From positions 124,001-188,000 of the forward strand of contig JAEUJM010000009.1 in NCBI GenBank assembly GCA_016794585.1: a stretch of DNA of 64,000 nt, given 5' to 3'. Both the position numbers and the translations under genes were made by a program. The notes beneath the pieces were generated by a model. It was not told the origin of the DNA, made no database searches, and saw nothing but the letters and a program-made list of their open reading frames with translations. Below are positions 1 through 64,000 of the stretch, piece after piece (positions within the stretch are counted from its first letter, which is position 1; every line of letters begins with the position of its first letter). Source of the DNA: Acidimicrobiales bacterium. GTDB taxonomy: Bacteria; Actinomycetota; Acidimicrobiia; Acidimicrobiales; DATDAH01.

Positions 1-30
1 CCTCGAGCGCCCCCGGGACCCCGGACGCGA

Positions 31-62
31 CCGCTCCCCGGCTCGAGCGAGCCGGGGAGCGG
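31..62 (-). terminator. Hairpin terminator of the leftward gene at 106-777
   Basis: A perfect 13-bp stem (31-43 with 50-62, CCGCTCCCCGGCT) closes a 6-nt loop. It lies 44 bases beyond the stop codon of the leftward gene. There is no T tract, as is common for GC-rich actinobacterial terminators. Confidence 0.7.
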
Positions 63-105
63 TGAGCGTCTCACCGGATCCGGAGTGCTCCGGCCCGGTG
101 GCGGG

Positions 106-777
106 TCAGCTGGTGTGGTGGCGCATCTTGCGGAGGTGGACGGCGCCCAGGACCACGAGGACCAGCATCACGGCGGCGGCGACGAAGGCCACGACGGCGG
201 CGATGCCGGCGATCTGGGCGATGGTGGCCCAGGCGTAGGTGCTGAGCAGCGTGCCACGGAGGACCTCGCCCTGGAAGACGGTCTCGCGCTGGCCGTTGAC
301 CTCGTCGAGGTCGGCCTGGAGCTCGGCGACCTCGGCGGCGGGCGCCTCCGACTCGACGGCGGCAGCCAGGGCCTCCTGGGCGGCGACCTGCGGCTCGCGC
401 AGCTCGGAGAAGGTGAGGCCGCCGCCGATCTCCTCGACGTGCCCGGCGATGTAGCTGGCGTAGGCCTCGGCCTCGGCCCCGGTGTCGACCTGCTCACCGC
501 CGTACTGCGTCAGGTCGTCCCGACCCTCCTCGGCCAGGGCCTCGGCCGGCGGGAACGAGATGTTCTGGGCGGCCAGCTCGCGCTCGACGTAGTCGGTCGC
601 GAACGTGCTGCCCCAGGTGAGCAGCCCGCCGGCCACCAGGAGGAAGACGGCGGCGACGACGCCGAAGGCCACCAGGATGGCGTCGATGCGCCCGCGGGTG
701 ATGGTCACGGGGTGGTCGCCGCCTTCGGCGGGGGACGTGGGTACTTGGCTCGTGGTTCGTTCTTCGGTCAGTGTCAC
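106..777 (-). CDS. Hypothetical membrane protein with two helices and a coiled-coil-like extracytoplasmic region
   Basis: This 223-aa protein is of unknown function. A hydrophobic helix lies at about residues 32-55 and a longer one at about 185-215, followed by a short basic tail (HLRKMRHH). Between them is a roughly 125-residue Glu/Ala-rich segment with heptad-like spacing (AEVAELQADLDEVNGQ), likely a coiled coil outside the membrane. The GTG at 777 was chosen because a clear GGGAGG Shine-Dalgarno (SD) sequence stands just upstream; the longer frame up to 1023 has no such signal and low-complexity content. It is transcribed divergently from the patatin-like gene and ends before a strong hairpin. 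The membrane topology is reasonably sure; no function can be assigned. Confidence 0.75.
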   Translation of the reverse strand: MTLTEERTTSQVPTSPAEGGDHPVTITRGRIDAILVAFGVVAAVFLLVAGGLLTWGSTFATDYVERELAAQNISFPPAEALAEEGRDDLTQYGGEQVDTGAEAEAYASYIAGHVEEIGGGLTFSELREPQVAAQEALAAAVESEAPAAEVAELQADLDEVNGQRETVFQGEVLRGTLLSTYAWATIAQIAGIAAVVAFVAAAVMLVLVVLGAVHLRKMRHHTS

Positions 778-1013
778 GGGGTTCCCTCCCGGTTGTGAGG
801 CCAGGGCCTCGAGGTGTGCCTCCATCAACGCAGTTCCGGGCGCCCGCGTCCGGAGGCGAAGGTCAGGTGACCAGGGTGCCGAAGGGCACCACGTCGACGG
901 GACCTCTGGCACCCCCTCGATGGGGGGTCGGGGCCCTTCCCCGCGACCCCCTGACGTTCCCTGCTCCCGCCACCGGTAGCCTCGCCCGAGCCACCGTCGA
1001 GAGGAACCCCACC

Positions 1014-1931
1014 ATGTCTGCACCGTCGTCCCGCGCCGTCGTCCTCGGTGGAGGTGGGCCCGTCGGGGTCGGCTGGGAGGTCGGGCTCGCCGCCGGTCTG
1101 GCCAAAGAAGGTGTCCGCCTGGCCGACGCCGACCTGGTCATCGGGACGTCGGCGGGCTCGCTCGCGGGAGCGCTGCTGACCAGCGGGGAGGATCCGGTCG
1201 CCCTGGTCGACGAGGTCGAGGCGCTGTTCGCGGCCGGTGTGGGGACCAGCGGGGTCGACAAGGTCGACATGGCCGGGCTCGCCGGGCTCATGGAGGCCAT
1301 GCTCGGCCCGGAGGCCGCCGAGGCCACGGCGGACGACATCCCCACCGAGCAGGAGCGACTCGCCGAGGTGGGAGCGATCGCCCTCGATGCCGAGACCATC
1401 TCCGAGGAGGCCTTCGTGGGCACCGTGGCCTCGACCCTCGCGGGCCGACCTTGGCCGAAGGGCTACGCCTGTACGGCGGTCGACACGGCCACGGGCGAGT
1501 TCCGCCTCTGGGACGCGGCTGCCGGGGCCCCGCTCGAGCGGGCCGTGGCGTCGAGCTGCGCGGTCCCCGGGATGTACCCGCCCATCACCATCGACGGGAA
1601 GCGCTACATGGACGGTGGTGTGCGCACGATGCACAACGCCGACCTCGCGGAGGGCCACGACTCGGTCGTGGTGGTGTCGGTCATGATGACCAAGCTGCCG
1701 CCGGGCATCGCCGACCCCCGCCTCGAGCACTTCTTCGGCCGGCAGCAGGCCACCATCGACCACCTGACCGTCACGGGGTCGGCGGTCGAGGTGATCGAGC
1801 CCGATGTCGAATTCCTCACCCTCTCGGGCATGGGCATGGCGTTGATGGAGTTCTCCCTCGTCGGTGCCGCTGCCGCTGCCGGGGTGCGCCTCGGCCAGCA
1901 GTCTGCCGAGCGCATCGCCGCCATCTGGTAG
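1014..1931 (+). CDS. Patatin-like phospholipase (serine acyl hydrolase)
   Basis: This 305-aa cytoplasmic protein is of the patatin/RssA type. It shows the Gly-rich oxyanion loop (LGGGGPVG, residues 11-18), the nucleophile elbow GTSAG (44-48, Ser46) and the DGG motif carrying the catalytic Asp (about residue 200), so the Ser-Asp dyad is complete. The family hydrolyses acyl esters of lipids. The ATG at 1014 follows a GAGAGGAAC ribosome site and begins just before the conserved fold; a TAGCCT -10-like box lies at about 977. The annotated frame could extend upstream to 771 but that part is non-conserved in character. It is monocistronic and convergent with the next gene (27-bp gap). The natural substrate is unknown. 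Confidence 0.9.
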   Translation: MSAPSSRAVVLGGGGPVGVGWEVGLAAGLAKEGVRLADADLVIGTSAGSLAGALLTSGEDPVALVDEVEALFAAGVGTSGVDKVDMAGLAGLMEAMLGPEAAEATADDIPTEQERLAEVGAIALDAETISEEAFVGTVASTLAGRPWPKGYACTAVDTATGEFRLWDAAAGAPLERAVASSCAVPGMYPPITIDGKRYMDGGVRTMHNADLAEGHDSVVVVSVMMTKLPPGIADPRLEHFFGRQQATIDHLTVTGSAVEVIEPDVEFLTLSGMGMALMEFSLVGAAAAAGVRLGQQSAERIAAIW

Positions 1932-1958
1932 CGGCGCTCGCGAGGCCTCGGTCTCCGC

Positions 1959-4172
1959 TCAGTCGGTGCCGGCGAGGTCCAGCTCGGCGGCCGTGGTCGC
2001 CCCGGGAGCGAGCACGCCGATGCGGATCTCGTTGGCGTCGGCTCGCAGCGCCCCGGCCGGCAGGAGCACCACGAACTGACGGGCGGCCCGGTCGTCGTCG
2101 AACACCGGGGAGACGCCGACCACGGTGCCGTTGACGGCCACCACCACCTCGGCGCCGACGGGGGCCGCCGGGACGACGCCGATGACCTCGGCGAGCAACT
2201 CGTCGGTGGTGGGGTCCCGCAGCTCGTCGAGCTCGCGCGCCAGGGCGTCCTCGCCGCCGGCGGTGAAGACCGCGTCGGCCGACCGCCCGATGAGCGGCGC
2301 GCCCGCCCGCCCTTCGTAGAGCCCGGCGATCGACTCCTCGCGGGCCCGCACGGTGGGGAAGCGCCCCGCCACCATCTCCCGGTGGGCCGCGGCGTCGTCG
2401 AACTCCTCGATGCCGAGGAACTCGTAGGTGAAGGCGTCGGTGTAGGAGTACACGTACTTGTCCTCGCCCCGCTCGGCGATGGCGTCGGTGTCGCTCACGG
2501 GCACGCCGTCGACGTCCCATCCGGGCTCGGTGCCGAGCAGGTCGGCGACGGTCGGGGCCACGTCCACCGAGACCACGTTGGCGTCGTCCACCCGGCCGTC
2601 GTCCTGGCCGGGCGCCTTGACGAGGAGGGGTGCGTACGCGATCTCGTCGAGGTTCTCGTCCTCGAGCGAGCGGACCGACTCGCCGGGGACGAAGGCAGCG
2701 CCGTGGTCGCTGACGACGACGACGAGGGTGTCGTCGTACTCGTCGGTCGCCCGCAGCCGGTCGAGCACGACGCCCACGAGGCGGTCGGCGTACTCGGCCT
2801 GGAGGAGGTGTCGCTGGCGGGTGACCCTGGCCCGCCACGGTGTCGAGAGGTCGGGCCCCTCGTACTCGCCGGGGGTCCGGTAGCGGGTGCCGTCCTCCCG
2901 TGAGAACCAGGGTTGGTGGGGCAGCACGAGGTGCAGGAAGGCGAAGTAGGGGTCGTCGGTGGGCTGGAGCGCGTCGAGGAAGGCCGTCAGTCGGGTGGGC
3001 TGGGTGGCGAGGCTCGACGCGAAGTAGCCGTCGAGTTGCTGGGACTCGCCGACGTCCAACTGGTCGCCGTTGGTGGCGGCGGCGAGGGGCTCGGCCAGCT
3101 GCTCGGAGAAGTCGTCGAACGCATGGGACGCGCTCGCGGGGCCCGGGGTCACCCGCGCCGCCCACAACTCCCGCACGTCTCCCAGGAGCGCCGCCCACTC
3201 GATGTCGGCTCCGTCGCCCGTGTCCGCCGTCCCGGTGGTGTCACCGGGGGGCTGGGGGTCGCCGCTGCACACCTCGAAGCCGCAGAGCTTGGTGAGCGAC
3301 TCGGAGACGATCAGGTGGTGGGAGCCGGCGAGGAGGCTGAAGAGGTTGTCGGGGTGGTCGGTCCAGACGGGAGCGCCGTGGGGGTCCTGGCCGTCGAGCA
3401 GGGTGGGCACCGCGCTCTGCGTGAACGGGCTGACGGTGGTGAAGTGCGGGTACCAAGTGGCGTCGTCCGCGAAGCGGGCCAGGTTCGGGAAGCGGGCGGG
3501 ATCGATGCCCGTGCCGTCGGCGTCGAGCATCGACTGGGTGGGCAGCTCGTCGAGGACGACCATCACGACCGATGCCGGGGCCTCGCCGGCGCCGACCCCG
3601 GAGAAGCTCGTGTCGGCCGCCGCCTGGTCGCTGTCGGTGATCCAGGCCGAGACCGGGGCCAGGAAGACGAAGTTGGCCAGGAAGAGCACGTTGGCGCCGG
3701 CGAGCAGGCGCAGCCAGAGGAAGGCGGCGTCGAAGCGCACGTACGCCCACGCCACGGCGGCGCCACCTCCGAGCGCGGCCACGAGGTTGAACAGGGTCTG
3801 GTCCGCCACCGCCTTGGACAGGAGGTCGGCGACCACGGCCGCCAGGACCGCGACGGTGGCGAGGTGCACCGCCCACCCGGCGGCGGCGTGCACCGCCGTG
3901 ACCGCCCGGCCGATCAGCCAGAGCACGAGGGGCGGAACGAGCACGAGCGCCAGCGCGAAGAGGGCGATGCGGGTGCCCTCGAGGCCGCGGAACTGGAGCG
4001 CGGTGGGGTTCTCACCGAGCAGTTCGAGCACGGGTTGGACGAGGGCGAGGCCAGAGAGCCCGGCCACGACGAGCAGCTGGTTCACCGGGCGCCGACGTGC
4101 TGTGGCGGCGCCCGCCGGCGGGCCCCCAGGGGGAGCGGTGCCCACCTGCCTGTCGCCCGAGATCACCGCCAT
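1959..4172 (-). CDS. Membrane-anchored sulfatase / alkaline-phosphatase-superfamily enzyme
   Basis: The 737-aa product starts with about five hydrophobic helices (residues about 30-190), followed by a large extracytoplasmic domain of the sulfatase fold (PF00884-like). The metal-binding start of the fold (VVMVVLDELPT), the nucleophile region with Thr/Ser (SPFTQSAVPTLL) and the late metal motif VVVVSDHG are visible. This architecture resembles lipoteichoic-acid-synthase and phosphoglycerol-transferase-like proteins as much as true sulfatases; no Cys/Ser-x-Pro-x-Arg formylglycine signature is seen, so a phospho-transfer or phosphodiesterase role is more likely than sulfate-ester cleavage. The ATG at 4172 is preceded by GAGGCGG. 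A roughly 200-residue tail after the catalytic fold looks beta-rich. Substrate unknown. Confidence 0.8.
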   Translation of the reverse strand: MAVISGDRQVGTAPPGGPPAGAATARRRPVNQLLVVAGLSGLALVQPVLELLGENPTALQFRGLEGTRIALFALALVLVPPLVLWLIGRAVTAVHAAAGWAVHLATVAVLAAVVADLLSKAVADQTLFNLVAALGGGAAVAWAYVRFDAAFLWLRLLAGANVLFLANFVFLAPVSAWITDSDQAAADTSFSGVGAGEAPASVVMVVLDELPTQSMLDADGTGIDPARFPNLARFADDATWYPHFTTVSPFTQSAVPTLLDGQDPHGAPVWTDHPDNLFSLLAGSHHLIVSESLTKLCGFEVCSGDPQPPGDTTGTADTGDGADIEWAALLGDVRELWAARVTPGPASASHAFDDFSEQLAEPLAAATNGDQLDVGESQQLDGYFASSLATQPTRLTAFLDALQPTDDPYFAFLHLVLPHQPWFSREDGTRYRTPGEYEGPDLSTPWRARVTRQRHLLQAEYADRLVGVVLDRLRATDEYDDTLVVVVSDHGAAFVPGESVRSLEDENLDEIAYAPLLVKAPGQDDGRVDDANVVSVDVAPTVADLLGTEPGWDVDGVPVSDTDAIAERGEDKYVYSYTDAFTYEFLGIEEFDDAAAHREMVAGRFPTVRAREESIAGLYEGRAGAPLIGRSADAVFTAGGEDALARELDELRDPTTDELLAEVIGVVPAAPVGAEVVVAVNGTVVGVSPVFDDDRAARQFVVLLPAGALRADANEIRIGVLAPGATTAAELDLAGTD

Positions 4173-4276
4173 CCGCCTCGTCTACCAGGGTTCGCGCCCG
4201 AGACGACCTCGCCCGTGGGAATTCCCGGCGGTCGACCTGCTGGCGCCGGCGGCGTCAGTCGGCTGCACTGGGGGTG

Positions 4277-4720
4277 ATGGACGACGCCCTGCGCCAACGC
4301 CGCCTCGCCGTGATCGAGGAGCACTTCGCCTCGGAGGTGGATCAGGAGTGGGAGCGCACGCTCGCCACCTTCGGCGGCCGCCCCCACTACGAGATCGTGC
4401 CGACCGGGCAGGTCTTCGACGGGCGCGACGAGGTGCTCGGCTACTACGAGGCCACCCGCACCGCGTTCCCCGACCAACGCCACGGCGACGTCCATCTGCA
4501 CGTGGCCGACGACGCGGTCATCGCCGAGTTCACCCTGCTCGGGACCAACCTGGGCGAGTTCTACGGGTTGCCGCCGACCGGCAAGGCCTTCGAGGTGGCG
4601 ATGATCGCCGTGTTCACCTTCGAGGGGGAGGGGATCACCAACGAGCGGGTGTACTTCGATGCCGCCAGCCTGGTGAGCCAGATCGGGCGGTCCGAGCTGC
4701 TGGCCCTGCTCGGCGGCTGA
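4277..4720 (+). CDS. SnoaL-like / NTF2-fold protein
   Basis: A 147-aa single-domain protein with the SnoaL-like cone fold pattern: an N-terminal helix with the Arg-rich RQRRLAVIEEHF, a Tyr/Asp-rich strand region around GRDEVLGYYEATRTAFPD, and a C-terminal sheet (GKAFEVAMIAVFTFEGEGI) ending in an Asp-containing strand. Family members act as polyketide cyclases, isomerases or hydrolases, and many have no known substrate. Start is ATG 4277; GTG 4274 is directly before it and cannot be excluded. No strong ribosome site is visible, so leaderless translation is possible. It stands 53 bases upstream of the ABC-F gene and may be co-transcribed with it. Function uncertain. Confidence 0.8.
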   Translation: MDDALRQRRLAVIEEHFASEVDQEWERTLATFGGRPHYEIVPTGQVFDGRDEVLGYYEATRTAFPDQRHGDVHLHVADDAVIAEFTLLGTNLGEFYGLPPTGKAFEVAMIAVFTFEGEGITNERVYFDAASLVSQIGRSELLALLGG

Positions 4721-4773
4721 CCGTCCTCCGGGCGGCCTGCGGGGATCGCCTCCGGAGCCACCAGACTGCACCG

Positions 4774-6546
<1,773 letters not shown>

Positions 6547-6582
6547 CGATTCCCAGCGCCGGGCGAGTCGGGCGATGGCACG

Positions 6583-8283
6583 ATGGTGCCCGTGGCGATC
6601 AGCGTGCGGCGGTTCGGGGTGGTGCTCGTCGCCGCGTCGGTGGTCGTCGGACTCTTACCGGTCGGCGCCGGCGCCAGCACCGGGTTCGGTCATGCCGCTG
6701 GCGGCACGGCCGCGACCCCGCCCCTGCCCATGGACGAGCCGCCGCCCGGGGCGACGACGAGCACCATCGCGGTGGGGGTCGATGACACCTACGTCGCCGA
6801 GGCCGGGCCACCGACGGACCGCTCGTCCGAGCCGACCCTCCAGGTCGGTTTCGACGGCACCGGAGCCCATCGGACCTTCCTCCACGTCGACGACGTCGAC
6901 GCCCTCGCTGGCCAGGACATCTTCGCGGCACGGCTGTCGGTGTGGCAGGAGTCGTCGACGACGTGTCCGGCGTCACCCCTCGAGGTCCGCACCGTCCGTG
7001 TCCCATGGGCGGGGACCGGGACGACCACGTGGCCCGGTCCGGAGACGGCGACCTTCCAGGCCGTCACCGCCGACGAGTCCGGTGGCTGTGGCCCGGGGTG
7101 GGTCACGGCGGACGTGAGTCGCTTGGTGGAGCGCTGGTCGCGAGGGCTCATCGCCGACGAGGGCCTCGCTCTGTTGGCTCGCAACGAAGGTGCGATCGAC
7201 GGATTCCGCTCGTTCTCCTCCGCCGACGGCGGCCACCCACCGGTGCTCGAGGTGTGGTCAGCCGACGCGAGCCGTCCCAGCCACCCGTGGATGCCGTTCG
7301 ACCTGGTCGACAGCGACTTCGGGGTCGGCGGTCCGTTCACGCTGTCGGCCCGCTACCGCGACCCCGAGGGCGACGAGGGTCGGGTGGTGTTCTTCACCTA
7401 CGACGACCGCACCGGCGCCTACCTGGGGGCTTACCCGAGCCAGGTTGTCGCGGCCGAGACCGTGGCGTCGGTGACCCCCAGCCTTCCCTTCGATGTCCGA
7501 GTGCGGTGGCGAGCGATGAGCGTGGACGCCGTCCACGGGACCACCTCGCACGTCTCCCGGTACGAGACCGCGACGAGGTTCGTGGTCCGCTCCTACGCCC
7601 CCCTCGGTGGTGACATGGAGGCCCTGTCGCAGGTTCAGGCGTTCGTCGACGCCGAGGTCGGCGCGGTCACGGGGGTCCGGTTCGCGGTCGACGGCGTGCC
7701 GATCGCCACGGACCCTGCGTCGCCCTGGTTCGTGACCTTCTACTCCCAGTACTTCCCCGACGGTCCCCACTCGCTCACGGCCACCGTCGTGGGTGGACCC
7801 TTCGACGGCCACACCAGTCCTGTGTTCCCGGTCGAGATGGACAACGACTGGTGGGTGGTCGGCCCCGACCTCGCCCTGGCCCGCACGGCGGCCGGGCCCT
7901 TGGTCGGCGACAACCGGTTCGACCGGCGGCCACCCTTCGAGCAGCGTCTGCTGCAGACCGTGGACCTCGGTCAGACGCGCCGCTTCGTGCTCCGGCTCCA
8001 GAACGACCGCTTCGGGCCGGACTCGATCCTCCTCGAGGCCGAGGAGTCCGGCGCCATTGGCTACGCGGTGCGGTTCCGGGCCGAAGGTCGCGACGTCACG
8101 TCGGCCGTCCGTGCGGGAACCTACGAGGTCGGGCCACTCGACCCGGGGGAGGCCGCAACGGTCAAGGTCCTGATCACCGCCGGCGCGGACGCCGGTTCGT
8201 ACCGGGCGGTCGACCTGACCGCCTCCTCTGCCCTTGACGCCCACGCGATCGACGTCGTCCGGGCACGCGTCGACCGGGGCTGA
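6583..8283 (+). CDS. Secreted DNRLRE-domain protein with the shared C-terminal domain
   Basis: A 566-aa exported protein. A signal peptide is evident (ISVRRFGVVLVAASVV ... GAGAS). Residues about 60-225 match the DNRLRE/CBM96-like beta-sandwich pattern: an early DDTYV, a FLHVDD strand, WSRGLI and a late GG-HPPVLEVW. The middle, about 235-420, looks Ig-like. Residues 428-566 are the domain also found at the ends of the proteins at 27283-29118 and 36493-38229. DNRLRE domains are beta-sandwich modules of surface proteins, often with carbohydrate-related partners. Start ATG 6583 gives a complete signal peptide. It lies 36 bases after the ABC-F gene and could be co-transcribed. Role likely cell-surface; no catalytic residues recognised. 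Confidence 0.8.
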   Translation: MVPVAISVRRFGVVLVAASVVVGLLPVGAGASTGFGHAAGGTAATPPLPMDEPPPGATTSTIAVGVDDTYVAEAGPPTDRSSEPTLQVGFDGTGAHRTFLHVDDVDALAGQDIFAARLSVWQESSTTCPASPLEVRTVRVPWAGTGTTTWPGPETATFQAVTADESGGCGPGWVTADVSRLVERWSRGLIADEGLALLARNEGAIDGFRSFSSADGGHPPVLEVWSADASRPSHPWMPFDLVDSDFGVGGPFTLSARYRDPEGDEGRVVFFTYDDRTGAYLGAYPSQVVAAETVASVTPSLPFDVRVRWRAMSVDAVHGTTSHVSRYETATRFVVRSYAPLGGDMEALSQVQAFVDAEVGAVTGVRFAVDGVPIATDPASPWFVTFYSQYFPDGPHSLTATVVGGPFDGHTSPVFPVEMDNDWWVVGPDLALARTAAGPLVGDNRFDRRPPFEQRLLQTVDLGQTRRFVLRLQNDRFGPDSILLEAEESGAIGYAVRFRAEGRDVTSAVRAGTYEVGPLDPGEAATVKVLITAGADAGSYRAVDLTASSALDAHAIDVVRARVDRG

Positions 8284-8375
8284 GCTCCCGGCTACGCCAG
8301 CGGGCCGACGCGCTCACCGCCCCCAGCCGGATGGTCTTGCCGCTGGCTGACAGCTGCCTGACGGGGTTCTGAACC

Positions 8376-8397
8376 CCCGTGTGAACCACGTGTGAAC
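8376..8397 (-). promoter_or_regulatory. PHO-box-like direct repeat (PhoP-type operator)
   Basis: On the minus strand two 11-nt units stand head to tail, GTTCACACGTG (8387-8397) and GTTCACACGGG (8376-8386), followed by a degenerate third unit GGTTCAGAACC. Eleven-nucleotide GTTCA-C units are the hallmark of actinobacterial PhoP boxes. The site lies 53 bases upstream of the start of the 899-aa protein gene. Sequence match seen; regulator identity inferred. Confidence 0.5.
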
Positions 8398-8406
8398 AAG
8401 TGCTGA

Positions 8407-8441
8407 CCTGACTGGTGAGTCAGGCCGGTCACTCCTAGGTT
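8407..8441 (+). promoter_or_regulatory. Putative promoter with dyad, upstream of the 899-aa protein
   Basis: A perfect 7-bp dyad CCTGACT-GGTG-AGTCAGG (8407-8424) overlaps the expected -35 area. A TAGGTT -10-like hexamer follows at 8436-8441, only 8 bases before the ATG at 8450, so the transcript may be leaderless. The dyad may be an operator. Confidence 0.4.
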
Positions 8442-8449
8442 CGGCGCCG

Positions 8450-11149
8450 ATGGGCGGTCGAACCACGGAGGGAGCAGCAGCGCGCGCGGGTCGCGGTCGT
8501 CGCCTCGTGGGCGTGGGGGCCCTGGTGCTGGTGCTCGGCGCGCTCTTCGGCGCCGGCGTGGCCACGGCCGACCCGGCCGACCCCGTCGTCCCCGACCCGT
8601 CGAGCACCACCACGACCACGACCGCTACGACGCTCCCCCCGACGACCACGACGGTCCCGCCGTCGACCACGACCACCGTGGCGCCCCGGGCCGTCGAGCC
8701 GGTGCGGCCGGCGCCGACCACGTCGACCACCCTCCCGGCCCCGTCCCCCGACGTGGCGACGCCGCTGGAGCACGACGACCACGACGAGGGGGGCTGCACC
8801 GACGGCGAGTTCAGCGACCTGCCGACGACCACCGACCTCAACGGCCAGCACCGGGTCCTGCTCGGTCGGGTCGTGCAGTTCGAGGTCCACGTCCGCAAGG
8901 ACTCCTGCGCCGAGCACGCCCCGCCCACGGGCGTGGTGCAGCTCTGGCGCCTCCGGTCCGGCGATTTCGAGCTGGTCATGGTCGACCAACTCACCCTCGA
9001 CTCGGCCGGCGCGACCCTGCTCCAGGACGACGACGCGAGCACGCCCGGCACCTACACCTACTGGGCCGAGTACCTCGGGGTGGAGGGCGGGTGGACCGGC
9101 GACGACGGGCCGTACGCGCCCGGCTACCTGCCGTCGACGTCGGAGGCACAGGACGTCGAGGTCGTGGGCGTGCCCACCCGGGTGCTGCTGTTCTCGAGCA
9201 CCGGCTACCTGTACGAGGGCAACGACCTCACCCTCACCGCGCTCGTCGAGACCGTGCCCGTCGGCGCCGCCGCACCGAAGGGGTTCGTCACCTTCTACGC
9301 GGACGGCCGTCAGTTGAACACCGTCCAGTTGAACGGCGACGGCGTGGCGCAGACCGTGGTCACGCAGCCGAGTCTCGGTGAGCACACCTACGCCGTCTAC
9401 TACGACGGCTACGACGAGGAGGACGGCACCTTCGGGCGCATCGACGACCCGGCCGAGACCACGGTCTTCGTGGACGAGCCGCCCGCCCCGATCGTGCAGC
9501 TCACGTCGGATCCGGCGTCGGGCTCGACCATCGAGGAGGGCACGCCGATCACCTTCACGTCCTCGGTGCTGCCCCCGTGGACCGAGGAGGGCGGCCCGAT
9601 GTTCCCCGGGTCCGTGGGGTACTTCGAGGACGGTGAGCTCGTGGGGTCCGCGCCGGTCGGGGAGTCCTACACGCTCGTGCCCGGGGCCGGTTCCCACGCG
9701 TACACCGCGGCGTACGAGGGCTACCCGGGCTGGTGGTCGCCCTCCGAGGCCTCCAACGTGGTTTCGTTCACCGTGCAGGCGGTGGCGACCACCTCGAGCA
9801 CGACGACGAGCACCACGTCGACGACGTCGACGTCGACCGTGCCGACGCCCACCACGGCGCCGCCCGCGACCGCACCCCCCACGTCGGCACCACCGTCGGG
9901 CGGCACGCCCACCGAGGACACCGGCGCCGCCATCGGGACCACCGTCGGGACGCTGACCACGGACCCCGTCGACGATCCCGCCGCCATCGAGCCCCTCGCC
10001 GAGCGAGGCACCCCGCGCCGCCCCACGACCACGACCACCACCACCGAGACCGTGTCGGACCCTGCCATCGGGCGCGAGCGCGCCGCAGGCATCGTCGTGG
10101 ACGTCCAGGTGGACCAACCGGCCGAGCGCTCGGAGCTCGTGTTCGGGATCCCCGACCCCCGGGACGTCGACTGGAGTGGCCGGCACGTCCGCCAGAACCT
10201 CGTGCTCACGCTGCTGCTCATCCTGCTCATCGCCCTGCCCGCCGAGCTCTTCAACAGCACCCTGAAGGAGCACTACCACCGGGTCAACCGCCCGCTCCGG
10301 GGCATCCAGGCCTGGTTGGCGGCCCTCGAGGCCCACCTCCTCACCGCGCCCAACGGGGTCCTGCTCGTGGGCTTCGCCCTCGTCGGCGCCGCCATCGCCA
10401 GCCAGCTCGACCCCAGCTTCGGCCTCAACGCCACCTCGATGGTCCTCTTCTCGGCGCTGGCACTCGCCTTCGTCACCATCACCCTCGTGCTCGAGCTCGC
10501 CCGCATCCCGTACCTCGACCGCCGTGCCGGTCGGCGCCGCGAGCACCACCTCCGGCTCTTCCCGCTGGTGTTGATCCTCGGCGCCATCTTCGTCGTGGTC
10601 TCCCGGCTGGCGGAGTTCCGTCCGGGGTACGTCTTCGGCATCACCTGCGGGCTGCTCCTCGCCGACGACGTGGGGGAGGAGGACAACGCCCGCAGCCTCG
10701 TGATGGCCGCGGTGCTGCTCCTCGCCACCTCCCTCGGCGCCTGGCTGCTGTGGCTGCCGTTGGTGGACGAGGTGCAGGGGGCGTCCCCGAGCCTGTGGGT
10801 GCTGTTCGGCGACGCGTTCCTCGCCACCCTGTGGATCTCGTGCCTGCAGGTGGTGGTCTTCGGGTACGCGCCCCTCGAGGCCCTCTACGGCAAGATCGTC
10901 CAACGGTGGAGTTGGCCGGCCTGGATCGCGATCTACGGCGTGGCGGTGTTCCTGCTCGTGTCGTTCCTGCTCCACCCCAGTGCCGGCCGCTGGGGCGGGC
11001 TCACCACCACCACGTTCCTCCAGATGATGACGCTGTTCGTCGTCTTCCTCGTGGCCTCGGTGGTGCTGTGGGCCTGGTTCCGGTTCCGGCCCGACCCCAT
11101 CCAGAAGGGCGCCGACGAGGCGCCGGCGGTCACCTCCGACCAGGGCTGA
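8450..11149 (+). CDS. Large surface protein with Ig-like repeats and a C-terminal polytopic membrane domain
   Basis: An 899-aa protein. The N-terminal signal peptide or anchor (LVGVGALVLVLGALFGAG) is followed by a Thr/Pro-rich spacer, then about three Ig-like beta repeats (residues about 120-440) of the bacterial Big-3 type (GFVTFYADGRQL ... LGEHTYAVYYDG). A second Thr/Pro spacer follows, and residues about 580-885 hold about seven membrane helices. In that part the sequence RPGYVFGITCGLLL resembles the motif of actinobacterial 'FGLLP' membrane domains, a tentative match. The architecture places Ig-like stalks outside a polytopic anchor. The ATG at 8450 probably gives a leaderless message. 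A PHO-box-like repeat upstream suggests phosphate-linked control. Function unknown. Confidence 0.75.
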   Translation: MGGRTTEGAAARAGRGRRLVGVGALVLVLGALFGAGVATADPADPVVPDPSSTTTTTTATTLPPTTTTVPPSTTTTVAPRAVEPVRPAPTTSTTLPAPSPDVATPLEHDDHDEGGCTDGEFSDLPTTTDLNGQHRVLLGRVVQFEVHVRKDSCAEHAPPTGVVQLWRLRSGDFELVMVDQLTLDSAGATLLQDDDASTPGTYTYWAEYLGVEGGWTGDDGPYAPGYLPSTSEAQDVEVVGVPTRVLLFSSTGYLYEGNDLTLTALVETVPVGAAAPKGFVTFYADGRQLNTVQLNGDGVAQTVVTQPSLGEHTYAVYYDGYDEEDGTFGRIDDPAETTVFVDEPPAPIVQLTSDPASGSTIEEGTPITFTSSVLPPWTEEGGPMFPGSVGYFEDGELVGSAPVGESYTLVPGAGSHAYTAAYEGYPGWWSPSEASNVVSFTVQAVATTSSTTTSTTSTTSTSTVPTPTTAPPATAPPTSAPPSGGTPTEDTGAAIGTTVGTLTTDPVDDPAAIEPLAERGTPRRPTTTTTTTETVSDPAIGRERAAGIVVDVQVDQPAERSELVFGIPDPRDVDWSGRHVRQNLVLTLLLILLIALPAELFNSTLKEHYHRVNRPLRGIQAWLAALEAHLLTAPNGVLLVGFALVGAAIASQLDPSFGLNATSMVLFSALALAFVTITLVLELARIPYLDRRAGRRREHHLRLFPLVLILGAIFVVVSRLAEFRPGYVFGITCGLLLADDVGEEDNARSLVMAAVLLLATSLGAWLLWLPLVDEVQGASPSLWVLFGDAFLATLWISCLQVVVFGYAPLEALYGKIVQRWSWPAWIAIYGVAVFLLVSFLLHPSAGRWGGLTTTTFLQMMTLFVVFLVASVVLWAWFRFRPDPIQKGADEAPAVTSDQG

Positions 11150-11195
11150 GCACGACTCGCAGCGGGTCGGCACCGGTGCCCGGCGCCGGCGTGGC

Positions 11196-12185
11196 TCAGA
11201 AGTGGTACGGGAAAGGCGACCAGTCCGGCGGCCGGCGCTCGAGGAAGGCGTCACGGCCCTCGACGGCCTCGTCGGTCATGTACGCGAGGCGGGTGGCCTC
11301 GCCGGCGAACACCTGCTGGCCCACCAGGCCGTCGTCGATGAGGTTGAACGAGAACTTGAGCATGCGCTGGGCCGTGGGGCTCTTGGCATTGACCAGCGAC
11401 GCCCAGCGAAGGCCCTCGGCCTCGAGCTCGTCGTGGTCGACGACGGCGTTGACCGCCCCCATGCGGTAGGCGTCCTCGGCCGAGTACTCCTGGCCGAGGA
11501 AGAAGATCTCGCGGGCGAACTTCTGGCCCACCTGGCGGGCCAGGTAGGCCGAGCCGAAGCCGCCGTCGAAGCTGCCCACGTCGGCGTCGGTCTGCTTGAA
11601 GCGGGCGTGCTGGCGGCTGGCCAGGCTGAGGTCGCAGACGACGTGCAGGCTGTGGCCTCCGCCCGCAGCCCACCCGTTGACGAGGCAGATCACCACCTTG
11701 GGCATGAAGCGGATGAGACGCTGCACCTCGAGGATGTGGAGGCGCCCCGACTGGGCCGGGTCGATGGTGTCGGCGGTCTCGCCGTCGGCGTAGCGGTAGC
11801 CGTCCCGCCCGCGGATGCGCTGGTCGCCGCCCGAGCAGAACGCCCACACCCCGTCCTTGGGCGAGGGCCCGTTGCCCGTGAGCAGCACGCAGCCCACGTC
11901 GGGGCTCATGCGGGCGTGGTCGAGGGCGCGGTAGAGCTCGTCGACCGTGTGGGGCCGGAAGGCGTTGCGCACCTCGGGTCGGCCGAAGGCGATCCGCACC
12001 GTGCCCGCCATCCGCTCCGTGGGGCCGCTCGGGCCCTCTTCCCGCTCCGTGGGGCCGCTCGGGCCCCCTTCCCGCTCCGTGGGGCCGCTCGGGCCCTGGT
12101 CGACGGCCCGGTGGTAGGTGATGTCGGTGAAGTCGAAGCCCTCGACCTCACGCCAGGCCGCTGCGTCGAACGTCTCGGAGACCAT
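11196..12185 (-). CDS. menB: 1,4-dihydroxy-2-naphthoyl-CoA synthase (MenB) with a repetitive insertion
   Basis: A 329-aa crotonase-fold enzyme of menaquinone synthesis; it closes the second naphthalene ring of O-succinylbenzoyl-CoA. MenB-type motifs are visible: GRPEVRNAFRPHTVDEL, the oxyanion segment FCSGGDQR, GWAAGGGHSLHVVCDL, and the MenB-specific SFDGGFGSAYLARQVGQKFA. The C-terminus KFSFNLIDDGLVGQQ and the terminal PYHF also fit the family. Between strand 1 (ITYHRA) and the next strand (GTVRIAF) there is an extra segment of about 27 residues, three copies of GPSGPTERE, coded by 30-bp tandem repeats that are not part of the family's usual sequence. ATG 12185 lies behind GGAAGGGG. No other men gene is in the window. 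Confidence 0.92.
   Translation of the reverse strand: MVSETFDAAAWREVEGFDFTDITYHRAVDQGPSGPTEREGGPSGPTEREEGPSGPTERMAGTVRIAFGRPEVRNAFRPHTVDELYRALDHARMSPDVGCVLLTGNGPSPKDGVWAFCSGGDQRIRGRDGYRYADGETADTIDPAQSGRLHILEVQRLIRFMPKVVICLVNGWAAGGGHSLHVVCDLSLASRQHARFKQTDADVGSFDGGFGSAYLARQVGQKFAREIFFLGQEYSAEDAYRMGAVNAVVDHDELEAEGLRWASLVNAKSPTAQRMLKFSFNLIDDGLVGQQVFAGEATRLAYMTDEAVEGRDAFLERRPPDWSPFPYHF
12011..12097 (-). repeat. Three 30-bp tandem repeats inside menB
   Basis: Three almost identical 30-bp units (from 12011, 12041 and 12071; core CCGCTCCGTGGGGCCGCTCG) lie in tandem and keep the menB frame. Each codes for a 10-residue GPSGPTERE-type unit. Units differ only at their ends, which suggests recent amplification. 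Confidence 0.95.
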
Positions 12186-12247
12186 GGCCCCTTCCTAGCG
12201 CACCCGCCGCCGCCGCCCTACCGCCCCGTCCCGCGATCCCCCCTTCT

Positions 12248-12291
12248 TTGGAGGAAATAGCCCCCCGAATCCGGGGAGGTATTTCCTCCAA
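12248..12291. repeat. 44-bp near-perfect inverted repeat between divergent genes
   Basis: TTGGAGGAAATA (12248-12259) pairs perfectly with TATTTCCTCCAA (12280-12291). Inside, CCCCG/CGGGG pairs around a 4-nt AATC loop, with two mismatches. The arms are AT-rich compared with the surroundings and contain GGAGG on both strands. It lies between menB and the divergent RCC1-repeat gene, about 30 bases before that gene's start. Confidence 0.85.
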
Positions 12292-12321
12292 TGTCGTTGG
12301 TTCCAGGCCGATGGATGGATC

Positions 12322-15300
12322 GTGGGTCATCGCGCGCAGGGTCGATGGGGCTGGGCGGCGCTGGCCATGGTGCTCGTCGTCTCGTTGGCCGCTGTCGTCG
12401 TGCCGCACCCTGCAGCGGCGACGGTGCCCGCGCTGCGGGCCGAGTCGGTGGTGACCGGTGGCTTCCACTCCTGCGCGCTGATGGAGGACGACTCCACACG
12501 TTGCTGGGGCGCGGACCTCTTGTCGCTCGGGTATCCCGGCCACAACGGCTCGGTCGGCGACGACGAGGTGCCCGCAGAGGTGGGCCCGATCGACCTGGGC
12601 GCGGGCCGGCGGGTCGTCTCCCTCGGCGCCGGTCTGTCGCACACCTGCGCCGTGGTCGACGACGGGTCGGTGCGCTGCTGGGGTCAGGACGAGGACGGCA
12701 AGCTCGGCAACAGCACCGCTCCCGAGCAGGGTGATCCGGCGACGGCGCCGCCGGTCGATCTCGGGGGTGTGGCTGCCGGGTCGGTGGACGCCGGGTACGA
12801 CCACTCCTGCGCCGTACTCGTCGACGGTGACCTCCGCTGCTGGGGACGGTCCCGCTCGGGGGACCTGGGCCTCGGGACCACCGACACCATCGGCGACGAC
12901 GAGGCCGTGGCGTCGGTGCCTCCGGTCGATCTCGGTCCGGGGCGCACGGCGACGGCGGTCGCCGTCGGTCTCGCCCACACGTGTGCGCTGCTGGACGACG
13001 GCTCGGTCCGTTGCTGGGGTGCGGGCGCCCATGGGGAGAACGGCCTCGGGACCGGGATCGCCATCGGCGACGATGAGACGCCTGCCGCCGTTCCTCCGGT
13101 CGACCTCGGCCCGGGGCGGACGGCTGTTGCCCTCGCGGCCAGTTACCACACCACCTGCGCCCTCCTCGACGACGGCTCGGTGCGCTGCTGGGGTGTGGGG
13201 CAGGACGGCTTGTTGGGCGACGGCGCCGGCGCCGGCGACGGGGTGATCGGCGACGACGAGACGCCGGGGTCCTTCCCGCCGGTCGAGCTCGGCGCCGGCC
13301 GGACCGCCGTCGCGATCGGTGCCGGCGGCTGGCACACGTGCGCAGTGCTCGACGACGGCTCGATGCGCTGCTGGGGGCTGAGCGACCGCGGGCAGCTGGG
13401 CTACGGCACGACCGCCACCGTCGGCGACGACGAGACCCCGGCGGCGGCGGGGCCGGTCGACCTCGGCACCGGCCGGACGGCGGTGACGGTCGACGGGGGC
13501 CAACAGCACACCTGTGCGGTGCTCGACGACGGTTCGGTGCGCTGTTGGGGTCAGGGTGCGTCTGGGATCCTCGGCTCCGGGAACCTGGAGGACATCGGCG
13601 ACGACGAGACCCCTGGATCGGTGGGTCCGGTGGACCTCGGCTCCGAACCCATCGCCGAGCTCGCCGTCGCGGTCTCTGTCGACCCCGCCGAGGCGACCAT
13701 CGGCGAGGAGGTCGCCGTCGACGTCACCGTCCGCAACACCGGCGGTGTCGCCCTGACCGATGTCGTCATCGACCTGCCCGCCGCCCCCGGGTGCTCCGGT
13801 CCCGCCGGGGACCTGGCCCTGCGCGCCGCGGTGACGGTCGACTGCACCCGCCTGCTGGGCGAGGCCGACCTCGGGCCCCTCACGCTCGCGCCGACGGCCA
13901 CGAGCGCCCAGACCCCGGACCCGACTGCAGCGGACCCCGTCACCGTCAGCGTGCTGGACACGCCGAGCGGCCTCGAGGGGACGGTGCGCGACTCGCGGTC
14001 CGGCGATCCGGTGCCCGGCGCGTTCGTCGCGGTGCTGCGCTCCAGCGACTACCGCCTCGAAGGGGGCACGGTGGCCGACGACCAGGGCCGCTACCGGGTC
14101 GAGCTCGAGCCCGGGGAGTACTTCCTCTACCTGCTCGACCCCGCCGGCGGGCACGCGGCGGCCGTCGCCACCGCGCCCGCCCTCCGGGTGGTCGTCCCCC
14201 ACGCGATGGGCACCGCCGACGTGGTGATGGCGCCGTCACGAGGGACGGTCGGCGGCACGGTGACCGGCGGCGCCGGGCCCCTCGGCGGGGCGCTGGCCCT
14301 GGTGCTCGAGCGGGGCGGGACGGTGGAACGGGTGGTCGCGGCCGACGCCGCGGGCCACTACGAGGTCGCCGGGATCGGGCCGGGTGAGCACCTCGTCGGG
14401 TTCGCGGACCTGGCGGGCGGTCACGAGGTGCGCTTCCACGCGGGCTCGCCCTCCGTGCCAGGCGCCACGCCGGTGGCGGTCACGGCCGGTGAGCGCACGT
14501 CGGTCGACGGGGTCCTCCCGGCCCAGGCCGTGCTGGAGTCCGCGGGGACCGTCGCCGGCACGGTGACCGAAGCGGGCGGCGGCCGTCCCGTGGCCGGCGC
14601 GGTCGTCCTGGCGCTGCGGGCCGCCGACTTCCGCCTCGCCCGGGCCACCACCGCAGACGACGCCGGCCGGTACGAGCTGGGTCTCCCCGCCGGCGCGCAC
14701 TTCCTGGTCTTCGTCGACCCGACGGGTGGGCACGGAGCCGAGTGGTACGACGGTCGTCCGAACACGGCTCTCGACGAGGCGGACCCGGTCACGGCGCCGG
14801 CGACCGCCGACGCCGCGCTGGCTCCCACCCGCGGCTCGATCGCCGGGGCGGTCACCGACGACCCGGCGGGGACCCCGGTGGTCGGCGCCTGGGCCTTCGC
14901 CATCGGGCCCACGGGGGTGGCCGGCGGCGCCGCCACGGGCGCCGACGGCGCCTACCGGATCGACGGCCTCGTGCCGGGCCCGTACCGCGTCACCCTCGTC
15001 GATCCGTCCGGCGGCAGGGCCCAGGAGTACGTCGACGACAAGGCGGACTACGCCAGCGCCGACGTGATCGAGGTCACCGCCGGCGGGGCCGCGACCGCCG
15101 ACGCCGCCATCACCAGGCCCGACGTCCCGCTGGCCATGGGCGGCACGGGCAACACCGTCGGCAACGACCCCGAGCAGTGGGCGGTCCCTGGCTACGAGCG
15201 CCCGCACTTCTGGCTCAACGTGGCGGGACCGGACTCGACGAAGGTCAACGGGGACCGGTACACCGCGGGCGACTGCACCGGCGCCTACAGCGGCTGCGCC

Positions 15301-16407
15301 GGCGGGACGAACCTCGACTACGCCGAGGAGGGCTACCTGTACCGGATCTCGGTCGACGAAGCCGCCACCGCCGACGACCTCCATGTCCAGGTGTTCGACC
15401 CGTCCTTCCTCGACGTGGGCAACACCTGCTCGACCGGGATGAACCTGCCGACTCCTGGATCGACCTGGACGACGCGGGCCGCGACCCTGGTGGCCCAGGG
15501 CGCCCCGCCGGACGCGGCCACGAGGTACGCCGCCGGCAACAACCAGTGGTGCGTGGCCGACGGTGACTACGGCGGGACAGACGTCGAGACCACCTACCTC
15601 GTGCGGGCACCCGACGGCACCCCCGAGATCCCCCTCGACAACCCGGTGGTCTGCGCGGTGACGTTCGGGGCCTACGACGAGTCGGTCTACGCACTGCTCA
15701 ATCAGGCCGATGGGTACAAGGACGGGCCCATCGGCCCCGAGCACCTCCGCTTCGTCGACCACTTCCGGCGCTGGACCGACGTCTGCGAGGTGCCGGCGGC
15801 CGAAGTCGTCGCCGGTGACTACCTCCTCCAGGTGACCACGACCGCCGATCAGTCGGACCCGCCGACGAGCCTCTCCCGCCACGACCCCGCGGTCGCGACC
15901 GGGGGGTACAACAAGTACGCCGTGCGCGCGGGCGCGGGCGACCCGGGGTCGGACGACTTCGCCGCCGGGATCCAGGTCGCCGCCGACGGACGCTTCCCCA
16001 TCTACGTGAACCAGGCCGGTGCGGGCACGACCAGCGGGTTCTCGTTGGCCCGCGTCCCCAGCAGGCACGCCGGACGCACCCTCGAGGTCGAGCTCTTCGA
16101 CGTGGCCGACGGGGCCAACGCCTCTCTCACCGTCGTGCCGCCCCCGGACCGCACCGGTTCGCCGCTCCCGGCCTGCAGCTTCACCCGCGACACCCCGACG
16201 CCGGAGGTCACCACCAGCGCGACGTGCACGCTGACGGGCCTGACCAACGCCGCCTACAACGGCCGGACGGTGACCGTCCGGCTGCCGCTCCCGGCCGACT
16301 ACCGCTGCGAGACCCGCAGCGACGACGGCTGCCGGTTCCGCCTGCGCCTCGACTTCGGCGCCGGCATGCCCACCGATCAGACCACCTGGACCGCCCGCAT
16401 CCGCTGA
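12322..16407 (+). CDS. Giant secreted RCC1 beta-propeller protein with carboxypeptidase-regulatory-like repeats
   Basis: The 1361-aa product starts with a signal peptide (residues about 12-36). Seven RCC1-type repeats follow to about residue 445, each with an H-(S/T)-CA ... DDGS-RCWG core and an IGDDE-(T/A)P linker; seven copies would close one propeller. Residues about 446-545 look like a CARDB/DUF11 beta domain (VDVTVRNTGGVALTDV). Four carboxypeptidase-regulatory-like repeats fill about 551-930 (GTV ... G-PV-GA ... GRY ... PG-Y). The last 430 residues form a Cys-containing beta-rich domain (NLDYAEEGYLYRI) that I cannot name. The GTG at 12322 has no clear ribosome site. No sorting signal or C-terminal helix is seen. 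Probably a surface or matrix protein; ligand unknown. Confidence 0.85.
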   Translation: MGHRAQGRWGWAALAMVLVVSLAAVVVPHPAAATVPALRAESVVTGGFHSCALMEDDSTRCWGADLLSLGYPGHNGSVGDDEVPAEVGPIDLGAGRRVVSLGAGLSHTCAVVDDGSVRCWGQDEDGKLGNSTAPEQGDPATAPPVDLGGVAAGSVDAGYDHSCAVLVDGDLRCWGRSRSGDLGLGTTDTIGDDEAVASVPPVDLGPGRTATAVAVGLAHTCALLDDGSVRCWGAGAHGENGLGTGIAIGDDETPAAVPPVDLGPGRTAVALAASYHTTCALLDDGSVRCWGVGQDGLLGDGAGAGDGVIGDDETPGSFPPVELGAGRTAVAIGAGGWHTCAVLDDGSMRCWGLSDRGQLGYGTTATVGDDETPAAAGPVDLGTGRTAVTVDGGQQHTCAVLDDGSVRCWGQGASGILGSGNLEDIGDDETPGSVGPVDLGSEPIAELAVAVSVDPAEATIGEEVAVDVTVRNTGGVALTDVVIDLPAAPGCSGPAGDLALRAAVTVDCTRLLGEADLGPLTLAPTATSAQTPDPTAADPVTVSVLDTPSGLEGTVRDSRSGDPVPGAFVAVLRSSDYRLEGGTVADDQGRYRVELEPGEYFLYLLDPAGGHAAAVATAPALRVVVPHAMGTADVVMAPSRGTVGGTVTGGAGPLGGALALVLERGGTVERVVAADAAGHYEVAGIGPGEHLVGFADLAGGHEVRFHAGSPSVPGATPVAVTAGERTSVDGVLPAQAVLESAGTVAGTVTEAGGGRPVAGAVVLALRAADFRLARATTADDAGRYELGLPAGAHFLVFVDPTGGHGAEWYDGRPNTALDEADPVTAPATADAALAPTRGSIAGAVTDDPAGTPVVGAWAFAIGPTGVAGGAATGADGAYRIDGLVPGPYRVTLVDPSGGRAQEYVDDKADYASADVIEVTAGGAATADAAITRPDVPLAMGGTGNTVGNDPEQWAVPGYERPHFWLNVAGPDSTKVNGDRYTAGDCTGAYSGCAGGTNLDYAEEGYLYRISVDEAATADDLHVQVFDPSFLDVGNTCSTGMNLPTPGSTWTTRAATLVAQGAPPDAATRYAAGNNQWCVADGDYGGTDVETTYLVRAPDGTPEIPLDNPVVCAVTFGAYDESVYALLNQADGYKDGPIGPEHLRFVDHFRRWTDVCEVPAAEVVAGDYLLQVTTTADQSDPPTSLSRHDPAVATGGYNKYAVRAGAGDPGSDDFAAGIQVAADGRFPIYVNQAGAGTTSGFSLARVPSRHAGRTLEVELFDVADGANASLTVVPPPDRTGSPLPACSFTRDTPTPEVTTSATCTLTGLTNAAYNGRTVTVRLPLPADYRCETRSDDGCRFRLRLDFGAGMPTDQTTWTARIR

Positions 16408-16427
16408 CGCCGCCAGCGGTGGTGGCG
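16408..16427 (+). terminator. Possible weak terminator after the RCC1 gene
   Basis: CGCCGCCA (16408-16415) pairs with TGGTGGCG (16420-16427) with one G-T wobble around a 4-nt loop, directly after the stop codon. No T tract. Confidence 0.35.
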
Positions 16428-16510
16428 CCGGTCGCTCTGTCCCAGTGAGACGCTCCTGGCGACGTCATCCTGGTCACGGAGTGCGGGGAGCGACGCGGCG
16501 AGGCCCGTCC

Positions 16511-17143
16511 TCAGGCGGGGATGCCGTAGCGGGCGGCGAGCTGGTCGGCCTTGGCCCGGAAGCTGGCGGCCTCCTCCGGGAACGTGGTCGACGCGGCCTT
16601 CGCCCGCAGGCGCTCGATGCGCCGGCGGCGGTCGGCCCGGCGGGCGTCCTCGGGGACGGGCGCCGGCGTCCACTCGTCGATGATCAGGCCGACCCGCTGC
16701 ACCACGTCGACGGTCAGCTCCTCCACCACGGCGATGGCGTGGCGGACGGCCTGATCGACGGTGGCGCCGTGGCGGAGCTGGTCGCGGGCGACGGCCATGG
16801 CCTCGCGCCCCAGCTCGACCTCGATGAGCCCCGTGGTGGCCTCGTAGCCGTACCACTCGGCCTTGCGCGATCGGGCGACGTGGGCCGCCCACTCCCGCAC
16901 CCGGCGGTCGGCCTCGTCCCGGTCGGCCCGGAAGCGATCGACCCGCTGCTGCGCGTACTCGTCGCGGGCCTGTCGCTCCTGGAGCAGCCGCAGGGGGGTG
17001 TCGCCGTCCCCGGGGAGGCGGGGAGGTGGCGTCGACCGGCGCCGCTTCCGGGGGATCGCCTCCGGCTCGCGGCGCAGGTGGCCGGCGAGCACGAACACGC
17101 TCAGCACGGCGGCGACGAGCAGCGTCGCCGTGAGCAGGGTCAT
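16511..17143 (-). CDS. DUF2786-like membrane-anchored protein
   Basis: A 210-aa protein. An N-terminal helix (LLTATLLVAAVLSVFVLAG) is followed by a basic Pro/Arg stretch and a long charged helical region (residues about 55-95). The C-terminal 35 residues (RIERLRAKAASTTFPEEAA, then FRAKADQLAARYGI) match the N-terminal signature of DUF2786 proteins, whose function is unknown. Start ATG 17143 gives the helix directly. It is followed by the gene ending at 17192 on the same strand upstream, 48 bases apart, and may be co-transcribed with that acyltransferase. Function not assigned. Confidence 0.75.
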   Translation of the reverse strand: MTLLTATLLVAAVLSVFVLAGHLRREPEAIPRKRRRSTPPPRLPGDGDTPLRLLQERQARDEYAQQRVDRFRADRDEADRRVREWAAHVARSRKAEWYGYEATTGLIEVELGREAMAVARDQLRHGATVDQAVRHAIAVVEELTVDVVQRVGLIIDEWTPAPVPEDARRADRRRRIERLRAKAASTTFPEEAASFRAKADQLAARYGIPA

Positions 17144-17191
17144 CCTTCCCTCATCGGCCCGGAGGGGCCCGGCGTTGACCGGTTGGGCCCC

Positions 17192-19339
17192 TCAGCCGGA
17201 TGCGGGCGCCGTGGCCCCGGGCTCGGGCGGGCCCGGGACAGGCGTCGTGGCCGAGGTGGCCGTCGTGGTCGAGGTGGCCGCCGCCGGTGCTCCGCCGGCG
17301 AGGTAGCGACGGAGGATCTCGGGCCCGAGCCAGTCGCTGCTCACCTGGGTGGCGGCGTCCCAGGTGAAGTGGATGCCGTCCGGTCGCAGGGCGGGGTCGA
17401 GCTCGCCGCCGGGCGTGGTGCGCAGGTAGCCGGCCAGGTCGATCACCTCGAGGTCGTCGGGCCGCTCGGCGGCCACTTGGGCGACGAGGGCGTTGAAGCG
17501 GGCCATGCGCAGCGGGTTCGACGCCGGACGCTGGTAGGTGGGCGCCACCCCGTCCTGCATGCCCACCACGATGCGTGGGCTCGTCAGCCAGTACACCTCG
17601 GCGCCGCCCGCCGACAGGACGTCGACTGCCGTGTTGATGCGCCCGAGCAGCAGCTCGTCGAAGTCGGGCTGTCCGATGTGGCGCCACTCGTCCCGCTCGT
17701 CGTCGTACCAGTCGGCCACCTCCCAGGGGCCGACCATCACGACGGCGATGTCGGGGTCGGTGGTGGCGATGTCGTCGGTCCAGACCCCGTCGACCTGCGG
17801 GCACACGTCGGGGGCGTCGGCCTCCCCGTCGTAGCGGAAGTGGGTGAACAGGTCGCTCGGCATCAGCCCGCAGCCGAGCTCGGTGTACCCGCCCTCGCCC
17901 CGGGCGAGGCCGGTGGCCTGGACCCAGCCGCCGAAGCCGAGGCCGATGCGCAGCGCGGTGGAGTCGCCGTAGATGGCGATCTCGGGCTGCCCTGCGGCGG
18001 CGAGATCGGGCGGCGCGGTGGTGGCGGTGATGTCGCCGACGGGGGCGTCGCCGAAGTCGCCCGACTCCAGCAGCGCCTGGGCCTCCGCGAAGGTGGGGTC
18101 GGCGTCCGGGTCGGGGACGGTCACCGCCAGCGTGCCCACCACGATGACCGCCATCGCCAGCGGCGCCAGCACGAGCGGCTGGTGGCCGGTGAGCACCCTG
18201 CGAGCCCGTACCGGGCGCTCGAGCAGGAAGTAGGAGCCGATGGCCACGCCGAGGGTCACTGCCACCCGCAGGCCGAACAGCGGCCACTGCCCGAGACCCG
18301 TTCGCTCGGGGGTGAGCCACAGGAAGATCGGCCAGTGGAAGAGGTAGACGCCGTAGGAGATGAGACCGAGTCGCCGGAGCGGCTCCCAGGCCAGCGCGGC
18401 CCGGAGGGGGCCCTGGTCCTGGAGGGCGCCCGCGATGACCGCAGCCGACACGAGGGCGAACGCGGCAAGGCCACCCTGGTAGAGCCAGGCGTCGTCGAGG
18501 CGCACCACGGACCACGCGAGGACGGTGACCCCGAGGGCAGCCAGGCCGATCCAGGCGAGCAGGGAGGCGAGGGCCCGGTCGACCCGCCGACGGTGGAGGG
18601 CGACGGCCAAGAGCGCGCCCACGGTGAGCTCCGCGGCCCGGGTGTCGGTGCCGTAGTAGATCCGGTCGATGGCGGCGCCCTGGAGGAGGAGGGTGGCGAG
18701 CAGCGATCCGGCCAGCGCCACCCCGAGGCCGACGGTCACCGTCCGCCGAGGGTTGCCGAGCCGTCGGCCGAGGGCGAACAGGCCGGCCATCGCGAGGGGG
18801 AAGAGGAGGTAGAACTGCTCCTCGATGGCCAGCGACCAGAAGTGCTGGACGGGGGACGGGGCGGTGAAGATGTCGGCGTAGCTCGTCCCCGAGGCGATCA
18901 GCTGCCAGTTGGCCACCTGGGCGAGCGCAGCCAGCACCTCGACCCGGAGGGTCTCGAGCTGGGCGCTCGTGGCCACGAAGGCGCCGAAGGCCACGACCCC
19001 GGCCAGGCAGAGCAGCGACGCGGGCAGCAGGCGGCGGAAGCGACGGGACCAGAACCCGCGGAGGCCCACCTGCCCACTCCGGTCGTGCTCGGCGAGTAGC
19101 AGGGTCGTGATGAGGAATCCCGACAGGGTGAAGAAGGTGCTGACGCCGAGGAACCCGCCCGTGGCCCAGTCGAACCCGCCGTGGAAGAGGAGCACGGCGG
19201 CCACCGCGAGGCCACGGAGGCCGTCGAGGGCGGGGACGTAGGGCGTCGAGCGCCGCGGTGGCGCGCCGACGGCCGTCGCCGCCGGTGGTCGCTCCCTTTC
19301 GGGGGCGGCTACCGCGCCACGAGGATCGTCGGCCGCCAT
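17192..19339 (-). CDS. Acyltransferase-3 / SGNH-hydrolase fusion (OafA-type O-acyltransferase)
   Basis: A 715-aa membrane protein. Residues about 30-390 form the acyltransferase-3 domain with about ten helices; the start motif YVPALDGLRGLAVAAVLLFH with its conserved Arg and His, and the RRFRRLLPA motif, are present. The C-terminal part (about 440-700) is an SGNH domain: block I IAIYGDSTALRIG and block V DGIHFTWDAA with the catalytic Asp/His. Such fusions acetylate cell-surface glycans or peptidoglycan outside the cell. The ATG at 19339 was preferred over GTG 19354 because GGAGA stands 7 bases upstream. The Pro/Glu/Gly-rich extreme C-terminus is low complexity. Target polymer unknown. Confidence 0.9.
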   Translation of the reverse strand: MAADDPRGAVAAPERERPPAATAVGAPPRRSTPYVPALDGLRGLAVAAVLLFHGGFDWATGGFLGVSTFFTLSGFLITTLLLAEHDRSGQVGLRGFWSRRFRRLLPASLLCLAGVVAFGAFVATSAQLETLRVEVLAALAQVANWQLIASGTSYADIFTAPSPVQHFWSLAIEEQFYLLFPLAMAGLFALGRRLGNPRRTVTVGLGVALAGSLLATLLLQGAAIDRIYYGTDTRAAELTVGALLAVALHRRRVDRALASLLAWIGLAALGVTVLAWSVVRLDDAWLYQGGLAAFALVSAAVIAGALQDQGPLRAALAWEPLRRLGLISYGVYLFHWPIFLWLTPERTGLGQWPLFGLRVAVTLGVAIGSYFLLERPVRARRVLTGHQPLVLAPLAMAVIVVGTLAVTVPDPDADPTFAEAQALLESGDFGDAPVGDITATTAPPDLAAAGQPEIAIYGDSTALRIGLGFGGWVQATGLARGEGGYTELGCGLMPSDLFTHFRYDGEADAPDVCPQVDGVWTDDIATTDPDIAVVMVGPWEVADWYDDERDEWRHIGQPDFDELLLGRINTAVDVLSAGGAEVYWLTSPRIVVGMQDGVAPTYQRPASNPLRMARFNALVAQVAAERPDDLEVIDLAGYLRTTPGGELDPALRPDGIHFTWDAATQVSSDWLGPEILRRYLAGGAPAAATSTTTATSATTPVPGPPEPGATAPASG

Positions 19340-19390
19340 CGTCACAGTCTCCACGCTGGCAGAGCGGTGGTTGCGTCGGCCACCGCGGCT

Positions 19391-19409
19391 CTGGGGCCTC
19401 GGGCCCCAG
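19391..19409. other. Short perfect hairpin in a divergent promoter region
   Basis: CTGGGGCC (19391-19398) and GGCCCCAG (19402-19409) pair around TCG. It sits between two divergent genes, so it is either an operator or a structure in one leader. A TACCGT -10-like box for the rightward gene follows at about 19422. Confidence 0.35.
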
Positions 19410-19464
19410 CAGCGACCCGGCTACCGTGTCCCCGACCGGCACGGGGCAGCACGAGGGGGCACGG

Positions 19465-21606
19465 ATGGCGAGGTTGGGGCGGAGGCTCTGGGCGCACCCG
19501 GTGCTGCTCGTGAGCGCGTTCGTCCTCGTCGCGGTGGTCGCCGGGGGGACCTGGCTCTACCTGAGCACCTTCCAGGTCGACGCCGCCGTGGTCTCCTACG
19601 CCGTGCCCGACGCCCCGCGGCTCGAGGTGCGCCGGCCGGGCCAGGTCGTGTACCGCATCGACGCCACCCGCTCCGAGGTGTCCTACCGCGTCGAGGAGCG
19701 GCTCGCCGGGGTCACCCACCACGCCACCGGCACCACCAAGGGTGTCGCCGGCGACATCCGGGTCGACCACCAGGACGCGTCGCGCACCCGGGTGGGCGAG
19801 CTCGTGGTCAACGTCGAGCAGCTCACCTCCGACGAGGAGCTCCGCGACCGCCGCCTGCGCCACGACTACCTCCAGTCCGACGAATACCCCTTGGCCACCC
19901 TGCGCACCACGGGGGTCGAGGGGCTGCCCGACGAGGTCGTGGACGGGCGCGCCGAGGAGGTCGAGTTGTCGGGCGAGCTGACCGTGAAGGACGTGACCGT
20001 CCCCGTCACGGTCCCGGCCACGGTCACCCTCGAAGGCGACGAGCTGCGCATCGACGCCGCCACCACCGTGCTCCTGTCCGACTTCGGCATCGGCCCCATC
20101 CGCATGGCGGGCTTCGTCGAGAGCGGCGACGAGGTGGAGCTGACCTTCGCCCTCACCGCGGTCGACGCCACCGAGCTGCCCGACCCAGCCGCCGTCGCCA
20201 CCGCGCCGGTCGCGGAGGGCGACGAGCCGGCCGACCCCGCCGACGCACCCTCGTTCGCCGGCGTGGTGCAGCCCATCCTCGAGCAGTCCTGTGCGTCGTG
20301 CCACCAGCCCGGCGAGGCCGGATCGGCGGTGTGGAAGCTCGAGACCGCCGCCGACGCCCAGGAGGTGGCCAGCGGCCTCGCCCTCTCGGTGCGGTCCCGC
20401 TACATGCCGCCCTGGCCCGCGTCGCGTCGCAGCGTCGAGTTCGACCACTCCGCCCGCCTCACCCGAGAGCAGATCGACGCCATCGCGGCGTGGGCCGATG
20501 CCGGCGCCCCCCTCGACGTCGAGGAGACGGCCCCGGTCGAGGCGCCCGCCGAGGACCGGCTGCATGCTCGTGTCGACGCCCGCCTCCGTGCCGACGAGCC
20601 GTACCAGGGCTCGACCGCGCTGGCCAACGACTACCGCTGCATCGTGATGGATCCGCAGCTCGACGAGGACGTGGCCGTCACGGGCTACGAGTTCGTCCCC
20701 GACCAGACCGAGTTCGTCCACCACGCGCTCGTGTACCGGATGGCGCCCGATGCGCGGGCGGACGTCGAGGCGCTCGACGAGGCCGACCCGGGCACGGGCT
20801 ACCAGTGCTTCGGTGGTGTGGGGGCGTCCTCGCCCACCCGCGGCGGTCCCCGCCTCGTCATGGGGTGGGCGCCCGGCCAGCCCGCCAGCCTGCTGCCCGA
20901 AGGCGTGGCCATGCCCCTCGAGGCGGGCGAGTTCTTCGTCACCCAGATCCACTACCACTTCGGCCACGCCGCGCCGCCCGACCGGTCGAGCCTCGTCCTC
21001 CAGCTCGACCGCACCGACCCGGAGGCGTACGCCGCGGCGGAAGTCACCACCTACCTCGCCCCCGCCGAGATCCCCTGCGGCCCCACCGAGTCCGGGCCCC
21101 TGTGCGACCGGGACGCGGCGCTGGACGAGCTCGACGCGCTCTACGGCGGGGCGAGGAGCATCGCCGATGGCCTCCACTTCGAGTGTGGGACCACGGTCGA
21201 GGAGCTCGCCGTGCTCGACGGCAGCATCGCCCGGTCTTCGTGCGACCACCCCGTGCGCCGCACCGGCGAGATCCTGTCGGTGCTCGGCCACGAGCACGAG
21301 CTCGGGGCGTCGTTCCGGATGACCCTCAACCCCGGCGCGGCCGACGAGCAGGTGCTGCTCGACATCCCCCGGTGGGACTTCGACTGGCAGTTCAACTACC
21401 ACCCGGCCGACCGGATCGTGCTCGACGAGGACGACGTGATCCGGGTCGAGTGCAGCTGGGACCGGAACCTGGTCGACCCGGCCGCCGAGCCGCGCTACGT
21501 CACCTGGGCCGAGGGCACCGAGGACGAGATGTGCTACTCGACGGTGGTCACCATCGCCCCGCCCGAGGGCGAGCCGCCCGACGGCACGCCCGTCGCCGTC
21601 GACTGA
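19465..21606 (+). CDS. YceI - cytochrome c - copper monooxygenase (PHM-like) fusion, membrane-anchored
   Basis: A 713-aa protein with one N-terminal helix (residues 13-34). Residues about 58-235 are a YceI-like lipocalin fold (VVYRIDATRSEVSYRVEE ... EVELSGELTVKDVTVPV). A cytochrome-c-like segment follows with the haem site CASCH (276-280) and a possible distal Met314 (RYMPPWP). Residues about 380-700 resemble the copper type II ascorbate-dependent monooxygenases. All ligand positions known from peptidylglycine monooxygenase have counterparts: His419-His420, His496 (QIHYHF), His609/His611 (GHEHELG) and Met689 (EDEMC). ATG 19465 follows GAGGGGG. The haem segment may pass electrons to copper. 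Fusion of cytochrome and monooxygenase parts is known in bacteria; the added YceI part is unusual. Substrate unknown. Confidence 0.85.
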   Translation: MARLGRRLWAHPVLLVSAFVLVAVVAGGTWLYLSTFQVDAAVVSYAVPDAPRLEVRRPGQVVYRIDATRSEVSYRVEERLAGVTHHATGTTKGVAGDIRVDHQDASRTRVGELVVNVEQLTSDEELRDRRLRHDYLQSDEYPLATLRTTGVEGLPDEVVDGRAEEVELSGELTVKDVTVPVTVPATVTLEGDELRIDAATTVLLSDFGIGPIRMAGFVESGDEVELTFALTAVDATELPDPAAVATAPVAEGDEPADPADAPSFAGVVQPILEQSCASCHQPGEAGSAVWKLETAADAQEVASGLALSVRSRYMPPWPASRRSVEFDHSARLTREQIDAIAAWADAGAPLDVEETAPVEAPAEDRLHARVDARLRADEPYQGSTALANDYRCIVMDPQLDEDVAVTGYEFVPDQTEFVHHALVYRMAPDARADVEALDEADPGTGYQCFGGVGASSPTRGGPRLVMGWAPGQPASLLPEGVAMPLEAGEFFVTQIHYHFGHAAPPDRSSLVLQLDRTDPEAYAAAEVTTYLAPAEIPCGPTESGPLCDRDAALDELDALYGGARSIADGLHFECGTTVEELAVLDGSIARSSCDHPVRRTGEILSVLGHEHELGASFRMTLNPGAADEQVLLDIPRWDFDWQFNYHPADRIVLDEDDVIRVECSWDRNLVDPAAEPRYVTWAEGTEDEMCYSTVVTIAPPEGEPPDGTPVAVD

Positions 21607-21624
21607 TCGCACGTCGGGGGGTGG

Positions 21625-23115
21625 TCAGTCGGAAGTGGTGACGGCGAAGACGTGGTGGGCCCACGGGCCGACGTCGAGGTACAGGCCCCGATCGCACAGG
21701 TCGTCGCCCGAGCGCGCGTAGCGGGCAGGGCCGAGGCGGTCGTCGAGCACGACGGACGTCCCGCGCAGCTCGGGGTGGGGGAGCGGCACGTACGCCTGCG
21801 CCCAGTGGTCGGACAGGTTCACGGCGGCGAGCAGGCCGAGGGTGTCGTTGCCCGCCGCGCTCCATCCGAAGGCGAGCAGGTCGTGGTGGCTGGGGTTGCC
21901 CGCCCAGGCCTCGGTGGGGGCGAGGAGCGTCCATGCGCCCTCGTGCACCAAGGGGTCGCCGAGGACGGCGAGCAACGCGTCGTAGAAGGCGGTCAGCTCG
22001 GGCTGGTCCGGCTCCACCGGCGCCCGGCAGAGGTGCATGGGCACGTGGACGGTCCAGCCCTCGCGCTGGCCGTGCTGGAGGAAGCGCAGCCCCGGAACGA
22101 GGTGGGTGGCGACGGCCGCTGCTCGGTGGCGGTCGCCTGTGCCGAACACGGTGGCGGCGCGCGGCTCGTCGTGGTTCTCGAGGAACCGTGCCGCCCCGGC
22201 CTGGCCGGCGCCGTCGCCGCGGAGGTGGTCGCCGACCGCTCGGGGATCGGCGACCAGCCGGTCGTACAGCGTCTTGTCGTAGGTGAGGTCGAAGCCCTGG
22301 GCCCGGAGATCGGGCTCGCGGCCCCAGTAGACCTCCGCCATGAAGGTGAAGCCGGGGTGGCGGCCGCGCACCGCGTCGATGGCCCCGGGCCAGAAGGGGT
22401 CGGCGGGTCGCCCCCAGGTGCGCTCGAAGACGTCGGACAACAACAGCATGGCCATGTCGCAGCGCAGGCCGTCGCCGTGCGACGCGGCCATGAGGAGCTG
22501 CTCGCGCATTGCGGCATGGAGGGCCGTCGACGAGTAGTCGAGCTGGAGGGTGTCGGTCCATCCCGGGAAGTAGGGGTCGCGCCCGTGGGCGACGATGCGC
22601 TCGGTGCCCCCGGTGGTGAGGCGCGTCCAGTTGGCGGGGTTGGCGGCGAGGTCCTCCTCGGTCCCCGTCACGAAACGCTCGGGGTGCAGCGCCACCCAGG
22701 GGTGGTCGAGGGCGGTGTGGTTGGGGACGAAGTCGAGCATGAGGGCGACGCCACGTGCGGCGAGCCGGGCGCGCAGGCGCGCCAGCGCGGCGTCGCCGCC
22801 GAGGCGGTCGTGCACCCGGTAGCCGGTGACCGCGAAGCAGGACCCGCAGATGTCGGCGTCGACGAGGTCGGGCAAGGTGGCGGCGCACTCGGCCCGCACC
22901 TCGGGCACGGACCGGGAGACCTCGGCGCTCGCCGCCCCGGTCTGCCAGACCCCGAGGAGGTACAGCCAGTCGACCTGGGGGGGCAGGACACGGTCGAGGA
23001 CCTCGTCGTCGATCGCGTCGAGCGTGGCGTCGGGGCCCAGCGAGCGGACGAAGGTGCGGGCGTTCAGCTGAAACAGCACGGGGAAGCGCCGGCGGGCGCC
23101 GGCGGGCGGTCCCAC
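21625..23115 (-). CDS. GH13 alpha-amylase-family glycosidase
   Basis: A 496-aa soluble protein with the GH13 TIM-barrel motifs: region I DFVPNH (128-133), region II GLRCDMA with nucleophile Asp220, region III FMAEVYW with acid/base Glu261, and region IV FLENHDE with Asp316. There is no signal peptide. It is shorter than trehalose synthases and its precise specificity cannot be read from sequence. It starts with GTG one base after the stop codon of the GH63-like gene (TGA-G-GTG), so translation is probably coupled. The pair suggests intracellular breakdown or remodelling of an alpha-glucan or of a glucosyl-containing compatible solute. It ends tail to tail with the monooxygenase fusion (18-bp gap). 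Confidence 0.9.
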   Translation of the reverse strand: MGPPAGARRRFPVLFQLNARTFVRSLGPDATLDAIDDEVLDRVLPPQVDWLYLLGVWQTGAASAEVSRSVPEVRAECAATLPDLVDADICGSCFAVTGYRVHDRLGGDAALARLRARLAARGVALMLDFVPNHTALDHPWVALHPERFVTGTEEDLAANPANWTRLTTGGTERIVAHGRDPYFPGWTDTLQLDYSSTALHAAMREQLLMAASHGDGLRCDMAMLLLSDVFERTWGRPADPFWPGAIDAVRGRHPGFTFMAEVYWGREPDLRAQGFDLTYDKTLYDRLVADPRAVGDHLRGDGAGQAGAARFLENHDEPRAATVFGTGDRHRAAAVATHLVPGLRFLQHGQREGWTVHVPMHLCRAPVEPDQPELTAFYDALLAVLGDPLVHEGAWTLLAPTEAWAGNPSHHDLLAFGWSAAGNDTLGLLAAVNLSDHWAQAYVPLPHPELRGTSVVLDDRLGPARYARSGDDLCDRGLYLDVGPWAHHVFAVTTSD

Positions 23116-23116
23116 C

Positions 23117-25837
23117 TCAGCCCTCGAGGCCGAAGGCGAGGAGGTCGAGCGGCACGGCCGACCGCGGCGGGTCGAGGAGCAGGTCGAGCAGCAGCGCGGT
23201 CCAACCGGTCTGGTGGGAGGCGCCGAGTCCGGCGCCGTCGTCGCCGTGGAAGTACTCGAAGAACAGCAGGTGGTCCCACGCCGGGTCGTCTTGCAGACGG
23301 TCGACGCCGCCGAAGACGGGGCGCCGCCCGTCGGCCCCCCGGCGGAACAGGTCGGTCAGCCGGTCGGTGAGGTCCTGGGCCACGTCGCGCAGGCTGCGCT
23401 GGACGCCCGAGCCGGTCGGGTACTCGACGGTGAACTCCTCGCCGAGGAAGTCGTGGAAGCGCACGAGCGAGCGGATGACCAGGTAGTTCATGGGGAACCA
23501 CACGGGCCCGCGCCAGTTGGAGTTGCCGCCGTACATCGGCGTGGTGGACTCGGCGGGCTCGTAGTCGACGGCGTACTCGGCGCCGTCGACCCGCACCACG
23601 TACGGGTTGTCCTCGTAGCGCTTGGACAGCGAGCGCAGGCCGTACGGCGACAGGAAGGTGCCCTCGTCGAACAGGACGGCCAGCGAGCGGCGCAGCTGCT
23701 CGGGGTCGACCACGCTGATCAGGACGCTCGTCTCGTCGCCCTCGCCGCGCACCCGTCCGAGGGCCACCAGCTCGGACGGGTCCTCCCGCTCGCGCTCGAA
23801 GATGCGGGCCAGTCGGCGGGCGATCGCGGGTCGCCCCCGGGCCAACGAGCCGTGCACCGCGGCGGACGAGAACAGGGGCACGGCCCCACCGATGCTCTCG
23901 ACCCCCACCTGCTCGTCGCCGTCGGGGGTGAGCATGCGGTCGTAGAAGAAGCCCCGGTCGGCGTCGTAGATGCCCGATCGGTTGATGGCCCGGGCGATGG
24001 CGGCGAACCGCTCGAAGTACGTGATGACGAGGTCGTCGTAGACCGGGTCCTGCTGAGCGAGGTGGACGGCCATGGCGAGCAGGTTGAGGGTGTTGAAGGC
24101 CATCCATGCCGAGCCGTCCGCCTGCTCGAGGGTGGCCCCCTCGGGGAGGTGGGAACGATCGATCGGGCTGATGTTGTCGAGGCCGAGGAACCCCCCACCG
24201 AAGAGGTTGTTGCCGTCGGCGTCCTGGCGGTTCAGCCACCACATGAAGTTGAGCGAGAGCTTGTGGAAGGCGCGCTCGATGAAGTCGAGGTCCCGGTCGC
24301 CGTCGATGTGGAACACCCGGAGCGCGGCGAAGGCGTGGACCGGCGGGTTGACGTCGTCGAAGCTCCACTCGTAGGCGGGCAGCGCACCGTTGGGGTGCAG
24401 GAACCACTCACGCAGCAGGACCAGCAGCTGGTACTTCGCGAACGCCGGATCGAGATGGGCCCACGGAACCGCGTGGAAGGCGAGGTCCCAGGCCGCGAAC
24501 CACGGGTACTCCCAGGCGTCGGGCATGGCCAGCACGTCGTCGGCGTCGAGGTGCCGCCACGCGGCGTTGCGGCCCGCCGCGCGTTCGGGAGGTGGCGGGG
24601 GCTGGCCGGGATCGCCGTCGAGCCAGCGGGCCACCCGGTAGGGGTAGTACTGCTTGGTCCACACCAGGCCGGCGGCCAACTGGCGGGCGATGGCGGCCAC
24701 CTCGGGCGACGCCTCGGCCGGGAGCAGTGCGGCGTGGTACTCGTCGGCCTCGCGCTCGCGGTCGGCGAGCACCCGGTCGAAGTCGGCGCCCGCCCAGTCC
24801 GGCGCCGACGCGTCGGGGCCGTTGGCGTCGCCGTCGAGGGCCCGCAGGCGCAGGCGCAGCTCGACGGTCTCTCTGGGCCTGGCCGCCACCCGGTACCACC
24901 AGGCCGCCTTTGTGCCGACCTGGTCGGGGTTGACGGTGGCCGCGCCGTCGACCACGTGGTCGTTGATGGCGTCCTTGGGGAAGGCGGAGGTGGACGGCGT
25001 GGCGAAGAGCCGAGCGGTGTTGGTCTCGTTGTCGCAGAAAAGCGCCGTCGGGGGCTCGCCGTCGGGACCCCCGTCGGCGAGCAGGGCGTAGGGGCCGAGG
25101 GTGGGGTGGTCGGCGCGGATGGCCGAGCCGTCGACCTGGAGCGTCGGGGCGACGGGGTCGTCGTCGCCCCACGCCCAGGTGTTGCGGAACCACAGCGTGG
25201 GCAGGACGTGGAGCTCCGCGGGGTCGGGCCCGTGGTTGGTGGCCACGATCCGCATCGCGATGTCGGTGGCGTCGGCCTTGGCGTAGGTCACCTCCACCGA
25301 CCAGTAGCGGTCGTCGTCGAACACGCCGGTGTCGAGCAACTCGTACTCGGGATCGTGGAACCCCCGCCGGCCGTTCTCCTCGACGAGGTCGCCGTAGGGG
25401 AACGGGCGTTGGGGATAGTGGTACCGCCAGCGCAGCCAGGCGTGGCTCGGCAGCGCGTCGAGGTACCACCAGTACTCCTTGGCGTCCTCGCCGTGGTTTC
25501 CTTCCGGGCCGGTGAGGCCGAAGATGCGCTCTTTGAGGATGGGGTCGACCCCGTTCCACAGGGCGAGCGAGAGGCAGAGTCGCTGGCGCAGGTCGGAGAG
25601 GCCGGCGAGGCCGTCCTCGTTCCAGCGGTAGGCGCGGGACCGGGCGTGGTCGTGGGGGAACGAGCCCCACGCGTCGCCGTCCGCGCTGTAGTCCTCGCGC
25701 ACCGTCCCCCACGAGCGCTCCGACAGGTACGGGCCCCACTCGTACCACTCGCTGGCCTCGAAGAGGTCGCCCTCCGGGGCGTCGACTGCGGCCAGACGCT
25801 CGTGCTCGACCGTTCGCGGGGCGTCGGCGGGAGCCAT
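23117..25837 (-). CDS. GH63-type glucosidase (MGH1-like)
   Basis: A 906-aa cytoplasmic enzyme. The N-terminal half has the strongly conserved actinobacterial pattern WGPYLSERSWGTVREDYS, DHARSRAYRWNEDGL and NGVDPILKERIFGLTGPEGN. The C-terminal (alpha/alpha)6 barrel shows NPPVHAFA-type and MYGGNSNWRGPVWFPMNYL segments, typical of GH63 glucosidases acting on terminal glucose residues. Catalytic residues cannot be assigned with certainty without an alignment. ATG 25837 was preferred over TTG 25846. It is the first gene of a two-gene unit with the GH13 gene. The product may release glucose from a glucosylated storage or solute molecule; this is inference. Confidence 0.85.
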   Translation of the reverse strand: MAPADAPRTVEHERLAAVDAPEGDLFEASEWYEWGPYLSERSWGTVREDYSADGDAWGSFPHDHARSRAYRWNEDGLAGLSDLRQRLCLSLALWNGVDPILKERIFGLTGPEGNHGEDAKEYWWYLDALPSHAWLRWRYHYPQRPFPYGDLVEENGRRGFHDPEYELLDTGVFDDDRYWSVEVTYAKADATDIAMRIVATNHGPDPAELHVLPTLWFRNTWAWGDDDPVAPTLQVDGSAIRADHPTLGPYALLADGGPDGEPPTALFCDNETNTARLFATPSTSAFPKDAINDHVVDGAATVNPDQVGTKAAWWYRVAARPRETVELRLRLRALDGDANGPDASAPDWAGADFDRVLADREREADEYHAALLPAEASPEVAAIARQLAAGLVWTKQYYPYRVARWLDGDPGQPPPPPERAAGRNAAWRHLDADDVLAMPDAWEYPWFAAWDLAFHAVPWAHLDPAFAKYQLLVLLREWFLHPNGALPAYEWSFDDVNPPVHAFAALRVFHIDGDRDLDFIERAFHKLSLNFMWWLNRQDADGNNLFGGGFLGLDNISPIDRSHLPEGATLEQADGSAWMAFNTLNLLAMAVHLAQQDPVYDDLVITYFERFAAIARAINRSGIYDADRGFFYDRMLTPDGDEQVGVESIGGAVPLFSSAAVHGSLARGRPAIARRLARIFEREREDPSELVALGRVRGEGDETSVLISVVDPEQLRRSLAVLFDEGTFLSPYGLRSLSKRYEDNPYVVRVDGAEYAVDYEPAESTTPMYGGNSNWRGPVWFPMNYLVIRSLVRFHDFLGEEFTVEYPTGSGVQRSLRDVAQDLTDRLTDLFRRGADGRRPVFGGVDRLQDDPAWDHLLFFEYFHGDDGAGLGASHQTGWTALLLDLLLDPPRSAVPLDLLAFGLEG

Positions 25838-25918
25838 GGCGCTCAACCTACCGATCGACGCGGGATCGCCCGGCGGCGGGCCGACGGCGGTCGACCCCGC
25901 CGCCGCCGGCCAGGCGCG

Positions 25919-26338
25919 TTACTTGCTGCTTCGGGTGATGCCGGCGGCCTTGAGGGTCGCTGCGGGCACACCGATCTCGCGCCACGCCGCGTAGGTGATG
26001 CCCTTGCGGTCGCTGTAGGGCTTGGCCGCGGCGACGAACTCGGCCTCGATCCCGGCGAGGTCCACGGTCTCCTCCTCGGTGGCCAGCTCGGCCTGGAGGT
26101 CGAGACGCTCCTGGCTCAGCTGGAGGCGCTTCACCGGGTCGGCCGACTCGAGCTGCTGCTCCACCACGGCAAGGCGCTTGGCCACCGAGTCACGGGTGCG
26201 CTTGCGGCCTCGCTTGGGCTTCGAGGTCTCGAGCGCTTCGAGATACAGGCGCACGGCGCGTCCCTGCGCACGCCCCTCGGCGAGAGCGGCCTTGTGCGAA
26301 TCGGACATGGTGCGGTTGGTTGCTTTGATGCTCGCCAT
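25919..26338 (-). CDS. Small conserved basic/acidic protein of unknown function
   Basis: A 139-aa protein. It starts with a small basic helix (SDSHKAALAEGRAQGRAV), followed by a Lys/Arg patch (SKPKRGRKRTRDS), a charged helical middle and a conserved-looking end with SDRKGITYAAWREIGVPA and a final AAGITRSS. This pattern recurs in actinobacteria as an uncharacterised small protein; the basic patch would allow nucleic-acid binding, but this is only inference. The ATG at 26338 has no ribosome site but a TACAGT -10-like box lies 9 bases upstream, consistent with a leaderless message; an internal ATG at 26308 is an alternative. Divergent from the TetR gene. Confidence 0.7.
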   Translation of the reverse strand: MASIKATNRTMSDSHKAALAEGRAQGRAVRLYLEALETSKPKRGRKRTRDSVAKRLAVVEQQLESADPVKRLQLSQERLDLQAELATEEETVDLAGIEAEFVAAAKPYSDRKGITYAAWREIGVPAATLKAAGITRSSK

Positions 26339-26365
26339 GGGCGGTGACTGTACACCTCTGTCTAG

Positions 26366-26398
26366 CGAACAAGTGACATTGTCATTGCCGCTTGTTCG
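26366..26398. promoter_or_regulatory. Nested inverted repeats in the divergent promoter of the TetR gene
   Basis: CGAACAAG (26366-26373) is repeated inverted as CTTGTTCG (26391-26398). Between them TGACA-T-TGTCA (26374-26384) forms a second, compact dyad. The arrangement lies between the leftward small gene and the TetR regulator and is a candidate operator for that regulator. Confidence 0.5.
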
Positions 26399-26507
26399 GC
26401 CGTGTCAGAATCGGTGCGCTGATCTCTTGGCATGCCCCCACCGACGAGGTCGATCGCTTGGATGTCGTACCCCATGCCACGAAGGCCACACGGGTGATCG
26501 ACCCCGG

Positions 26508-27302
26508 ATGATCGATCACGACGCCAATGCGAGCGGGGGGCGCGGCAAGGACAGCCGCCGGCGTCTGCTCGAAGCGGGTGCCGACCTGCTGGCGGAGTCG
26601 AGCCGGGGCGACCTCAGCCGGGTCCTCACGACGGGGGCGGTCGCCGAGCGGGCCGGGCTGCACCGCCAGACCTTCTACCTCAACTGGGCCTCGCAGTCCG
26701 AGTACCTCGACGACTTCATCGACTACGTCACCGATCCGTCGGTGAGCTCGTCGTCCGAACGCCTCGCCCGCCTGGCGGAGCGGATGCCGCCCCTGCGGGA
26801 GGACCCGGCGAGCGAGGTGCGCGAGCGGGTCGGGGAGACGTTCCGCCTCCACGCCGAGGACCCCGTGCAGGTGGCGCGCATGGTGCTCTGGGCGTTCCAT
26901 GCCCAGGACGAGAAGGTGGCCGACCGCCTCCGTTCCCTGTACCGGACCAACGACGCCAACACCGCCGCCGGGTACAAGGCGATCGGCGACCAATGGGGCA
27001 TCGAGCCCCGGCCCCCGTTCACCTACGAGAGCATCGGCCTGCTGTTCAACGCGCTGCGCGACGGGCTCCTGCTCCACCTGACCATCGACTCGTCGGCGGT
27101 CCCCCCGTCGTTCGTCGAGGACGTGCAGCTCGCGCTCAGCTGGGCGGTGACCCGTCGCGTCGGCGACCCCGACGACGCCCAGAGCCTCGACGAGAAGTTC
27201 CGCTCCGAGCGCGCCGTCGCGCCCGCCGCCGAGGAGGTCGACGGGGCCGACGGCGGCACCGGGCCGTCCGGCGACGGCGGCGCTACTCGAGGACGCAGAT
27301 GA
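26508..27302 (+). CDS. TetR-family transcriptional regulator
   Basis: A 264-aa protein. Residues about 12-60 form the TetR helix-turn-helix: KDSRRRLLEAGADLLAE, then VLTTGAVAERAGLHRQTFYLNW. The ligand-binding part is helical; the last 30 residues are low complexity. The ATG at 26508 lacks a strong ribosome site. Family members usually repress a neighbouring gene and are released by a small ligand. The only divergent neighbour is the 139-aa unknown protein, and a nested dyad lies between them. The 3' end overlaps the convergent phospholipase-like gene by 20 bases. Ligand unknown. Confidence 0.85.
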   Translation: MIDHDANASGGRGKDSRRRLLEAGADLLAESSRGDLSRVLTTGAVAERAGLHRQTFYLNWASQSEYLDDFIDYVTDPSVSSSSERLARLAERMPPLREDPASEVRERVGETFRLHAEDPVQVARMVLWAFHAQDEKVADRLRSLYRTNDANTAAGYKAIGDQWGIEPRPPFTYESIGLLFNALRDGLLLHLTIDSSAVPPSFVEDVQLALSWAVTRRVGDPDDAQSLDEKFRSERAVAPAAEEVDGADGGTGPSGDGGATRGRR

Positions 27303-29118
27303 TCGAGGGGGCCAGCGCCTGGTAGGTGGCGGGGGTGAGCTCGAAGCCTGGTGCCGGCGCGAGCTCGGGAGCGGCGCCTTCGGTGACGGTGGCGGTGACC
27401 GCGTCCTTCACCCGGCGATCGACCGAGGAGAAGGCCTTGATGCGTCGCGTGATGGAGCCGCCGGGCGCGACGTTGGACCGCACCTCGACCCTCATGCGCA
27501 CCACGGCCTCACCGCGGGGTGCGATTCGTGCCGTCCGGTAGGTGCCGAGACGCACGCCCCGGGTGATGTCGGTCCCTGCCGCATCGAAGTAGCGGACCCC
27601 GAAGCCGGCCAGCGGCTGCTGGCCCTTGAGGGTGAAGCGCTCGGTGCGGTTGCCGTCGTTGCGGAAGCGCATGGTGAACTCGGCGGTGCCGCCCACGGGT
27701 GCGGTGGTGGACCGGTTCTGGTCGGCACCGTTCGCCGAGTACACGTCCCACCCCATCCACACCCCGTCGTCGCCGACGCGGACCTGGGCGTCGGGCCGCA
27801 CCCGCACACCGGGGCACCCCTTGGTGCGGAAGGTCCACGAGTAGGGCACGACCGGTTGGCCGGCGCCGTCGATGAGGTCCTCGGTGACCGACACCCGGTA
27901 GCGGGTGCAGGCGGCGAGGTTGCCGTCGGGCTGGATGGCGATGGTGTGCTCGCCGGCCTCCGGGTTGTACGGCACGATGCGGGGGTAGCCCGCACGGAGG
28001 GGGACGGGCGTCCCCGTGTCGGCTTCGGTCAGGGTCATGGCGCCGGGCGGCAGCTCGGACGGGATGGTGCCCGGGGAGCTCACGAGGGGACGGTAGGGGA
28101 GGCTGCCGCTGAGCACGGCGACGATGCGGGTCTCGGCCCCGCCTCGGTCCGCGGACGACCCGGGGAGGAACGATGCCCGGTCCCAGCCGGTGCGGGGCAC
28201 GTCCTGCTGACCGTCGGCCGGGTAGGTGATGGACACCTCGGTGGGCGGCTGGTCGCCGAGCAGCCGGCCCCACATGCTCTCGTAGGCGGCGGCGATGGCG
28301 GTGGCTGCGAAGCGGATGCCGCCGGGCGCGGTGATCATGTGGGCCGACGTCCACGGCATGTTCTCGGTCATGTGGTCGTGGAAGTGCTTGGTCAGGAAGC
28401 GCTCGCCGTCGCGCACGAAGGCCATGCTGTCCTGCCCGTTGAGCAGGTCCTGGCCGACGATGTCGTTGCGGCCGATGCCGTGGAACACCGAGAGCAGGTC
28501 ACCCTGGGCCGGCCATGAGGGGAGCGCGGGCTGGGTGGGGCGAGCGTGATCCTCGATGGCGATCATGTCCATCTGGAGCTCGATGCCACCCGTGCCGAAC
28601 CCCTGCATGCCGAGCGCCGGGGGGATGTAGCTCTCGCCACGGTCGGGGGCGTTCGGCTCGAACAACCAGTCCCAGACCTCGTCACCCAACCCGTGGGCCA
28701 TCGAGCCGAGGACGTGGGCGATGCGTGCTGCGCACGGCCCGTTCGGGTCGGTGAGGTCGCCGCAGTCGGGGTCGTCACGGATCTGGTCGAGGTAGGCGTA
28801 GGAGAACCGGGGCCAGTGGGCCTCCTCGCCGTAGGTGTGGTCGTAGCCCTTCTGGGAGTTCGCGTACCCGCTGTCGGGGAAGTGCGCACCCGCGGCGACC
28901 TGGTCGACGTGGGCCTCGAGAAGTGCCTGCAACTGGGGGTCGTCCACGAGGGCGATGGCGTCGGTGGCCATCCACGAGTGGGTGGTGACCCCGGAGGCCT
29001 CGGCCCGGGGCGCGAGCGCCAGGGCCAGCGCGGCCACGAGCGACACCACCATGGACCCCGCCAGCAGCTTGCGCAGCACTGCGACCGACCTTCCCCCGGA
29101 GGACCCTCGCCCCCGCAT
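27283..29118 (-). CDS. Secreted zinc-dependent phospholipase C-like protein with the shared C-terminal domain
   Basis: A 611-aa exported protein with a signal peptide (LLAGSMVVSLVAALALALAPRAEAS). Residues about 42-290 resemble zinc-dependent phospholipase C/GPI-PLD-type domains: GVTTHSWMA at the mature start, AGAHFPDSGY, HTYGEEAHWPRF and a helix with MAHGLGDEVWDW, giving several His/Asp candidates for metal binding. Residues about 295-435 look like a Big-5-type Ig domain. Residues 441-581 are the domain shared with the proteins ending at 8283 and 36493. A GTG at 29079 behind GGGGGAAGG gives a more compact signal peptide and may be the true start; ATG 29118 has only a TACATT box upstream. Substrate unknown; probably acts outside the cell on lipids. 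Confidence 0.8.
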   Translation of the reverse strand: MRGRGSSGGRSVAVLRKLLAGSMVVSLVAALALALAPRAEASGVTTHSWMATDAIALVDDPQLQALLEAHVDQVAAGAHFPDSGYANSQKGYDHTYGEEAHWPRFSYAYLDQIRDDPDCGDLTDPNGPCAARIAHVLGSMAHGLGDEVWDWLFEPNAPDRGESYIPPALGMQGFGTGGIELQMDMIAIEDHARPTQPALPSWPAQGDLLSVFHGIGRNDIVGQDLLNGQDSMAFVRDGERFLTKHFHDHMTENMPWTSAHMITAPGGIRFAATAIAAAYESMWGRLLGDQPPTEVSITYPADGQQDVPRTGWDRASFLPGSSADRGGAETRIVAVLSGSLPYRPLVSSPGTIPSELPPGAMTLTEADTGTPVPLRAGYPRIVPYNPEAGEHTIAIQPDGNLAACTRYRVSVTEDLIDGAGQPVVPYSWTFRTKGCPGVRVRPDAQVRVGDDGVWMGWDVYSANGADQNRSTTAPVGGTAEFTMRFRNDGNRTERFTLKGQQPLAGFGVRYFDAAGTDITRGVRLGTYRTARIAPRGEAVVRMRVEVRSNVAPGGSITRRIKAFSSVDRRVKDAVTATVTEGAAPELAPAPGFELTPATYQALAPSIICVLE

Positions 29119-29157
29119 CGCGAATGTACCGGGCCGCCGCGACCCGGCGCAGGCCGG

Positions 29158-30324
29158 TCAGAAGGCGACGGAGCGGACGGTCACCGCGCCGGTCACGGCC
29201 CCGCCGCCGGCGGTGCGCAGGCCGGCGCCCGGCCGGTAGGTGGCGGTGACACTCGACGAGACGCGGCGCGGGCTGGCGCCGCTCTCGGTCCCCAGGGTCA
29301 GTGTGAGGGTGCGTGAGGTGCTGTTCCACACGAGGGTGGACGGCTTCGACGCCGTGCCGTAGGTGGTGGTGCCGGTGACGAAGCTCCGCGAGCCGAGGTC
29401 GATCTCGCCGAAGGCCACGGCGTTGCCCGAGGCGCCGGTCACGCGCAGCAGGTCGTTGCCGTTGGCGACGGGGTTGTCGGACACGGTGACAAGCACGCCG
29501 ACGTTCCCGTCGGGGTCGTTGGGGGCGAGGCTCGCGAGGGAGAGCGCGGCCGAGTAGGTCACGCGCACCACGTCACTGAGCCGGCCCCGACCGTCCCGGT
29601 TGCTCACCCACGTCAGGGCGGAGGGGGAGCCGCCGACCGAGACGGTCACGGCACTCCCGGTCACCTCGTCGCCGGCGATCGCGTAGACGGTGTGCGTGCC
29701 GTCCGTGGTGCCCGCCGGCAGGACCACCGACACCGCGGTCGAGGGCCCGGAGCCGACCGAGGCCGGTGTGCCCGACAGGGCCGTGCCGGTGACGGGGTCG
29801 TCCAGGCGGAACGCGAGCGCGGTGCGGGGCACGGCGCCCGACAGCGACCCGGTCAGCGTGGTCGGCAGGCTCGAGACCGACGAGGGCAGCGTGAGCACCG
29901 GGCCGCCGACGTTGACCGTGGTCGCCGGGCCGGGATCGCTCGTCCACGTCCGGTACCGGGCAGTGACCCGGTACCGGCTGGTGCCGATCGGGGCTCCGGT
30001 GTCGGTGCAGGTGGTGGCGGTCCCGGTGCAGGCGGCCACGTCCACGGTGCCCTCCGCCGACGTGCGACTCACCGAGTAGCTCGACGCGGGGACCTCGCCG
30101 GCGATGGCGACCGGGGGCCAGCTGAGGACGATCGAACGGCTGGACACCGACGCGGCCGGCGCGGCCGGCGCCGGAACGGTGGTGGTGGATACGTCGAGGT
30201 CTCCCACGGCGGCGGACGTCCACCACGCCGACGCCACGCCGGCGCCCGACAGCACCGCCAACAGGCCGACGGCCACCGCCACGAGGGCCTTCTCGGTGCG
30301 TCGGCGGCGGGTCGGGAGGGGCAT
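29158..30324 (-). CDS. Exported beta-rich protein with SipW/TasA-like N-terminus and Fn3-like domain
   Basis: A 388-aa protein. The N-terminus is basic (PTRRRRTEK), then a hydrophobic stretch (ALVAVAVGLLAVLSGAGVASA) and an aromatic WWTS motif, like the processing zone of SipW-dependent matrix proteins. Residues about 55-135 resemble fibronectin type III (IVLSWPPVAIAG ... SSYSVSRTS), with one Cys pair. The remainder is Ser/Thr/Gly-rich beta sequence. ATG 30324 follows GAGGA. It lies downstream of a similar small exported protein, but a strong hairpin separates them. No catalytic residues seen. A structural or adhesive surface role is inferred; no SipW peptidase gene is in the window. Confidence 0.7.
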   Translation of the reverse strand: MPLPTRRRRTEKALVAVAVGLLAVLSGAGVASAWWTSAAVGDLDVSTTTVPAPAAPAASVSSRSIVLSWPPVAIAGEVPASSYSVSRTSAEGTVDVAACTGTATTCTDTGAPIGTSRYRVTARYRTWTSDPGPATTVNVGGPVLTLPSSVSSLPTTLTGSLSGAVPRTALAFRLDDPVTGTALSGTPASVGSGPSTAVSVVLPAGTTDGTHTVYAIAGDEVTGSAVTVSVGGSPSALTWVSNRDGRGRLSDVVRVTYSAALSLASLAPNDPDGNVGVLVTVSDNPVANGNDLLRVTGASGNAVAFGEIDLGSRSFVTGTTTYGTASKPSTLVWNSTSRTLTLTLGTESGASPRRVSSSVTATYRPGAGLRTAGGGAVTGAVTVRSVAF

Positions 30325-30420
30325 CGGGTCCTCGGAGCGGGTCGGAGGGTCGGAACGGGGTCGTGGCGGCAGGGCTCGCCCGGGGAGTGCGGTCGGTGTG
30401 GCCGCACCCGCCGGGCCAGC

Positions 30421-30445
30421 CCGCGGTCCCGGTTCGGGACCGCGG
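30421..30445 (-). terminator. Hairpin terminator after the small exported protein
   Basis: A perfect 11-bp stem CCGCGGTCCCG/CGGGACCGCGG with a GTT loop, 13 bases beyond the stop codon of the leftward gene at 30458. No T tract. Confidence 0.75.
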
Positions 30446-30457
30446 TGCCGGTGGGGC

Positions 30458-30943
30458 TCAGAAGTCCTGCGCCGTGGCGGCGGACGCGAGGGACGCCGTG
30501 AGGGGCAGGTTGAACGACTGGTTCTTGCAGGCGTTCGACGGGTCGTTGGTCATGCGGGTGGTGAGCTCGTAGACACCCGAATCGTTGGGCTCGATCACCG
30601 CGCCGGCGTCGCCGACCTGGTCGATGCCGCGGGCGTTGTCGCGGGCGTCGCTGCGCACCGAGTCGGCCGCGCAGTCCTTGACCGCGTCGGAGGAGCCGGC
30701 CGAGATGCCGGTGACGATGACGGGGTAGTCGTTCGGGTTGGTGATGCGCACGGTCACCGTCTTCTCGGCGCCGGGGTACAGGTCGGCGGCGGAGGCCTCG
30801 GCGGTGATGGCCGAGTCCTTGTCCTGGGTGGACTGGGCGGTGCCGAAGCCGGCGCCACTGGAGGTCCAGGCGGCGAAGGCGACGGCGCCGACGATGGCGG
30901 CGCCGAGCAGGACTCCGACGAGGGCGACGATCTTCTTGGTCAT
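30458..30943 (-). CDS. Small exported protein with TasA-like N-terminus
   Basis: A 161-aa protein. It starts MTKKIVALVGVLLGAAIVGAV and continues AFAAWTSSGAGFG, resembling SipW-type exported matrix proteins. The mature part has a beta-sandwich pattern (EKTVTVRITNPNDYPVIVTGI) and two Cys about 50 residues apart that could form a disulfide. ATG 30943 has a good ribosome site, GGGAGAAG. It is followed by a strong terminator and preceded, after 127 bases, by the response-regulator gene on the same strand. An 11-bp-period direct repeat stands in that gap, so the regulator may control this gene. Function unknown. Confidence 0.75.
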   Translation of the reverse strand: MTKKIVALVGVLLGAAIVGAVAFAAWTSSGAGFGTAQSTQDKDSAITAEASAADLYPGAEKTVTVRITNPNDYPVIVTGISAGSSDAVKDCAADSVRSDARDNARGIDQVGDAGAVIEPNDSGVYELTTRMTNDPSNACKNQSFNLPLTASLASAATAQDF

Positions 30944-30974
30944 GGGTTCTTCTCCCTTGGGTTCACCGTGTGTG

Positions 30975-30998
30975 GTGGTGCTCGGGGGTGAGCACCAC
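30975..30998 (-). terminator. Hairpin between the response regulator and the exported protein
   Basis: GTGGTGCTC (30975-30983) pairs perfectly with GAGCACCAC (30990-30998) around six bases. It could terminate the two-component operon or fold in the leader of the exported-protein message (start 30943). Confidence 0.5.
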
Positions 30999-31036
30999 GC
31001 ACTGTGGTGACCGCAGGGAGCGATCCGGGAAGCGCT

Positions 31037-31055
31037 CGGTTGCGGTTCGGTTGCG
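31037..31055 (-). promoter_or_regulatory. Direct repeat with 11-bp period, possible OmpR/PhoB-type regulator site
   Basis: CGCAACCG occurs twice on the minus strand (31048-31055 and 31037-31044) with starts 11 bp apart. Winged-helix regulators of the OmpR/PhoB class bind such repeats in tandem on one DNA face. It lies 94 bases upstream of the exported-protein gene and 16 bases after the regulator's stop codon. Confidence 0.4.
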
Positions 31056-31070
31056 AAGGGTCCGGGGCGC

Positions 31071-31778
31071 TCAAGCGCGCCGGTAGCGGTAGCCGAAACC
31101 GCGCACCGCTTCGATGGGGGAGCCGGGCCCCGTCCATCCGAGGCGTCCACGCAGGCGGTGCACCGCGAACTTCACGCGATCGCCGCCGATGCCCGTCGGG
31201 TCGTTCCACGCCTGGTCGAGCAGCTGCTCGGGGGAGAGCACCTGGCCGGGGTGGCGCACGAGCGCGGCGAGCAGTCGGAACTCCGTGGGTGTGAGGTCGA
31301 GGTCCTCCGTGCCGTCGGTGACCCGGACGAGGTGGGCGGCGAAGTCCACGTGGAGCTGCCCGTCGTCATAGGTCGTCGGCGTGGTGGTCGTGGGCGCGGC
31401 ACGGCGCAGCAGTGCGTGCGCCCGCGCGACGAGCTCCTGGTTGCCGAAGGGCTTCGTCACGTAGTCGTCGGCACCGCCCTGCAAACCGCGGACCTTGTCG
31501 GACTCGAGGCCGCGCGCGGTGATGACCATGACGGGCACGTCGCTCAGGTCCCGGATGCGCTCGAGCACGTCGAGGCCGTCCATCTGGGGGAGGCCGAGAT
31601 CGAGGAGCACCAGGTCCGGGTGGTGCTCGTGGACCGCCCGCAACCCGGCGCGGCCGTCGACGGTCGTGACGACGGTGAACCCGGCGCGCCCGAAGAGCAC
31701 CTCGAGGGCGCGGCGCAGGTCCGGCTCGTCGTCGATGACGACGAGGGTGGGTGGGGACGACGGGGTGGTGACCGTCAT
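31071..31778 (-). CDS. OmpR/PhoB-family response regulator
   Basis: A 235-aa two-domain regulator. The receiver (residues about 11-125) has the acidic pair Asp16/Asp17, phospho-acceptor Asp60 (LVLLDLGLP) and Lys109 in VTKPF. The C-terminal winged helix (about 135-233) has the family pattern LTPTEFRLLAALVRHPGQ and VHRLRGRLG ... VRGFGYRYR. The start ATG 31778 overlaps the stop of the kinase gene (ATGA), so the two are translationally coupled and are very probably partners. Downstream on the same strand lie exported-protein genes that could be its targets. The signal is unknown. Confidence 0.93.
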   Translation of the reverse strand: MTVTTPSSPPTLVVIDDEPDLRRALEVLFGRAGFTVVTTVDGRAGLRAVHEHHPDLVLLDLGLPQMDGLDVLERIRDLSDVPVMVITARGLESDKVRGLQGGADDYVTKPFGNQELVARAHALLRRAAPTTTTPTTYDDGQLHVDFAAHLVRVTDGTEDLDLTPTEFRLLAALVRHPGQVLSPEQLLDQAWNDPTGIGGDRVKFAVHRLRGRLGWTGPGSPIEAVRGFGYRYRRA

Positions 31779-33916
31779 GGTCCGACCTCCTCCGGTGGGC
31801 CGTCGTCGGGGAGCCGCACCACCACGGTGGTGCCCTCGTCCTCGACGCTGGTGAGCGAGATGTCGCCGCCGTGGCGCTCGACGATGGCGCGGGTGATCAC
31901 GAGCCCGAGGCCGCTGCCCGGGACCCGGTCGTCGGCGTTCGAGCCCCGGGTGAAGCGGCGGAAGATGGTGGCCTGCTCGGCGGCGGGGATCCCGACCCCG
32001 GTGTCGCGGATCTCGATGGCCCAGGCGGGACCGTCCCGATGGCCCTGGACGTCGACCCGGCCGCCGCAGGGGGTGAACTTCACTGCGTTCGACAGGAGGT
32101 TGGCCAGGACCTGATCGAGGCGCTGGGCGTCGGCCCGCACCGGGGGGCCGTCCTCGACCTCGGCGGTGACGGTGACGTCACCGGCCTCGGCAAGTGGGCC
32201 GACCGAGGCGATTGCCGCCTGGACGTGGGCCGCGAGGTCGACCTGCCCCGGTCGCACGGGCAGCTGCCCGGACTCGAGCCGGCCCAGCAGCAGCAGGTCG
32301 TCCACGAGGTGGAGCAGCCGGGTGGCGTTGCGCTCGATGATGGCGGCGAACTCCCGCTGCTCATCGGGAAGGTCGGCGGCGTCCTCCTGGAGCAGGCCCG
32401 CGAAGCTGGCGACCGCGGTCACCGGGGTGCGCAGCTCGTGCGACACCGTGGCCACGAACTCGTCCTTCAGGCTGGTGAGCTCCCGCAGGGAGCGGTTCTG
32501 CTCCTCGATCGCGGCCCGGGCGGCGCGTTGCTGCTCGAGGGCGAGGGCGCGCTGGGCGTCGAGGGCCTTGCGCTCGGTGATGTCCCGGTAGAGCCAGAGG
32601 TGGCCGCGGCGGACGGGGTCGAGCGGCACGGGCACGTAGTCGCGTGCGAGGGTGCGGCCGTCGGCGAGGGAGATCTCCTCGTCTCCCACCGGCGCCCAGG
32701 CCGTGTAGATGGCCTCGACGCGAGCGGCGAAGGCCGCCGGGTCGGCTACGACGGCGGCCGCGTGTGGCCGCAGGTCCTCCACGGGCCGGCCGACCACGGC
32801 GCCGGGCCCGCCGGTGAACGCGAAGGCGTCGCAGAACGCCTGGTTGGCGTAGACCACCCGGCCCGTGTCGTCGACGAAGAGGAGGGCGTCACGGAGGCTC
32901 GTGACCAGGGCGCCGAGCTGCGCCAGCGCCACCTCGAGGCGGTGCTCGGCCGCTCGACGCTCGGTGACGTCGTGGGAGGTGATGAGCACCCCGTGGATCG
33001 CCGGATCGTCGCGGAGGTCCTCGCCGACCATCTCGAGGAGGTGGAAGGTGCCGTCCGCGGCGCGCACGCGGAGCTCGATCGGGACCTCGGGGCCACGTTC
33101 GCCCGCGAGCACCTCCTCGAGCGCCTGCGCCGCGGGGGCCCGATCGTCCTCGTGGAGGAGGTCGAAGATGGGCACGTCGTAGCCCTTGGGGTACCCGAGC
33201 AGGCGGGTGCCCGCCAGGCTCGAGTACCGCCAAGACCCGTCCGGCTCGAGGACGGTCACGACATCGGAGAGGTGCCCGACCAGCGCTTGGAGCTCCCCCT
33301 CGGACCGGGCCAGAGCGGCTTGGGCCTCCCGGCGCTCGCGTTCGGAGCGGTACCCCTCGATCAGATTGCCGAGCGCGGTGGTGAAGGGGTCGAGGTAGGC
33401 CACCAGGTCGCGGTCGTAGCCGCCGGGCCGGTTGGCCACGCCGATCTGGCCCACCATCTCGTCCCGCCTGAGGATGGGCACCGCGAGGTAGCTGCGGAGG
33501 GCGGCGTGCCCGGGAGGGAGACCTCCGGCCCGCGGGTCCCGAGCGGCGTCGTTGCTGATGACCACCTCTCGATGGCGCAGTCCCCAGCCGAACAGCGTGT
33601 CCAGCTTGCGGAATTCGAGGCCTCCTCCGACGACGACGTTGTCCTCGTACAGCGTGCGGGTCGGGTGGTCCCAGGCGATGTTGGTGATCGCCCAGGTCTG
33701 GAGGTAGGGCGCACCGTGCTCGTCGACGAGGCTCTCTGCGATGTAGCCGTACTCGCTGTCGGTCAACAGGAGGAGGTCCCCGAGCAGGTCCCGGAACAAC
33801 GCCGTCGGCTGCGTGTCGCGGACGTACAGGCCGAGGGCGCGCGTCACCGATGCGAGGAGCGCGGCCTCCCGAGTGCACGACCCGCTGCTCTCCGCTGTCG
33901 AGGCATCGACGGCCAT
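31775..33916 (-). CDS. Hybrid-sensing histidine kinase (GAF-PAS-PAS-HisKA-HATPase)
   Basis: A 713-aa protein without membrane helices, hence a cytoplasmic sensor. An N-terminal GAF domain (about 18-180) is followed by two PAS domains (about 215-330 and 335-460; the PAC-type ends HDVTERRAAEHR and RDITERKALDAQR are clear). The HisKA box SHELRTP has the phospho-acceptor His, and the ATPase shows N-box NLLSNAVKF, G1 DTGVGIP and G2 GSGLGL. ATG 33916 has GGGAGG directly upstream; the reading frame extends further but without signals. It overlaps the response-regulator start by four bases. GAF and PAS domains suggest sensing of a cytoplasmic or membrane-permeable signal such as redox, light or gas; not decidable here. 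Confidence 0.93.
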   Translation of the reverse strand: MAVDASTAESSGSCTREAALLASVTRALGLYVRDTQPTALFRDLLGDLLLLTDSEYGYIAESLVDEHGAPYLQTWAITNIAWDHPTRTLYEDNVVVGGGLEFRKLDTLFGWGLRHREVVISNDAARDPRAGGLPPGHAALRSYLAVPILRRDEMVGQIGVANRPGGYDRDLVAYLDPFTTALGNLIEGYRSERERREAQAALARSEGELQALVGHLSDVVTVLEPDGSWRYSSLAGTRLLGYPKGYDVPIFDLLHEDDRAPAAQALEEVLAGERGPEVPIELRVRAADGTFHLLEMVGEDLRDDPAIHGVLITSHDVTERRAAEHRLEVALAQLGALVTSLRDALLFVDDTGRVVYANQAFCDAFAFTGGPGAVVGRPVEDLRPHAAAVVADPAAFAARVEAIYTAWAPVGDEEISLADGRTLARDYVPVPLDPVRRGHLWLYRDITERKALDAQRALALEQQRAARAAIEEQNRSLRELTSLKDEFVATVSHELRTPVTAVASFAGLLQEDAADLPDEQREFAAIIERNATRLLHLVDDLLLLGRLESGQLPVRPGQVDLAAHVQAAIASVGPLAEAGDVTVTAEVEDGPPVRADAQRLDQVLANLLSNAVKFTPCGGRVDVQGHRDGPAWAIEIRDTGVGIPAAEQATIFRRFTRGSNADDRVPGSGLGLVITRAIVERHGGDISLTSVEDEGTTVVVRLPDDGPPEEVGP

Positions 33917-34039
33917 GCCCTCCCATCGGCAGCGGAGCGGCCGCACCCAATGGCCCAGACGGCCCATGGGACCTTCGGCCCTAGTGATCGGAGGCGCGGT
34001 GCGCGGCAATGGGCCGCAACGCAACGGGAGGTATGTGCC

Positions 34040-35134
34040 ATGGGTGGTCCCGACTCCTATCCGAACCTGCCGGACACGTCGCCGGTCGGTCAGCCCCTCG
34101 ACTGGGCGTGGCTGCGCGGGGCCCGAAGCGAGTGGGGGGTGCACCCGAAGCCCAGTGCGCGGGGCCTGACCATGATGGACATCGCCGTCGGGAGCTACGG
34201 CGAGGTGCCCGAGCATCCCGCCCACCGCTCGATGGCGCCCCGGGGTGCCGACGTCGACCCGGACACCCCGGACATGGGGTACATCCTCAACGACAAGACC
34301 GACGTCTGGGCCGGCAACGTGCGTGAGCTCTACGAGGAGGCGGTGGCCCGCCAGTGGTCGGCCACGCGCGACATCCCGTGGAACGAGCTCGAGGAGCTGC
34401 CGAGCGACCTCGAGCACGCCATCTGCCAGGTCTGCACCTCGCTCACCGAGGTCGAGATGATCGCCGCCGACCTGCCCGCCAAGTGGATGTGGCGCATGAA
34501 CCACGACTTCATCGAAGCGAAGATGTTCCTCTGCACCCAGATCATGGACGAGGCCCGCCACGCCGAGGTGTTCCGCAAGCGGGCCCTGGCCAACGGCGGT
34601 GGGCTGCTCAAGTCCCGTGCCGGCCCGGCGAGCCTGCTGCGCACGATCATCGAGGCCAAGACCTACACGCAGGCCACCGCGTTGTTGCACCTGCTCGGCG
34701 AGGGCTTCATCCTCGACCTGTTCCGCCAGGGCGAGCTGCTGGCCCCGGGCCCGGTCGAGAAGAAGATGTTCCGCATGGCCATGCAGGACGAGGCCCGCCA
34801 TGTGGCCTACGGCACGATGCACATCCGCTACGCCATCGAGCACGACCCCGACGTGGCCGACGAGATCCACGAGGCCCTCGACGTCGGCGAGGCCGCCCTC
34901 GTCGAGCTCGGCACCTCGCCGGACCTCGGCACCGCCCTCGCCCTGCTGCTCGCCGGCGGCGCCGACGACGTCGACGAGGTCGGGTTCCCCCTCCAGGGCG
35001 AGCTCGTGCGCAAGCAGTTCACCTCCTACCTCTCGCGCTGCGAGCGGGCCGGGTTGAATCGCTTGGAGCGCACGACCCTGCCCCTCGACCTCCTCGGCAT
35101 CACGAGCGACGACCTCGTGGGTGTCGGGGCCTGA
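34040..35134 (+). CDS. Ferritin-like diiron protein (ribonucleotide-reductase-R2-like superfamily)
   Basis: A 364-aa soluble protein. Two carboxylate/His motifs typical of the four-helix diiron fold are present, DEARHAEVF and DEARHVAYG (ExxH each). Upstream Glu candidates lie in the helices CTSLTEVEMIAAD and HDFIEAKMF. The segment ARQWSATRDIPW resembles the QW-x-DIDW region of R2 and R2-like oxidases. Radical-site Tyr and R2 C-terminal features cannot be confirmed, so an oxidase or hydroxylase role is more likely than nucleotide reduction. ATG 34040 follows GGGAGG. It is first in an operon with an SCP2-like protein, a CxxC mini-protein and a ferredoxin, which suggests a ferredoxin-fed oxygenase acting on a lipid. 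Confidence 0.8.
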   Translation: MGGPDSYPNLPDTSPVGQPLDWAWLRGARSEWGVHPKPSARGLTMMDIAVGSYGEVPEHPAHRSMAPRGADVDPDTPDMGYILNDKTDVWAGNVRELYEEAVARQWSATRDIPWNELEELPSDLEHAICQVCTSLTEVEMIAADLPAKWMWRMNHDFIEAKMFLCTQIMDEARHAEVFRKRALANGGGLLKSRAGPASLLRTIIEAKTYTQATALLHLLGEGFILDLFRQGELLAPGPVEKKMFRMAMQDEARHVAYGTMHIRYAIEHDPDVADEIHEALDVGEAALVELGTSPDLGTALALLLAGGADDVDEVGFPLQGELVRKQFTSYLSRCERAGLNRLERTTLPLDLLGITSDDLVGVGA

Positions 35135-35144
35135 GGGGGCGGTC

Positions 35145-35600
35145 GTGAGCGCACTCCCGCCGGTGGACACCGTGGCCTTCTTCGAGGGCCTGGCCGCCGA
35201 GATGAACGCCCATCCCGAGCGCTACGAGGTGTTGGGGGACTGCGACCTCGTCCTCGCCGTCGTCATGGGGCGCGACGGCGAGGACGCCTTCCGGGCGCGC
35301 CTCACCTTCGAGGGCATCGCCTGCCTCGACGTGAGCGAGGCCGAGGCCGGCGACGAGGCCCTCGCCGACTGCTGGCTGGAGGGGCCCCTCGATGCCTGGC
35401 GGGCCATGGTCGACGACATCGTCGAGCACGGTCGGGCCACCGGGCGCCACACCCTGAACAGCCTCACCCTCGTGGGTGAGTCGATCCGGCTCCACGGAAG
35501 CGACGTCATGGGGATCGACAAGTTCTCCCGCTTCAACCAGAGCCTCCAGGAGTTCTTCGACGGAGCTGCCGCCACGCCCGCGCTGCGGGCGGGCGGGTGA
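35145..35600 (+). CDS. SCP2 sterol-carrier-like protein
   Basis: A 151-aa protein resembling the SCP2 fold: an early strand-rich half (DCDLVLAVVMGRD, FRARLTFEG), then the helix-strand part with LEGPLDAWRAMVDDI and NSLTLVGESIRLHGSD. SCP2 domains form a lipid-binding tunnel. GTG 35145 is chosen because GAGGGGGC stands 5 bases upstream; it begins 10 bases after the diiron gene's stop. The next gene starts 11 bases after its stop. In this operon it may present a hydrophobic substrate to the diiron enzyme; this is inference from context. Confidence 0.7.
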   Translation: MSALPPVDTVAFFEGLAAEMNAHPERYEVLGDCDLVLAVVMGRDGEDAFRARLTFEGIACLDVSEAEAGDEALADCWLEGPLDAWRAMVDDIVEHGRATGRHTLNSLTLVGESIRLHGSDVMGIDKFSRFNQSLQEFFDGAAATPALRAGG

Positions 35601-35611
35601 GAGGAGTGACC

Positions 35612-35809
35612 ATGGACGCCCCCACGTGCGAGCACTGCGGCAAGCCCGTCACCCGCGCCCTCGACCTGCCCTACGGCTGGTGGGAGTGGGACGGTGAGGG
35701 GTATGCCCTGAAGACCGCCTCCACCCGTGTCGACGTCGCCCCCTGGGTCCACTGGGACTGCATGGGTGAGCTCCGTCCCTTCCACCCGCAGGACGCGGTG
35801 GCCGGATGA
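35612..35809 (+). CDS. 65-aa CxxC mini-protein
   Basis: A very small protein with an N-terminal CEHCGKP and a later HWDC, giving three Cys and two His suited to one zinc site. The middle (PYGWWEWDGEGYALK) is aromatic. ATG 35612 has GAGGAG 5 bases upstream; the start lies 11 bases after the SCP2-like gene. It overlaps the ferredoxin gene by four bases (ATGA). No family recognised. It probably belongs to the same functional unit, perhaps as a structural or metal-donor subunit. Confidence 0.7.
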   Translation: MDAPTCEHCGKPVTRALDLPYGWWEWDGEGYALKTASTRVDVAPWVHWDCMGELRPFHPQDAVAG

Positions 35810-36225
35810 GCTTCAAGGTCCTCGACGACTGCATCGGCTGCGGCGCCTGCGAGTTCTCGTGCCCGACGTCGGCGCTCAGCAAGACCGATTCGTTCCTGGG
35901 CACCTTCGTCATCGACCCCTTCCTCTGCAACGACTGCGAGGAGTGCGTCGACAAGTGCCCGGTGCAGGTGATCGTGGCCGACCCCGAGTGGCCCGTGTGC
36001 TCGGGCCGGGGGTGCCCGCTCACGTCCAAGCGCATGGCCGGCGTCGAGTGCGCCTTCTGGCACGACCGCTGCCCGGACTGCGGCAGCACGATGTGGCGCC
36101 AGGACGGCGACGCCTGGTCCTGCCCGCAGTGCGGCATGCACGCCAAGGTGCGCTGCCCCAAGACCCACCACCTCGAGACCCGCCACCCCGAACCCGTGGC
36201 GCTGATCCCCCGCCCCACCGGCTGA
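35806..36225 (+). CDS. Dicluster ferredoxin with C-terminal zinc ribbon
   Basis: A 139-aa protein. The N-terminal half has two [4Fe-4S] motifs, CIGCGACEFSCP and CNDCEECVDKCP. The C-terminal half adds two CxxC knuckles (CPDCG and CPQCG), a rubredoxin/zinc-ribbon-like site, plus Cys in CSGRGCP. It would carry electrons within the cytoplasm. The start overlaps the stop of the CxxC mini-protein (ATGA). As the last gene of the diiron operon it is the natural electron donor of the diiron protein. Ferredoxin assignment is firm; the partner is inferred. Confidence 0.85.
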   Translation: MSFKVLDDCIGCGACEFSCPTSALSKTDSFLGTFVIDPFLCNDCEECVDKCPVQVIVADPEWPVCSGRGCPLTSKRMAGVECAFWHDRCPDCGSTMWRQDGDAWSCPQCGMHAKVRCPKTHHLETRHPEPVALIPRPTG

Positions 36226-36256
36226 GGCACCGAGGTCGCGCGTCCGGTTGGTTCTG

Positions 36257-36272
36257 ATACCCTGGGGGGTAT
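36257..36272. promoter_or_regulatory. CsoR-type operator candidate overlapping a start codon
   Basis: ATACCC-TGGG-GGGTAT is a perfect 6-4-6 dyad. Its right arm ends on the ATG at 36271. A TACCC/GGGTA dyad is the core of operators bound by CsoR/FrmR-type metal or formaldehyde sensors. Bases 36256-36261 could also act as a -10 box of a leaderless transcript. Confidence 0.5.
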
Positions 36273-36441
36273 GTGTAGACCAGCAACGTGTTCCCAGTGC
36301 GGCAAGGCGACCTACGCGGGCTGCGGCCAGCACGTCGAGCAGGTGCTCGGCGGCGTGCCCCAGTCCGAGCGCTGCCAGTGCGTCACCCACCAGCCCATGA
36401 CCCTCTGGCAGAAGCTCCGCGGCGCCAAGGCCGGCGCCTGA
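36271..36441 (+). CDS. 56-aa Cys-rich protein, probably metal-binding
   Basis: The peptide begins MCRPATCSQCGKATYAGCGQ and has six Cys (2, 7, 10, 18, 35, 37) and His at 21 and 40, enough for one or two zinc or copper sites. The pattern CRPATC-x2-CGK-x5-GCG-x-HV is, from memory, recurrent in small actinobacterial proteins of unknown function. The ATG lies inside a CsoR-like dyad and there is no ribosome site, so the message is likely leaderless. It ends before a CCTCGC/GCGAGG hairpin. A role in metal binding or sensing is inferred only. Confidence 0.75.
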   Translation: MCRPATCSQCGKATYAGCGQHVEQVLGGVPQSERCQCVTHQPMTLWQKLRGAKAGA

Positions 36442-36456
36442 CCTCGCACGGCGAGG
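36442..36456. terminator. Small hairpin between convergent genes
   Basis: CCTCGC (36442-36447) pairs with GCGAGG (36451-36456) around ACG, directly after the stop codon of the 56-aa gene and before the end of the leftward secreted-protein gene. Confidence 0.4.
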
Positions 36457-36492
36457 CGGCGCCGGCGGCTGGCGCTGGCGGGAGGCCGGTGG

Positions 36493-38229
36493 TCAGACCC
36501 TGGTGACCCGGGCGATCGCGGCGTCGACTCCGGTGCCCTGGTCGGCGGTGAACTTGATCTTCAGGCTGATGGACGCTCCCCGAGGCGTGCCGGCCCTGGC
36601 CTTGACCGTCACCGTCACCCGCACCGAGGACTCCCCGGAGCGCCAGGTCCCGGGGATCCCTTCGACCATGGCCGCGGTGATGTCCTCGCCGCTGGGAACG
36701 CGATACGTCACGCGGAACTGGTTGTTCGACCCCGGTCCCCGCGCCGTCAACAAGTCCTCGAAGTCGGCGTCGTTCTGGAACTTGACCGAGAAGGTGGCCG
36801 TCCCGCTGGCCCCGACGGAGGCGGTGCGGGTCTGCCCGGCGCCGGTGGTGTTGTAGACGTCGTTTCCGATCCAGGCCGTTGCGCCGGACCGGATGAGCAC
36901 GTCGGGCCGGTGGACCCTCGGCGGCCCCCAGGTCAGGGTGAAGCTCCCCTGCTGCGTGCTACCGACCGCACCGTGGAAGCCGTCCACCGCGATCCGGTAC
37001 GTGGTGCCCGCGGTGACGGTGAACTCCACACCGCTCGAGTTGCCGCAGCCGTTGTCGCTGGCGGCGATCGGCGTGAGTCCGTCGACCGTGGTGCCCGTGT
37101 AGACGGCGAGGAGGGTGTCGAAGTCCGCGCCCGTGCAGGTGTCGAAGCGGATGGTGCGAGTGGTGTTGGCCGTCCAGCGGTACCACACGGAGGCCCCGCC
37201 GACGTCGCCGGCATGGTCGGGCTCACCGGTCTCCTTGGCGGCGCCCAGGTTCGTGCCGGTCGCGGTGCCATGGCCCCCGGAGATGACCTGGGCGGCCGCG
37301 AACGCGTCGTTCGCGGGTGCGACGATCGACTCCCACGAGAGCGTGAATCCGCCCGTGGAGGTGCCGTAGCCCCGATCGGCGCCGTCGACGGCGACGCGGT
37401 AGGTCGTGCCGGCGCTCGCAGGGAAGATGACGCGACTCGCGGAGCCGCACTCGTCGTCGTTGGTGGCGATGGGGGTGAGGCCGGCCAGGGAGGTCCCGGT
37501 GTAGACCGCGAGGAGCGTGTCGACGCCCGTGCCGGTGCACGTGTCGAACTGGACGGGTCCACTGGTGGGCGCGGCCCACTGGTACCAGACCGACGCACCG
37601 CCGACGACGCCGGCGTGGTCGGGCTCACCGGGTTCCGTGGTGGCGAAGACGTTCGTGCCGCTGGTAGAGCCGCTGGCTCCCGTGATCGTGGTTGGCGTGG
37701 CGAACGCGTCGTTCGCCGGTGGCGGTGGTGGCGGCGCCCAGGAGAGCGTGTAGTTGCCGGTGGCTGCGCCGCCATCGACGCCGTAACCGTCGATGGCGAT
37801 GCGGTAGGTGGTACCGGCCGTGGCCGCGAAGCTCACGCGACCCTGCAGCGTGCAGCTGTCGTCGCTGGCGGCCACCAGCGCGAGGCCGCCGACCGTGGTG
37901 CCGGTGTAGACGGCGAGAAGGGTGTCGAAGTCGGTGTCGGTGCAGGTGTCGAAGGAGACAGCACCGTTCGCAGGCGCCGTCCAGGTGAACCACACGGAGG
38001 CGCCGCCGATGTTGCCGGCGTGATCGGGCTCATTCGCCTCCTTGGTGGCGCCCAGGTTCGTGCCCGAGGTCGTGCCCGTGGCGCCGGTGATCACCCGTGC
38101 CGAGGCGAACGCGTCGTTCGCCGGCGCCACCTCAGGGCGCGTGCGGGCCTGGGCCGGTAGGGGGGCGACCACCAGGAACGTTGCGAGGAGCACTGCGACG
38201 AACACGGAACGCATCAGATTCCGGGTCAT
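36493..38229 (-). CDS. Secreted triple-repeat beta protein with the shared C-terminal domain
   Basis: A 578-aa exported protein. The signal peptide (MRSVFVAVLLATFLVVAPLPAQA) is followed by three repeats of 127-128 residues (38-164, 173-299, 307-434). Each starts NDAFA, carries GEPDHAG or NEPDHAG, GGASVW, FDTC, DTLLAVYTGT and ends AGTTYR-(I/V)A-(I/V)DG, and each holds two or three Cys, including one in FDTC and one about 30 residues later. They resemble the pre-peptidase-C-like beta-sandwich of bacterial exoproteins. Residues 441-578 are the domain shared with the proteins ending at 8283 and 27283. ATG 38229 was chosen as the start nearest the signal peptide; upstream in-frame codons are low in quality. 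No catalytic domain is seen; an adhesive or scaffolding role is inferred. Confidence 0.8.
   Translation of the reverse strand: MTRNLMRSVFVAVLLATFLVVAPLPAQARTRPEVAPANDAFASARVITGATGTTSGTNLGATKEANEPDHAGNIGGASVWFTWTAPANGAVSFDTCTDTDFDTLLAVYTGTTVGGLALVAASDDSCTLQGRVSFAATAGTTYRIAIDGYGVDGGAATGNYTLSWAPPPPPPANDAFATPTTITGASGSTSGTNVFATTEPGEPDHAGVVGGASVWYQWAAPTSGPVQFDTCTGTGVDTLLAVYTGTSLAGLTPIATNDDECGSASRVIFPASAGTTYRVAVDGADRGYGTSTGGFTLSWESIVAPANDAFAAAQVISGGHGTATGTNLGAAKETGEPDHAGDVGGASVWYRWTANTTRTIRFDTCTGADFDTLLAVYTGTTVDGLTPIAASDNGCGNSSGVEFTVTAGTTYRIAVDGFHGAVGSTQQGSFTLTWGPPRVHRPDVLIRSGATAWIGNDVYNTTGAGQTRTASVGASGTATFSVKFQNDADFEDLLTARGPGSNNQFRVTYRVPSGEDITAAMVEGIPGTWRSGESSVRVTVTVKARAGTPRGASISLKIKFTADQGTGVDAAIARVTRV
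36928..38118 (-). repeat. Three tandem ~400-bp coding repeats
   Basis: The gene at 36493-38229 contains three homologous segments (about 37738-38118, 37333-37713 and 36928-37311), separated by short Pro- or Ala-rich linkers. They are clearly related at the protein level but diverged in DNA, indicating old duplications. Confidence 0.85.
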
Positions 38230-38304
38230 GGCGATCACCGCCCTTTGCCTTGTCCTGTCCTTGCACCGTCGCGCCGGTCCCCGTGGGCAACGAGGGCACA
38301 AGGT

Positions 38305-38320
38305 CACACCGGCAGGTGTG
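38305..38320. promoter_or_regulatory. Dyad upstream of the triple-repeat protein
   Basis: CACACC-GGCA-GGTGTG forms a perfect 6-4-6 dyad, 76 bases upstream of the start at 38229. It may be an operator or part of the leader. Confidence 0.3.
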
Positions 38321-38402
38321 TCATCCGTCACCCCCGCGGGTGGCCCCGCCCGGCGGGGTCATCGCCGTGATCGTCCGCTGGGTGCGCCGCTCGGCGGGCG
38401 CG

Positions 38403-39368
38403 TCAGGCGTCGGTCGTGCGGAGGTGGTCGTGGACGGTCCGGGCCACCCGGCCGATCTGGCGCTGCACGTCGTCGGTGAAGGTGTCCGGCCCGCCGGGCG
38501 GGTAGGCGCCCTGGTCCTGGGTCGACGTGAGCACCGCGATGGCGACTGGCCCTGCGCCCGGGACCTCCACCACGCCGGCGTCGCCGGCCACGTGGATGAG
38601 GCCGGGCAGCATCCCCGTCTTGTGGGCCACCGTGGTGCCGGCGGGCAGGTAGCGGGGAATCCCGGCGTTGAGCTGTTGGCGTTCGAGCACGGCGATCATC
38701 TCGCGTCGTGCGTCGTCGCCCACCCCGAGGGCCGCGGTGGCCTCGGTCGACCAGAGGGTGGCGAAGCACTCCACGAGGTCGTGGGCGGACGTCCAGTTGT
38801 GGCGGTCGTCGAGGTCGGCCACCGAGAGCAGGGCGTTGGTGCCGGCCTCGAAGGCGGCCGCCCCCGCTCGGAACATCCCGTGGTCGGGAAGTCCCGGTGG
38901 GGCGTCGCCCAGCAGGTCGCGCAGCATGTCGTCACATCGGGCGCCCACGTGGGTGTCCGCCAAGCCGAGGTCGGTGACGAGGCGCGGCACGGCGTCGAGG
39001 CCGACCTGCTCGATCAGTACGTCGGTCGCGGTGTTGTCGGAGACGACGGTCATCAGCATGGCGAGGTCGAAAAGCGTCGGCGCCAGCCCCTCGTCGAGGA
39101 AGGTGAGGACCCCGCTGCCCCGGGAGCGGTCGGCGGCCCGCACGGTCACCCGCGCCCGGTGGAGGTCGACCCGCTCGGCTGCGGCCCAGCGGTACAGGGC
39201 GAGCAGCACGAACACCTTGAAGGTGCTGGCGGTGGGGAAGCGGGCGTGGGCATCGATGCCGCACTCGAGGCCGTCGGACAAGCGCCGGACGGCCACCCCC
39301 GGCCGGGCCGGACCGTCCGCCACGACCGCGGCGAGTGCCGTTTGCAGGTCCGCCCGCGGGTCGCTCAC
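38403..39368 (-). CDS. Serine hydrolase of the class A beta-lactamase fold, apparently cytoplasmic
   Basis: A 321-aa protein with the penicillin-binding/beta-lactamase motifs: STFK (Ser48-Lys51), SDN (110-112) and HKTG (about residue 265). No omega-loop ExxLN motif was found and there is no signal peptide, both unlike secreted class A beta-lactamases. It may be another serine hydrolase or amidase. The GTG start overlaps the stop of the Abi-alpha-like gene (GTGA), so it is translated with it. It is the last gene of the DUF445/Abi-alpha operon. Resistance to beta-lactams should not be assumed. Confidence 0.8.
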   Translation of the reverse strand: MSDPRADLQTALAAVVADGPARPGVAVRRLSDGLECGIDAHARFPTASTFKVFVLLALYRWAAAERVDLHRARVTVRAADRSRGSGVLTFLDEGLAPTLFDLAMLMTVVSDNTATDVLIEQVGLDAVPRLVTDLGLADTHVGARCDDMLRDLLGDAPPGLPDHGMFRAGAAAFEAGTNALLSVADLDDRHNWTSAHDLVECFATLWSTEATAALGVGDDARREMIAVLERQQLNAGIPRYLPAGTTVAHKTGMLPGLIHVAGDAGVVEVPGAGPVAIAVLTSTQDQGAYPPGGPDTFTDDVQRQIGRVARTVHDHLRTTDA

Positions 39369-40201
39369 GGCTGGGCGCCGGCCGAGGGCGCAGGGTCGGT
39401 CGGCAGGCAGGTGGCGCAGAAGTCGTCGCCGAAGGGGGTCAGGTGGATCGATCGGCGGATGGTCTTGGGCGCCCGGCCGGCCCGCTTGAGGGCGTCGACC
39501 ACCTCGGGCTGCACCTCGACCACCTGGTAACGGGCGGGCTCGACGGTCTCACGGGAGAACCAGATGAGGCCCAGCCGCTCGAGGTTGTTGAGGTAGGACT
39601 GCGTGCGGTCCTGGTGGCGCACGCCGGCCTGGAGCCCGATCATCGAGAGCCCTCCGGCCACGAGCTCGGAGCCGACGCCGAAGGGTCGGTTGGTGCGCAC
39701 GTCCACCGACGGCTGGGGTCCCTCCGTGCAGAGGAAGCGCAGCATGCGGGCCTCGTCGGGGGTGAGCTCGTCGAGGATGTGGGCGAAGGCGGGGTGGGTG
39801 TCGTCGTCGATGCGCACGTCGGCCGACCGGTGGAGCAGATCGGCCCCTTTGGCCCGCAGCTCCTCGTTGGTGGCCGGCCGCTCGCCGCTGCGGCGCCGCG
39901 CCGTGGCCGTGGGGTCGGCGTCGTCGTCTTCGAGCCCGAACGAGCGAGCGACCATCGCCCAGGCGTCGCGGCTGGACTCGCGCACCACCGGGATGGGGGA
40001 CTCCCCTTCGGCCACGGCGTTCACCACCTGCTCGCCGGTGGTGAGGGTCTCGTTGGCCATCCAGGCGAGGGTGCGAAAGCCCGCCCGCAGGCCGATCCGG
40101 GCGAGGCCGGGGAGCGCCTCGTAGAGGGTGGGGTCCGGCGGGCCGTCGCCGGTCGCCTCGGTGTCGGCCTCGTGCCCCTCGTCGCGGGAAGATCCGGTCA
40201 C
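39365..40201 (-). CDS. Abi-alpha / DUF4393-like protein
   Basis: A 278-aa soluble protein. The central region (residues about 135-230) has the pattern LTPDEARMLRFLCTEGPQP, a Val-Asp-Val strand, and NLERLGLIWF, as in Abi-alpha (DUF4393) proteins, named after a family linked to abortive infection. The rest is charged and helical. The GTG start is one base after the DUF445 stop (TGA-C-GTG). It overlaps the next gene by four bases. Most genomic members are uncharacterised, so a phage-defence role is possible but not shown. Confidence 0.7.
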   Translation of the reverse strand: MTGSSRDEGHEADTEATGDGPPDPTLYEALPGLARIGLRAGFRTLAWMANETLTTGEQVVNAVAEGESPIPVVRESSRDAWAMVARSFGLEDDDADPTATARRRSGERPATNEELRAKGADLLHRSADVRIDDDTHPAFAHILDELTPDEARMLRFLCTEGPQPSVDVRTNRPFGVGSELVAGGLSMIGLQAGVRHQDRTQSYLNNLERLGLIWFSRETVEPARYQVVEVQPEVVDALKRAGRAPKTIRRSIHLTPFGDDFCATCLPTDPAPSAGAQP

Positions 40202-40202
40202 G

Positions 40203-41513
40203 TCACACTCCGAAGATGGCCAGGTGGAGGAGGCCCGCGCCGAAGCCCAGCACGGCGCCGTGGACGAACAGCAGCCACTCGTCCTGTTTGATCGCGGAGC
40301 GCAGCAGCTCGCTGAACTCGGCCGGTGGCAGGCGCCGCATCTGGGCGGCCACGAACTCCCGGACCCGCTCGGCCTGCTGGCGGTTGAAGGCCTCGTCGGA
40401 GAACGCAGCGGCGAAGTCGGTCGCCTCGGAAGCCACCGAGTCGCGGATGCGGTCGTAGCGTCGGGTGCCGATGGCGACCCGCACCGCGCCCTGGGCCGGG
40501 CCGAGCGCCTTGTCGACCGCCGGCCGCAGGGTGGACTCGAGCATCTGGTAGGTGCGGTCGCAGCGCGGGCCGTAGAGCAGCTCGTTGCCGACGTTCTCGA
40601 GGTTGATCACGTCGTCGGCGATCATCCGGGCGAACACGTCGCTCACCTCGGGCTGGCGCTTCATGAAGAGTCCCTGGAAGGTGAACGGGCCGACGCGGCG
40701 GGGCTCGACCGGCTCGAAGATCATGGTGATGCCGAGGTAGTTGACGACGTAGCCGATGATCACGCCGCCGACGGGCAGGACCCACCAGTAGGGGAAGGCC
40801 TCCACGACGAAGACCAGGACGATGCCGAGGGGCACCCCGAGGTAGAAGCCGAAGTTCTGCATGAAGCGCAGCTCGCGGCGGCCCACCTCGCGCAGCATGT
40901 CGTTCATCTTCTCGGGGTGGGCCTGGAAGTAGCGGATCACCATGAGCTTGGCGTCGATGAGCTGATCGATGTGCTCGCCGATCTGGTCGGTGATGCGCCG
41001 CACGATGGCCGGCAGCTCCTTGTGGACCCGCGCGTGGAGGGCGTCCTTCACGCCGGGCGGGAGGTCCCGCCAGAGCTGGGGGTGCTCGCGCTCCATGATC
41101 TGGTCGACCACGTCGTCGATCTCACTCTGGGCCGTCGCCACCAGGTGGTCGGCCACCTTGTCGGGCTCGAGCTGGTGGTAGAAGTCCGAGATGCTGCCCA
41201 CCTTGGCCAGCGCCTTGTCCACCGAGATGCTGGCCATCTTGTCGACCCGGGACGGGACGATGCCCTGCCACCCGAACCGGCCGTCGTCGGAGATGGCGGG
41301 GATGACCTGCACCCGGCGGGGGAGCAGCGGGTAGGTCAACCGGAGGCCCGGGAGGCGCACGCCGTGGAAGGTCAGCGGCTGGAAGAGCATCACGACGCCC
41401 GACCAGTTCGTGATGTAGCCGATCACCCCGGTGAACAGCGGGATCGTGAACAGGTGGACGAGGAAGTCGCCATCGGTGACGTCGACCGCCGTCACCACCG
41501 CCACCGCACTCAC
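40203..41513 (-). CDS. DUF445-family membrane protein
   Basis: A 436-aa protein of the DUF445 family. An N-terminal helix (LFTIPLFTGVIGYITNW with the family's TN-W pattern) and a C-terminal pair of helices (GIVLVFVVEAFPYWWVLPVGGVI and the terminal hydrophobic stretch) flank a long amphipathic helical domain. Members are found in many bacteria, and their function is unknown. GTG 41513 follows a weak GGCAGG. First gene of a three-gene, tightly coupled unit with the Abi-alpha-like and serine-hydrolase genes; divergent from the mannosidase gene. Confidence 0.85.
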   Translation of the reverse strand: MSAVAVVTAVDVTDGDFLVHLFTIPLFTGVIGYITNWSGVVMLFQPLTFHGVRLPGLRLTYPLLPRRVQVIPAISDDGRFGWQGIVPSRVDKMASISVDKALAKVGSISDFYHQLEPDKVADHLVATAQSEIDDVVDQIMEREHPQLWRDLPPGVKDALHARVHKELPAIVRRITDQIGEHIDQLIDAKLMVIRYFQAHPEKMNDMLREVGRRELRFMQNFGFYLGVPLGIVLVFVVEAFPYWWVLPVGGVIIGYVVNYLGITMIFEPVEPRRVGPFTFQGLFMKRQPEVSDVFARMIADDVINLENVGNELLYGPRCDRTYQMLESTLRPAVDKALGPAQGAVRVAIGTRRYDRIRDSVASEATDFAAAFSDEAFNRQQAERVREFVAAQMRRLPPAEFSELLRSAIKQDEWLLFVHGAVLGFGAGLLHLAIFGV

Positions 41514-41622
41514 CGCTGCCTGCCCAAGGTCGTCTCCCCGCTCCGCCCCGAGTCGTGGAGCCAGAGACTAGGGCGACGGGCCGTCGACCCGTTCGCCGGT
41601 CGTCCCACGCGAAGCTCTGGCC

Positions 41623-44238
41623 ATGGATCCTGCGTCGACGAGCGCCGTGTTGATGGTGTCGCACACCCACTGGGACCGGGAGTGGTACCGGACCTTCGAG
41701 GCCTTCCGGGGGCGCCTGGTCGACACCGTGGACCGGGTCCTCGACCTGCTCGCCGTCGACGCCGGCTGGAAGTTCCTGCTCGACGGCCAGGCCATCGTCG
41801 TCGAGGACTACCTCGCCGTGCGTCCCGGCCGCCGGGCCGAGCTCGAGGCGGCCGTCGCCGCGGGCCGGCTCGGCGTGGGCCCGTGGTACGTCCAACCCGA
41901 CTCGTTGCTGCCCAGCGGCGAGGCGCACGTGCGCAACCTGCTCGAGGGCCGCCGGGTGGCCCGGTCGGTGGGCGCCTGCTCGGAGGTGGCGTACACCCCC
42001 GACTCGTTCGGCCACCCCTCGCAGCTGCCGGCGATCTTCGCCGGCTTCGGCCTCGGCCCGTTCGTGTACTGGCGCGGCAACGGCAACGAGATCGACCGGC
42101 TGGGCCCGGTCTACCGCTGGGAGGCCCCCAGTGGCGACGCCGTGACCGCCTACCACCTCGGCCGGGGTTACTTCGCGGCCGCCTACCTGCCCGAGGACCC
42201 GGAGGAGGCCGTCGACGGCCTCCTCGGGGTGCTGGACCGGCTGGCACCCGTCGAGCGGGCACCGGTGGTGCTCATGAACGGCATCGACCACTGCCTCCCG
42301 GACGCGCACACCGAGGCGGTGGCCGACGCCCTCGCCGCCCGGCTCGATCGCCCGGTGACCCGTGGTCTGCTCGACGACCTGCGGGAGGCCATCGACGAGG
42401 AGGGCCGCCCGACCTTCCACGGCGAGCTGGTCGGGGCGCGCGTGGCCAACCTCCTGCCGGGCGTCTGGTCGACCCGCCTCGGCCTCAAGCTCGCCGATCG
42501 CCGCGCCGAGCGGGCACTCGTGGGATGGGCCGAGCCCTGGGCCGCGCTGGGCGCGGTGCTGGGGACGCCCGACGAGCGGCCGTCGCTCCGCGCCGCGTGG
42601 CGGGCCCTTCTGCCCAACCAGGCCCACGACTCGATCTGCGGCTGCTCGCAGGACGAGGTGCACCGCCAGATGCAGGGCCGCTACGCCACCGCCACCGAGC
42701 TGGCCGACCAGACCACCACCCGTGTCCTCGAGCGCCTCGCCGGCCTGGGCCCGACCCGGGCCACCCCCTGGTCCACCGAGCTGGACCTGGCCGTGTTCAA
42801 CCCGTCGCCGGTGGCCCGCACCGACGTCGTCCGGGTGGCCCTCGACGGCCACCCCGTCTACCGGCTGTCCGACATGGGTGGCGACATCCATCCCCTCACC
42901 CTCCTCGACGGCACCGCCATGGGCTACGAGGCCGACGGCGCCCCCGCCCGCGTGGTGCCGGCGATCGACCCGGCCCGCATGCGGATGTGGGAGGGGATGC
43001 CGGGTGTCGACCTCGAGCTCGTCGTCGCCGACGTCCCCGCCTTCGGCTGGCGGCGCCTGCACCTGGCGCCCGCCGAGCCGCACCCCGACGAGATCGACGA
43101 CGGGCGCACCATCGGGTCCGGGGACCTCACGGTGACCGCGGCGGACGACGGGACCCTCACCCTCGTCGCCGGCGGGCGGGCCTTCCCTGGGCTGGGCGCG
43201 CTCGAGGACCTCGGCGACCGGGGCGACACCTACGACTTCGACCCCGTTTCGGGCGACCGCGACGCCGGCGCCGAACCGGCGGCCGTGTCCGTCACCCGGC
43301 TCCGCCACCCGTCCGGGCTGCAGCGGCTCGTGGTCGAGCGCACCCTGGCGGTGCCGGCGGGCCTGGTGGACGGGCGCGACGCCCGGCGCGACGACACCGT
43401 GCGGGTCACGGTGACGCTGGAGGCCCGGGTGGCGCCGGGGATCGACCGGGTCGACCTCGCGGTCGAGGTGGCCAACCCGGCCGAGGACCATCGACTCCGG
43501 CTCTGCTTCCCGACCGGGTCGCCCGTCGACACCTTCCGCGCCGCGACGACCTTCGACGTCGCCGAGCGCACCACCGGCCCCGTCGACGACGAGGGATGGG
43601 AGCACCCGGCCCCTCCCACCTTCCCTCACCAGGGGTGGATCGAGGCCCACGGGCTCATCGTCGGCGCACCGGGGCTCCCCGAGGCCGAGGTGACGGCGGG
43701 CGGCGTCGTCAAGGTGACGCTCCTGCGGTCGGTGGGCTGGTTGGCCCGGCTCGACCCGACGACCCGCCCCATCCCCGCGGGGCCGGGCCTCGCCACGCCC
43801 GAAGCGCAGTGCCCGGACGGCGTGCGCGCGCACCTCACCCTGCGCGTCGCCGGTGAACGCCTCGGAGCGGCCGACGTGGCCGCCGCCCAGGTCGCCGACG
43901 AGCTCGGTCTGCGGGCGGTGCCCGCCGGTGACGACCGGCTCGTCGAGCCCGATTGCAGCCTCGTCGCGATCGAGCCGTCCGGCGTGGTGCTGTCGGCGCT
44001 GAAGCCCGCCGACGACGGCGATGGCCTCGTGATCCGACTCGCCAACCCCGGCGACGAGGCGGTGACCGCGGTCGTCGACCTGGGTGCCCCCGTGGCCGCG
44101 CTCGCGGTGTCGGCCGAGTCCGTGCGCCTCGACGAGACCTCTGACGGCGGCGCGGCCACGCTCGACGACGACCACTCGTGCCTTCATCTGGACGTGGGCC
44201 CCCATGGCCTGCGCAGCGTCCGCCTGCGCCTTCGCTGA
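41623..44238 (+). CDS. GH38 alpha-mannosidase
   Basis: An 871-aa cytoplasmic enzyme. The zinc site starts with HTHWD (His16, Asp18); the nucleophile region is TPDSFGH with Asp127, which also binds zinc; the late ligand lies in NQAHDSICGC (about residue 334). The C-terminal half is the usual beta-rich part. GH38 enzymes release alpha-mannose from oligosaccharides. Length fits the family. ATG 41623 has only a poor ribosome site. No signal peptide is seen. It is convergent with the GAF kinase gene (5-bp gap). Linkage specificity cannot be told. Confidence 0.92.
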   Translation: MDPASTSAVLMVSHTHWDREWYRTFEAFRGRLVDTVDRVLDLLAVDAGWKFLLDGQAIVVEDYLAVRPGRRAELEAAVAAGRLGVGPWYVQPDSLLPSGEAHVRNLLEGRRVARSVGACSEVAYTPDSFGHPSQLPAIFAGFGLGPFVYWRGNGNEIDRLGPVYRWEAPSGDAVTAYHLGRGYFAAAYLPEDPEEAVDGLLGVLDRLAPVERAPVVLMNGIDHCLPDAHTEAVADALAARLDRPVTRGLLDDLREAIDEEGRPTFHGELVGARVANLLPGVWSTRLGLKLADRRAERALVGWAEPWAALGAVLGTPDERPSLRAAWRALLPNQAHDSICGCSQDEVHRQMQGRYATATELADQTTTRVLERLAGLGPTRATPWSTELDLAVFNPSPVARTDVVRVALDGHPVYRLSDMGGDIHPLTLLDGTAMGYEADGAPARVVPAIDPARMRMWEGMPGVDLELVVADVPAFGWRRLHLAPAEPHPDEIDDGRTIGSGDLTVTAADDGTLTLVAGGRAFPGLGALEDLGDRGDTYDFDPVSGDRDAGAEPAAVSVTRLRHPSGLQRLVVERTLAVPAGLVDGRDARRDDTVRVTVTLEARVAPGIDRVDLAVEVANPAEDHRLRLCFPTGSPVDTFRAATTFDVAERTTGPVDDEGWEHPAPPTFPHQGWIEAHGLIVGAPGLPEAEVTAGGVVKVTLLRSVGWLARLDPTTRPIPAGPGLATPEAQCPDGVRAHLTLRVAGERLGAADVAAAQVADELGLRAVPAGDDRLVEPDCSLVAIEPSGVVLSALKPADDGDGLVIRLANPGDEAVTAVVDLGAPVAALAVSAESVRLDETSDGGAATLDDDHSCLHLDVGPHGLRSVRLRLR

Positions 44239-44243
44239 GGCGC

Positions 44244-45896
44244 TCAGTCGGTCAGGGGCACGGCCCAGGTCACCACGGTCCCGCCGTCCGCTCCGGGCTC
44301 GAGGGTGGCGGTGCCACCGTGCGCCTCGGCTCGCTCGCGCAGGTTGCGCAGGCCGTTGCCCCGGCGAGCGGCGGGGTCGACGCCGACGCCGTCGTCGGCG
44401 ACCGTGACGGTGAGGACGTCGGTCACGGTGACGTGCACCTCGACGGCGGTGGCCCGGGCGTGGCGCGCTACGTTCGAGAGGGACTCGCGCAACACCGCCA
44501 CCACCTCGTCCGCGAGCGTCTCGCCGACGACCGTGTCGATGGGCCCGTCGAAGCCGAGGCGGGGCTCGTGGCCGATGGCCCGCCCCGACTCCTCGACGAC
44601 CGCCAGCGCTCGGCGGCGCAGGTTCTCGGTGGCGGAGCGCTGGGTCTCCAGGCCGAAGATCACCGTGCGGATGTGGCGGGCGATCTCGTCCAACTGGTCG
44701 ACCGCGGTGGCGACGCGGTCGCGGGCGGCGGGCTCCTCGATGAGGCGGGCCGCGCCCTGCAGGGTCAGTCCCGTGGCGAACACGCCCTGGATGACCGTGT
44801 CGTGCAGATCGCGGGCGATGCGGTCCCGATCCTCGAGCAGGGCGACGTCCTGGATTCGGGCCCGCTGGCGCTCGTGGTGCACGACGAGGCTCGCCTGTCC
44901 GGCGAAGGAGCTGACGATCTCCTGCTCGAAGGTCGCGAAGGGCCGGGTGTCGACCCGACGGGCCACGACCAAGGTGCCGAAGGGACCGTCGTCCGCCTCG
45001 AGCGGGACGAAGAGCGCCGGCCCGAGATCTCCCTGACGCTGGAACGGGCCGGATCGGGGGTCGTGGGACACATCGTCGAGCAAGATGGTCTCGCCCGTGC
45101 TCAGCACCTGGCCACTGACGCTGGCGTGCCGGTCGAAGGCGGTCCGGTGGAGGCTGTCGGCCCCGGCCCCGACGGCGATGTCGATGCGCAGCTGCTCGCT
45201 GCCCGGGACCGGCAGGGCGATGGCCGCGAGGTCGGCACCGGCCAGCGCCTTGGCCCGGGCCGCGATCTCCCCGAGGATGTCGTCTCGCCCGGCGCCGTCG
45301 AGGAGGGCCTGGGCGACCTGCTGGAAGGCGGCGAGAGTCGCTTGTCGGCGCTCGGTCTCGGCGTGCAGTCGGGCGTTGTCGATGGCCACGGCGGCAGCCG
45401 CGGCGAGGGCCTGGACGAGCTCCTGATCGATGTCGGTGAACGCCTCGGCCGTCGTCTTGTCGGTGAGGTAGAGGTTGCCGAAGACGCGGTCCCGGGTGCG
45501 GATGGGCACGCCGAGGAACGAGGTCATGGGCGGGTGGTTGGGCGGGAAGCCGGCGCTCTCGGGGTCCTCGTGGAGGTCGGCCAGGCGCCGGCTGGAGGCG
45601 TCGTTGATGATGGCGCCGAGGAGGCCCAGGCCCTTCGGCAGGGCGCCGATGGCCCGGTGGGTGTCGTCGTCGACGCCCACCGTGATGAACTCGTCGAGGC
45701 GGGTGCCGGCATCGTCGAGGACCCCGAGGGCGCCGTAGCGGGCGTCCACCAGGGCGACGGCCGCCTCGGTGATGCGGCGCAGGGTGGCGGCGAGGTCGAG
45801 GTCCGAGCCGACGGTCAGGACCGCGTCGAGCAGCCCGCGCAGGCTGCGCGGACCCACGTGGGTGCTGGGGGGCTCCCAGCCCTCGCTCGGGGTCAT
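44244..45896 (-). CDS. GAF-GAF histidine kinase (DevS/NarL-type)
   Basis: A 550-aa cytoplasmic kinase. Two GAF domains (about 30-180 and 205-345) are followed by a HisKA_3 segment DRDRIARDLHDTVIQG with the phospho-acceptor His, and a HATPase domain with N-box-like RESLSNVARHA and G-box DDGVGVD. Such kinases (DevS/DosT-like) signal to NarL-type regulators. No regulator gene is adjacent, so it is an orphan here. Haem-binding by the first GAF cannot be read off. The start ATG 45896 lacks a strong ribosome site; a 9-bp tandem repeat precedes it. Confidence 0.88.
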   Translation of the reverse strand: MTPSEGWEPPSTHVGPRSLRGLLDAVLTVGSDLDLAATLRRITEAAVALVDARYGALGVLDDAGTRLDEFITVGVDDDTHRAIGALPKGLGLLGAIINDASSRRLADLHEDPESAGFPPNHPPMTSFLGVPIRTRDRVFGNLYLTDKTTAEAFTDIDQELVQALAAAAAVAIDNARLHAETERRQATLAAFQQVAQALLDGAGRDDILGEIAARAKALAGADLAAIALPVPGSEQLRIDIAVGAGADSLHRTAFDRHASVSGQVLSTGETILLDDVSHDPRSGPFQRQGDLGPALFVPLEADDGPFGTLVVARRVDTRPFATFEQEIVSSFAGQASLVVHHERQRARIQDVALLEDRDRIARDLHDTVIQGVFATGLTLQGAARLIEEPAARDRVATAVDQLDEIARHIRTVIFGLETQRSATENLRRRALAVVEESGRAIGHEPRLGFDGPIDTVVGETLADEVVAVLRESLSNVARHARATAVEVHVTVTDVLTVTVADDGVGVDPAARRGNGLRNLRERAEAHGGTATLEPGADGGTVVTWAVPLTD

Positions 45897-46102
45897 CTCG
45901 CTGGGGTCGCTGGGGTCGCTGCGGTCGGTGGCGGCGTCATGGCCCTCCCAGGCGCACCGACATCGGCGCGCGTCTCCTCTGCGCCGCCCTCGCGGAGGAG
46001 ACTCTAACCCCTCGCTCCCCGCGGGTTCGGTGGACGACGAGCCGGTTCCGGGGCCGACCGGTGAGGGCCCGGGTCGAGATCCCCAGGGTTGTCCACTGGA
46101 CT

Positions 46103-46124
46103 CCGAACGCCCGTTCGGTAGCGT
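46103..46124 (+). promoter_or_regulatory. SOS box (LexA site) within the promoter of the PcfJ-like gene
   Basis: CCGAACG-CC-CGTTCGG (46103-46118) is a perfect dyad containing CGAAC-N4-GTTCG, the Gram-positive/actinobacterial LexA box. A TAGCGT -10-like hexamer follows at 46119-46124 and a TGGACT -35-like hexamer stands 16 bp before it, so the box fills the spacer. ATG is at 46131, giving a leaderless or near-leaderless transcript. Confidence 0.65.
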
Positions 46125-46130
46125 CGCCGC

Positions 46131-47630
46131 ATGGCCCTCGCAACCCTCGACGCCGTGCAGGCGGCGTGGGAGGAGCGCGGCGCCGTGGCCACCCTGCGGG
46201 TCGTGCCTCTCGGAGACGGAGGGGACCTGGCCGAGGCGTCGACCACGCTGCGCTTCACCGCCACGGACGGCCGGGTGCGGATCGGGCTCGTGCTGCTCGA
46301 CGGCCGGCGGGAGATCGACGTGTCGATCCAGCCCGCCCTCGTCACCCGGGTGGTGGGCGGCGGCGCTCCGTCGACGGAAGCGTCCGCCCTGGTGTGCCGG
46401 TGGCTCGCGGCCTTCGCCTGCGCCCACGGCATCCGGTGCCCCGAGGATCTCTCCCGCGCCGGTCTGCTGGCCGTCGTGGGCGGGGTGTCGTTCCCGCTCC
46501 TGGGCGCGGCCATGGCGGGCGGCGCCGCTCCCCTCGAGGAGGTGCCCCGGTGGGCGGCCGGCGCGCTGGCGGCGCCCACGGCCAGAGCGGGGGCCCAGGT
46601 GGTGTTCCCCGGACGGGCCACCCGCCCCGTGGTGGCCGCCCTCGCCGAGGCCCTGGTGTCCGGCGTCCCCGCACCTGCCCATGGTGGTGACCCCGCCCGG
46701 GGCCCGGCGACCGTCGCCCTCTACCCGCTGGCCCTGGCCCGCATGGCCCCGGCACTGGGCCCGGACCGCCTCACCCGCGTGCTCGGGGCGACCGACCCCT
46801 GGCGAGCGCCGGGGGAGTGGCCCGAGGTCGACCTCGTCGATGGGGCGGCTCGTCTGACCCCGCACCTCGGCGAGCACCGCACGGAGCGGTTGCTCCTCGA
46901 CGCGGCTCGCCTCGACGACGGGCCCGCGCTCTTCGCCGAGGCCGTGGAGGCGTATGGCGTGGTCCGGCCGCGAGCCGGCGCCCGGCTGCCCAACCGCCTC
47001 GCCGAGTTCCGCGAGCACTGCCGGAGCCTCCTGCCCCCCGACCCGAACCCGTCCGGGGTCGTCGCCCCCACCCGGCGCCGGCCCCGCGCCCGGGCCGCCA
47101 CGACCCGGCGACCGCTGTCGGTCGCCCCGCGGCCGGCGCCGCCACGCGCCCCGACCGCGGTCGCACCCGCCCCGCCGCCCCCCACCCCCGAGGAGCGCCG
47201 TCGCGCCATGTTCCACGCACCGCGGACCCGAGGGTCGCAGCCGGCCGAGCACGTGCCCCTCGAGCACCCTGCGGCGGTCCTGGCGCTACGCGGTCGGGAG
47301 GTGGCGGGGTCGGGACGGGAGCCGTTGCGGCTCGTGGTGCCGCGCACCGGTGCCGAGCTGGCCGCCTGGGGCGAGCGGCTCCACAACTGCCTCGGGGGCT
47401 TCGCCGCCGCGGTCAACGAGGGCCGGAGCATCGTGGTGGGCGTGGAGTCGTGCGACCGACTCGTCTACGGCATCGAGCTGCGCCCCGATGGGGTGATCCG
47501 CCAGTTCCTCGCCACGCACAACCGTCCTGTCCCGCACCCGGACGCACGCGCGGTGGTCGGGGCGCTCGCGGCGGCCGGCGTGGTGCGAGCCGATGCACCA
47601 GCGAACGGGCACTGGCTCGACCCGGGCTGA
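46131..47630 (+). CDS. PcfJ-like-domain protein under a predicted SOS promoter
   Basis: A 499-aa protein. Residues about 1-310 are helical and unassigned; a Pro/Arg/Ala linker (about 310-360) follows. The C-terminal segment LRLVVPRTGAELAAWGERLH, then NCLGGFAAAVNEGRSIVVGV, resembles the core of PcfJ-like proteins of plasmids and mobile elements, with the NC and the GR/S motifs. PcfJ is a conjugation-related protein of unknown activity. No signal peptide. The gene stands alone between two unrelated genes and lacks other conjugation genes. A predicted LexA box in the promoter suggests DNA-damage induction. Confidence 0.6.
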   Translation: MALATLDAVQAAWEERGAVATLRVVPLGDGGDLAEASTTLRFTATDGRVRIGLVLLDGRREIDVSIQPALVTRVVGGGAPSTEASALVCRWLAAFACAHGIRCPEDLSRAGLLAVVGGVSFPLLGAAMAGGAAPLEEVPRWAAGALAAPTARAGAQVVFPGRATRPVVAALAEALVSGVPAPAHGGDPARGPATVALYPLALARMAPALGPDRLTRVLGATDPWRAPGEWPEVDLVDGAARLTPHLGEHRTERLLLDAARLDDGPALFAEAVEAYGVVRPRAGARLPNRLAEFREHCRSLLPPDPNPSGVVAPTRRRPRARAATTRRPLSVAPRPAPPRAPTAVAPAPPPPTPEERRRAMFHAPRTRGSQPAEHVPLEHPAAVLALRGREVAGSGREPLRLVVPRTGAELAAWGERLHNCLGGFAAAVNEGRSIVVGVESCDRLVYGIELRPDGVIRQFLATHNRPVPHPDARAVVGALAAAGVVRADAPANGHWLDPG

Positions 47631-47646
47631 CCCCTGGCGAAGCGGC

Positions 47647-47667
47647 GACGGGACGGCCCGTCCCGTC
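47647..47667. terminator. Bidirectional terminator between convergent genes
   Basis: GACGGGACGG and CCGTCCCGTC pair around a single C (47647-47667), exactly between the PcfJ-like gene and the haemoglobin gene. Confidence 0.6.
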
Positions 47668-47668
47668 C

Positions 47669-48049
47669 TCAGCCGGCGTCGCCGTACTGGCCCACGACGT
47701 CGTCCACGTAGAGGGCGAGGCGGTCGGCCACCCGATCGACGGTCGAGCGGGGCAGGTCGCGCTCGGCCAGCGTGTCGCAGAACAGCTCCACGAAGCGGGA
47801 GAACTGGCGGCCGGTGATGGCCTGGCGGGCGTGGGCGGCGCGCAGGTCGGCGTCGGCGACGTGGTCGGTGCTGCCGAAGGCGACGCCGAGGAACTCCTCT
47901 TGCATGTGGACCAGGCGGGCCACGTCCACGCCGGCGAAGACCGGCCCGAGATCGGGATCGGCCACCAGGCGCGTGTAGAACTGCTCGACGATCTCCTCGA
48001 GGGCGCGCTCGCCGCCGATGGCCGCCAGGAGGTCCGGGGTGTCGTTCAT
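47669..48049 (-). CDS. Truncated haemoglobin, group I-like
   Basis: A 126-aa globin of the truncated 2-over-2 type. It shows LLAAIGGERALEEIVEQFYTRLVADPDLGPVF, the helix-E region with VHMQEEFLGVAFG, and the proximal-His candidate in DLRAAHARQAITGRQF. Truncated haemoglobins bind O2 or NO and help detoxify NO or supply O2. ATG 48049 was preferred over TTG 48061. It is convergent with the PcfJ-like gene. The group assignment is tentative. Confidence 0.88.
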   Translation of the reverse strand: MNDTPDLLAAIGGERALEEIVEQFYTRLVADPDLGPVFAGVDVARLVHMQEEFLGVAFGSTDHVADADLRAAHARQAITGRQFSRFVELFCDTLAERDLPRSTVDRVADRLALYVDDVVGQYGDAG

Positions 48050-48238
48050 GGCTCCAGCCAACGTCGTCCGGGCGGTCGGGGCCAGAGCAGAAGGTCACTC
48101 CGGCGTGCGGAGGCCACGTTGCGCGAGCCCCGGTCACGGAGGGTGGTCGGCGGCCCCTAAGGTGGGGGGATCAAACGTGCTCTCGGCAAGATCGTCGTCC
48201 GGCTCTTCCGCTACCGCATCGTCGGCGATCCGCCACGG

Positions 48239-48751
48239 GTGCCGGTGTGCGTCATGGTCGCGGCCCCCCACACCTCCAACTGGGACTTCATCTTGATGAT
48301 GGCCATGGCGTGGGCCACCGGCGTGCGCCCGATGTGGCTCGGCAAGAAGGAGATGTTCGCCGGGCCCGCGGGCTGGCTGTTCCGCCGCATGGGTGGCGTC
48401 GCCGTCGATCGCGAGAACCCGGTGGGGCTCGTCGACTCGCTCGTGGCACGTGCCGGGGACGGGAGCCCCGTGGCCATCCTCATCCCGCCGGAGGGCACCC
48501 GGGCCAAGAAGACCCACTGGAAGTCGGGCTTTCGCCGTATCGCACTGGGCGCCGACGTGCCCGTGCTGCTCAGCTTCCTCGACGGGCCCACGCGCACCGG
48601 CGGCTTCGGCCCGATGCTGCGCATGACCGACGACGTCGTGGCCGACATGGACCAGATCCGGGCGTTCTACGCCGACAAGCACGGCATGAAGCCGGGCCTG
48701 TTCACCCCGCCGGAGCTCCCCGAGGAAGCCGCCATCCGCGACGTGGCCTGA
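48239..48751 (+). CDS. PlsC-like acyltransferase; N-terminus lost or start non-canonical
   Basis: The 170-aa product from GTG 48239 holds the acyltransferase box APHTSNWD (His-x4-Asp) and the second box PPEGTR of 1-acylglycerol-3-phosphate acyltransferase-like proteins. The upstream bases 48170-48238 continue the frame with family-like residues (IKRALGKIVVRLFRYRIVG), but no ATG, GTG or TTG exists before a TAA. A GTG at 48162 is out of frame and separated from this part by a run of G; one extra G would make it the start. Either an ATC start at 48170, or a single-base deletion in the G run, or a sequencing error is likely. The gene runs into a strong hairpin. Confidence 0.75.
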   Translation: MPVCVMVAAPHTSNWDFILMMAMAWATGVRPMWLGKKEMFAGPAGWLFRRMGGVAVDRENPVGLVDSLVARAGDGSPVAILIPPEGTRAKKTHWKSGFRRIALGADVPVLLSFLDGPTRTGGFGPMLRMTDDVVADMDQIRAFYADKHGMKPGLFTPPELPEEAAIRDVA

Positions 48752-48783
48752 AACGAACGGCACCGCGTGACGATCGGCCCTTT

Positions 48784-48802
48784 CGGGCGGGCGTCCCGCC
48801 CG
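48784..48802 (+). terminator. Terminator after the acyltransferase-like gene
   Basis: CGGGCGGG (48784-48791) pairs perfectly with CCCGCCCG (48795-48802) around CGT. Confidence 0.65.
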
Positions 48803-48815
48803 CGATGATCCTGCC

Positions 48816-49648
48816 GTGACGTTCTCGATGATCCGACCGGCGGTACGGCCGGTGCTCGAGCTGCTGGGGCGCGACCTGCGCGCCACGGCGCTGGCCCAGG
48901 CCGCTGATGCCGGCCTGCCTCACGGGGCTCCGGACGACTCCGTCGTCGAGGCCGCCGAGGTCGAGGGGCTGCCGGCGCCCGTGCAGCGCTACTTCCGGTT
49001 CATGCGGGTGGTGGGGCCCCGCGTGCGTGGTCCCTCGCCGCCCGGTTCCGGGGTCGCTTCAACCTCCAGGGGCGGGGCTGGATGCCCGCCGAGGCCTGGC
49101 AGTACAACTGCGCCCACCCCGTCGCCCGCATCTTCCACATGCGCCTCGACATGGCCGGCGTCGTGCCCATGGTCGGGCGCGACACCCTGCTCGACGGCGA
49201 AGGCCGGATGGTCGGCCGGCTCCTCGGGCTGGTGCCGGTGGCCAACGGCACGGGCGTCGAGTACGACGTCGGCGAGCTCACCACGTGGTTGAACGACGCT
49301 CTCGTGCTGGCCCCGTCGATGTTGCTCTCCCAGCAGGTGACCTGGGACGAGGTCGCCGACGACACCTTCGACGTGGCCCTGACCCACGGGAGCCACACCG
49401 TGCACGCGCGGGTCTCGCTCGACGAGAACGGCGCCATCCGGGACTTCTCCAGCCGCGACCGCTGGGCGGCCATGCCGGGAGGGCTGGTGCAGGCGGAGTG
49501 GACGACCCCCTTCGACGGCTGGGTGCTGGCCGCCGGCCACCGCCTGCCCCTCAGCGGGCGGGCCATCTGGCACCTCGACGACGGCCCCCTGACCTACGCC
49601 GAAGGCGCCTTCGTGCCCGGCAGCGTCGCGGTCAACCTGCGCCCGTAG
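48816..49648 (+). pseudogene. DUF6544-like gene interrupted by a frameshift
   Basis: From GTG 48816 the frame codes for LPAPVQRYFRFMRVVG, then drifts into low-complexity sequence. The family-like continuation (RAWSLAARFRGRFNLQGRGW, MPAEAWQYN and on to the stop at 49648) lies in another frame. The two parts join if one base is added in the GGGGCCCC run at 49013-49020, giving VG-x-PRAWS. The combined protein would be about 277 aa, and its pattern (VQRYFRF, GELTTWLNDALVLAPSMLL, RLLGLVPVA) resembles DUF6544-type proteins of unknown function. Either a fresh frameshift mutation or a sequencing error. The tail part 49082-49648 starts with an ATG but is not a natural gene on its own. Confidence 0.75.
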
Positions 49649-49771
49649 CCCACCCGCGTCGTCGGTCGCTCAACTCGGCCGGGCGACGACGGCTCTGGCC
49701 GGCCGTCAGGACGTGTCAGGTGTCACGCGGCGGGGCGGAACCCGGCCCGGGCGACCCGCCGTCTGAGGGGC

Positions 49772-50854
49772 ATGTCTTCTCCGACCGCCTTCGACGACAC
49801 CCAGTTCGACCTCGACCTGTCCGACCACCTCGACCAGTTCCCCGACCCCGTGGTGCCGAGTGACCATGACCGCGGCGCCGGCGACCTCGCGGCCGACGTC
49901 GTCTTAGGCGTCGCCCTCGTGCGCGATCCCTGGGGCATGCCTGCCGCCGACGGCGGCGATCAGGTCCTCGACGCTCCGGCGCTCACCGTGACCGAAGCGG
50001 CCACCGAAGACGTGGCGGTGACCGACGCCGATCCTGCCCCGGCGGTCGCCGTCGCCGAGCCGGTCGTCACCACTGCGGCCGCCGCCGAGCCGGCCGCCGC
50101 CACCACGGTCGAGGACGTCCCCGTCCCGTGGGTGCCGGCCGAGGGTGGCACCGCCACCTACCCCGCTGCCGTGGCCAGAGCCGTGGACCCGCCCACCTCG
50201 GTGCACTCGGTGTTCGCCGTCACCCCGCCGCAGGGGACGCCCGTTGTGGTGCTCCCGCCGCTCCCGCCGGCGCCCCCCTCCCGGGGCGCGTCGTCCCGGG
50301 CGGCTCGGCGCCGTCGTCGGGTGGTGGCGGTGCTCGGCGCCGTGCTGGCGGCGGGGCTCGTCGCCGGTGGGGCCGGTCTCGCCATCGCCACCAACGATGA
50401 CGGCGAGGGCGATGTCTTCGAGGCCGCCTCACCCGGTGACACGGTGGCGCTGCCGCCGGCCGGTGCCCAGGCCGACAAGCCCGACGACGACGAGGTCGTG
50501 CCGGTCGTGCCGGCGGCGCCCGATGCTCCTGACGCCGCCGACGAGGTGCCGGCTGCGGGCGACGCCGCCGATCTCGAGCGGGCGGCGGACGCCGTGACCG
50601 CGTTCCTCGCCGTGCGGGGGACCGACGACGAGCGCGCCGTGAGCAGCCAGGGCGGCCGGGGCGAGCTCGACGCCGCCATCGCCGCCATCGGACGGGCCGT
50701 CCCCCAGGGCGACCCTGCTTGCTCGGTCGGCGCCGCCGCCGGCACGTTCGGCTGCGTCCTCGACACCGACCAGGGCCCGATCACCTTCACCGTCGGCCCC
50801 GACGCCGACGACCCTCAGACCAGCGGTTTCGAGGTCATCGGCGCCACCGCCTGA
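49772..50854 (+). CDS. Single-pass membrane protein with low-complexity N-terminal region
   Basis: A 360-aa protein. Residues 1-165 are Ala/Pro/Val/Asp-rich without globular look. A basic stretch (SRAARRRRR) precedes one transmembrane helix (VVAVLGAVLAAGLVAGGAGLAIA), then an acidic Pro/Asp-rich spacer. The last 100 residues (ADAVTAFLAVRGTDDERAV ... ITFTVGPDADD) look folded, with one Cys pair (PACSVGAAAGTFGC). No family recognised. ATG 49772 follows GAGGGG. It is convergent with the HNH gene, with a strong bidirectional hairpin between them. Confidence 0.7.
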   Translation: MSSPTAFDDTQFDLDLSDHLDQFPDPVVPSDHDRGAGDLAADVVLGVALVRDPWGMPAADGGDQVLDAPALTVTEAATEDVAVTDADPAPAVAVAEPVVTTAAAAEPAAATTVEDVPVPWVPAEGGTATYPAAVARAVDPPTSVHSVFAVTPPQGTPVVVLPPLPPAPPSRGASSRAARRRRRVVAVLGAVLAAGLVAGGAGLAIATNDDGEGDVFEAASPGDTVALPPAGAQADKPDDDEVVPVVPAAPDAPDAADEVPAAGDAADLERAADAVTAFLAVRGTDDERAVSSQGGRGELDAAIAAIGRAVPQGDPACSVGAAAGTFGCVLDTDQGPITFTVGPDADDPQTSGFEVIGATA

Positions 50855-50876
50855 CCACCGACCACTCCCTTCACCC

Positions 50877-50906
50877 GGCGCAGGGCACAACGGCGTGCCC
50901 TGCGCC
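50877..50906. terminator. Bidirectional hairpin terminator
   Basis: GGCGCAGGGCA (50877-50887) pairs perfectly with TGCCCTGCGCC (50896-50906) around an 8-nt loop, between two convergent genes. A second copy of the right arm (GCGCCCTGCGCC) follows nearby. Confidence 0.75.
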
Positions 50907-50961
50907 GCGGCGCGGACGGGGGCGCCCTGCGCCGTACGGCGGAGGCGTCGGCCGGGGGCGC

Positions 50962-52497
50962 TCAGGGGCCGCGGCCGGTGGGTGGGTCGTCGCCGATCGG
51001 GGGACCGGTGCCCTTGAGCCGGTTGCCGGTGCCGCACTGGCAACGGAGGTTGCTGATGGCGGTGGGGCCGCCGCGGGAGCGGGGGATGACGTGGTCGATC
51101 TGGCAGTGGCGACCGGGGACGGCGCAGCCGGGATCACGGCACACGCGGTCGCGGATGATGACGGCCTCGCGGAGGGCACCGGTGGGATAGGGCCGGGTGG
51201 TGCCGAAGTCGAGGACCTCGCCGTCGGGGCCGAACACGATTCGGCGGAGCCCGCCGGCGATGCCGAGGCCGAGGGCCTGAGAGGGCGCGATGGGGGTGTA
51301 GTCCTCGAGCTCGCACAGGGTGTCGGGGCGGAGGTGGGTGAAGCCGGGGGCGAACGGGTCGGGGGCGTGCCACCAGTCGGGCAGGACCCGGTGGCGGCGG
51401 GTCGGGGGCGGCCCGGCGTACGGCTCTGGTGTCCGTGCCGAGCCCGGATCGGTTGTCGGCTCGGGGAGATCGTCGTCTCCGGCGTCGACGGTGCCGTCGC
51501 AGGTGGGGCAGCGCCCACCGGGGTCGGCGTCGGGGTCGAGGCCGAGTAGGCGAGCGAGCGCCGGTGGGAGCTGGCAGGTGCACCCGCCGAGGTCGGCGAG
51601 GGTGGCGGCGGCCTCGGCGCACAGGGTGTGCCAACCCATCATGACGTTGAGGACCCACCGGGGTCCGTCCGCCGGGGCACCGTGCGCCCGCGAGCGTCGG
51701 GCCATCTCCACGAAGGCGTCGGCGCGGCGCTGCTTGGCGGTGCGCCGCAGGTCCCGCTGGGTGGCCCGCTCGCCGACCCGGGCGCGGGCTTCGGCCCAGT
51801 CCGCTTCGAACATCTCCTGTTCGATCCGGTGGAACTCGTCGAGGAACTCGGTGCCGCCGAGTGGATCGAGCCACGCGTCGAGACGTACGAGGTCGTCGAA
51901 GGTCCGCGATGCATGGCCTTCCCGCCGTTGCTCGGCGTCCCTGGCCCGCTTCTCGGACCGGTCGGGTTGCACGAACGAGCGCCAATCGCGGACCTTGCGG
52001 TCGAACTCGTCGAAGTCCAAGGTCTCGGCCGACTCCACCAGGTCGGCTTCGGCGGCGGCGAACTCGTCGACCACGTCTCGGGTGCGGGCCCGCACAAGCA
52101 CCGCCACGTGCTCGGCGCCGATGCGGCCGGCCGCGAAGGCGGCTTCGGTGAGCGGCATCTCTCGGAGGGAGCGCGCCTGCGCGGCCTGGTGCTTCACCTG
52201 ACGAGGGTTGACCTTCGCCTTTGCTCCCAGCCACGTCGCCGCCGTCGGATGCCCCTCGATGCGGTGTTGGCCGCTGGCGTCGAACGCGCCGAGCACCCGA
52301 GCCTTGGCCGCCGCCACCATCCGCTCCGCCGCCACCATCGCCATGAGCGCCTCGCCCAGCACTGGCCCGGGGCGGCCGGCCCATGGTTGGTCGAGCACGT
52401 CGGTGGCGGCCTCGCGCAGTAGAGCGAGCGCCGCGAAGCCCGGATCGTGCGGAGGTTCGCTTCCTGCCTCGTTCGCTTGCAGCTCGATCACCGACAC
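50962..52497 (-). CDS. DUF222 / HNH endonuclease-domain protein (13E12-like)
   Basis: A 511-aa protein. The N-terminal half is DUF222-like: AATWLGAKAKVNPRQVKHQA and the helix set around DFDEFDRKVRDW. The C-terminus has the HNH fold DRVCRDPGCAVPGRHCQIDH, VIPRSRGG and SNLRCQC, with the catalytic-type His in IDH and four Cys for a structural zinc. These proteins resemble the mycobacterial REP13E12 family, members of which are known from the literature to be SOS-induced. GTG 52497 was chosen because AGGAAG stands 7 bases upstream; frame can extend further. A predicted SOS box lies 145 bases upstream. Activity on DNA is likely, but its role is unknown. Confidence 0.88.
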   Translation of the reverse strand: MSVIELQANEAGSEPPHDPGFAALALLREAATDVLDQPWAGRPGPVLGEALMAMVAAERMVAAAKARVLGAFDASGQHRIEGHPTAATWLGAKAKVNPRQVKHQAAQARSLREMPLTEAAFAAGRIGAEHVAVLVRARTRDVVDEFAAAEADLVESAETLDFDEFDRKVRDWRSFVQPDRSEKRARDAEQRREGHASRTFDDLVRLDAWLDPLGGTEFLDEFHRIEQEMFEADWAEARARVGERATQRDLRRTAKQRRADAFVEMARRSRAHGAPADGPRWVLNVMMGWHTLCAEAAATLADLGGCTCQLPPALARLLGLDPDADPGGRCPTCDGTVDAGDDDLPEPTTDPGSARTPEPYAGPPPTRRHRVLPDWWHAPDPFAPGFTHLRPDTLCELEDYTPIAPSQALGLGIAGGLRRIVFGPDGEVLDFGTTRPYPTGALREAVIIRDRVCRDPGCAVPGRHCQIDHVIPRSRGGPTAISNLRCQCGTGNRLKGTGPPIGDDPPTGRGP

Positions 52498-52641
52498 GGC
52501 ACCACTTCCTGTCCGGGCTGCCCTGCACACGCCGACGGCGGCGCCCGGAACCCACGATTCGACTGGCTTGGGGAAGTGGCAGCCGACCCTGCTCGACGGT
52601 CTCCCGCCCCAGCGGCTGCAAGCTGGTGACGTCACCCTAGA

Positions 52642-52655
52642 CGAACGTGCGTTCG
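52642..52655 (-). promoter_or_regulatory. SOS box upstream of the DUF222-HNH gene; remainder of a gene-free stretch
   Basis: CGAAC-GTGC-GTTCG fits the GAAC-N4-GTTC LexA consensus perfectly. A palindrome GGTGACGTCACC (52625-52636) and a possible TAGGGT -10 on the minus strand follow. The whole stretch 52498-52868 has no gene I can support; apart from these two sites I see only a long leader for the HNH gene and about 210 bases of unassigned sequence. Confidence 0.65.
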
Positions 52656-52868
52656 AATGCAACGAGGAAAGGGCCGAGGTGCGGGCGTGGCGACCCCTCC
52701 GCCGCACGAGGGGTGATCAGCGAACGAGGACGGGGCGGTTGAACGTCGTGTTGACGACGATCGTGTCCGTGAGCCCGAGGCGGTCGACTCCGCGATGGAG
52801 AGGCCCTCGCCGACCTGGAAGCGGTCCCAACGGATCCCGTGAAGTGAGCGACAGTGCGGGCGATGGGC

Positions 52869-53393
52869 CTAGTCCTGGCCGGCGCCGCCGTCGTCCGGCA
52901 TCCAGAAGGCGAAGAGTCGTCGCGGGTCGATGCGGGCGTACGCGGCGCCGTCGAGGACCTCCAGCCAGGAGTCGCCGTACCGGGGGAGGTAGATGTCCAG
53001 CAGGGTCTGGCGGAGCTCGGCGTGCTCGTCGGCGTCGACGTCGATCCTCTGGGCGACCCCGTGGACGCTGACGGCGAAGTGCTCGCCGGGAAGGTGCGTC
53101 GCGCTGACCGCCGGCCGGGCGTCGAGGTGCCGGAAGCGCACCGATGCCGGCGATGAGCCGAAGTGGAACGCTCCCCGGTAGAACACGCCGTCGACCGGAC
53201 CGGTGATCGGGCGGCCGTCGCGAGTGGTGGTGGCCAGCGTGAGCAGGCACATGCCCTCGAGGCTCGAGGCGAGCCCTTCGGCGTCGAGTCGCCGCTCGGG
53301 AGCGTGGATCTCGCGCAGGTGCTCGCCCGCGCTCGCGTAGCTGTCGTCGATCACCTGCTGGAGTGCGACCAGGTCGTCCGGTCGTTCGTGCAT
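52869..53393 (-). CDS. Pyridoxamine 5'-phosphate oxidase-like flavin/split-barrel protein
   Basis: A 174-aa protein with the PNPOx-like split barrel: CLLTLATTTRDGRPITGPVDG, the strand FHFGSSPASVRFRHL with the Arg/Ser flavin-phosphate-type site, and GVAQRIDV. Members bind FMN, F420 or haem; in actinobacteria F420-dependent reductases are common. The exact cofactor is not readable. ATG 53393 follows AAGGAG. Divergent from a TetR gene with twin operators in between, so it is very likely the repressed target. A role in detoxification is inferred. Confidence 0.85.
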   Translation of the reverse strand: MHERPDDLVALQQVIDDSYASAGEHLREIHAPERRLDAEGLASSLEGMCLLTLATTTRDGRPITGPVDGVFYRGAFHFGSSPASVRFRHLDARPAVSATHLPGEHFAVSVHGVAQRIDVDADEHAELRQTLLDIYLPRYGDSWLEVLDGAAYARIDPRRLFAFWMPDDGGAGQD

Positions 53394-53426
53394 CGGAGGC
53401 TCCTTGCTCTTCTCGGGGGCGCGGGT

Positions 53427-53465
53427 TCTACGGTGTAGAGGAGTGAACTACTCTACACTGTAGAG
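53427..53465. promoter_or_regulatory. Twin palindromic operators of the TetR regulator
   Basis: Two dyads, TCTAC-GGT-GTAGA (53427-53439) and CTCTAC-ACT-GTAGAG (53451-53465), have centres 25 bp apart. Together they also form one large inverted repeat with 13-bp arms. The right one ends on the ATG at 53466. They lie between the TetR gene and the divergent PNPOx-like gene. Confidence 0.75.
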
Positions 53466-54008
53466 ATGTCGGTGCGGCGGGGAACCTTGTCGGTGGAGCA
53501 GATCGTCGAGGCGGCGTCGGTCGCGATCGACGAGGACGGGCTGGCCAAGCTGTCGATGCGCCGTCTCGGTGCCCGCCTCGGGGTGGACCCCATGGCGATC
53601 TACCACCACGTCGACGACAAGCAGCAGCTCCTCGCGCTGGTGTTGGCGAAGGTCCTCGCGGAGATCCCGGCGGTGGACCGGGAGCAGCCGTGGGGGGCCA
53701 GGGTCCGGGCGTGGGCGGTCGCCTACTGGGAGATCGCGTCGCGAAACCGGGAGGTCATCGGTGCGGCGCTCGCCGACCCGGTCATCGCCAATGGCGCATT
53801 GCGCGCCATCGAGCCGTTGACCGACGCGCTCGCCGAGAGCGGCCTCGGCCAGGCCTCGATCGAGCCGGCGGCGTTCCTGATTGTCGACTTCGTGCACGGC
53901 TCCGCCCTGAGCGGCGTGGTCCCTGAGCGCCACGACGACCTGCGGGCCTGGTTCGAGCAGGGCCTCGACATCGTGATCGCCGGCATCGAAGCGACCGCCG
54001 GCCGCTGA
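53466..54008 (+). CDS. TetR-family repressor
   Basis: A 180-aa protein with the N-terminal helix-turn-helix (LSVEQIVEAASVAIDEDGLA, KLSMRRLGARLGVDPMAIYHHV), where the recognition helix has the tetracycline-repressor-like pattern. The C-terminal part (PWGARVRAWAVAYWEIASRN) fits the TetR_C class. Start ATG 53466 abuts its own operator dyads, so autorepression is likely; binding would block both this gene and the PNPOx-like gene. Ligand unknown. Confidence 0.9.
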   Translation: MSVRRGTLSVEQIVEAASVAIDEDGLAKLSMRRLGARLGVDPMAIYHHVDDKQQLLALVLAKVLAEIPAVDREQPWGARVRAWAVAYWEIASRNREVIGAALADPVIANGALRAIEPLTDALAESGLGQASIEPAAFLIVDFVHGSALSGVVPERHDDLRAWFEQGLDIVIAGIEATAGR

Positions 54009-54141
54009 GCACCCGTGAAGGGGAACAGGCGCGAGCGGAGCCGGGCCCTCCCGCTGCTGGGGGTGGCGCCGAAGTCACCCTTCGCCCGGTACTGGCGCCC
54101 GTCGGCTACCGCGCGGTCCCAACGGGGTGGGCGCTGGTGGT

Positions 54142-55134
54142 CTACCTGGTGCCCACGGGCGTCGCCGCGGCGGCGGGGAGGAGGGCGACGCGGCGACGCC
54201 GCGCGCCGGAGCGTCGGCGGCGCCGGGTGCCGACCTCGTCGACGGTCGGAGGCCGAGGTGACACCGCGAGACAGGCGCCGACGAGCGCGTGCCGGAAGTC
54301 GTCGCCGTCGCCGGCCACCACGTGGTGATTGCCGTCGATCTCGTACTTCACGGCGCCGGGGATGGTCTCGGCCAGCTTGTGTTGGCGGTGCGCGGGCACC
54401 AACCGGTCGCGGCCCGTGATGATCACCGCCGTCGGCACGTCGATCTCGTGGGTCCATTCCCGAGAGGTGAACCTCCCGACCTCGCGTGCCGCCTCGAGGA
54501 TGGTGCCCACCTCGCCTCGTCGCAGCTCCGCGACCGCCCAGTCGGTGTGGGGACGGCTCGAGAAGAGGCGGGACGCAACCCACTCGGCGCCGTGTGCGCC
54601 GGCGCGCACCGCGGTCAGGTGAGGCAGGCCGGCGAGCACGCCGAGCCCGCCGAAGAGCAGGCGCTCCCGGGGGTGGCCGCGGAAGTCGCGTGCGGTGGCA
54701 CACAGCACCAGCCCGTCGACGCGCTCGCGGTGCCGATGCCAGACGAGTTGGGCGATGGGTCCGCCCATCGAGTACCCGACCGCGGTGAACTGGTCGATGC
54801 CCAGGCAGTCCGCGAGGGCCACCACGTCCTCTGCGCAGTCGGTGAGCCGGAAGGGCTCGGCGGACCGGATGCCTCGGCCGTGCCCACGGTGGTCGGGTGC
54901 GATCACTCGGAAGTGTCGCCCGAGGGGGGCCAGGACGCTGTGCCAGTTCAGGTCGGCGTTGGCGCCGAGGCCGTGCAACAAGAAGACGACCGGGGCGCCC
55001 GGCGGCCCGGCGACCTCGCGGTAGAACAGCGAGCCTCGGCCCGGGAGGTGGGCCGTGTGACCGGGCGGGAGGTCGGGCCGGTCGACCCTGCCGGTGGCCT
55101 CGGGGGGAGCCGTCGGCTCGGGGAGAAGGGACAC
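54142..55134 (-). CDS. Alpha/beta hydrolase
   Basis: A 330-aa cytoplasmic hydrolase. The oxyanion motif LLHGLGA, nucleophile elbow VGYSMGG, catalytic-Asp region TGRDRLV and catalytic His in GNHHVV are all in place. Family members cleave esters, epoxides or C-C bonds; this one most resembles small-ester or ring-fission type hydrolases, but the substrate is not readable. The last 25 residues are a basic Arg-rich tail. GTG 55134 lies within a GACACA-AC-TGTGTC dyad. The gene appears monocistronic. Confidence 0.85.
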   Translation of the reverse strand: MSLLPEPTAPPEATGRVDRPDLPPGHTAHLPGRGSLFYREVAGPPGAPVVFLLHGLGANADLNWHSVLAPLGRHFRVIAPDHRGHGRGIRSAEPFRLTDCAEDVVALADCLGIDQFTAVGYSMGGPIAQLVWHRHRERVDGLVLCATARDFRGHPRERLLFGGLGVLAGLPHLTAVRAGAHGAEWVASRLFSSRPHTDWAVAELRRGEVGTILEAAREVGRFTSREWTHEIDVPTAVIITGRDRLVPAHRQHKLAETIPGAVKYEIDGNHHVVAGDGDDFRHALVGACLAVSPRPPTVDEVGTRRRRRSGARRRRVALLPAAAATPVGTR

Positions 55135-55143
55135 AACTGTGTC
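55130..55143. promoter_or_regulatory. Dyad overlapping the hydrolase start
   Basis: GACACA-AC-TGTGTC is a perfect 6-2-6 dyad covering the GTG at 55132-55134. A regulator bound here would block expression. No regulator gene is next to it. Confidence 0.4.
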
Positions 55144-55200
55144 ATTTCCCGTTTTCGGGCGCCTTCAGACCGTGACCTTCGGCTCACACCCCGCATCTTG

Positions 55201-55216
55201 GTGACCGGTCGGTCAC
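55201..55216. promoter_or_regulatory. TetR-type dyad in the region upstream of the hydrolase
   Basis: GTGACC-GGTC-GGTCAC is a perfect 6-4-6 dyad; ACCGGTCGGT-like cores are common in TetR operators. It stands 67 bases upstream of the hydrolase start and 46 bases beyond the stop of the lyase-like gene. Confidence 0.4.
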
Positions 55217-55261
55217 ACGACGTCTCGGATCAGGGGCGGAGCGGGCTGGACGACAGGGGTC

Positions 55262-56167
55262 TCAGGGGCTGGCGAGGCGGGTGCGGGGGCCGGCGTAGAC
55301 GAGGCGGCTGGGGAGCTCGTGGCCCACGAGCTCCGCCGCGAGGTGGGCGGCCTCGAGCAGGGGATCGAGGGCGATGCCGGTGGCGACGCCGAGGTCGTCG
55401 AAGAGGGCCACCGCCGCCTCGGTGGCCACGTTGCCGGCGGCGCCGGCCGCGAACGGGGAGCCGCCGAGGCCGCCCACCGAGCAGTCGAAGCGGGCGACGC
55501 CGGCCTGCCAGCCGGCGTAGAGGTTGAGCAGGCCCGTGCCGCGGGTGTCGTGCAGGTGGAGACCGACGTCGGGACCCGTCCGTGCCAACAGGGCCTCGAT
55601 CAGGCGGGGGGTGCCCATACCGGTCGTATCGGCCAGGGTGAGCGCGCTGATCCCCGTGTCGAGCACCCGTCGGCAGAGGGCGTCGACCTCGGCAGCGGAC
55701 AGGTCGCCCTCGTAAGGAGAGCCGAAGGCGCAGGACACCACCGCATCGACCGGGACGCCGGCGTCGCCGGCCAAGGCGGCGATCGCGGTGATGGCGCCGA
55801 CCGACTCGTCGATGCTCATGCGCACGTTGCGCTCGTTGTAGGTGGCGGACGCGGAGATGGTGACGGTCAGCTCGTCGACGCCGGCCGCCAGCGCCATCTC
55901 GGCCCCGCGGGCGTTGGGGACGAGGGCCGTGCGGGTCACGCCGTCGGGCCGCCCGATCCGAGCGATCACCTCGTCGCTCCCCGCCATCGCCGGGACGGCC
56001 TTGGGGCTGACGAAGGCACCCACCTCGAGATGGGTGACGCCGGCTGCCAGCAGGGCGTCGATGAGCGCCACCCGCTGCTCGACGGTGACCGGGTCCTCCC
56101 CTTGGAGCCCGTCGCGGGCCCCGACTTCACGGAGGATGACGGCGGCGGGGCCGGCGAGGGTGCTCAC
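55262..56167 (-). CDS. HMG-CoA-lyase-like protein, catalytic Cys replaced by Ser
   Basis: A 301-aa TIM-barrel enzyme of the HMGL-like family. It has the substrate/metal segment EVGARDGLQ (Arg18, Asp19), metal ligands HLHD (His204, His206) and Asn246. The mobile loop reads GLGGSPFAAGAAGN, with Ser237 in place of the Cys that is catalytic in HMG-CoA lyases (GGCP). Known enzymes cleave HMG-CoA to acetoacetate and acetyl-CoA in leucine breakdown. The GTG start overlaps the stop of the acetoacetyl-CoA synthetase gene (GTGA), so the two are coupled. The pair fits handling of acetoacetate, but the Ser may mean slower catalysis or another substrate. Confidence 0.85.
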   Translation of the reverse strand: MSTLAGPAAVILREVGARDGLQGEDPVTVEQRVALIDALLAAGVTHLEVGAFVSPKAVPAMAGSDEVIARIGRPDGVTRTALVPNARGAEMALAAGVDELTVTISASATYNERNVRMSIDESVGAITAIAALAGDAGVPVDAVVSCAFGSPYEGDLSAAEVDALCRRVLDTGISALTLADTTGMGTPRLIEALLARTGPDVGLHLHDTRGTGLLNLYAGWQAGVARFDCSVGGLGGSPFAAGAAGNVATEAAVALFDDLGVATGIALDPLLEAAHLAAELVGHELPSRLVYAGPRTRLASP

Positions 56168-58167
56168 GAGGCCAGCTCGGGGCGGCCGGCGAACGAGGAC
56201 AGGGCGTCGGGGTTCGCGATGGCCTCGAGGTTGCGTACCTCGCGGCCGTTCACCACGTCGGTGACGGCCAGCTCGACGAGCTTGCCGCTGCGGGTCCGGG
56301 GGATGTCCTCCACGGCCACGATCCTGGCCGGGACGTGGCGGGGCGAGCAGTCGGTCCGGACCCGCCGGCGGATCTCGGCCACGAGGTCGTCGTCGAGCGC
56401 GTGCCCGTCGGCGAGGCGGACGAAGAGGACGATGCGGGTGTCGTCGTCCCACTCCTGGCCGACGGCGATGGCCTCGGTGACCTCGGCGAAGTTCTCCACC
56501 ACCCGGTAGAGCTCGGCGGTGCCGATGCGCACGCCGCCGGCGTTCAGGGTGGCGTCGCTGCGGCCATGGATGACCATGCCGCCGTGCTCGGTCCAGCTGG
56601 CGAAGTCGCCCTGGGCCCAGACGTCGGGGAAGCGCGAGAAGTAGGCGGAGGTGAAGCGGCGGCCGTCGTCGTCGCCGAGGAAGCCCAGGGGCACGGAGGG
56701 GAACGGGGTGCGGCACACGAGCTCGCCCTTGACCCCCGGGCCGACGGGGGCGCCGAGGTCGTCGTACACGTCGACGTCCATCGCCAGCCCCGGTCCCTGG
56801 ATCTCACCGGGCCACACGGGGCGGGTGGGGTCGCCGGCCACGAAGCAGCCGCAGAGGTCGGTGCCGCCGGAGATGGAGGCGAGGTGCAGGTCCGTGCCCA
56901 CGGCGTCGTAGACCCACTCGAAGCCCTCGACCCCGAGGGGCGAGCCGGTCGAACAGATGGTGCGCACCGCGCTGAGGTCGTGCGACTCCCCGGGGCGGAT
57001 GCCGGCCTTGCGGCAGGAGTCGATGAACTTGGCCGAGACGCCCAACAGGTTCACCTGGTGGCGCTCGGCGAGCGAGAAGAGCGCCTCGGGCCCGGGGTGG
57101 AAGGGGTTGCCGTCGTAGAGGACCAAGGTGGCGCCGGCGGCGAGCCCGGACATGAGCCAGTTCCACATCATCCAGCCGCAGGTCGTGAAGTAGAACTCGC
57201 GGTCCCCGGGGCGCACGTCGCCGTGCAGGCGGTGCTCGGTGAGGTGCTTCAGGACCAGGCCGCCGGCGCGGTGGACGATGCACTTCGGCTTTCCGGTCGT
57301 CCCCGACGAGTAGAGGATGAACCCGGCCTGGTCGAACGGGAACCGCTCGGTGGGGACGGGGGTGCCGCGGTGGGGAGCGAGGACGTCGGCCCACAGGCGC
57401 GCCCCGGGGGGCACGCCGGCCGGCTCCGCGTCCACGAAGGGCACCACGACGGTGGCGCGCAGGGTGGGGAGCGCCGCGGTGATCTCGGCGAGGCGCCCCA
57501 GGCAGTCGAAGGACTGGCCCCCGTAGCGGTAGCCGTCCGCCGCGACGAGCACCGTCGGCTCGATCTGGGCGAAGCGGTCGAGCACGCCGTTGACCCCGAA
57601 GTCGGGTGAGGTGGACGAGAACACCGCGCCGAGCGACAACGTCGCCGCCATCAGCACGAGGGTCTCCGGGGTGTTGGGCATCCACGCCGCCACCCGGTCG
57701 CCCGGCCCGACGCCGGCGTCGCGGAGCGCGGCGGCCGCCGCTCCCACCTCGACCCGTAGCTCGCCCCAGGTGAGGGTGCGGGTCGGGCCGGCACCGTCAC
57801 CCAGCCCCTCGACCCCCTCGATCGCCTCCCCTTCGAAAACCACGGCGACGGCGTCGGGCGCCGCGCCCCGGCCGTGCAGGAGGTTCTCGGTGAACGAGAT
57901 CCGCGCCTCGGGGAACCAGCGCACGCCGGTGACCGGGTGCTCACCCGGGCCGGCCGGGAGGAGGGCGACGTCGCCCCGGTCCCCGAGCACCCCGCCCCAG
58001 TCCCAGAGCTCCCGCCAGAAGGCGCCCGGGTCGGCCACGGACCAGGCGTGCAGGGCGAGGCTGTCGGCCAGCTCGAGCCCGAGGCGCTCGTTCACCGCGA
58101 GGCGCAGCGAGGTCATCGCGCTGGACGCCACCCGCTCGTCGTCGGGCACCCACAACGGTCCGCTCAC
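56164..58167 (-). CDS. aacS: Acetoacetyl-CoA synthetase
   Basis: A 667-aa AMP-forming ligase. The N-terminal PLWVPDDERVASS and LALHAWSVADPGAFW fit AacS, as do the P-loop ILYSSGTTGKPK, the GWMMWNW segment, ISGGTDLCGCF and the catalytic-Lys region RTRSGKLVE. It would activate acetoacetate to acetoacetyl-CoA. GTG 58167 was chosen because GAGG stands 9 bases upstream; GTG 58176 is an alternative. Its 3' end overlaps the lyase-like gene, which in a leucine/ketone-body pathway makes the substrate of this enzyme. Divergent from the ferredoxin-P450 group. Confidence 0.88.
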   Translation of the reverse strand: MSGPLWVPDDERVASSAMTSLRLAVNERLGLELADSLALHAWSVADPGAFWRELWDWGGVLGDRGDVALLPAGPGEHPVTGVRWFPEARISFTENLLHGRGAAPDAVAVVFEGEAIEGVEGLGDGAGPTRTLTWGELRVEVGAAAAALRDAGVGPGDRVAAWMPNTPETLVLMAATLSLGAVFSSTSPDFGVNGVLDRFAQIEPTVLVAADGYRYGGQSFDCLGRLAEITAALPTLRATVVVPFVDAEPAGVPPGARLWADVLAPHRGTPVPTERFPFDQAGFILYSSGTTGKPKCIVHRAGGLVLKHLTEHRLHGDVRPGDREFYFTTCGWMMWNWLMSGLAAGATLVLYDGNPFHPGPEALFSLAERHQVNLLGVSAKFIDSCRKAGIRPGESHDLSAVRTICSTGSPLGVEGFEWVYDAVGTDLHLASISGGTDLCGCFVAGDPTRPVWPGEIQGPGLAMDVDVYDDLGAPVGPGVKGELVCRTPFPSVPLGFLGDDDGRRFTSAYFSRFPDVWAQGDFASWTEHGGMVIHGRSDATLNAGGVRIGTAELYRVVENFAEVTEAIAVGQEWDDDTRIVLFVRLADGHALDDDLVAEIRRRVRTDCSPRHVPARIVAVEDIPRTRSGKLVELAVTDVVNGREVRNLEAIANPDALSSFAGRPELAS

Positions 58168-58218
58168 GGCGCTCACCCTCGCGGACGGCTCGCGTCGCCG
58201 CAACCGGTGTCGCCCGTG

Positions 58219-58231
58219 AGGGGTGACCCCT
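58219..58231. promoter_or_regulatory. Small dyad in the divergent promoter region
   Basis: AGGGGT-G-ACCCCT lies between the synthetase gene and the rightward ferredoxin gene. It is a possible operator serving both sides. Confidence 0.3.
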
Positions 58232-58289
58232 TCCCATCCCGTATCTTTCGGGGAGGCGCTCACGGCGCGCCGGCCAGGAGGCGAGTCCC

Positions 58290-58490
58290 ATGCAGGTAGT
58301 GATCGACGACGAGAAGTGCCAGGGCCACGGCCGCTGCTACGCACTGGCCCCCACCGTGTTCGACCCGGACGACCTGGGGCAGGGCACGGTCATCGGTGAC
58401 GGCATCGTCGCCCCCGCCGACGAGGAGAAGGCCCGGCTCGCCGCGGCCAACTGCCCCGAGCTCGCCATCACCGTCGTCGAGGACGCCTGA
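58290..58490 (+). CDS. P450-type ferredoxin, [3Fe-4S]-like
   Basis: A 66-aa ferredoxin with ligands Cys10, Cys16 and Cys55 in the pattern C-x2-H-x2-C ... CP; His13 stands where a fourth Cys would be. This matches the small ferredoxins next to actinobacterial P450 genes, where [3Fe-4S] or a His-ligated cluster is known. ATG 58290 lies behind GGAGGCG. It overlaps the P450 gene by one base (TGATG), so the two are partners. No reductase gene is in the window. Confidence 0.9.
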   Translation: MQVVIDDEKCQGHGRCYALAPTVFDPDDLGQGTVIGDGIVAPADEEKARLAAANCPELAITVVEDA

Positions 58491-59698
58491 TGGGCCTCCA
58501 CGAGCCCGTCGCCGACTGGGCCACCGACTTCGACCACACTGACGACGCCTGGGTGGCGGATCCCTTCCCGATCTGGTCCGACCTGCGCGAGTCGGCCTGC
58601 CCCATCGCCCACACCGACCGGTACGGCGGCGGGTGGCTGCCCACCCGTTACGACGACATCGACGCCATCGCCCACGACACCGAGCGCTTCACCTCACGCA
58701 GCATCGTGATGTCCGAGCACCGGCCCCCGCTCGACATGGCGCCGGCCGGTGTGGCCCCTCCCATCTCGTCCGACCCCCCGTTCCACCAGGGCGCCCGCCG
58801 GGTGCTCCTGCCCGCCTTCGCCCCCCAGGCCATCGCCAAGCTCGAGCAGTCCACCCGTGACTTCTGCGAGCAGCTCATCGCCGAGATGGGTGACCGCGAG
58901 GTGGTGGACGGCGCCGTGGACTACGCACAGCACATCCCCGTGCGGGTGATCGCCAACATGTTGGGCTTCCCCCAGGAGGACGCCGACACCTTCCGGGCCT
59001 TCGTCCACCACACCCTCGAGGGCGTCGATCTCCCCCAGGAGGAGCGTGCCCTCGGCTTCCAGAAGCTGTTCGGGTACCTCGAGGACCAGGTGAAGGACCA
59101 CATCGCCAACCCCCGCGACGACCTCACCTCCTTCCTGCTGAGCACGGAGATGGACGGTGAGCACCTCAGCGCCGAGCACGTGGTGCGCACGATCGGCCTC
59201 ATCCTGATCGCCGGCATCGACACCACCTGGAGTGCCATCGGGGCGTCGATCTGGCACCTGGCGGGCCACCCCCAGGACCGTGCCCGCCTGGCCGCCGAGC
59301 CCGATCTGCTCCCGGTCGCCATGGAGGAATTCCTCCGCGCCTACGCCCCCGTCACCATGGCCCGCCTCGTGCGCGAGGACATGGACTACGAGGGCTGCCC
59401 CATGAAGGCCGACGACTGGATCCTGCTGTCGTTCCCGGCGGCGAACCGCGATCCCCGGGCCTTCGACCGGGCCGACGAGGTGGTGCTCGACCGAGAGGTC
59501 AACCGCCACGCCGCCTTCGGGCTGGGCATCCACCGCTGCGCAGGCTCGCACCTCGCCAGGATGGAGCTCAAGGTCGCCCTCGAGGTGTGGATGGAGCACT
59601 TCGGCGACGGCTTCGAGCTCGCGGACCCGGGGGCGGTCACGTGGTCCGGCGGCCAGGTGCGCGGCCCCCGCACCCTGCCCGTCCGCATCCTGCGGTGA
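58490..59698 (+). CDS. Cytochrome P450
   Basis: A 402-aa soluble P450. The I-helix oxygen motif AGIDTTWSA, the ExxR motif EEFLR and the haem-Cys loop FGLGIHRCAG (Cys350) are present; length and lack of a membrane anchor fit bacterial class I P450s. It begins by overlapping the ferredoxin stop and ends by overlapping the start of the sugar-dehydrogenase-like gene. It likely hydroxylates a small hydrophobic molecule; subfamily and substrate cannot be set. Confidence 0.95.
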   Translation: MGLHEPVADWATDFDHTDDAWVADPFPIWSDLRESACPIAHTDRYGGGWLPTRYDDIDAIAHDTERFTSRSIVMSEHRPPLDMAPAGVAPPISSDPPFHQGARRVLLPAFAPQAIAKLEQSTRDFCEQLIAEMGDREVVDGAVDYAQHIPVRVIANMLGFPQEDADTFRAFVHHTLEGVDLPQEERALGFQKLFGYLEDQVKDHIANPRDDLTSFLLSTEMDGEHLSAEHVVRTIGLILIAGIDTTWSAIGASIWHLAGHPQDRARLAAEPDLLPVAMEEFLRAYAPVTMARLVREDMDYEGCPMKADDWILLSFPAANRDPRAFDRADEVVLDREVNRHAAFGLGIHRCAGSHLARMELKVALEVWMEHFGDGFELADPGAVTWSGGQVRGPRTLPVRILR

Positions 59699-60918
59699 TC
59701 CCGGCCGCCGGGGCCCGGGCGGCGACGGCCGCCCTGGTCGCGGCGGCGCTCGTCCTCGTCGGCGGCGCGCCGGTCCGGGCCGCGCGACCGGCGGGCGGTC
59801 CGGAGGGCCTCGCCTCGGTGCAAGTGGCCCTCACGCCGGTGCTCCAACTCGACGCCCCCATGGCCCTGGCCACCCGGGCGGGCACGGACGACCTCTACGC
59901 CGCGGAGCGGGCCGGTGTGGTCGTCCACCTCGTCGCCGGCGACGACGGCTCCCTCACCGTCGACCCGACGCCGGTCCTCGACCTGAGCAGCCGGACCACC
60001 ACCGACAACGAGCGAGGGCTGCTCGGTCTGGCGTTCTCACCCGACGGCGCCCACCTCTACGTCCACTTCACGAATCCCGGAGGCGACACCCGACTGGTGG
60101 AGTACGCCATGGCGGGGGAGCAGGCCGTGCTCGCCTCCCGTCGCACCTTGCTGCGCGTCGCCCAGCCCATCCCCAACCACAACGGCGGTCAGCTCGCCTT
60201 CGGCCCCGACGGCCGTCTCTACCTCGGCCTGGGCGACGGGGGATCGGGGGGCGACCCCCTGGGCAACGGGCAGGACACCTCGACCCTGCTCGGCAAGATC
60301 CTCCGCATCGACCCGACCCCCAGCGGCAACCGCGCGTACACGGTGCCCCGCTCCAACCCGTTCGTCGGCGGTCGGGGTCCGGCCGGCGTCTCCTCCCGGC
60401 CGGAGATCTGGATCTACGGCGTGCGCAACCCGTGGCGGTTCAGCTTCGACCGGGCGACCGGCGCACTGTGGGTCGCCGACGTGGGCCAGGACAGCGTGGA
60501 GGAGGTCGACCGCCTGCCCCGGCGCACCGGGCGCAACGCCGGCCGGGGCGCCAACCTCGGATGGGCCCGTATGGAGGGCGACCAGCCCTTCGGCGGCGCG
60601 AGCGAGCCGGCGGGCCACACGAGGCCGCTCTTCACGTACCCCCATGGCCTCAACAACGAGAACGGCTGTGCGGTGACCGGCGGCTACGTGTACCGGGGGA
60701 CCGCGGTGCCTGCGCTCCGCGGTGCCTACGTGTACGGCGACCTGTGTCGCGGGCAGGTCCGTGCCCTCCGCCAGCGCGGGGGAGCGGTGCTCGACGAGCG
60801 GAGCCTGGGCGTGGGGGTCGGGTCCGCCGGGCTCATCGGGTTCGGCGAGGACGCCGGCGGCGAGCTCTACACCCTGGCCGGCGACGGCTGGGTGTCCCGG
60901 CTCGATCCCGTCCCCTGA
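59695..60918 (+). CDS. PQQ-type aldose/sugar dehydrogenase, exported
   Basis: A 407-aa protein. A signal peptide-like start (ATAALVAAALVLVGGAPVRA) precedes a six-bladed propeller of the glucose/sorbosone dehydrogenase type: NHNGGQLAFGPDGRLYLGLGDGG, WIYGVRNPWRFSFD, VADVGQDSVEEVD and the late CAVTGGYVYRG. These enzymes oxidise sugars with PQQ and pass electrons outward. GTG 59695 overlaps the P450 stop (GTGA), showing tight coupling though P450 and dehydrogenase act in different compartments. Substrate not determinable. Confidence 0.85.
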   Translation: MIPAAGARAATAALVAAALVLVGGAPVRAARPAGGPEGLASVQVALTPVLQLDAPMALATRAGTDDLYAAERAGVVVHLVAGDDGSLTVDPTPVLDLSSRTTTDNERGLLGLAFSPDGAHLYVHFTNPGGDTRLVEYAMAGEQAVLASRRTLLRVAQPIPNHNGGQLAFGPDGRLYLGLGDGGSGGDPLGNGQDTSTLLGKILRIDPTPSGNRAYTVPRSNPFVGGRGPAGVSSRPEIWIYGVRNPWRFSFDRATGALWVADVGQDSVEEVDRLPRRTGRNAGRGANLGWARMEGDQPFGGASEPAGHTRPLFTYPHGLNNENGCAVTGGYVYRGTAVPALRGAYVYGDLCRGQVRALRQRGGAVLDERSLGVGVGSAGLIGFGEDAGGELYTLAGDGWVSRLDPVP

Positions 60919-60980
60919 CGACCCTGCCACCCGCCGGTCCGCCTGTTCTGGCCGGGCACCCCTCCGGTAAGGGGTCGAAC

Positions 60981-61238
60981 ATGCGCATCACCCTCTTGGG
61001 CGATCTGGGCGACGAGAACTACGAGCTCATCTGGGCCGACGGGACCCTCCGCGGGACGCCCCGCCTCGTCGAGCGCTTCGAGGCTGCGGCGGCCGACGCC
61101 GGCGACGACCCGCTCGCGTTCATCGCCGCGGTCGAGCGCGGCCTGCCCAACCGGCCGCAGATCGTGGTGTGGCCGGAAGCGCCGGCCGACGATCCCTCGC
61201 CCGGCGGTGCGCCGTCCCGGAGCCGCTCGACGCCCTGA
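60981..61238 (+). CDS. Small hypothetical protein
   Basis: An 85-aa protein beginning MRITLLGDLGDENYELIWAD, then a helix RLVERFEAAAADAGDD and a Pro/Ser-rich tail. ATG 60981 follows AAGGGG. No family recognised. It lies 62 bases after the dehydrogenase gene and may be co-transcribed. Coding character is supported by the ribosome site and the clean codon usage only. Confidence 0.55.
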   Translation: MRITLLGDLGDENYELIWADGTLRGTPRLVERFEAAAADAGDDPLAFIAAVERGLPNRPQIVVWPEAPADDPSPGGAPSRSRSTP

Positions 61239-61242
61239 TCGT

Positions 61243-61356
61243 CACCCCTGATCGGATCGACACACCCCTGATCCACACACCCCTGACCGGCGGGCATGTG
61301 CCGCCTGCGGGCGCCGATCGTCGAGCACCAGTGTCCATCGTCGAGCACGCGTGTCG
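61243..61356. repeat. Short degenerate direct repeats in a non-coding stretch
   Basis: CACCCCTGA occurs at 61243, 61263 and 61278. A 20-bp tandem unit (ATCGTCGAGCAC-NN-GTGTC) occurs at 61317 and 61337, with a partial third. No gene was recognised in 61239-61461. Confidence 0.6.
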
Positions 61357-61403
61357 TCGAACAGCGCGACCCCGACGCCTGTCGCCTCGTCCCTGGGCGG
61401 GCG

Positions 61404-61438
61404 CGGCTCGGCCCCGCCGCAGGGGCGGGGCCGAGCCG
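61404..61438 (-). terminator. Strong hairpin after the CsbD-like gene
   Basis: A perfect 15-bp stem CGGCTCGGCCCCGCC (61404-61418) with its complement at 61424-61438 around a 5-nt loop, 23 bases beyond the stop at 61462. No T tract. Confidence 0.75.
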
Positions 61439-61461
61439 GCAGGCGTTCCAGACGAGGCGGG

Positions 61462-61692
61462 CTACTCGGCGGCGCGCTGCTGGGCCTCCTGGGCCTCGGC
61501 CTCGGCGCGGGCCTTCTCCGCCTCCGCCTCGTGCTTGGCCACGTCGCGCTGGGCCTCGGCCTTGGACTGCTGAGCCTCGCCCTCGCGCTCGAGGTCCTCG
61601 TTGCCGATGACGGTGCCGGCGGCCTCCTTGGCCTTGCCCTTCACGTCCTCGACGACGCCCTTGATGCCTGACTCGGGTCCGGTGTCTCCCAT
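61462..61692 (-). CDS. CsbD-like stress protein
   Basis: A 76-aa charged protein. The N-terminus KGVVEDVKGKAKEAAGTVIG is the CsbD-type signature (GKAKE-A-G), followed by an Ala/Glu-rich helix. CsbD proteins are induced by general stress and their activity is unknown. ATG 61692 follows GAGGAG by 7 bases. The gene ends before a strong hairpin and seems to be alone in its unit. Confidence 0.85.
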   Translation of the reverse strand: MGDTGPESGIKGVVEDVKGKAKEAAGTVIGNEDLEREGEAQQSKAEAQRDVAKHEAEAEKARAEAEAQEAQQRAAE

Positions 61693-61873
61693 GGGAGGTC
61701 TCCTCGCTGTTCGGTGTTGTGTTCGGTGTTGGTTCGGGGTTGTGTCCGGTCTGGCCGGGGTCGGCCGTCCTGGCCGATGTCGTCGCCCTACCCGTCCTCG
61801 GAGGCCACGAGACGTGCCGCCCGCCACCTCCCGGCGCGTTCTGTGCTGCGCCCCACGAGGGAAGGAGCACGGG

Positions 61874-62197
61874 GTGACGACGGACGCAGCCATGCCGACC
61901 GACGAGCCCCTGACCGCGGCCGAGGACGACGTGACCCGAGACGGTGGCCAGTTCGGCGCCGCGGAAGACGCCCTCGTCCACTGCTTCACGTGCGGTCGGG
62001 ACTTCCCCGCGGCGGGGATCGACGCCTCCGCCTCCCGCCGCCTGGAGGGGGCGTCGGACCCCGCGGACATGCTCCTCGTGGTCGGGGTCACCTGCCCGCA
62101 CTGCGGGACCGGCGGGTCGCTGACCTTGGGCTACGGCCCGGAGTCCACCATCGAGGACGCCGAGGTCGTGCGGGCGCTGGACCGCGGCGGCGCCTGA
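61874..62197 (+). CDS. Small zinc-finger-like protein
   Basis: A 107-aa protein with two CxxC pairs, CFTCGRDF and CPHCGTGG, about 60 residues apart, likely joining in one zinc-ribbon. The first 35 residues are acidic and flexible. GTG 61874 follows AAGGAG. No family recognised; function unknown. Confidence 0.65.
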   Translation: MTTDAAMPTDEPLTAAEDDVTRDGGQFGAAEDALVHCFTCGRDFPAAGIDASASRRLEGASDPADMLLVVGVTCPHCGTGGSLTLGYGPESTIEDAEVVRALDRGGA

Positions 62198-62254
62198 GCC
62201 CGAACCGCCCCGGATCGCCCCGCGAACCGTGCCCGCGGCGCCGGGCGCGGTCGG

Positions 62255-64000
62255 TCAGGGCAGGCCGAGCGGCGGGAGGGTGACCGGGGGAACGGTGATG
62301 CCGGGAAGATCGGGCAGGCCGGGGATCGACGGGAGGGGGGGCACGCTCAGCGGCGGGGTCAGCGTCGGCGTGGGAGCGGGACCGGCCCCGCCGATGACTC
62401 CGCCGAGCCCGGGATCCGCCCCCGGGTCGTCGGTGCCGCCGCCGGCGCCGTCGACGCCGGTCGGTCCTCCGCCGGCGGCGGGGCCGAGCAGGGCGGCGAT
62501 CTGGTCCTGCACGCCGAGGACCGACGGGCCCAGGGCGGGCAGGTCGGCCAGCACGTCGGCGGCCGCGGCCCGGGCCTGGTGGACGGCGGCGCGGGTCGTG
62601 GGGCCGAGGAGTGCGAAGGGCTGCTCGAGGAGCGCGGCACGGAGGTCGTCGAGCCCCGTCGCGCCCGACGGGAGGTAGGTCACGAGGAGCCCCCACGCGC
62701 CCGCTGGTGCGAGCAGGGTGTGGGCGGGAGCGCTCACGCAGGCGCCGGCGGGCGTCGGGCCCGGCACCGTCGCGCCATCGAGGCTCGTGGCGGCGACGGT
62801 GGCGGTGAGGGTGCGGAGCGTGCCGAGCGCTGGTCCCGTGACCCGGGTGACGGCGTCATCGACGGCGAGGCCGAGCGCTCGCAGGGGCGTCGAGCCGTCC
62901 CGCACCAGGACCGCAGTGAGGACGGTGGCCTCCGAGGGGGCCGGGTCGGTGTCCCCAGCCGTGCCAGGCGCCGCGGTGAGGGCCACGCCGAAGCGATCGG
63001 CGCAGGCGGTGGTGACCACCCGGTGCACGGTGACGCCGCCGGGGAGGTCGAGGCCGGCTCCGCTCGCGATCGGGTCGTCGCTCGGTGGCCGAGCCGCTGC
63101 GGCCGCGGCCAGGGCGTCGCTGGGGGCGTCGACACCGGCGGTGGCGGGGGCCGAGCCCGGTCGGTCGGCGCGCAGGACCAGGAGGCCGACGAGGAGCACC
63201 ACGCCGGCGGCGAGGGTGGCCGCCCGTCGCGCCAGCCCGCCCGCGCGCCAGGTGGCCGCGGCGGCGGCGCTTCCCGAGCTCCCTTGGCGCCCGAGGTAGC
63301 CGGCGGCCGCCGCACCCAGCACGAGCGGGCCGATGACCGTGCGCAACGCCTTGTTGATGCCGAGCAGCTCGTCACGGAGGTGGCGGCACCGGGTGCAGCC
63401 GGCCAGGTGCCCCTCGGCCTTGGTCGCGTCCCGGGTCCCCAGGTTGCCGCGCACCAGGGCGCCGAGCCGGCCGACCGTGGAGGCGCACCCCGCCGGCGTG
63501 TCGCTGTGCAGGTGGGCCTGGAGGTAGGCCTCACGGAGTCCCTCGCGTGCCCGGTGGGCGAGGGCGGCCGTGGCGTGGGGGCTCAACCCCACGAGCGGGG
63601 CGACCTCGGCCGGCCGCTGCCCTTCGACCTCGGTGTGCCAGAGGACGAGCTGCCACCGCTCGGGGAGGGAGCGGTAGGCGTCGGCCATCAGGCGCTGATC
63701 GTCTCCGTCGTCGTCGAACACGACCCCGTCGAGCGCGCCGTCCTCGGCGGGGTCGACGGGGTCCTCCGTCGATCGGGCCCGTCGGTACGCACGGTGACGG
63801 ACCGTCGTGAGCAGGTACGGACGGAAGGCCTCGGATGGTCCGGCGCCGTTGCGCAGGGCGGCGAGGATGGCGGCGAAGGCGTCGGCCACCAGGTCGTCGG
63901 CCGCGGCGCCTCTCCCGCACAGCTGCCGGGCCAGGCGCTCCGCAGCGTCGCGATGACGTGCGTAGAGGACTGCGTACGCGTCGTCGTCGCCGTCGCGCGT
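62255..64000 (-). CDS. ECF sigma factor fused to a membrane-bound anti-sigma-like domain (5' end beyond window)
   Basis: At least 581 residues; the N-terminus lies past 64000. The visible part starts with region 2 (DAYAVLYARHRDAAERLARQ ... AFRPYLLTTVRHRAYRR). Region 4 follows (SLPERWQLVLWHTEVEGQRP, then GLSPHATAALAHRAREGLR). Next comes a zf-HC2 motif, HLAGCTRCRHL (H-x3-C-x2-C), as in ZAS anti-sigma factors, one transmembrane helix (TLAAGVVLLVGLLVL) and a roughly 300-residue extracytoplasmic part ending in a Pro-rich tail. Sigma and anti-sigma modules thus share one chain, which implies that activation needs proteolysis or a conformational signal across the membrane. The reading frame is open to the window edge. 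Confidence 0.85.
   Translation of the reverse strand, partial: TRDGDDDAYAVLYARHRDAAERLARQLCGRGAAADDLVADAFAAILAALRNGAGPSEAFRPYLLTTVRHRAYRRARSTEDPVDPAEDGALDGVVFDDDGDDQRLMADAYRSLPERWQLVLWHTEVEGQRPAEVAPLVGLSPHATAALAHRAREGLREAYLQAHLHSDTPAGCASTVGRLGALVRGNLGTRDATKAEGHLAGCTRCRHLRDELLGINKALRTVIGPLVLGAAAAGYLGRQGSSGSAAAAATWRAGGLARRAATLAAGVVLLVGLLVLRADRPGSAPATAGVDAPSDALAAAAAARPPSDDPIASGAGLDLPGGVTVHRVVTTACADRFGVALTAAPGTAGDTDPAPSEATVLTAVLVRDGSTPLRALGLAVDDAVTRVTGPALGTLRTLTATVAATSLDGATVPGPTPAGACVSAPAHTLLAPAGAWGLLVTYLPSGATGLDDLRAALLEQPFALLGPTTRAAVHQARAAAADVLADLPALGPSVLGVQDQIAALLGPAAGGGPTGVDGAGGGTDDPGADPGLGGVIGGAGPAPTPTLTPPLSVPPLPSIPGLPDLPGITVPPVTLPPLGLP

What the first reader, a model, noticed from the sequence alone, without database searches (positions are those of the whole stretch)
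34040..36225. Compact diiron / lipid-carrier / ferredoxin operon: candidate undescribed oxygenase system
Four rightward genes with gaps of 10 and 11 bases and a 4-base overlap code for an R2-like diiron protein, an SCP2-like lipid-binding protein, a 65-aa CxxC protein and a ferredoxin with an added zinc ribbon. The set contains all parts of an oxygenase: catalytic centre, hydrophobic substrate holder and electron donor. I do not know a described system with this composition.
Basis: partly seen in the sequence, partly recalled or inferred. Interest (0 to 1): 0.7.

Follow-up and report, generated by a model that had tools for sequence, protein, structure and literature searches.

The report
Hypoxia-linked diiron, lipid-carrier, ferredoxin operon
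Four neighbouring genes that have stayed together across many uncultured Acidimicrobiia seem to encode an oxygen-using enzyme, a carrier for greasy molecules, a metal-rich electron donor and a small metal-binding helper, and they carry the switch sequence of a low-oxygen response, so they probably form an undescribed oxidation system used when oxygen is scarce.

Summary
Window 34040-36225 holds four tightly packed rightward genes: a 364-aa R2-like diiron protein, a 151-aa SCP2-fold protein, a 65-aa Cys/His protein and a 139-aa ferredoxin. In 40 of 42 independent Acidimicrobiia loci with enough sequence, all four occur in this order. A second subtype lacks the 65-aa gene. A third places diiron, SCP2-like and, in two cases, ferredoxin genes in larger clusters with PtmU3/DitZ-type 'amidohydrolases' and hydantoinase-type proteins. 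The diiron ligand pattern is complete, but the hallmark tyrosines of R2lox and of radical-type R2 are missing. The ferredoxin has 16 invariant cysteines: two [4Fe-4S] motifs plus eight more. In this genome the same box precedes nirK-like, nosZ and terminal-oxidase genes, and a DosR orthologue (60% identity) lies beside a DosS-like kinase. Best reading: a DosR-controlled, low-oxygen multicomponent diiron oxygenase/oxidase for a hydrophobic substrate. Composition, conservation and box are shown by computation; electron flow, substrate and chemistry are inferred. I found no published description. New variant of a known kind.

The parts
33968..33983 (+). DosR-type operator GGGACCTTCGGCCCTA, 56 bp between its end and the first ATG
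   Evidence: The only exact match to GGGACYWWNGNCCCTA in the window. A match of at least 11/14 to the DosR core lies within 150 bp upstream of the diiron gene in 26/45 four-gene loci and 6/10 three-gene loci, against 1-3% of dinucleotide shuffles and none of the coding controls
34040..35134 (+). R2-like (ferritin-like) diiron protein, 364 aa, with a conserved N-terminal extension of about 85 residues
   Evidence: E171, H174, E221, E251, H254 invariant in 50 sequences; E137 and E139 each in 47. AlphaFold pLDDT 92. VIA Z 23.4 to R2lox 6f6f, 23.2 to VlmB 8wvr, 22.5 to ADO 4rc7
35145..35600 (+). SCP2-fold protein, 151 aa, presumed carrier of a hydrophobic substrate
   Evidence: pLDDT 93.6; VIA Z 14.3, 126 residues, 2.3 A to SCP2 2cx7; no Pfam hit
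35612..35809 (+). 65-aa protein with invariant C6, C9, C50, H58 (probable Zn or Fe site), present only in the four-gene subtype
   Evidence: Alignment of 35 relatives; no hit to it in the three-gene or larger clusters
35806..36225 (+). Ferredoxin, 139 aa: two [4Fe-4S] motifs (C9,12,15,19 and C41,44,47,51) plus C65, C70, C82, C89, C92, C106, C109, C117
   Evidence: 16 invariant cysteines in 36 relatives, kept in the distant L127 copy. Fer4 1.3e-10. Only 4 of 396 phylum genomes have this ferredoxin, all with the diiron protein

Best explanation
The operon encodes a small multicomponent O2-activating system, expressed when oxygen falls or NO appears. The R2-like protein carries a dinuclear iron (or Mn/Fe) site that activates O2. 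The dedicated ferredoxin (two [4Fe-4S] motifs plus two likely additional metal sites) passes electrons to that site. The SCP2-fold protein holds a hydrophobic substrate (lipid, terpenoid or steroid-like acid, or its CoA ester) and presents it for hydroxylation or another oxidation. The 65-aa Cys2CysHis protein is an accessory, perhaps for metal loading or complex assembly, and is dispensable in a related subtype. A DosR/DosS pair switches the operon on through the box at 33968-33983. Shown by computation: gene set, conservation, folds, ligands, box, and presence of a DosR orthologue and a DosS-like kinase. Inferred: metal content, electron flow, substrate class, reaction, and actual DosR binding.
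For: Co-inheritance: 40/42 loci. The diiron-SCP2-ferredoxin trio recurs in a three-gene subtype (L014-L018, L020-L023) and in larger clusters (L127, L131). In the phylum sample the ferredoxin was found only in genomes with the diiron protein. Six-ligand dimetal pattern conserved, fold of O2-activating R2lox/VlmB/ADO. SCP2 fold. Larger clusters contain PF04909 proteins closest to DitZ and PtmU3, the latter an established monooxygenase of that family (PMC10401708), plus hydantoinase A- or B-type proteins: a catabolic-looking setting. DosR box enriched about 20- to 50-fold over shuffles. The same box precedes nirK-like, nosZ and cytochrome c/COX2 genes in this genome and a CBS protein, SQR, nirK-like and nosZ in relatives. 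DosR orthologue at 60% identity with an identical AEKTVKNYVS stretch, next to a GAF/HisKA_3 kinase.
Against: No experiment exists. An O2-using enzyme in a low-oxygen regulon is paradoxical unless it has high O2 affinity or acts on O2 or NO itself. The box is absent or degenerate in some relatives (19/45 below 11/14). The four-gene operon has no conserved catabolic neighbours, so the substrate hint from the larger clusters may not carry over. The own-genome amidohydrolases behind boxes are not orthologues of those in the clusters (about 37% and 27%). In one locus (L034) the ferredoxin is not next to the set.
Confidence: 0.5

Rival explanations
1. Protective reductase: the diiron protein, fed by the ferredoxin, reduces O2, peroxide or NO (as rubrerythrin-like or flavodiiron-like proteins do) during hypoxia and nitrosative stress; the SCP2-like protein protects or senses lipids.
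For: DosR-type control shared with nirK-like, nosZ and terminal-oxidase genes; operon genomes carry nosZ more often (6/23 against 18/273, p 0.006, not corrected for phylogeny).
Against: Closest folds are substrate oxidases/oxygenases R2lox, VlmB and ADO, and a dedicated SCP2 carrier is not expected for a scavenger. 17 of 23 operon genomes lack nosZ. Larger clusters look catabolic.
Confidence: 0.2
2. Lipid-quinone or polyprenoid modification: a COQ7/UbiI-UbiJ-like arrangement in which the SCP2 protein presents a menaquinone or isoprenoid and the diiron protein hydroxylates it to suit low-oxygen respiration.
For: SCP2 fold, also matching UbiJ (Z 8.2); regulon with respiratory genes.
Against: UbiJ is a much weaker match than Thermus SCP2 (8.2 against 14.3). 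No conserved quinone-biosynthesis neighbours. COQ7 relationship not tested.
Confidence: 0.15
3. Non-oxygenase R2-type role: radical generator or protein-modifying oxidase (as in RNR R2 or R2lox self-crosslinking), with the partners serving maturation.
For: Profile matches to R2 and R2lox; small Cys-rich partners could be maturation factors.
Against: The R2 radical tyrosine position is F178 (F in 49/50) and the R2lox cross-link tyrosine is Leu; no conserved neighbour such as an RNR large subunit.
Confidence: 0.08

Closest known systems
[quoted passage not shown] M. tuberculosis, G. kaustophilus GkR2loxI)
   Same: Fold (Z 23.4, 252 residues, 2.9 A), six-ligand dimetal pattern, fatty-acid binding known in R2lox; GkR2loxI reported to hydroxylate alkanes (PMC10867098)
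   Different: 16% identity; cross-linking tyrosine replaced by Leu; 37.9 bits against a cut-off of 194 for the best NCBIfam R2lox model; dedicated SCP2 and ferredoxin genes and an N-terminal extension
VlmB azoxy synthase and cyanobacterial ADO (ferritin-like diiron oxygenases)
   Same: Diiron four-helix fold (Z 23.2 and 22.5)
   Different: About 14-18% identity; different gene context (VlmB works with VlmO in valanimycin biosynthesis, PMC11705231)
Bacterial SCP2 proteins (Thermus TT1886, UbiJ)
   Same: SCP2 fold (Z 14.3 and 8.2)
   Different: About 19% identity, below every Pfam model
AibH1H2/AibG/AibF and PtmU3-type amidohydrolase-fold oxygenases
   Same: Dimetal oxygenase with a dedicated electron carrier (PMC10401708); PF04909 relatives sit beside the diiron gene in the larger clusters
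   Different: TIM-barrel catalytic protein and Rieske carrier; none in the four-gene operon
DosR (DevR) regulon of Mycobacterium tuberculosis
   Same: Operator consensus (PMC2275270), DosR orthologue at 60% identity with a neighbouring GAF/HisKA_3 kinase
   Different: Targets here include nirK-like, nosZ, PF04909 genes and the diiron operon

Membership tests
R2/ferritin-like dimetal carboxylate proteins | Four-helix bundle with E...ExxH...E...ExxH ligands | tested here: met
   Invariant E171, H174, E221, E251, H254; E137 or E139 as first ligand (47/50 each); fold Z 23
R2lox | Tyrosine five residues before the helix-3 Glu ligand (Tyr-Val ether cross-link) | tested here: not met
   Leu in the alignment to an R2lox chain in which the site is Y162F
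R2lox | Score above the curated family cut-off | tested here: not met
   37.9 bits against 194 for the best NCBIfam R2lox model
Class I RNR R2 with tyrosyl radical | Radical tyrosine seven residues after the helix-2 Glu | tested here: not met
   F178 in 49/50; class Ic R2 also has Phe there (own knowledge), so this excludes only tyrosyl-radical types
AurF-type N-oxygenases | Seventh ligand, His four residues before the last ExxH Glu (own knowledge) | tested here: not met
   Residue 247 is A, C, T, S or V in all 50; the focal protein has no PF11583 hit, although an own-genome paralogue has
SCP2 | SCP2 fold | tested here: met
   Foldseek top hits are all SCP2; Z 14.3 to 2cx7
SCP2 | Binds a hydrophobic ligand | not testable with these tools
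   Needs binding assays or mass spectrometry
Dicluster ferredoxin (FdxA-like) | Two CxxCxxCxxxC motifs | tested here: met
   Invariant in 36 sequences; FdxA_fam 53.7 bits, below its cut-off of 65
DosR regulon | DosR box upstream and a DosR orthologue in the genome | tested here: met
DosR regulon | DosR binding and induction by hypoxia, NO or CO | not testable with these tools
   Needs gel-shift and expression data
Multicomponent diiron oxygenase | O2-dependent substrate oxidation driven by the cognate electron carrier | not testable with these tools
   Needs enzymology

The most novel reading that the evidence does not exclude
A hypoxia-induced, self-contained diiron oxygenase system that uses a dedicated SCP2 protein as substrate chaperone and a ferredoxin with four metal sites, working at low oxygen as the first step in breaking down terpenoid- or steroid-like molecules, or in remodelling lipids, in Acidimicrobiia.
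Probability: 0.35. Interest if true: 0.75.

Novelty: new variant of a known kind. Interest (0 to 1): 0.6.

Why it matters
Acidimicrobiia are widespread, mostly uncultured bacteria of soils, lakes and seas. A conserved oxygenase-like system under a DosR-type low-oxygen switch would link O2-dependent chemistry to hypoxia, would add a substrate-chaperone design (SCP2) and an unusual 16-cysteine ferredoxin to the diiron oxygenases, and would extend DosR regulons outside mycobacteria to denitrification genes. Each part can be tested with ordinary enzymology.

Tried and rejected
Conserved neighbours beyond the four genes: none across lineages, only local synteny. Direct link of the own-genome box-preceded amidohydrolases with those of the larger clusters: only about 37% and 27% identity, so not orthologues. 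Strict tie to denitrification: weak, 17 of 23 operon genomes lack nosZ. Plasmid carriage: only three distant partial hits. A first, too strict regular expression for the box found it in 14/45 loci only; scoring against the published DosR core replaced it. Two sublineage palindromes (TGAGACG...CGTCTCA and CGATAACG...CGTTATCG) were seen but not assigned to a regulator. Complexes of the proteins could not be modelled with the tools at hand. Literature searches for the gene combination and for DosR in Acidimicrobiia gave nothing; subscription papers are not covered.

Full report
WHAT IS THERE. The four genes exist as described: diiron 34040-35134, SCP2-like 35145-35600, 65-aa 35612-35809, ferredoxin 35806-36225, with gaps of 10 and 11 bases and a 4-base overlap. 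Upstream and divergent lies a GAF/PAS histidine kinase with an OmpR-type regulator (31071-33916); downstream on the other strand is a protein with a PPC domain.

CONSERVATION. The genome is held as G000 (5.49 Mb, 51 contigs); its closest relatives are Acidimicrobiia. The diiron protein is 69-82% identical in 48 named loci, nearly all Acidimicrobiia or Actinomycetota MAGs. Of 42 loci with at least 1300 bp downstream, 40 carry all three partners in the same order. The exceptions are L034, where no ferredoxin follows, and L081, an internally deleted copy. Protein distances are correlated between the genes (r 0.74-0.93), as expected for joint inheritance. A second subtype (diiron 55-60% identical) has diiron, SCP2-like and ferredoxin genes but no recognisable 65-aa gene (L014-L018, L020-L023). 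In a sample of 296 genomes of the class, 31 have a diiron relative at E below 1e-20 and, by my count of partner genes, 23 of them belong to operon types: an accessory trait, not a core one. No other gene is conserved around the four across lineages. In a 396-genome phylum sample the ferredoxin profile finds only four genomes, all with the diiron protein.

LARGER CLUSTERS. More distant diiron proteins (about 45% identical) lie with an SCP2-like gene in L127, L129, L130 and L131, and with PF04909 proteins and hydantoinase A- or B-type proteins in L127, L128, L130 and L131; L127 and L131 also have the ferredoxin (the hydantoinase and PF04909 assignments were checked with Pfam for L120/L128, L108 and L127, and read by sequence similarity for the others). 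The PF04909 proteins of L127 match DitZ (8uyr, 4e-55 and 2e-50) and PtmU3 (6omp, 3e-44 and 1e-42) far better than ACMSD-type decarboxylases. PtmU3 is an established monooxygenase of that family (PMC10401708) and belongs to platensimycin (diterpenoid) biosynthesis (own knowledge). This suggests, but does not prove, a hydrophobic, terpenoid-like substrate class. Other relatives, including three paralogues in this genome, lack SCP2 and ferredoxin partners; two of the distant ones sit with acyl-CoA dehydrogenase-like genes.

DIIRON PROTEIN. AlphaFold gives pLDDT 92. VIA-align finds R2lox (Z 23.4), VlmB (23.2), Kitasatospora 6d9f (23.0) and ADO (22.5) as near-equal neighbours at 14-18% identity, well above the level of 13 that the tool calls uninformative for helical bundles. 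E171, H174, E221, E251 and H254 are invariant, and E137 and E139 are nearly so, one of which should be the first ligand. The R2lox cross-link tyrosine is Leu, the R2 radical tyrosine position is Phe in 49 of 50 and the AurF extra histidine is absent. So it works like an O2-activating member of this superfamily but is not an R2lox, tyrosyl-radical R2 or AurF by the features tested.

SCP2-LIKE PROTEIN.

FERREDOXIN AND SMALL PROTEIN. Sixteen cysteines are invariant in 36 relatives: two [4Fe-4S] motifs and eight more (C65, C70, C82, C89, C92, C106, C109, C117). C89xxC92...C106xxC109 looks like a zinc ribbon; C65, C70, C82 and C117 could form a further site. Even the distant L127 ferredoxin keeps all sixteen. 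The 65-aa protein has invariant C6, C9, C50 and H58 and no clear relative of known structure.

CONTROL. Reading the upstream regions of relatives showed a recurring GGGAC-N6-CCC palindrome. It matches the DosR consensus TTSGGGACTWWAGTCCCSAA (PMC2275270). Within 150 bp upstream, 26/45 four-gene loci and 6/10 three-gene loci score at least 11/14, against 1.2% and 2.7% of dinucleotide-preserving shuffles and none of the coding controls; none of 8 distant relatives does. In the window it is the only exact 16-mer, at 33968-33983. In the whole genome the 16-mer occurs 10 times (9 distinct places, as one palindrome counts on both strands) against 1 for the reversed control. Box centres lie 41-71 bp before start codons of nirK-like, nosZ, cytochrome c/COX2 and two PF04909 genes. 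Relatives add a CBS-domain protein, a sulfide:quinone reductase, nirK-like and nosZ genes, the diiron gene in two genomes and, in G279, the ferredoxin gene itself. The genome has a DosR orthologue (60% identity; next best 40%) with the same AEKTVKNYVS stretch in the DNA-binding domain, beside a divergent GAF/HisKA_3 kinase. The DosR query was recalled and then verified identical to PDB 3c3w over 217 residues. The box also lies upstream of the divergent kinase in this window, but it recurs in loci with other neighbours, so it most likely serves the operon. Presence of nosZ is associated with the operon (6/23 against 18/273, p 0.006), without correction for phylogeny, and most operon genomes lack nosZ.

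HOW IT PROBABLY WORKS. Low O2 or NO activates DosS/DosR; the operon is expressed; reduced ferredoxin delivers electrons to the dimetal site; O2 is activated; a hydrophobic substrate offered by the SCP2-like protein is oxidised. The 65-aa protein helps assembly or metal loading. All steps after the presence of the box and of DosR are inference. The main rival is a scavenger of O2, peroxide or NO; the SCP2 partner and the catabolic look of the larger clusters speak against it, the regulon speaks for it.

NOVELTY. Diiron oxygenases with dedicated electron carriers, SCP2 chaperones (UbiJ) and DosR regulons are each known (partly own knowledge). Their union in one compact operon was not found in the searchable literature. 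I rate it a new variant of a known kind; it would rise if a new reaction were shown.

Noticed in passing
L162:1480-3344 (window's own genome, contig C44): DosR orthologue (60% identity to M. tuberculosis DosR) with a divergently transcribed DosS-like GAF/HisKA_3 kinase; the genome-wide box set includes nirK-like, nosZ and terminal-oxidase genes, i.e. a DosR-type regulon that covers denitrification.
   Followed up: partly
L127:6394-13009, L128:7352-15397, L130:9021-15921, L131:3923-10508: Larger clusters combining a diiron relative, SCP2-like protein, PtmU3/DitZ-like PF04909 proteins and hydantoinase-type proteins, two of them with the 16-cysteine ferredoxin: candidate catabolic cluster for hydrophobic compounds.
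   Followed up: partly
L112, L113, L114: Distant diiron relatives beside acyl-CoA dehydrogenase-like genes (L112, L113) or PhnD-like substrate-binding proteins (L112, L114), suggesting other uses of the same diiron family.
   Followed up: no
L036, L038, L041, L045, L049-L054 and L048, L058, L060, L063, L065-L067, L071, L076 upstream regions: Two lineage-specific palindromes upstream of the diiron gene (TGAGACG...CGTCTCA and CGATAACG...CGTTATCG), probably sites of a second regulator.
   Followed up: no
L081:6001-6927 (also L027): Operon copy with an internal deletion that joins the diiron gene at about residue 138 to the 65-aa gene at about residue 37 and removes the SCP2-like gene; decay or assembly error.
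   Followed up: no
window 31071-33916 (-): GAF/PAS/HisKA histidine kinase and OmpR-type response regulator, divergent from the operon and sharing its intergenic region with the box.
   Followed up: partly
window 36271-36441 (+): Small Cys-containing ORF (56 aa) after the ferredoxin; no relatives found in the fetched loci.
   Followed up: partly
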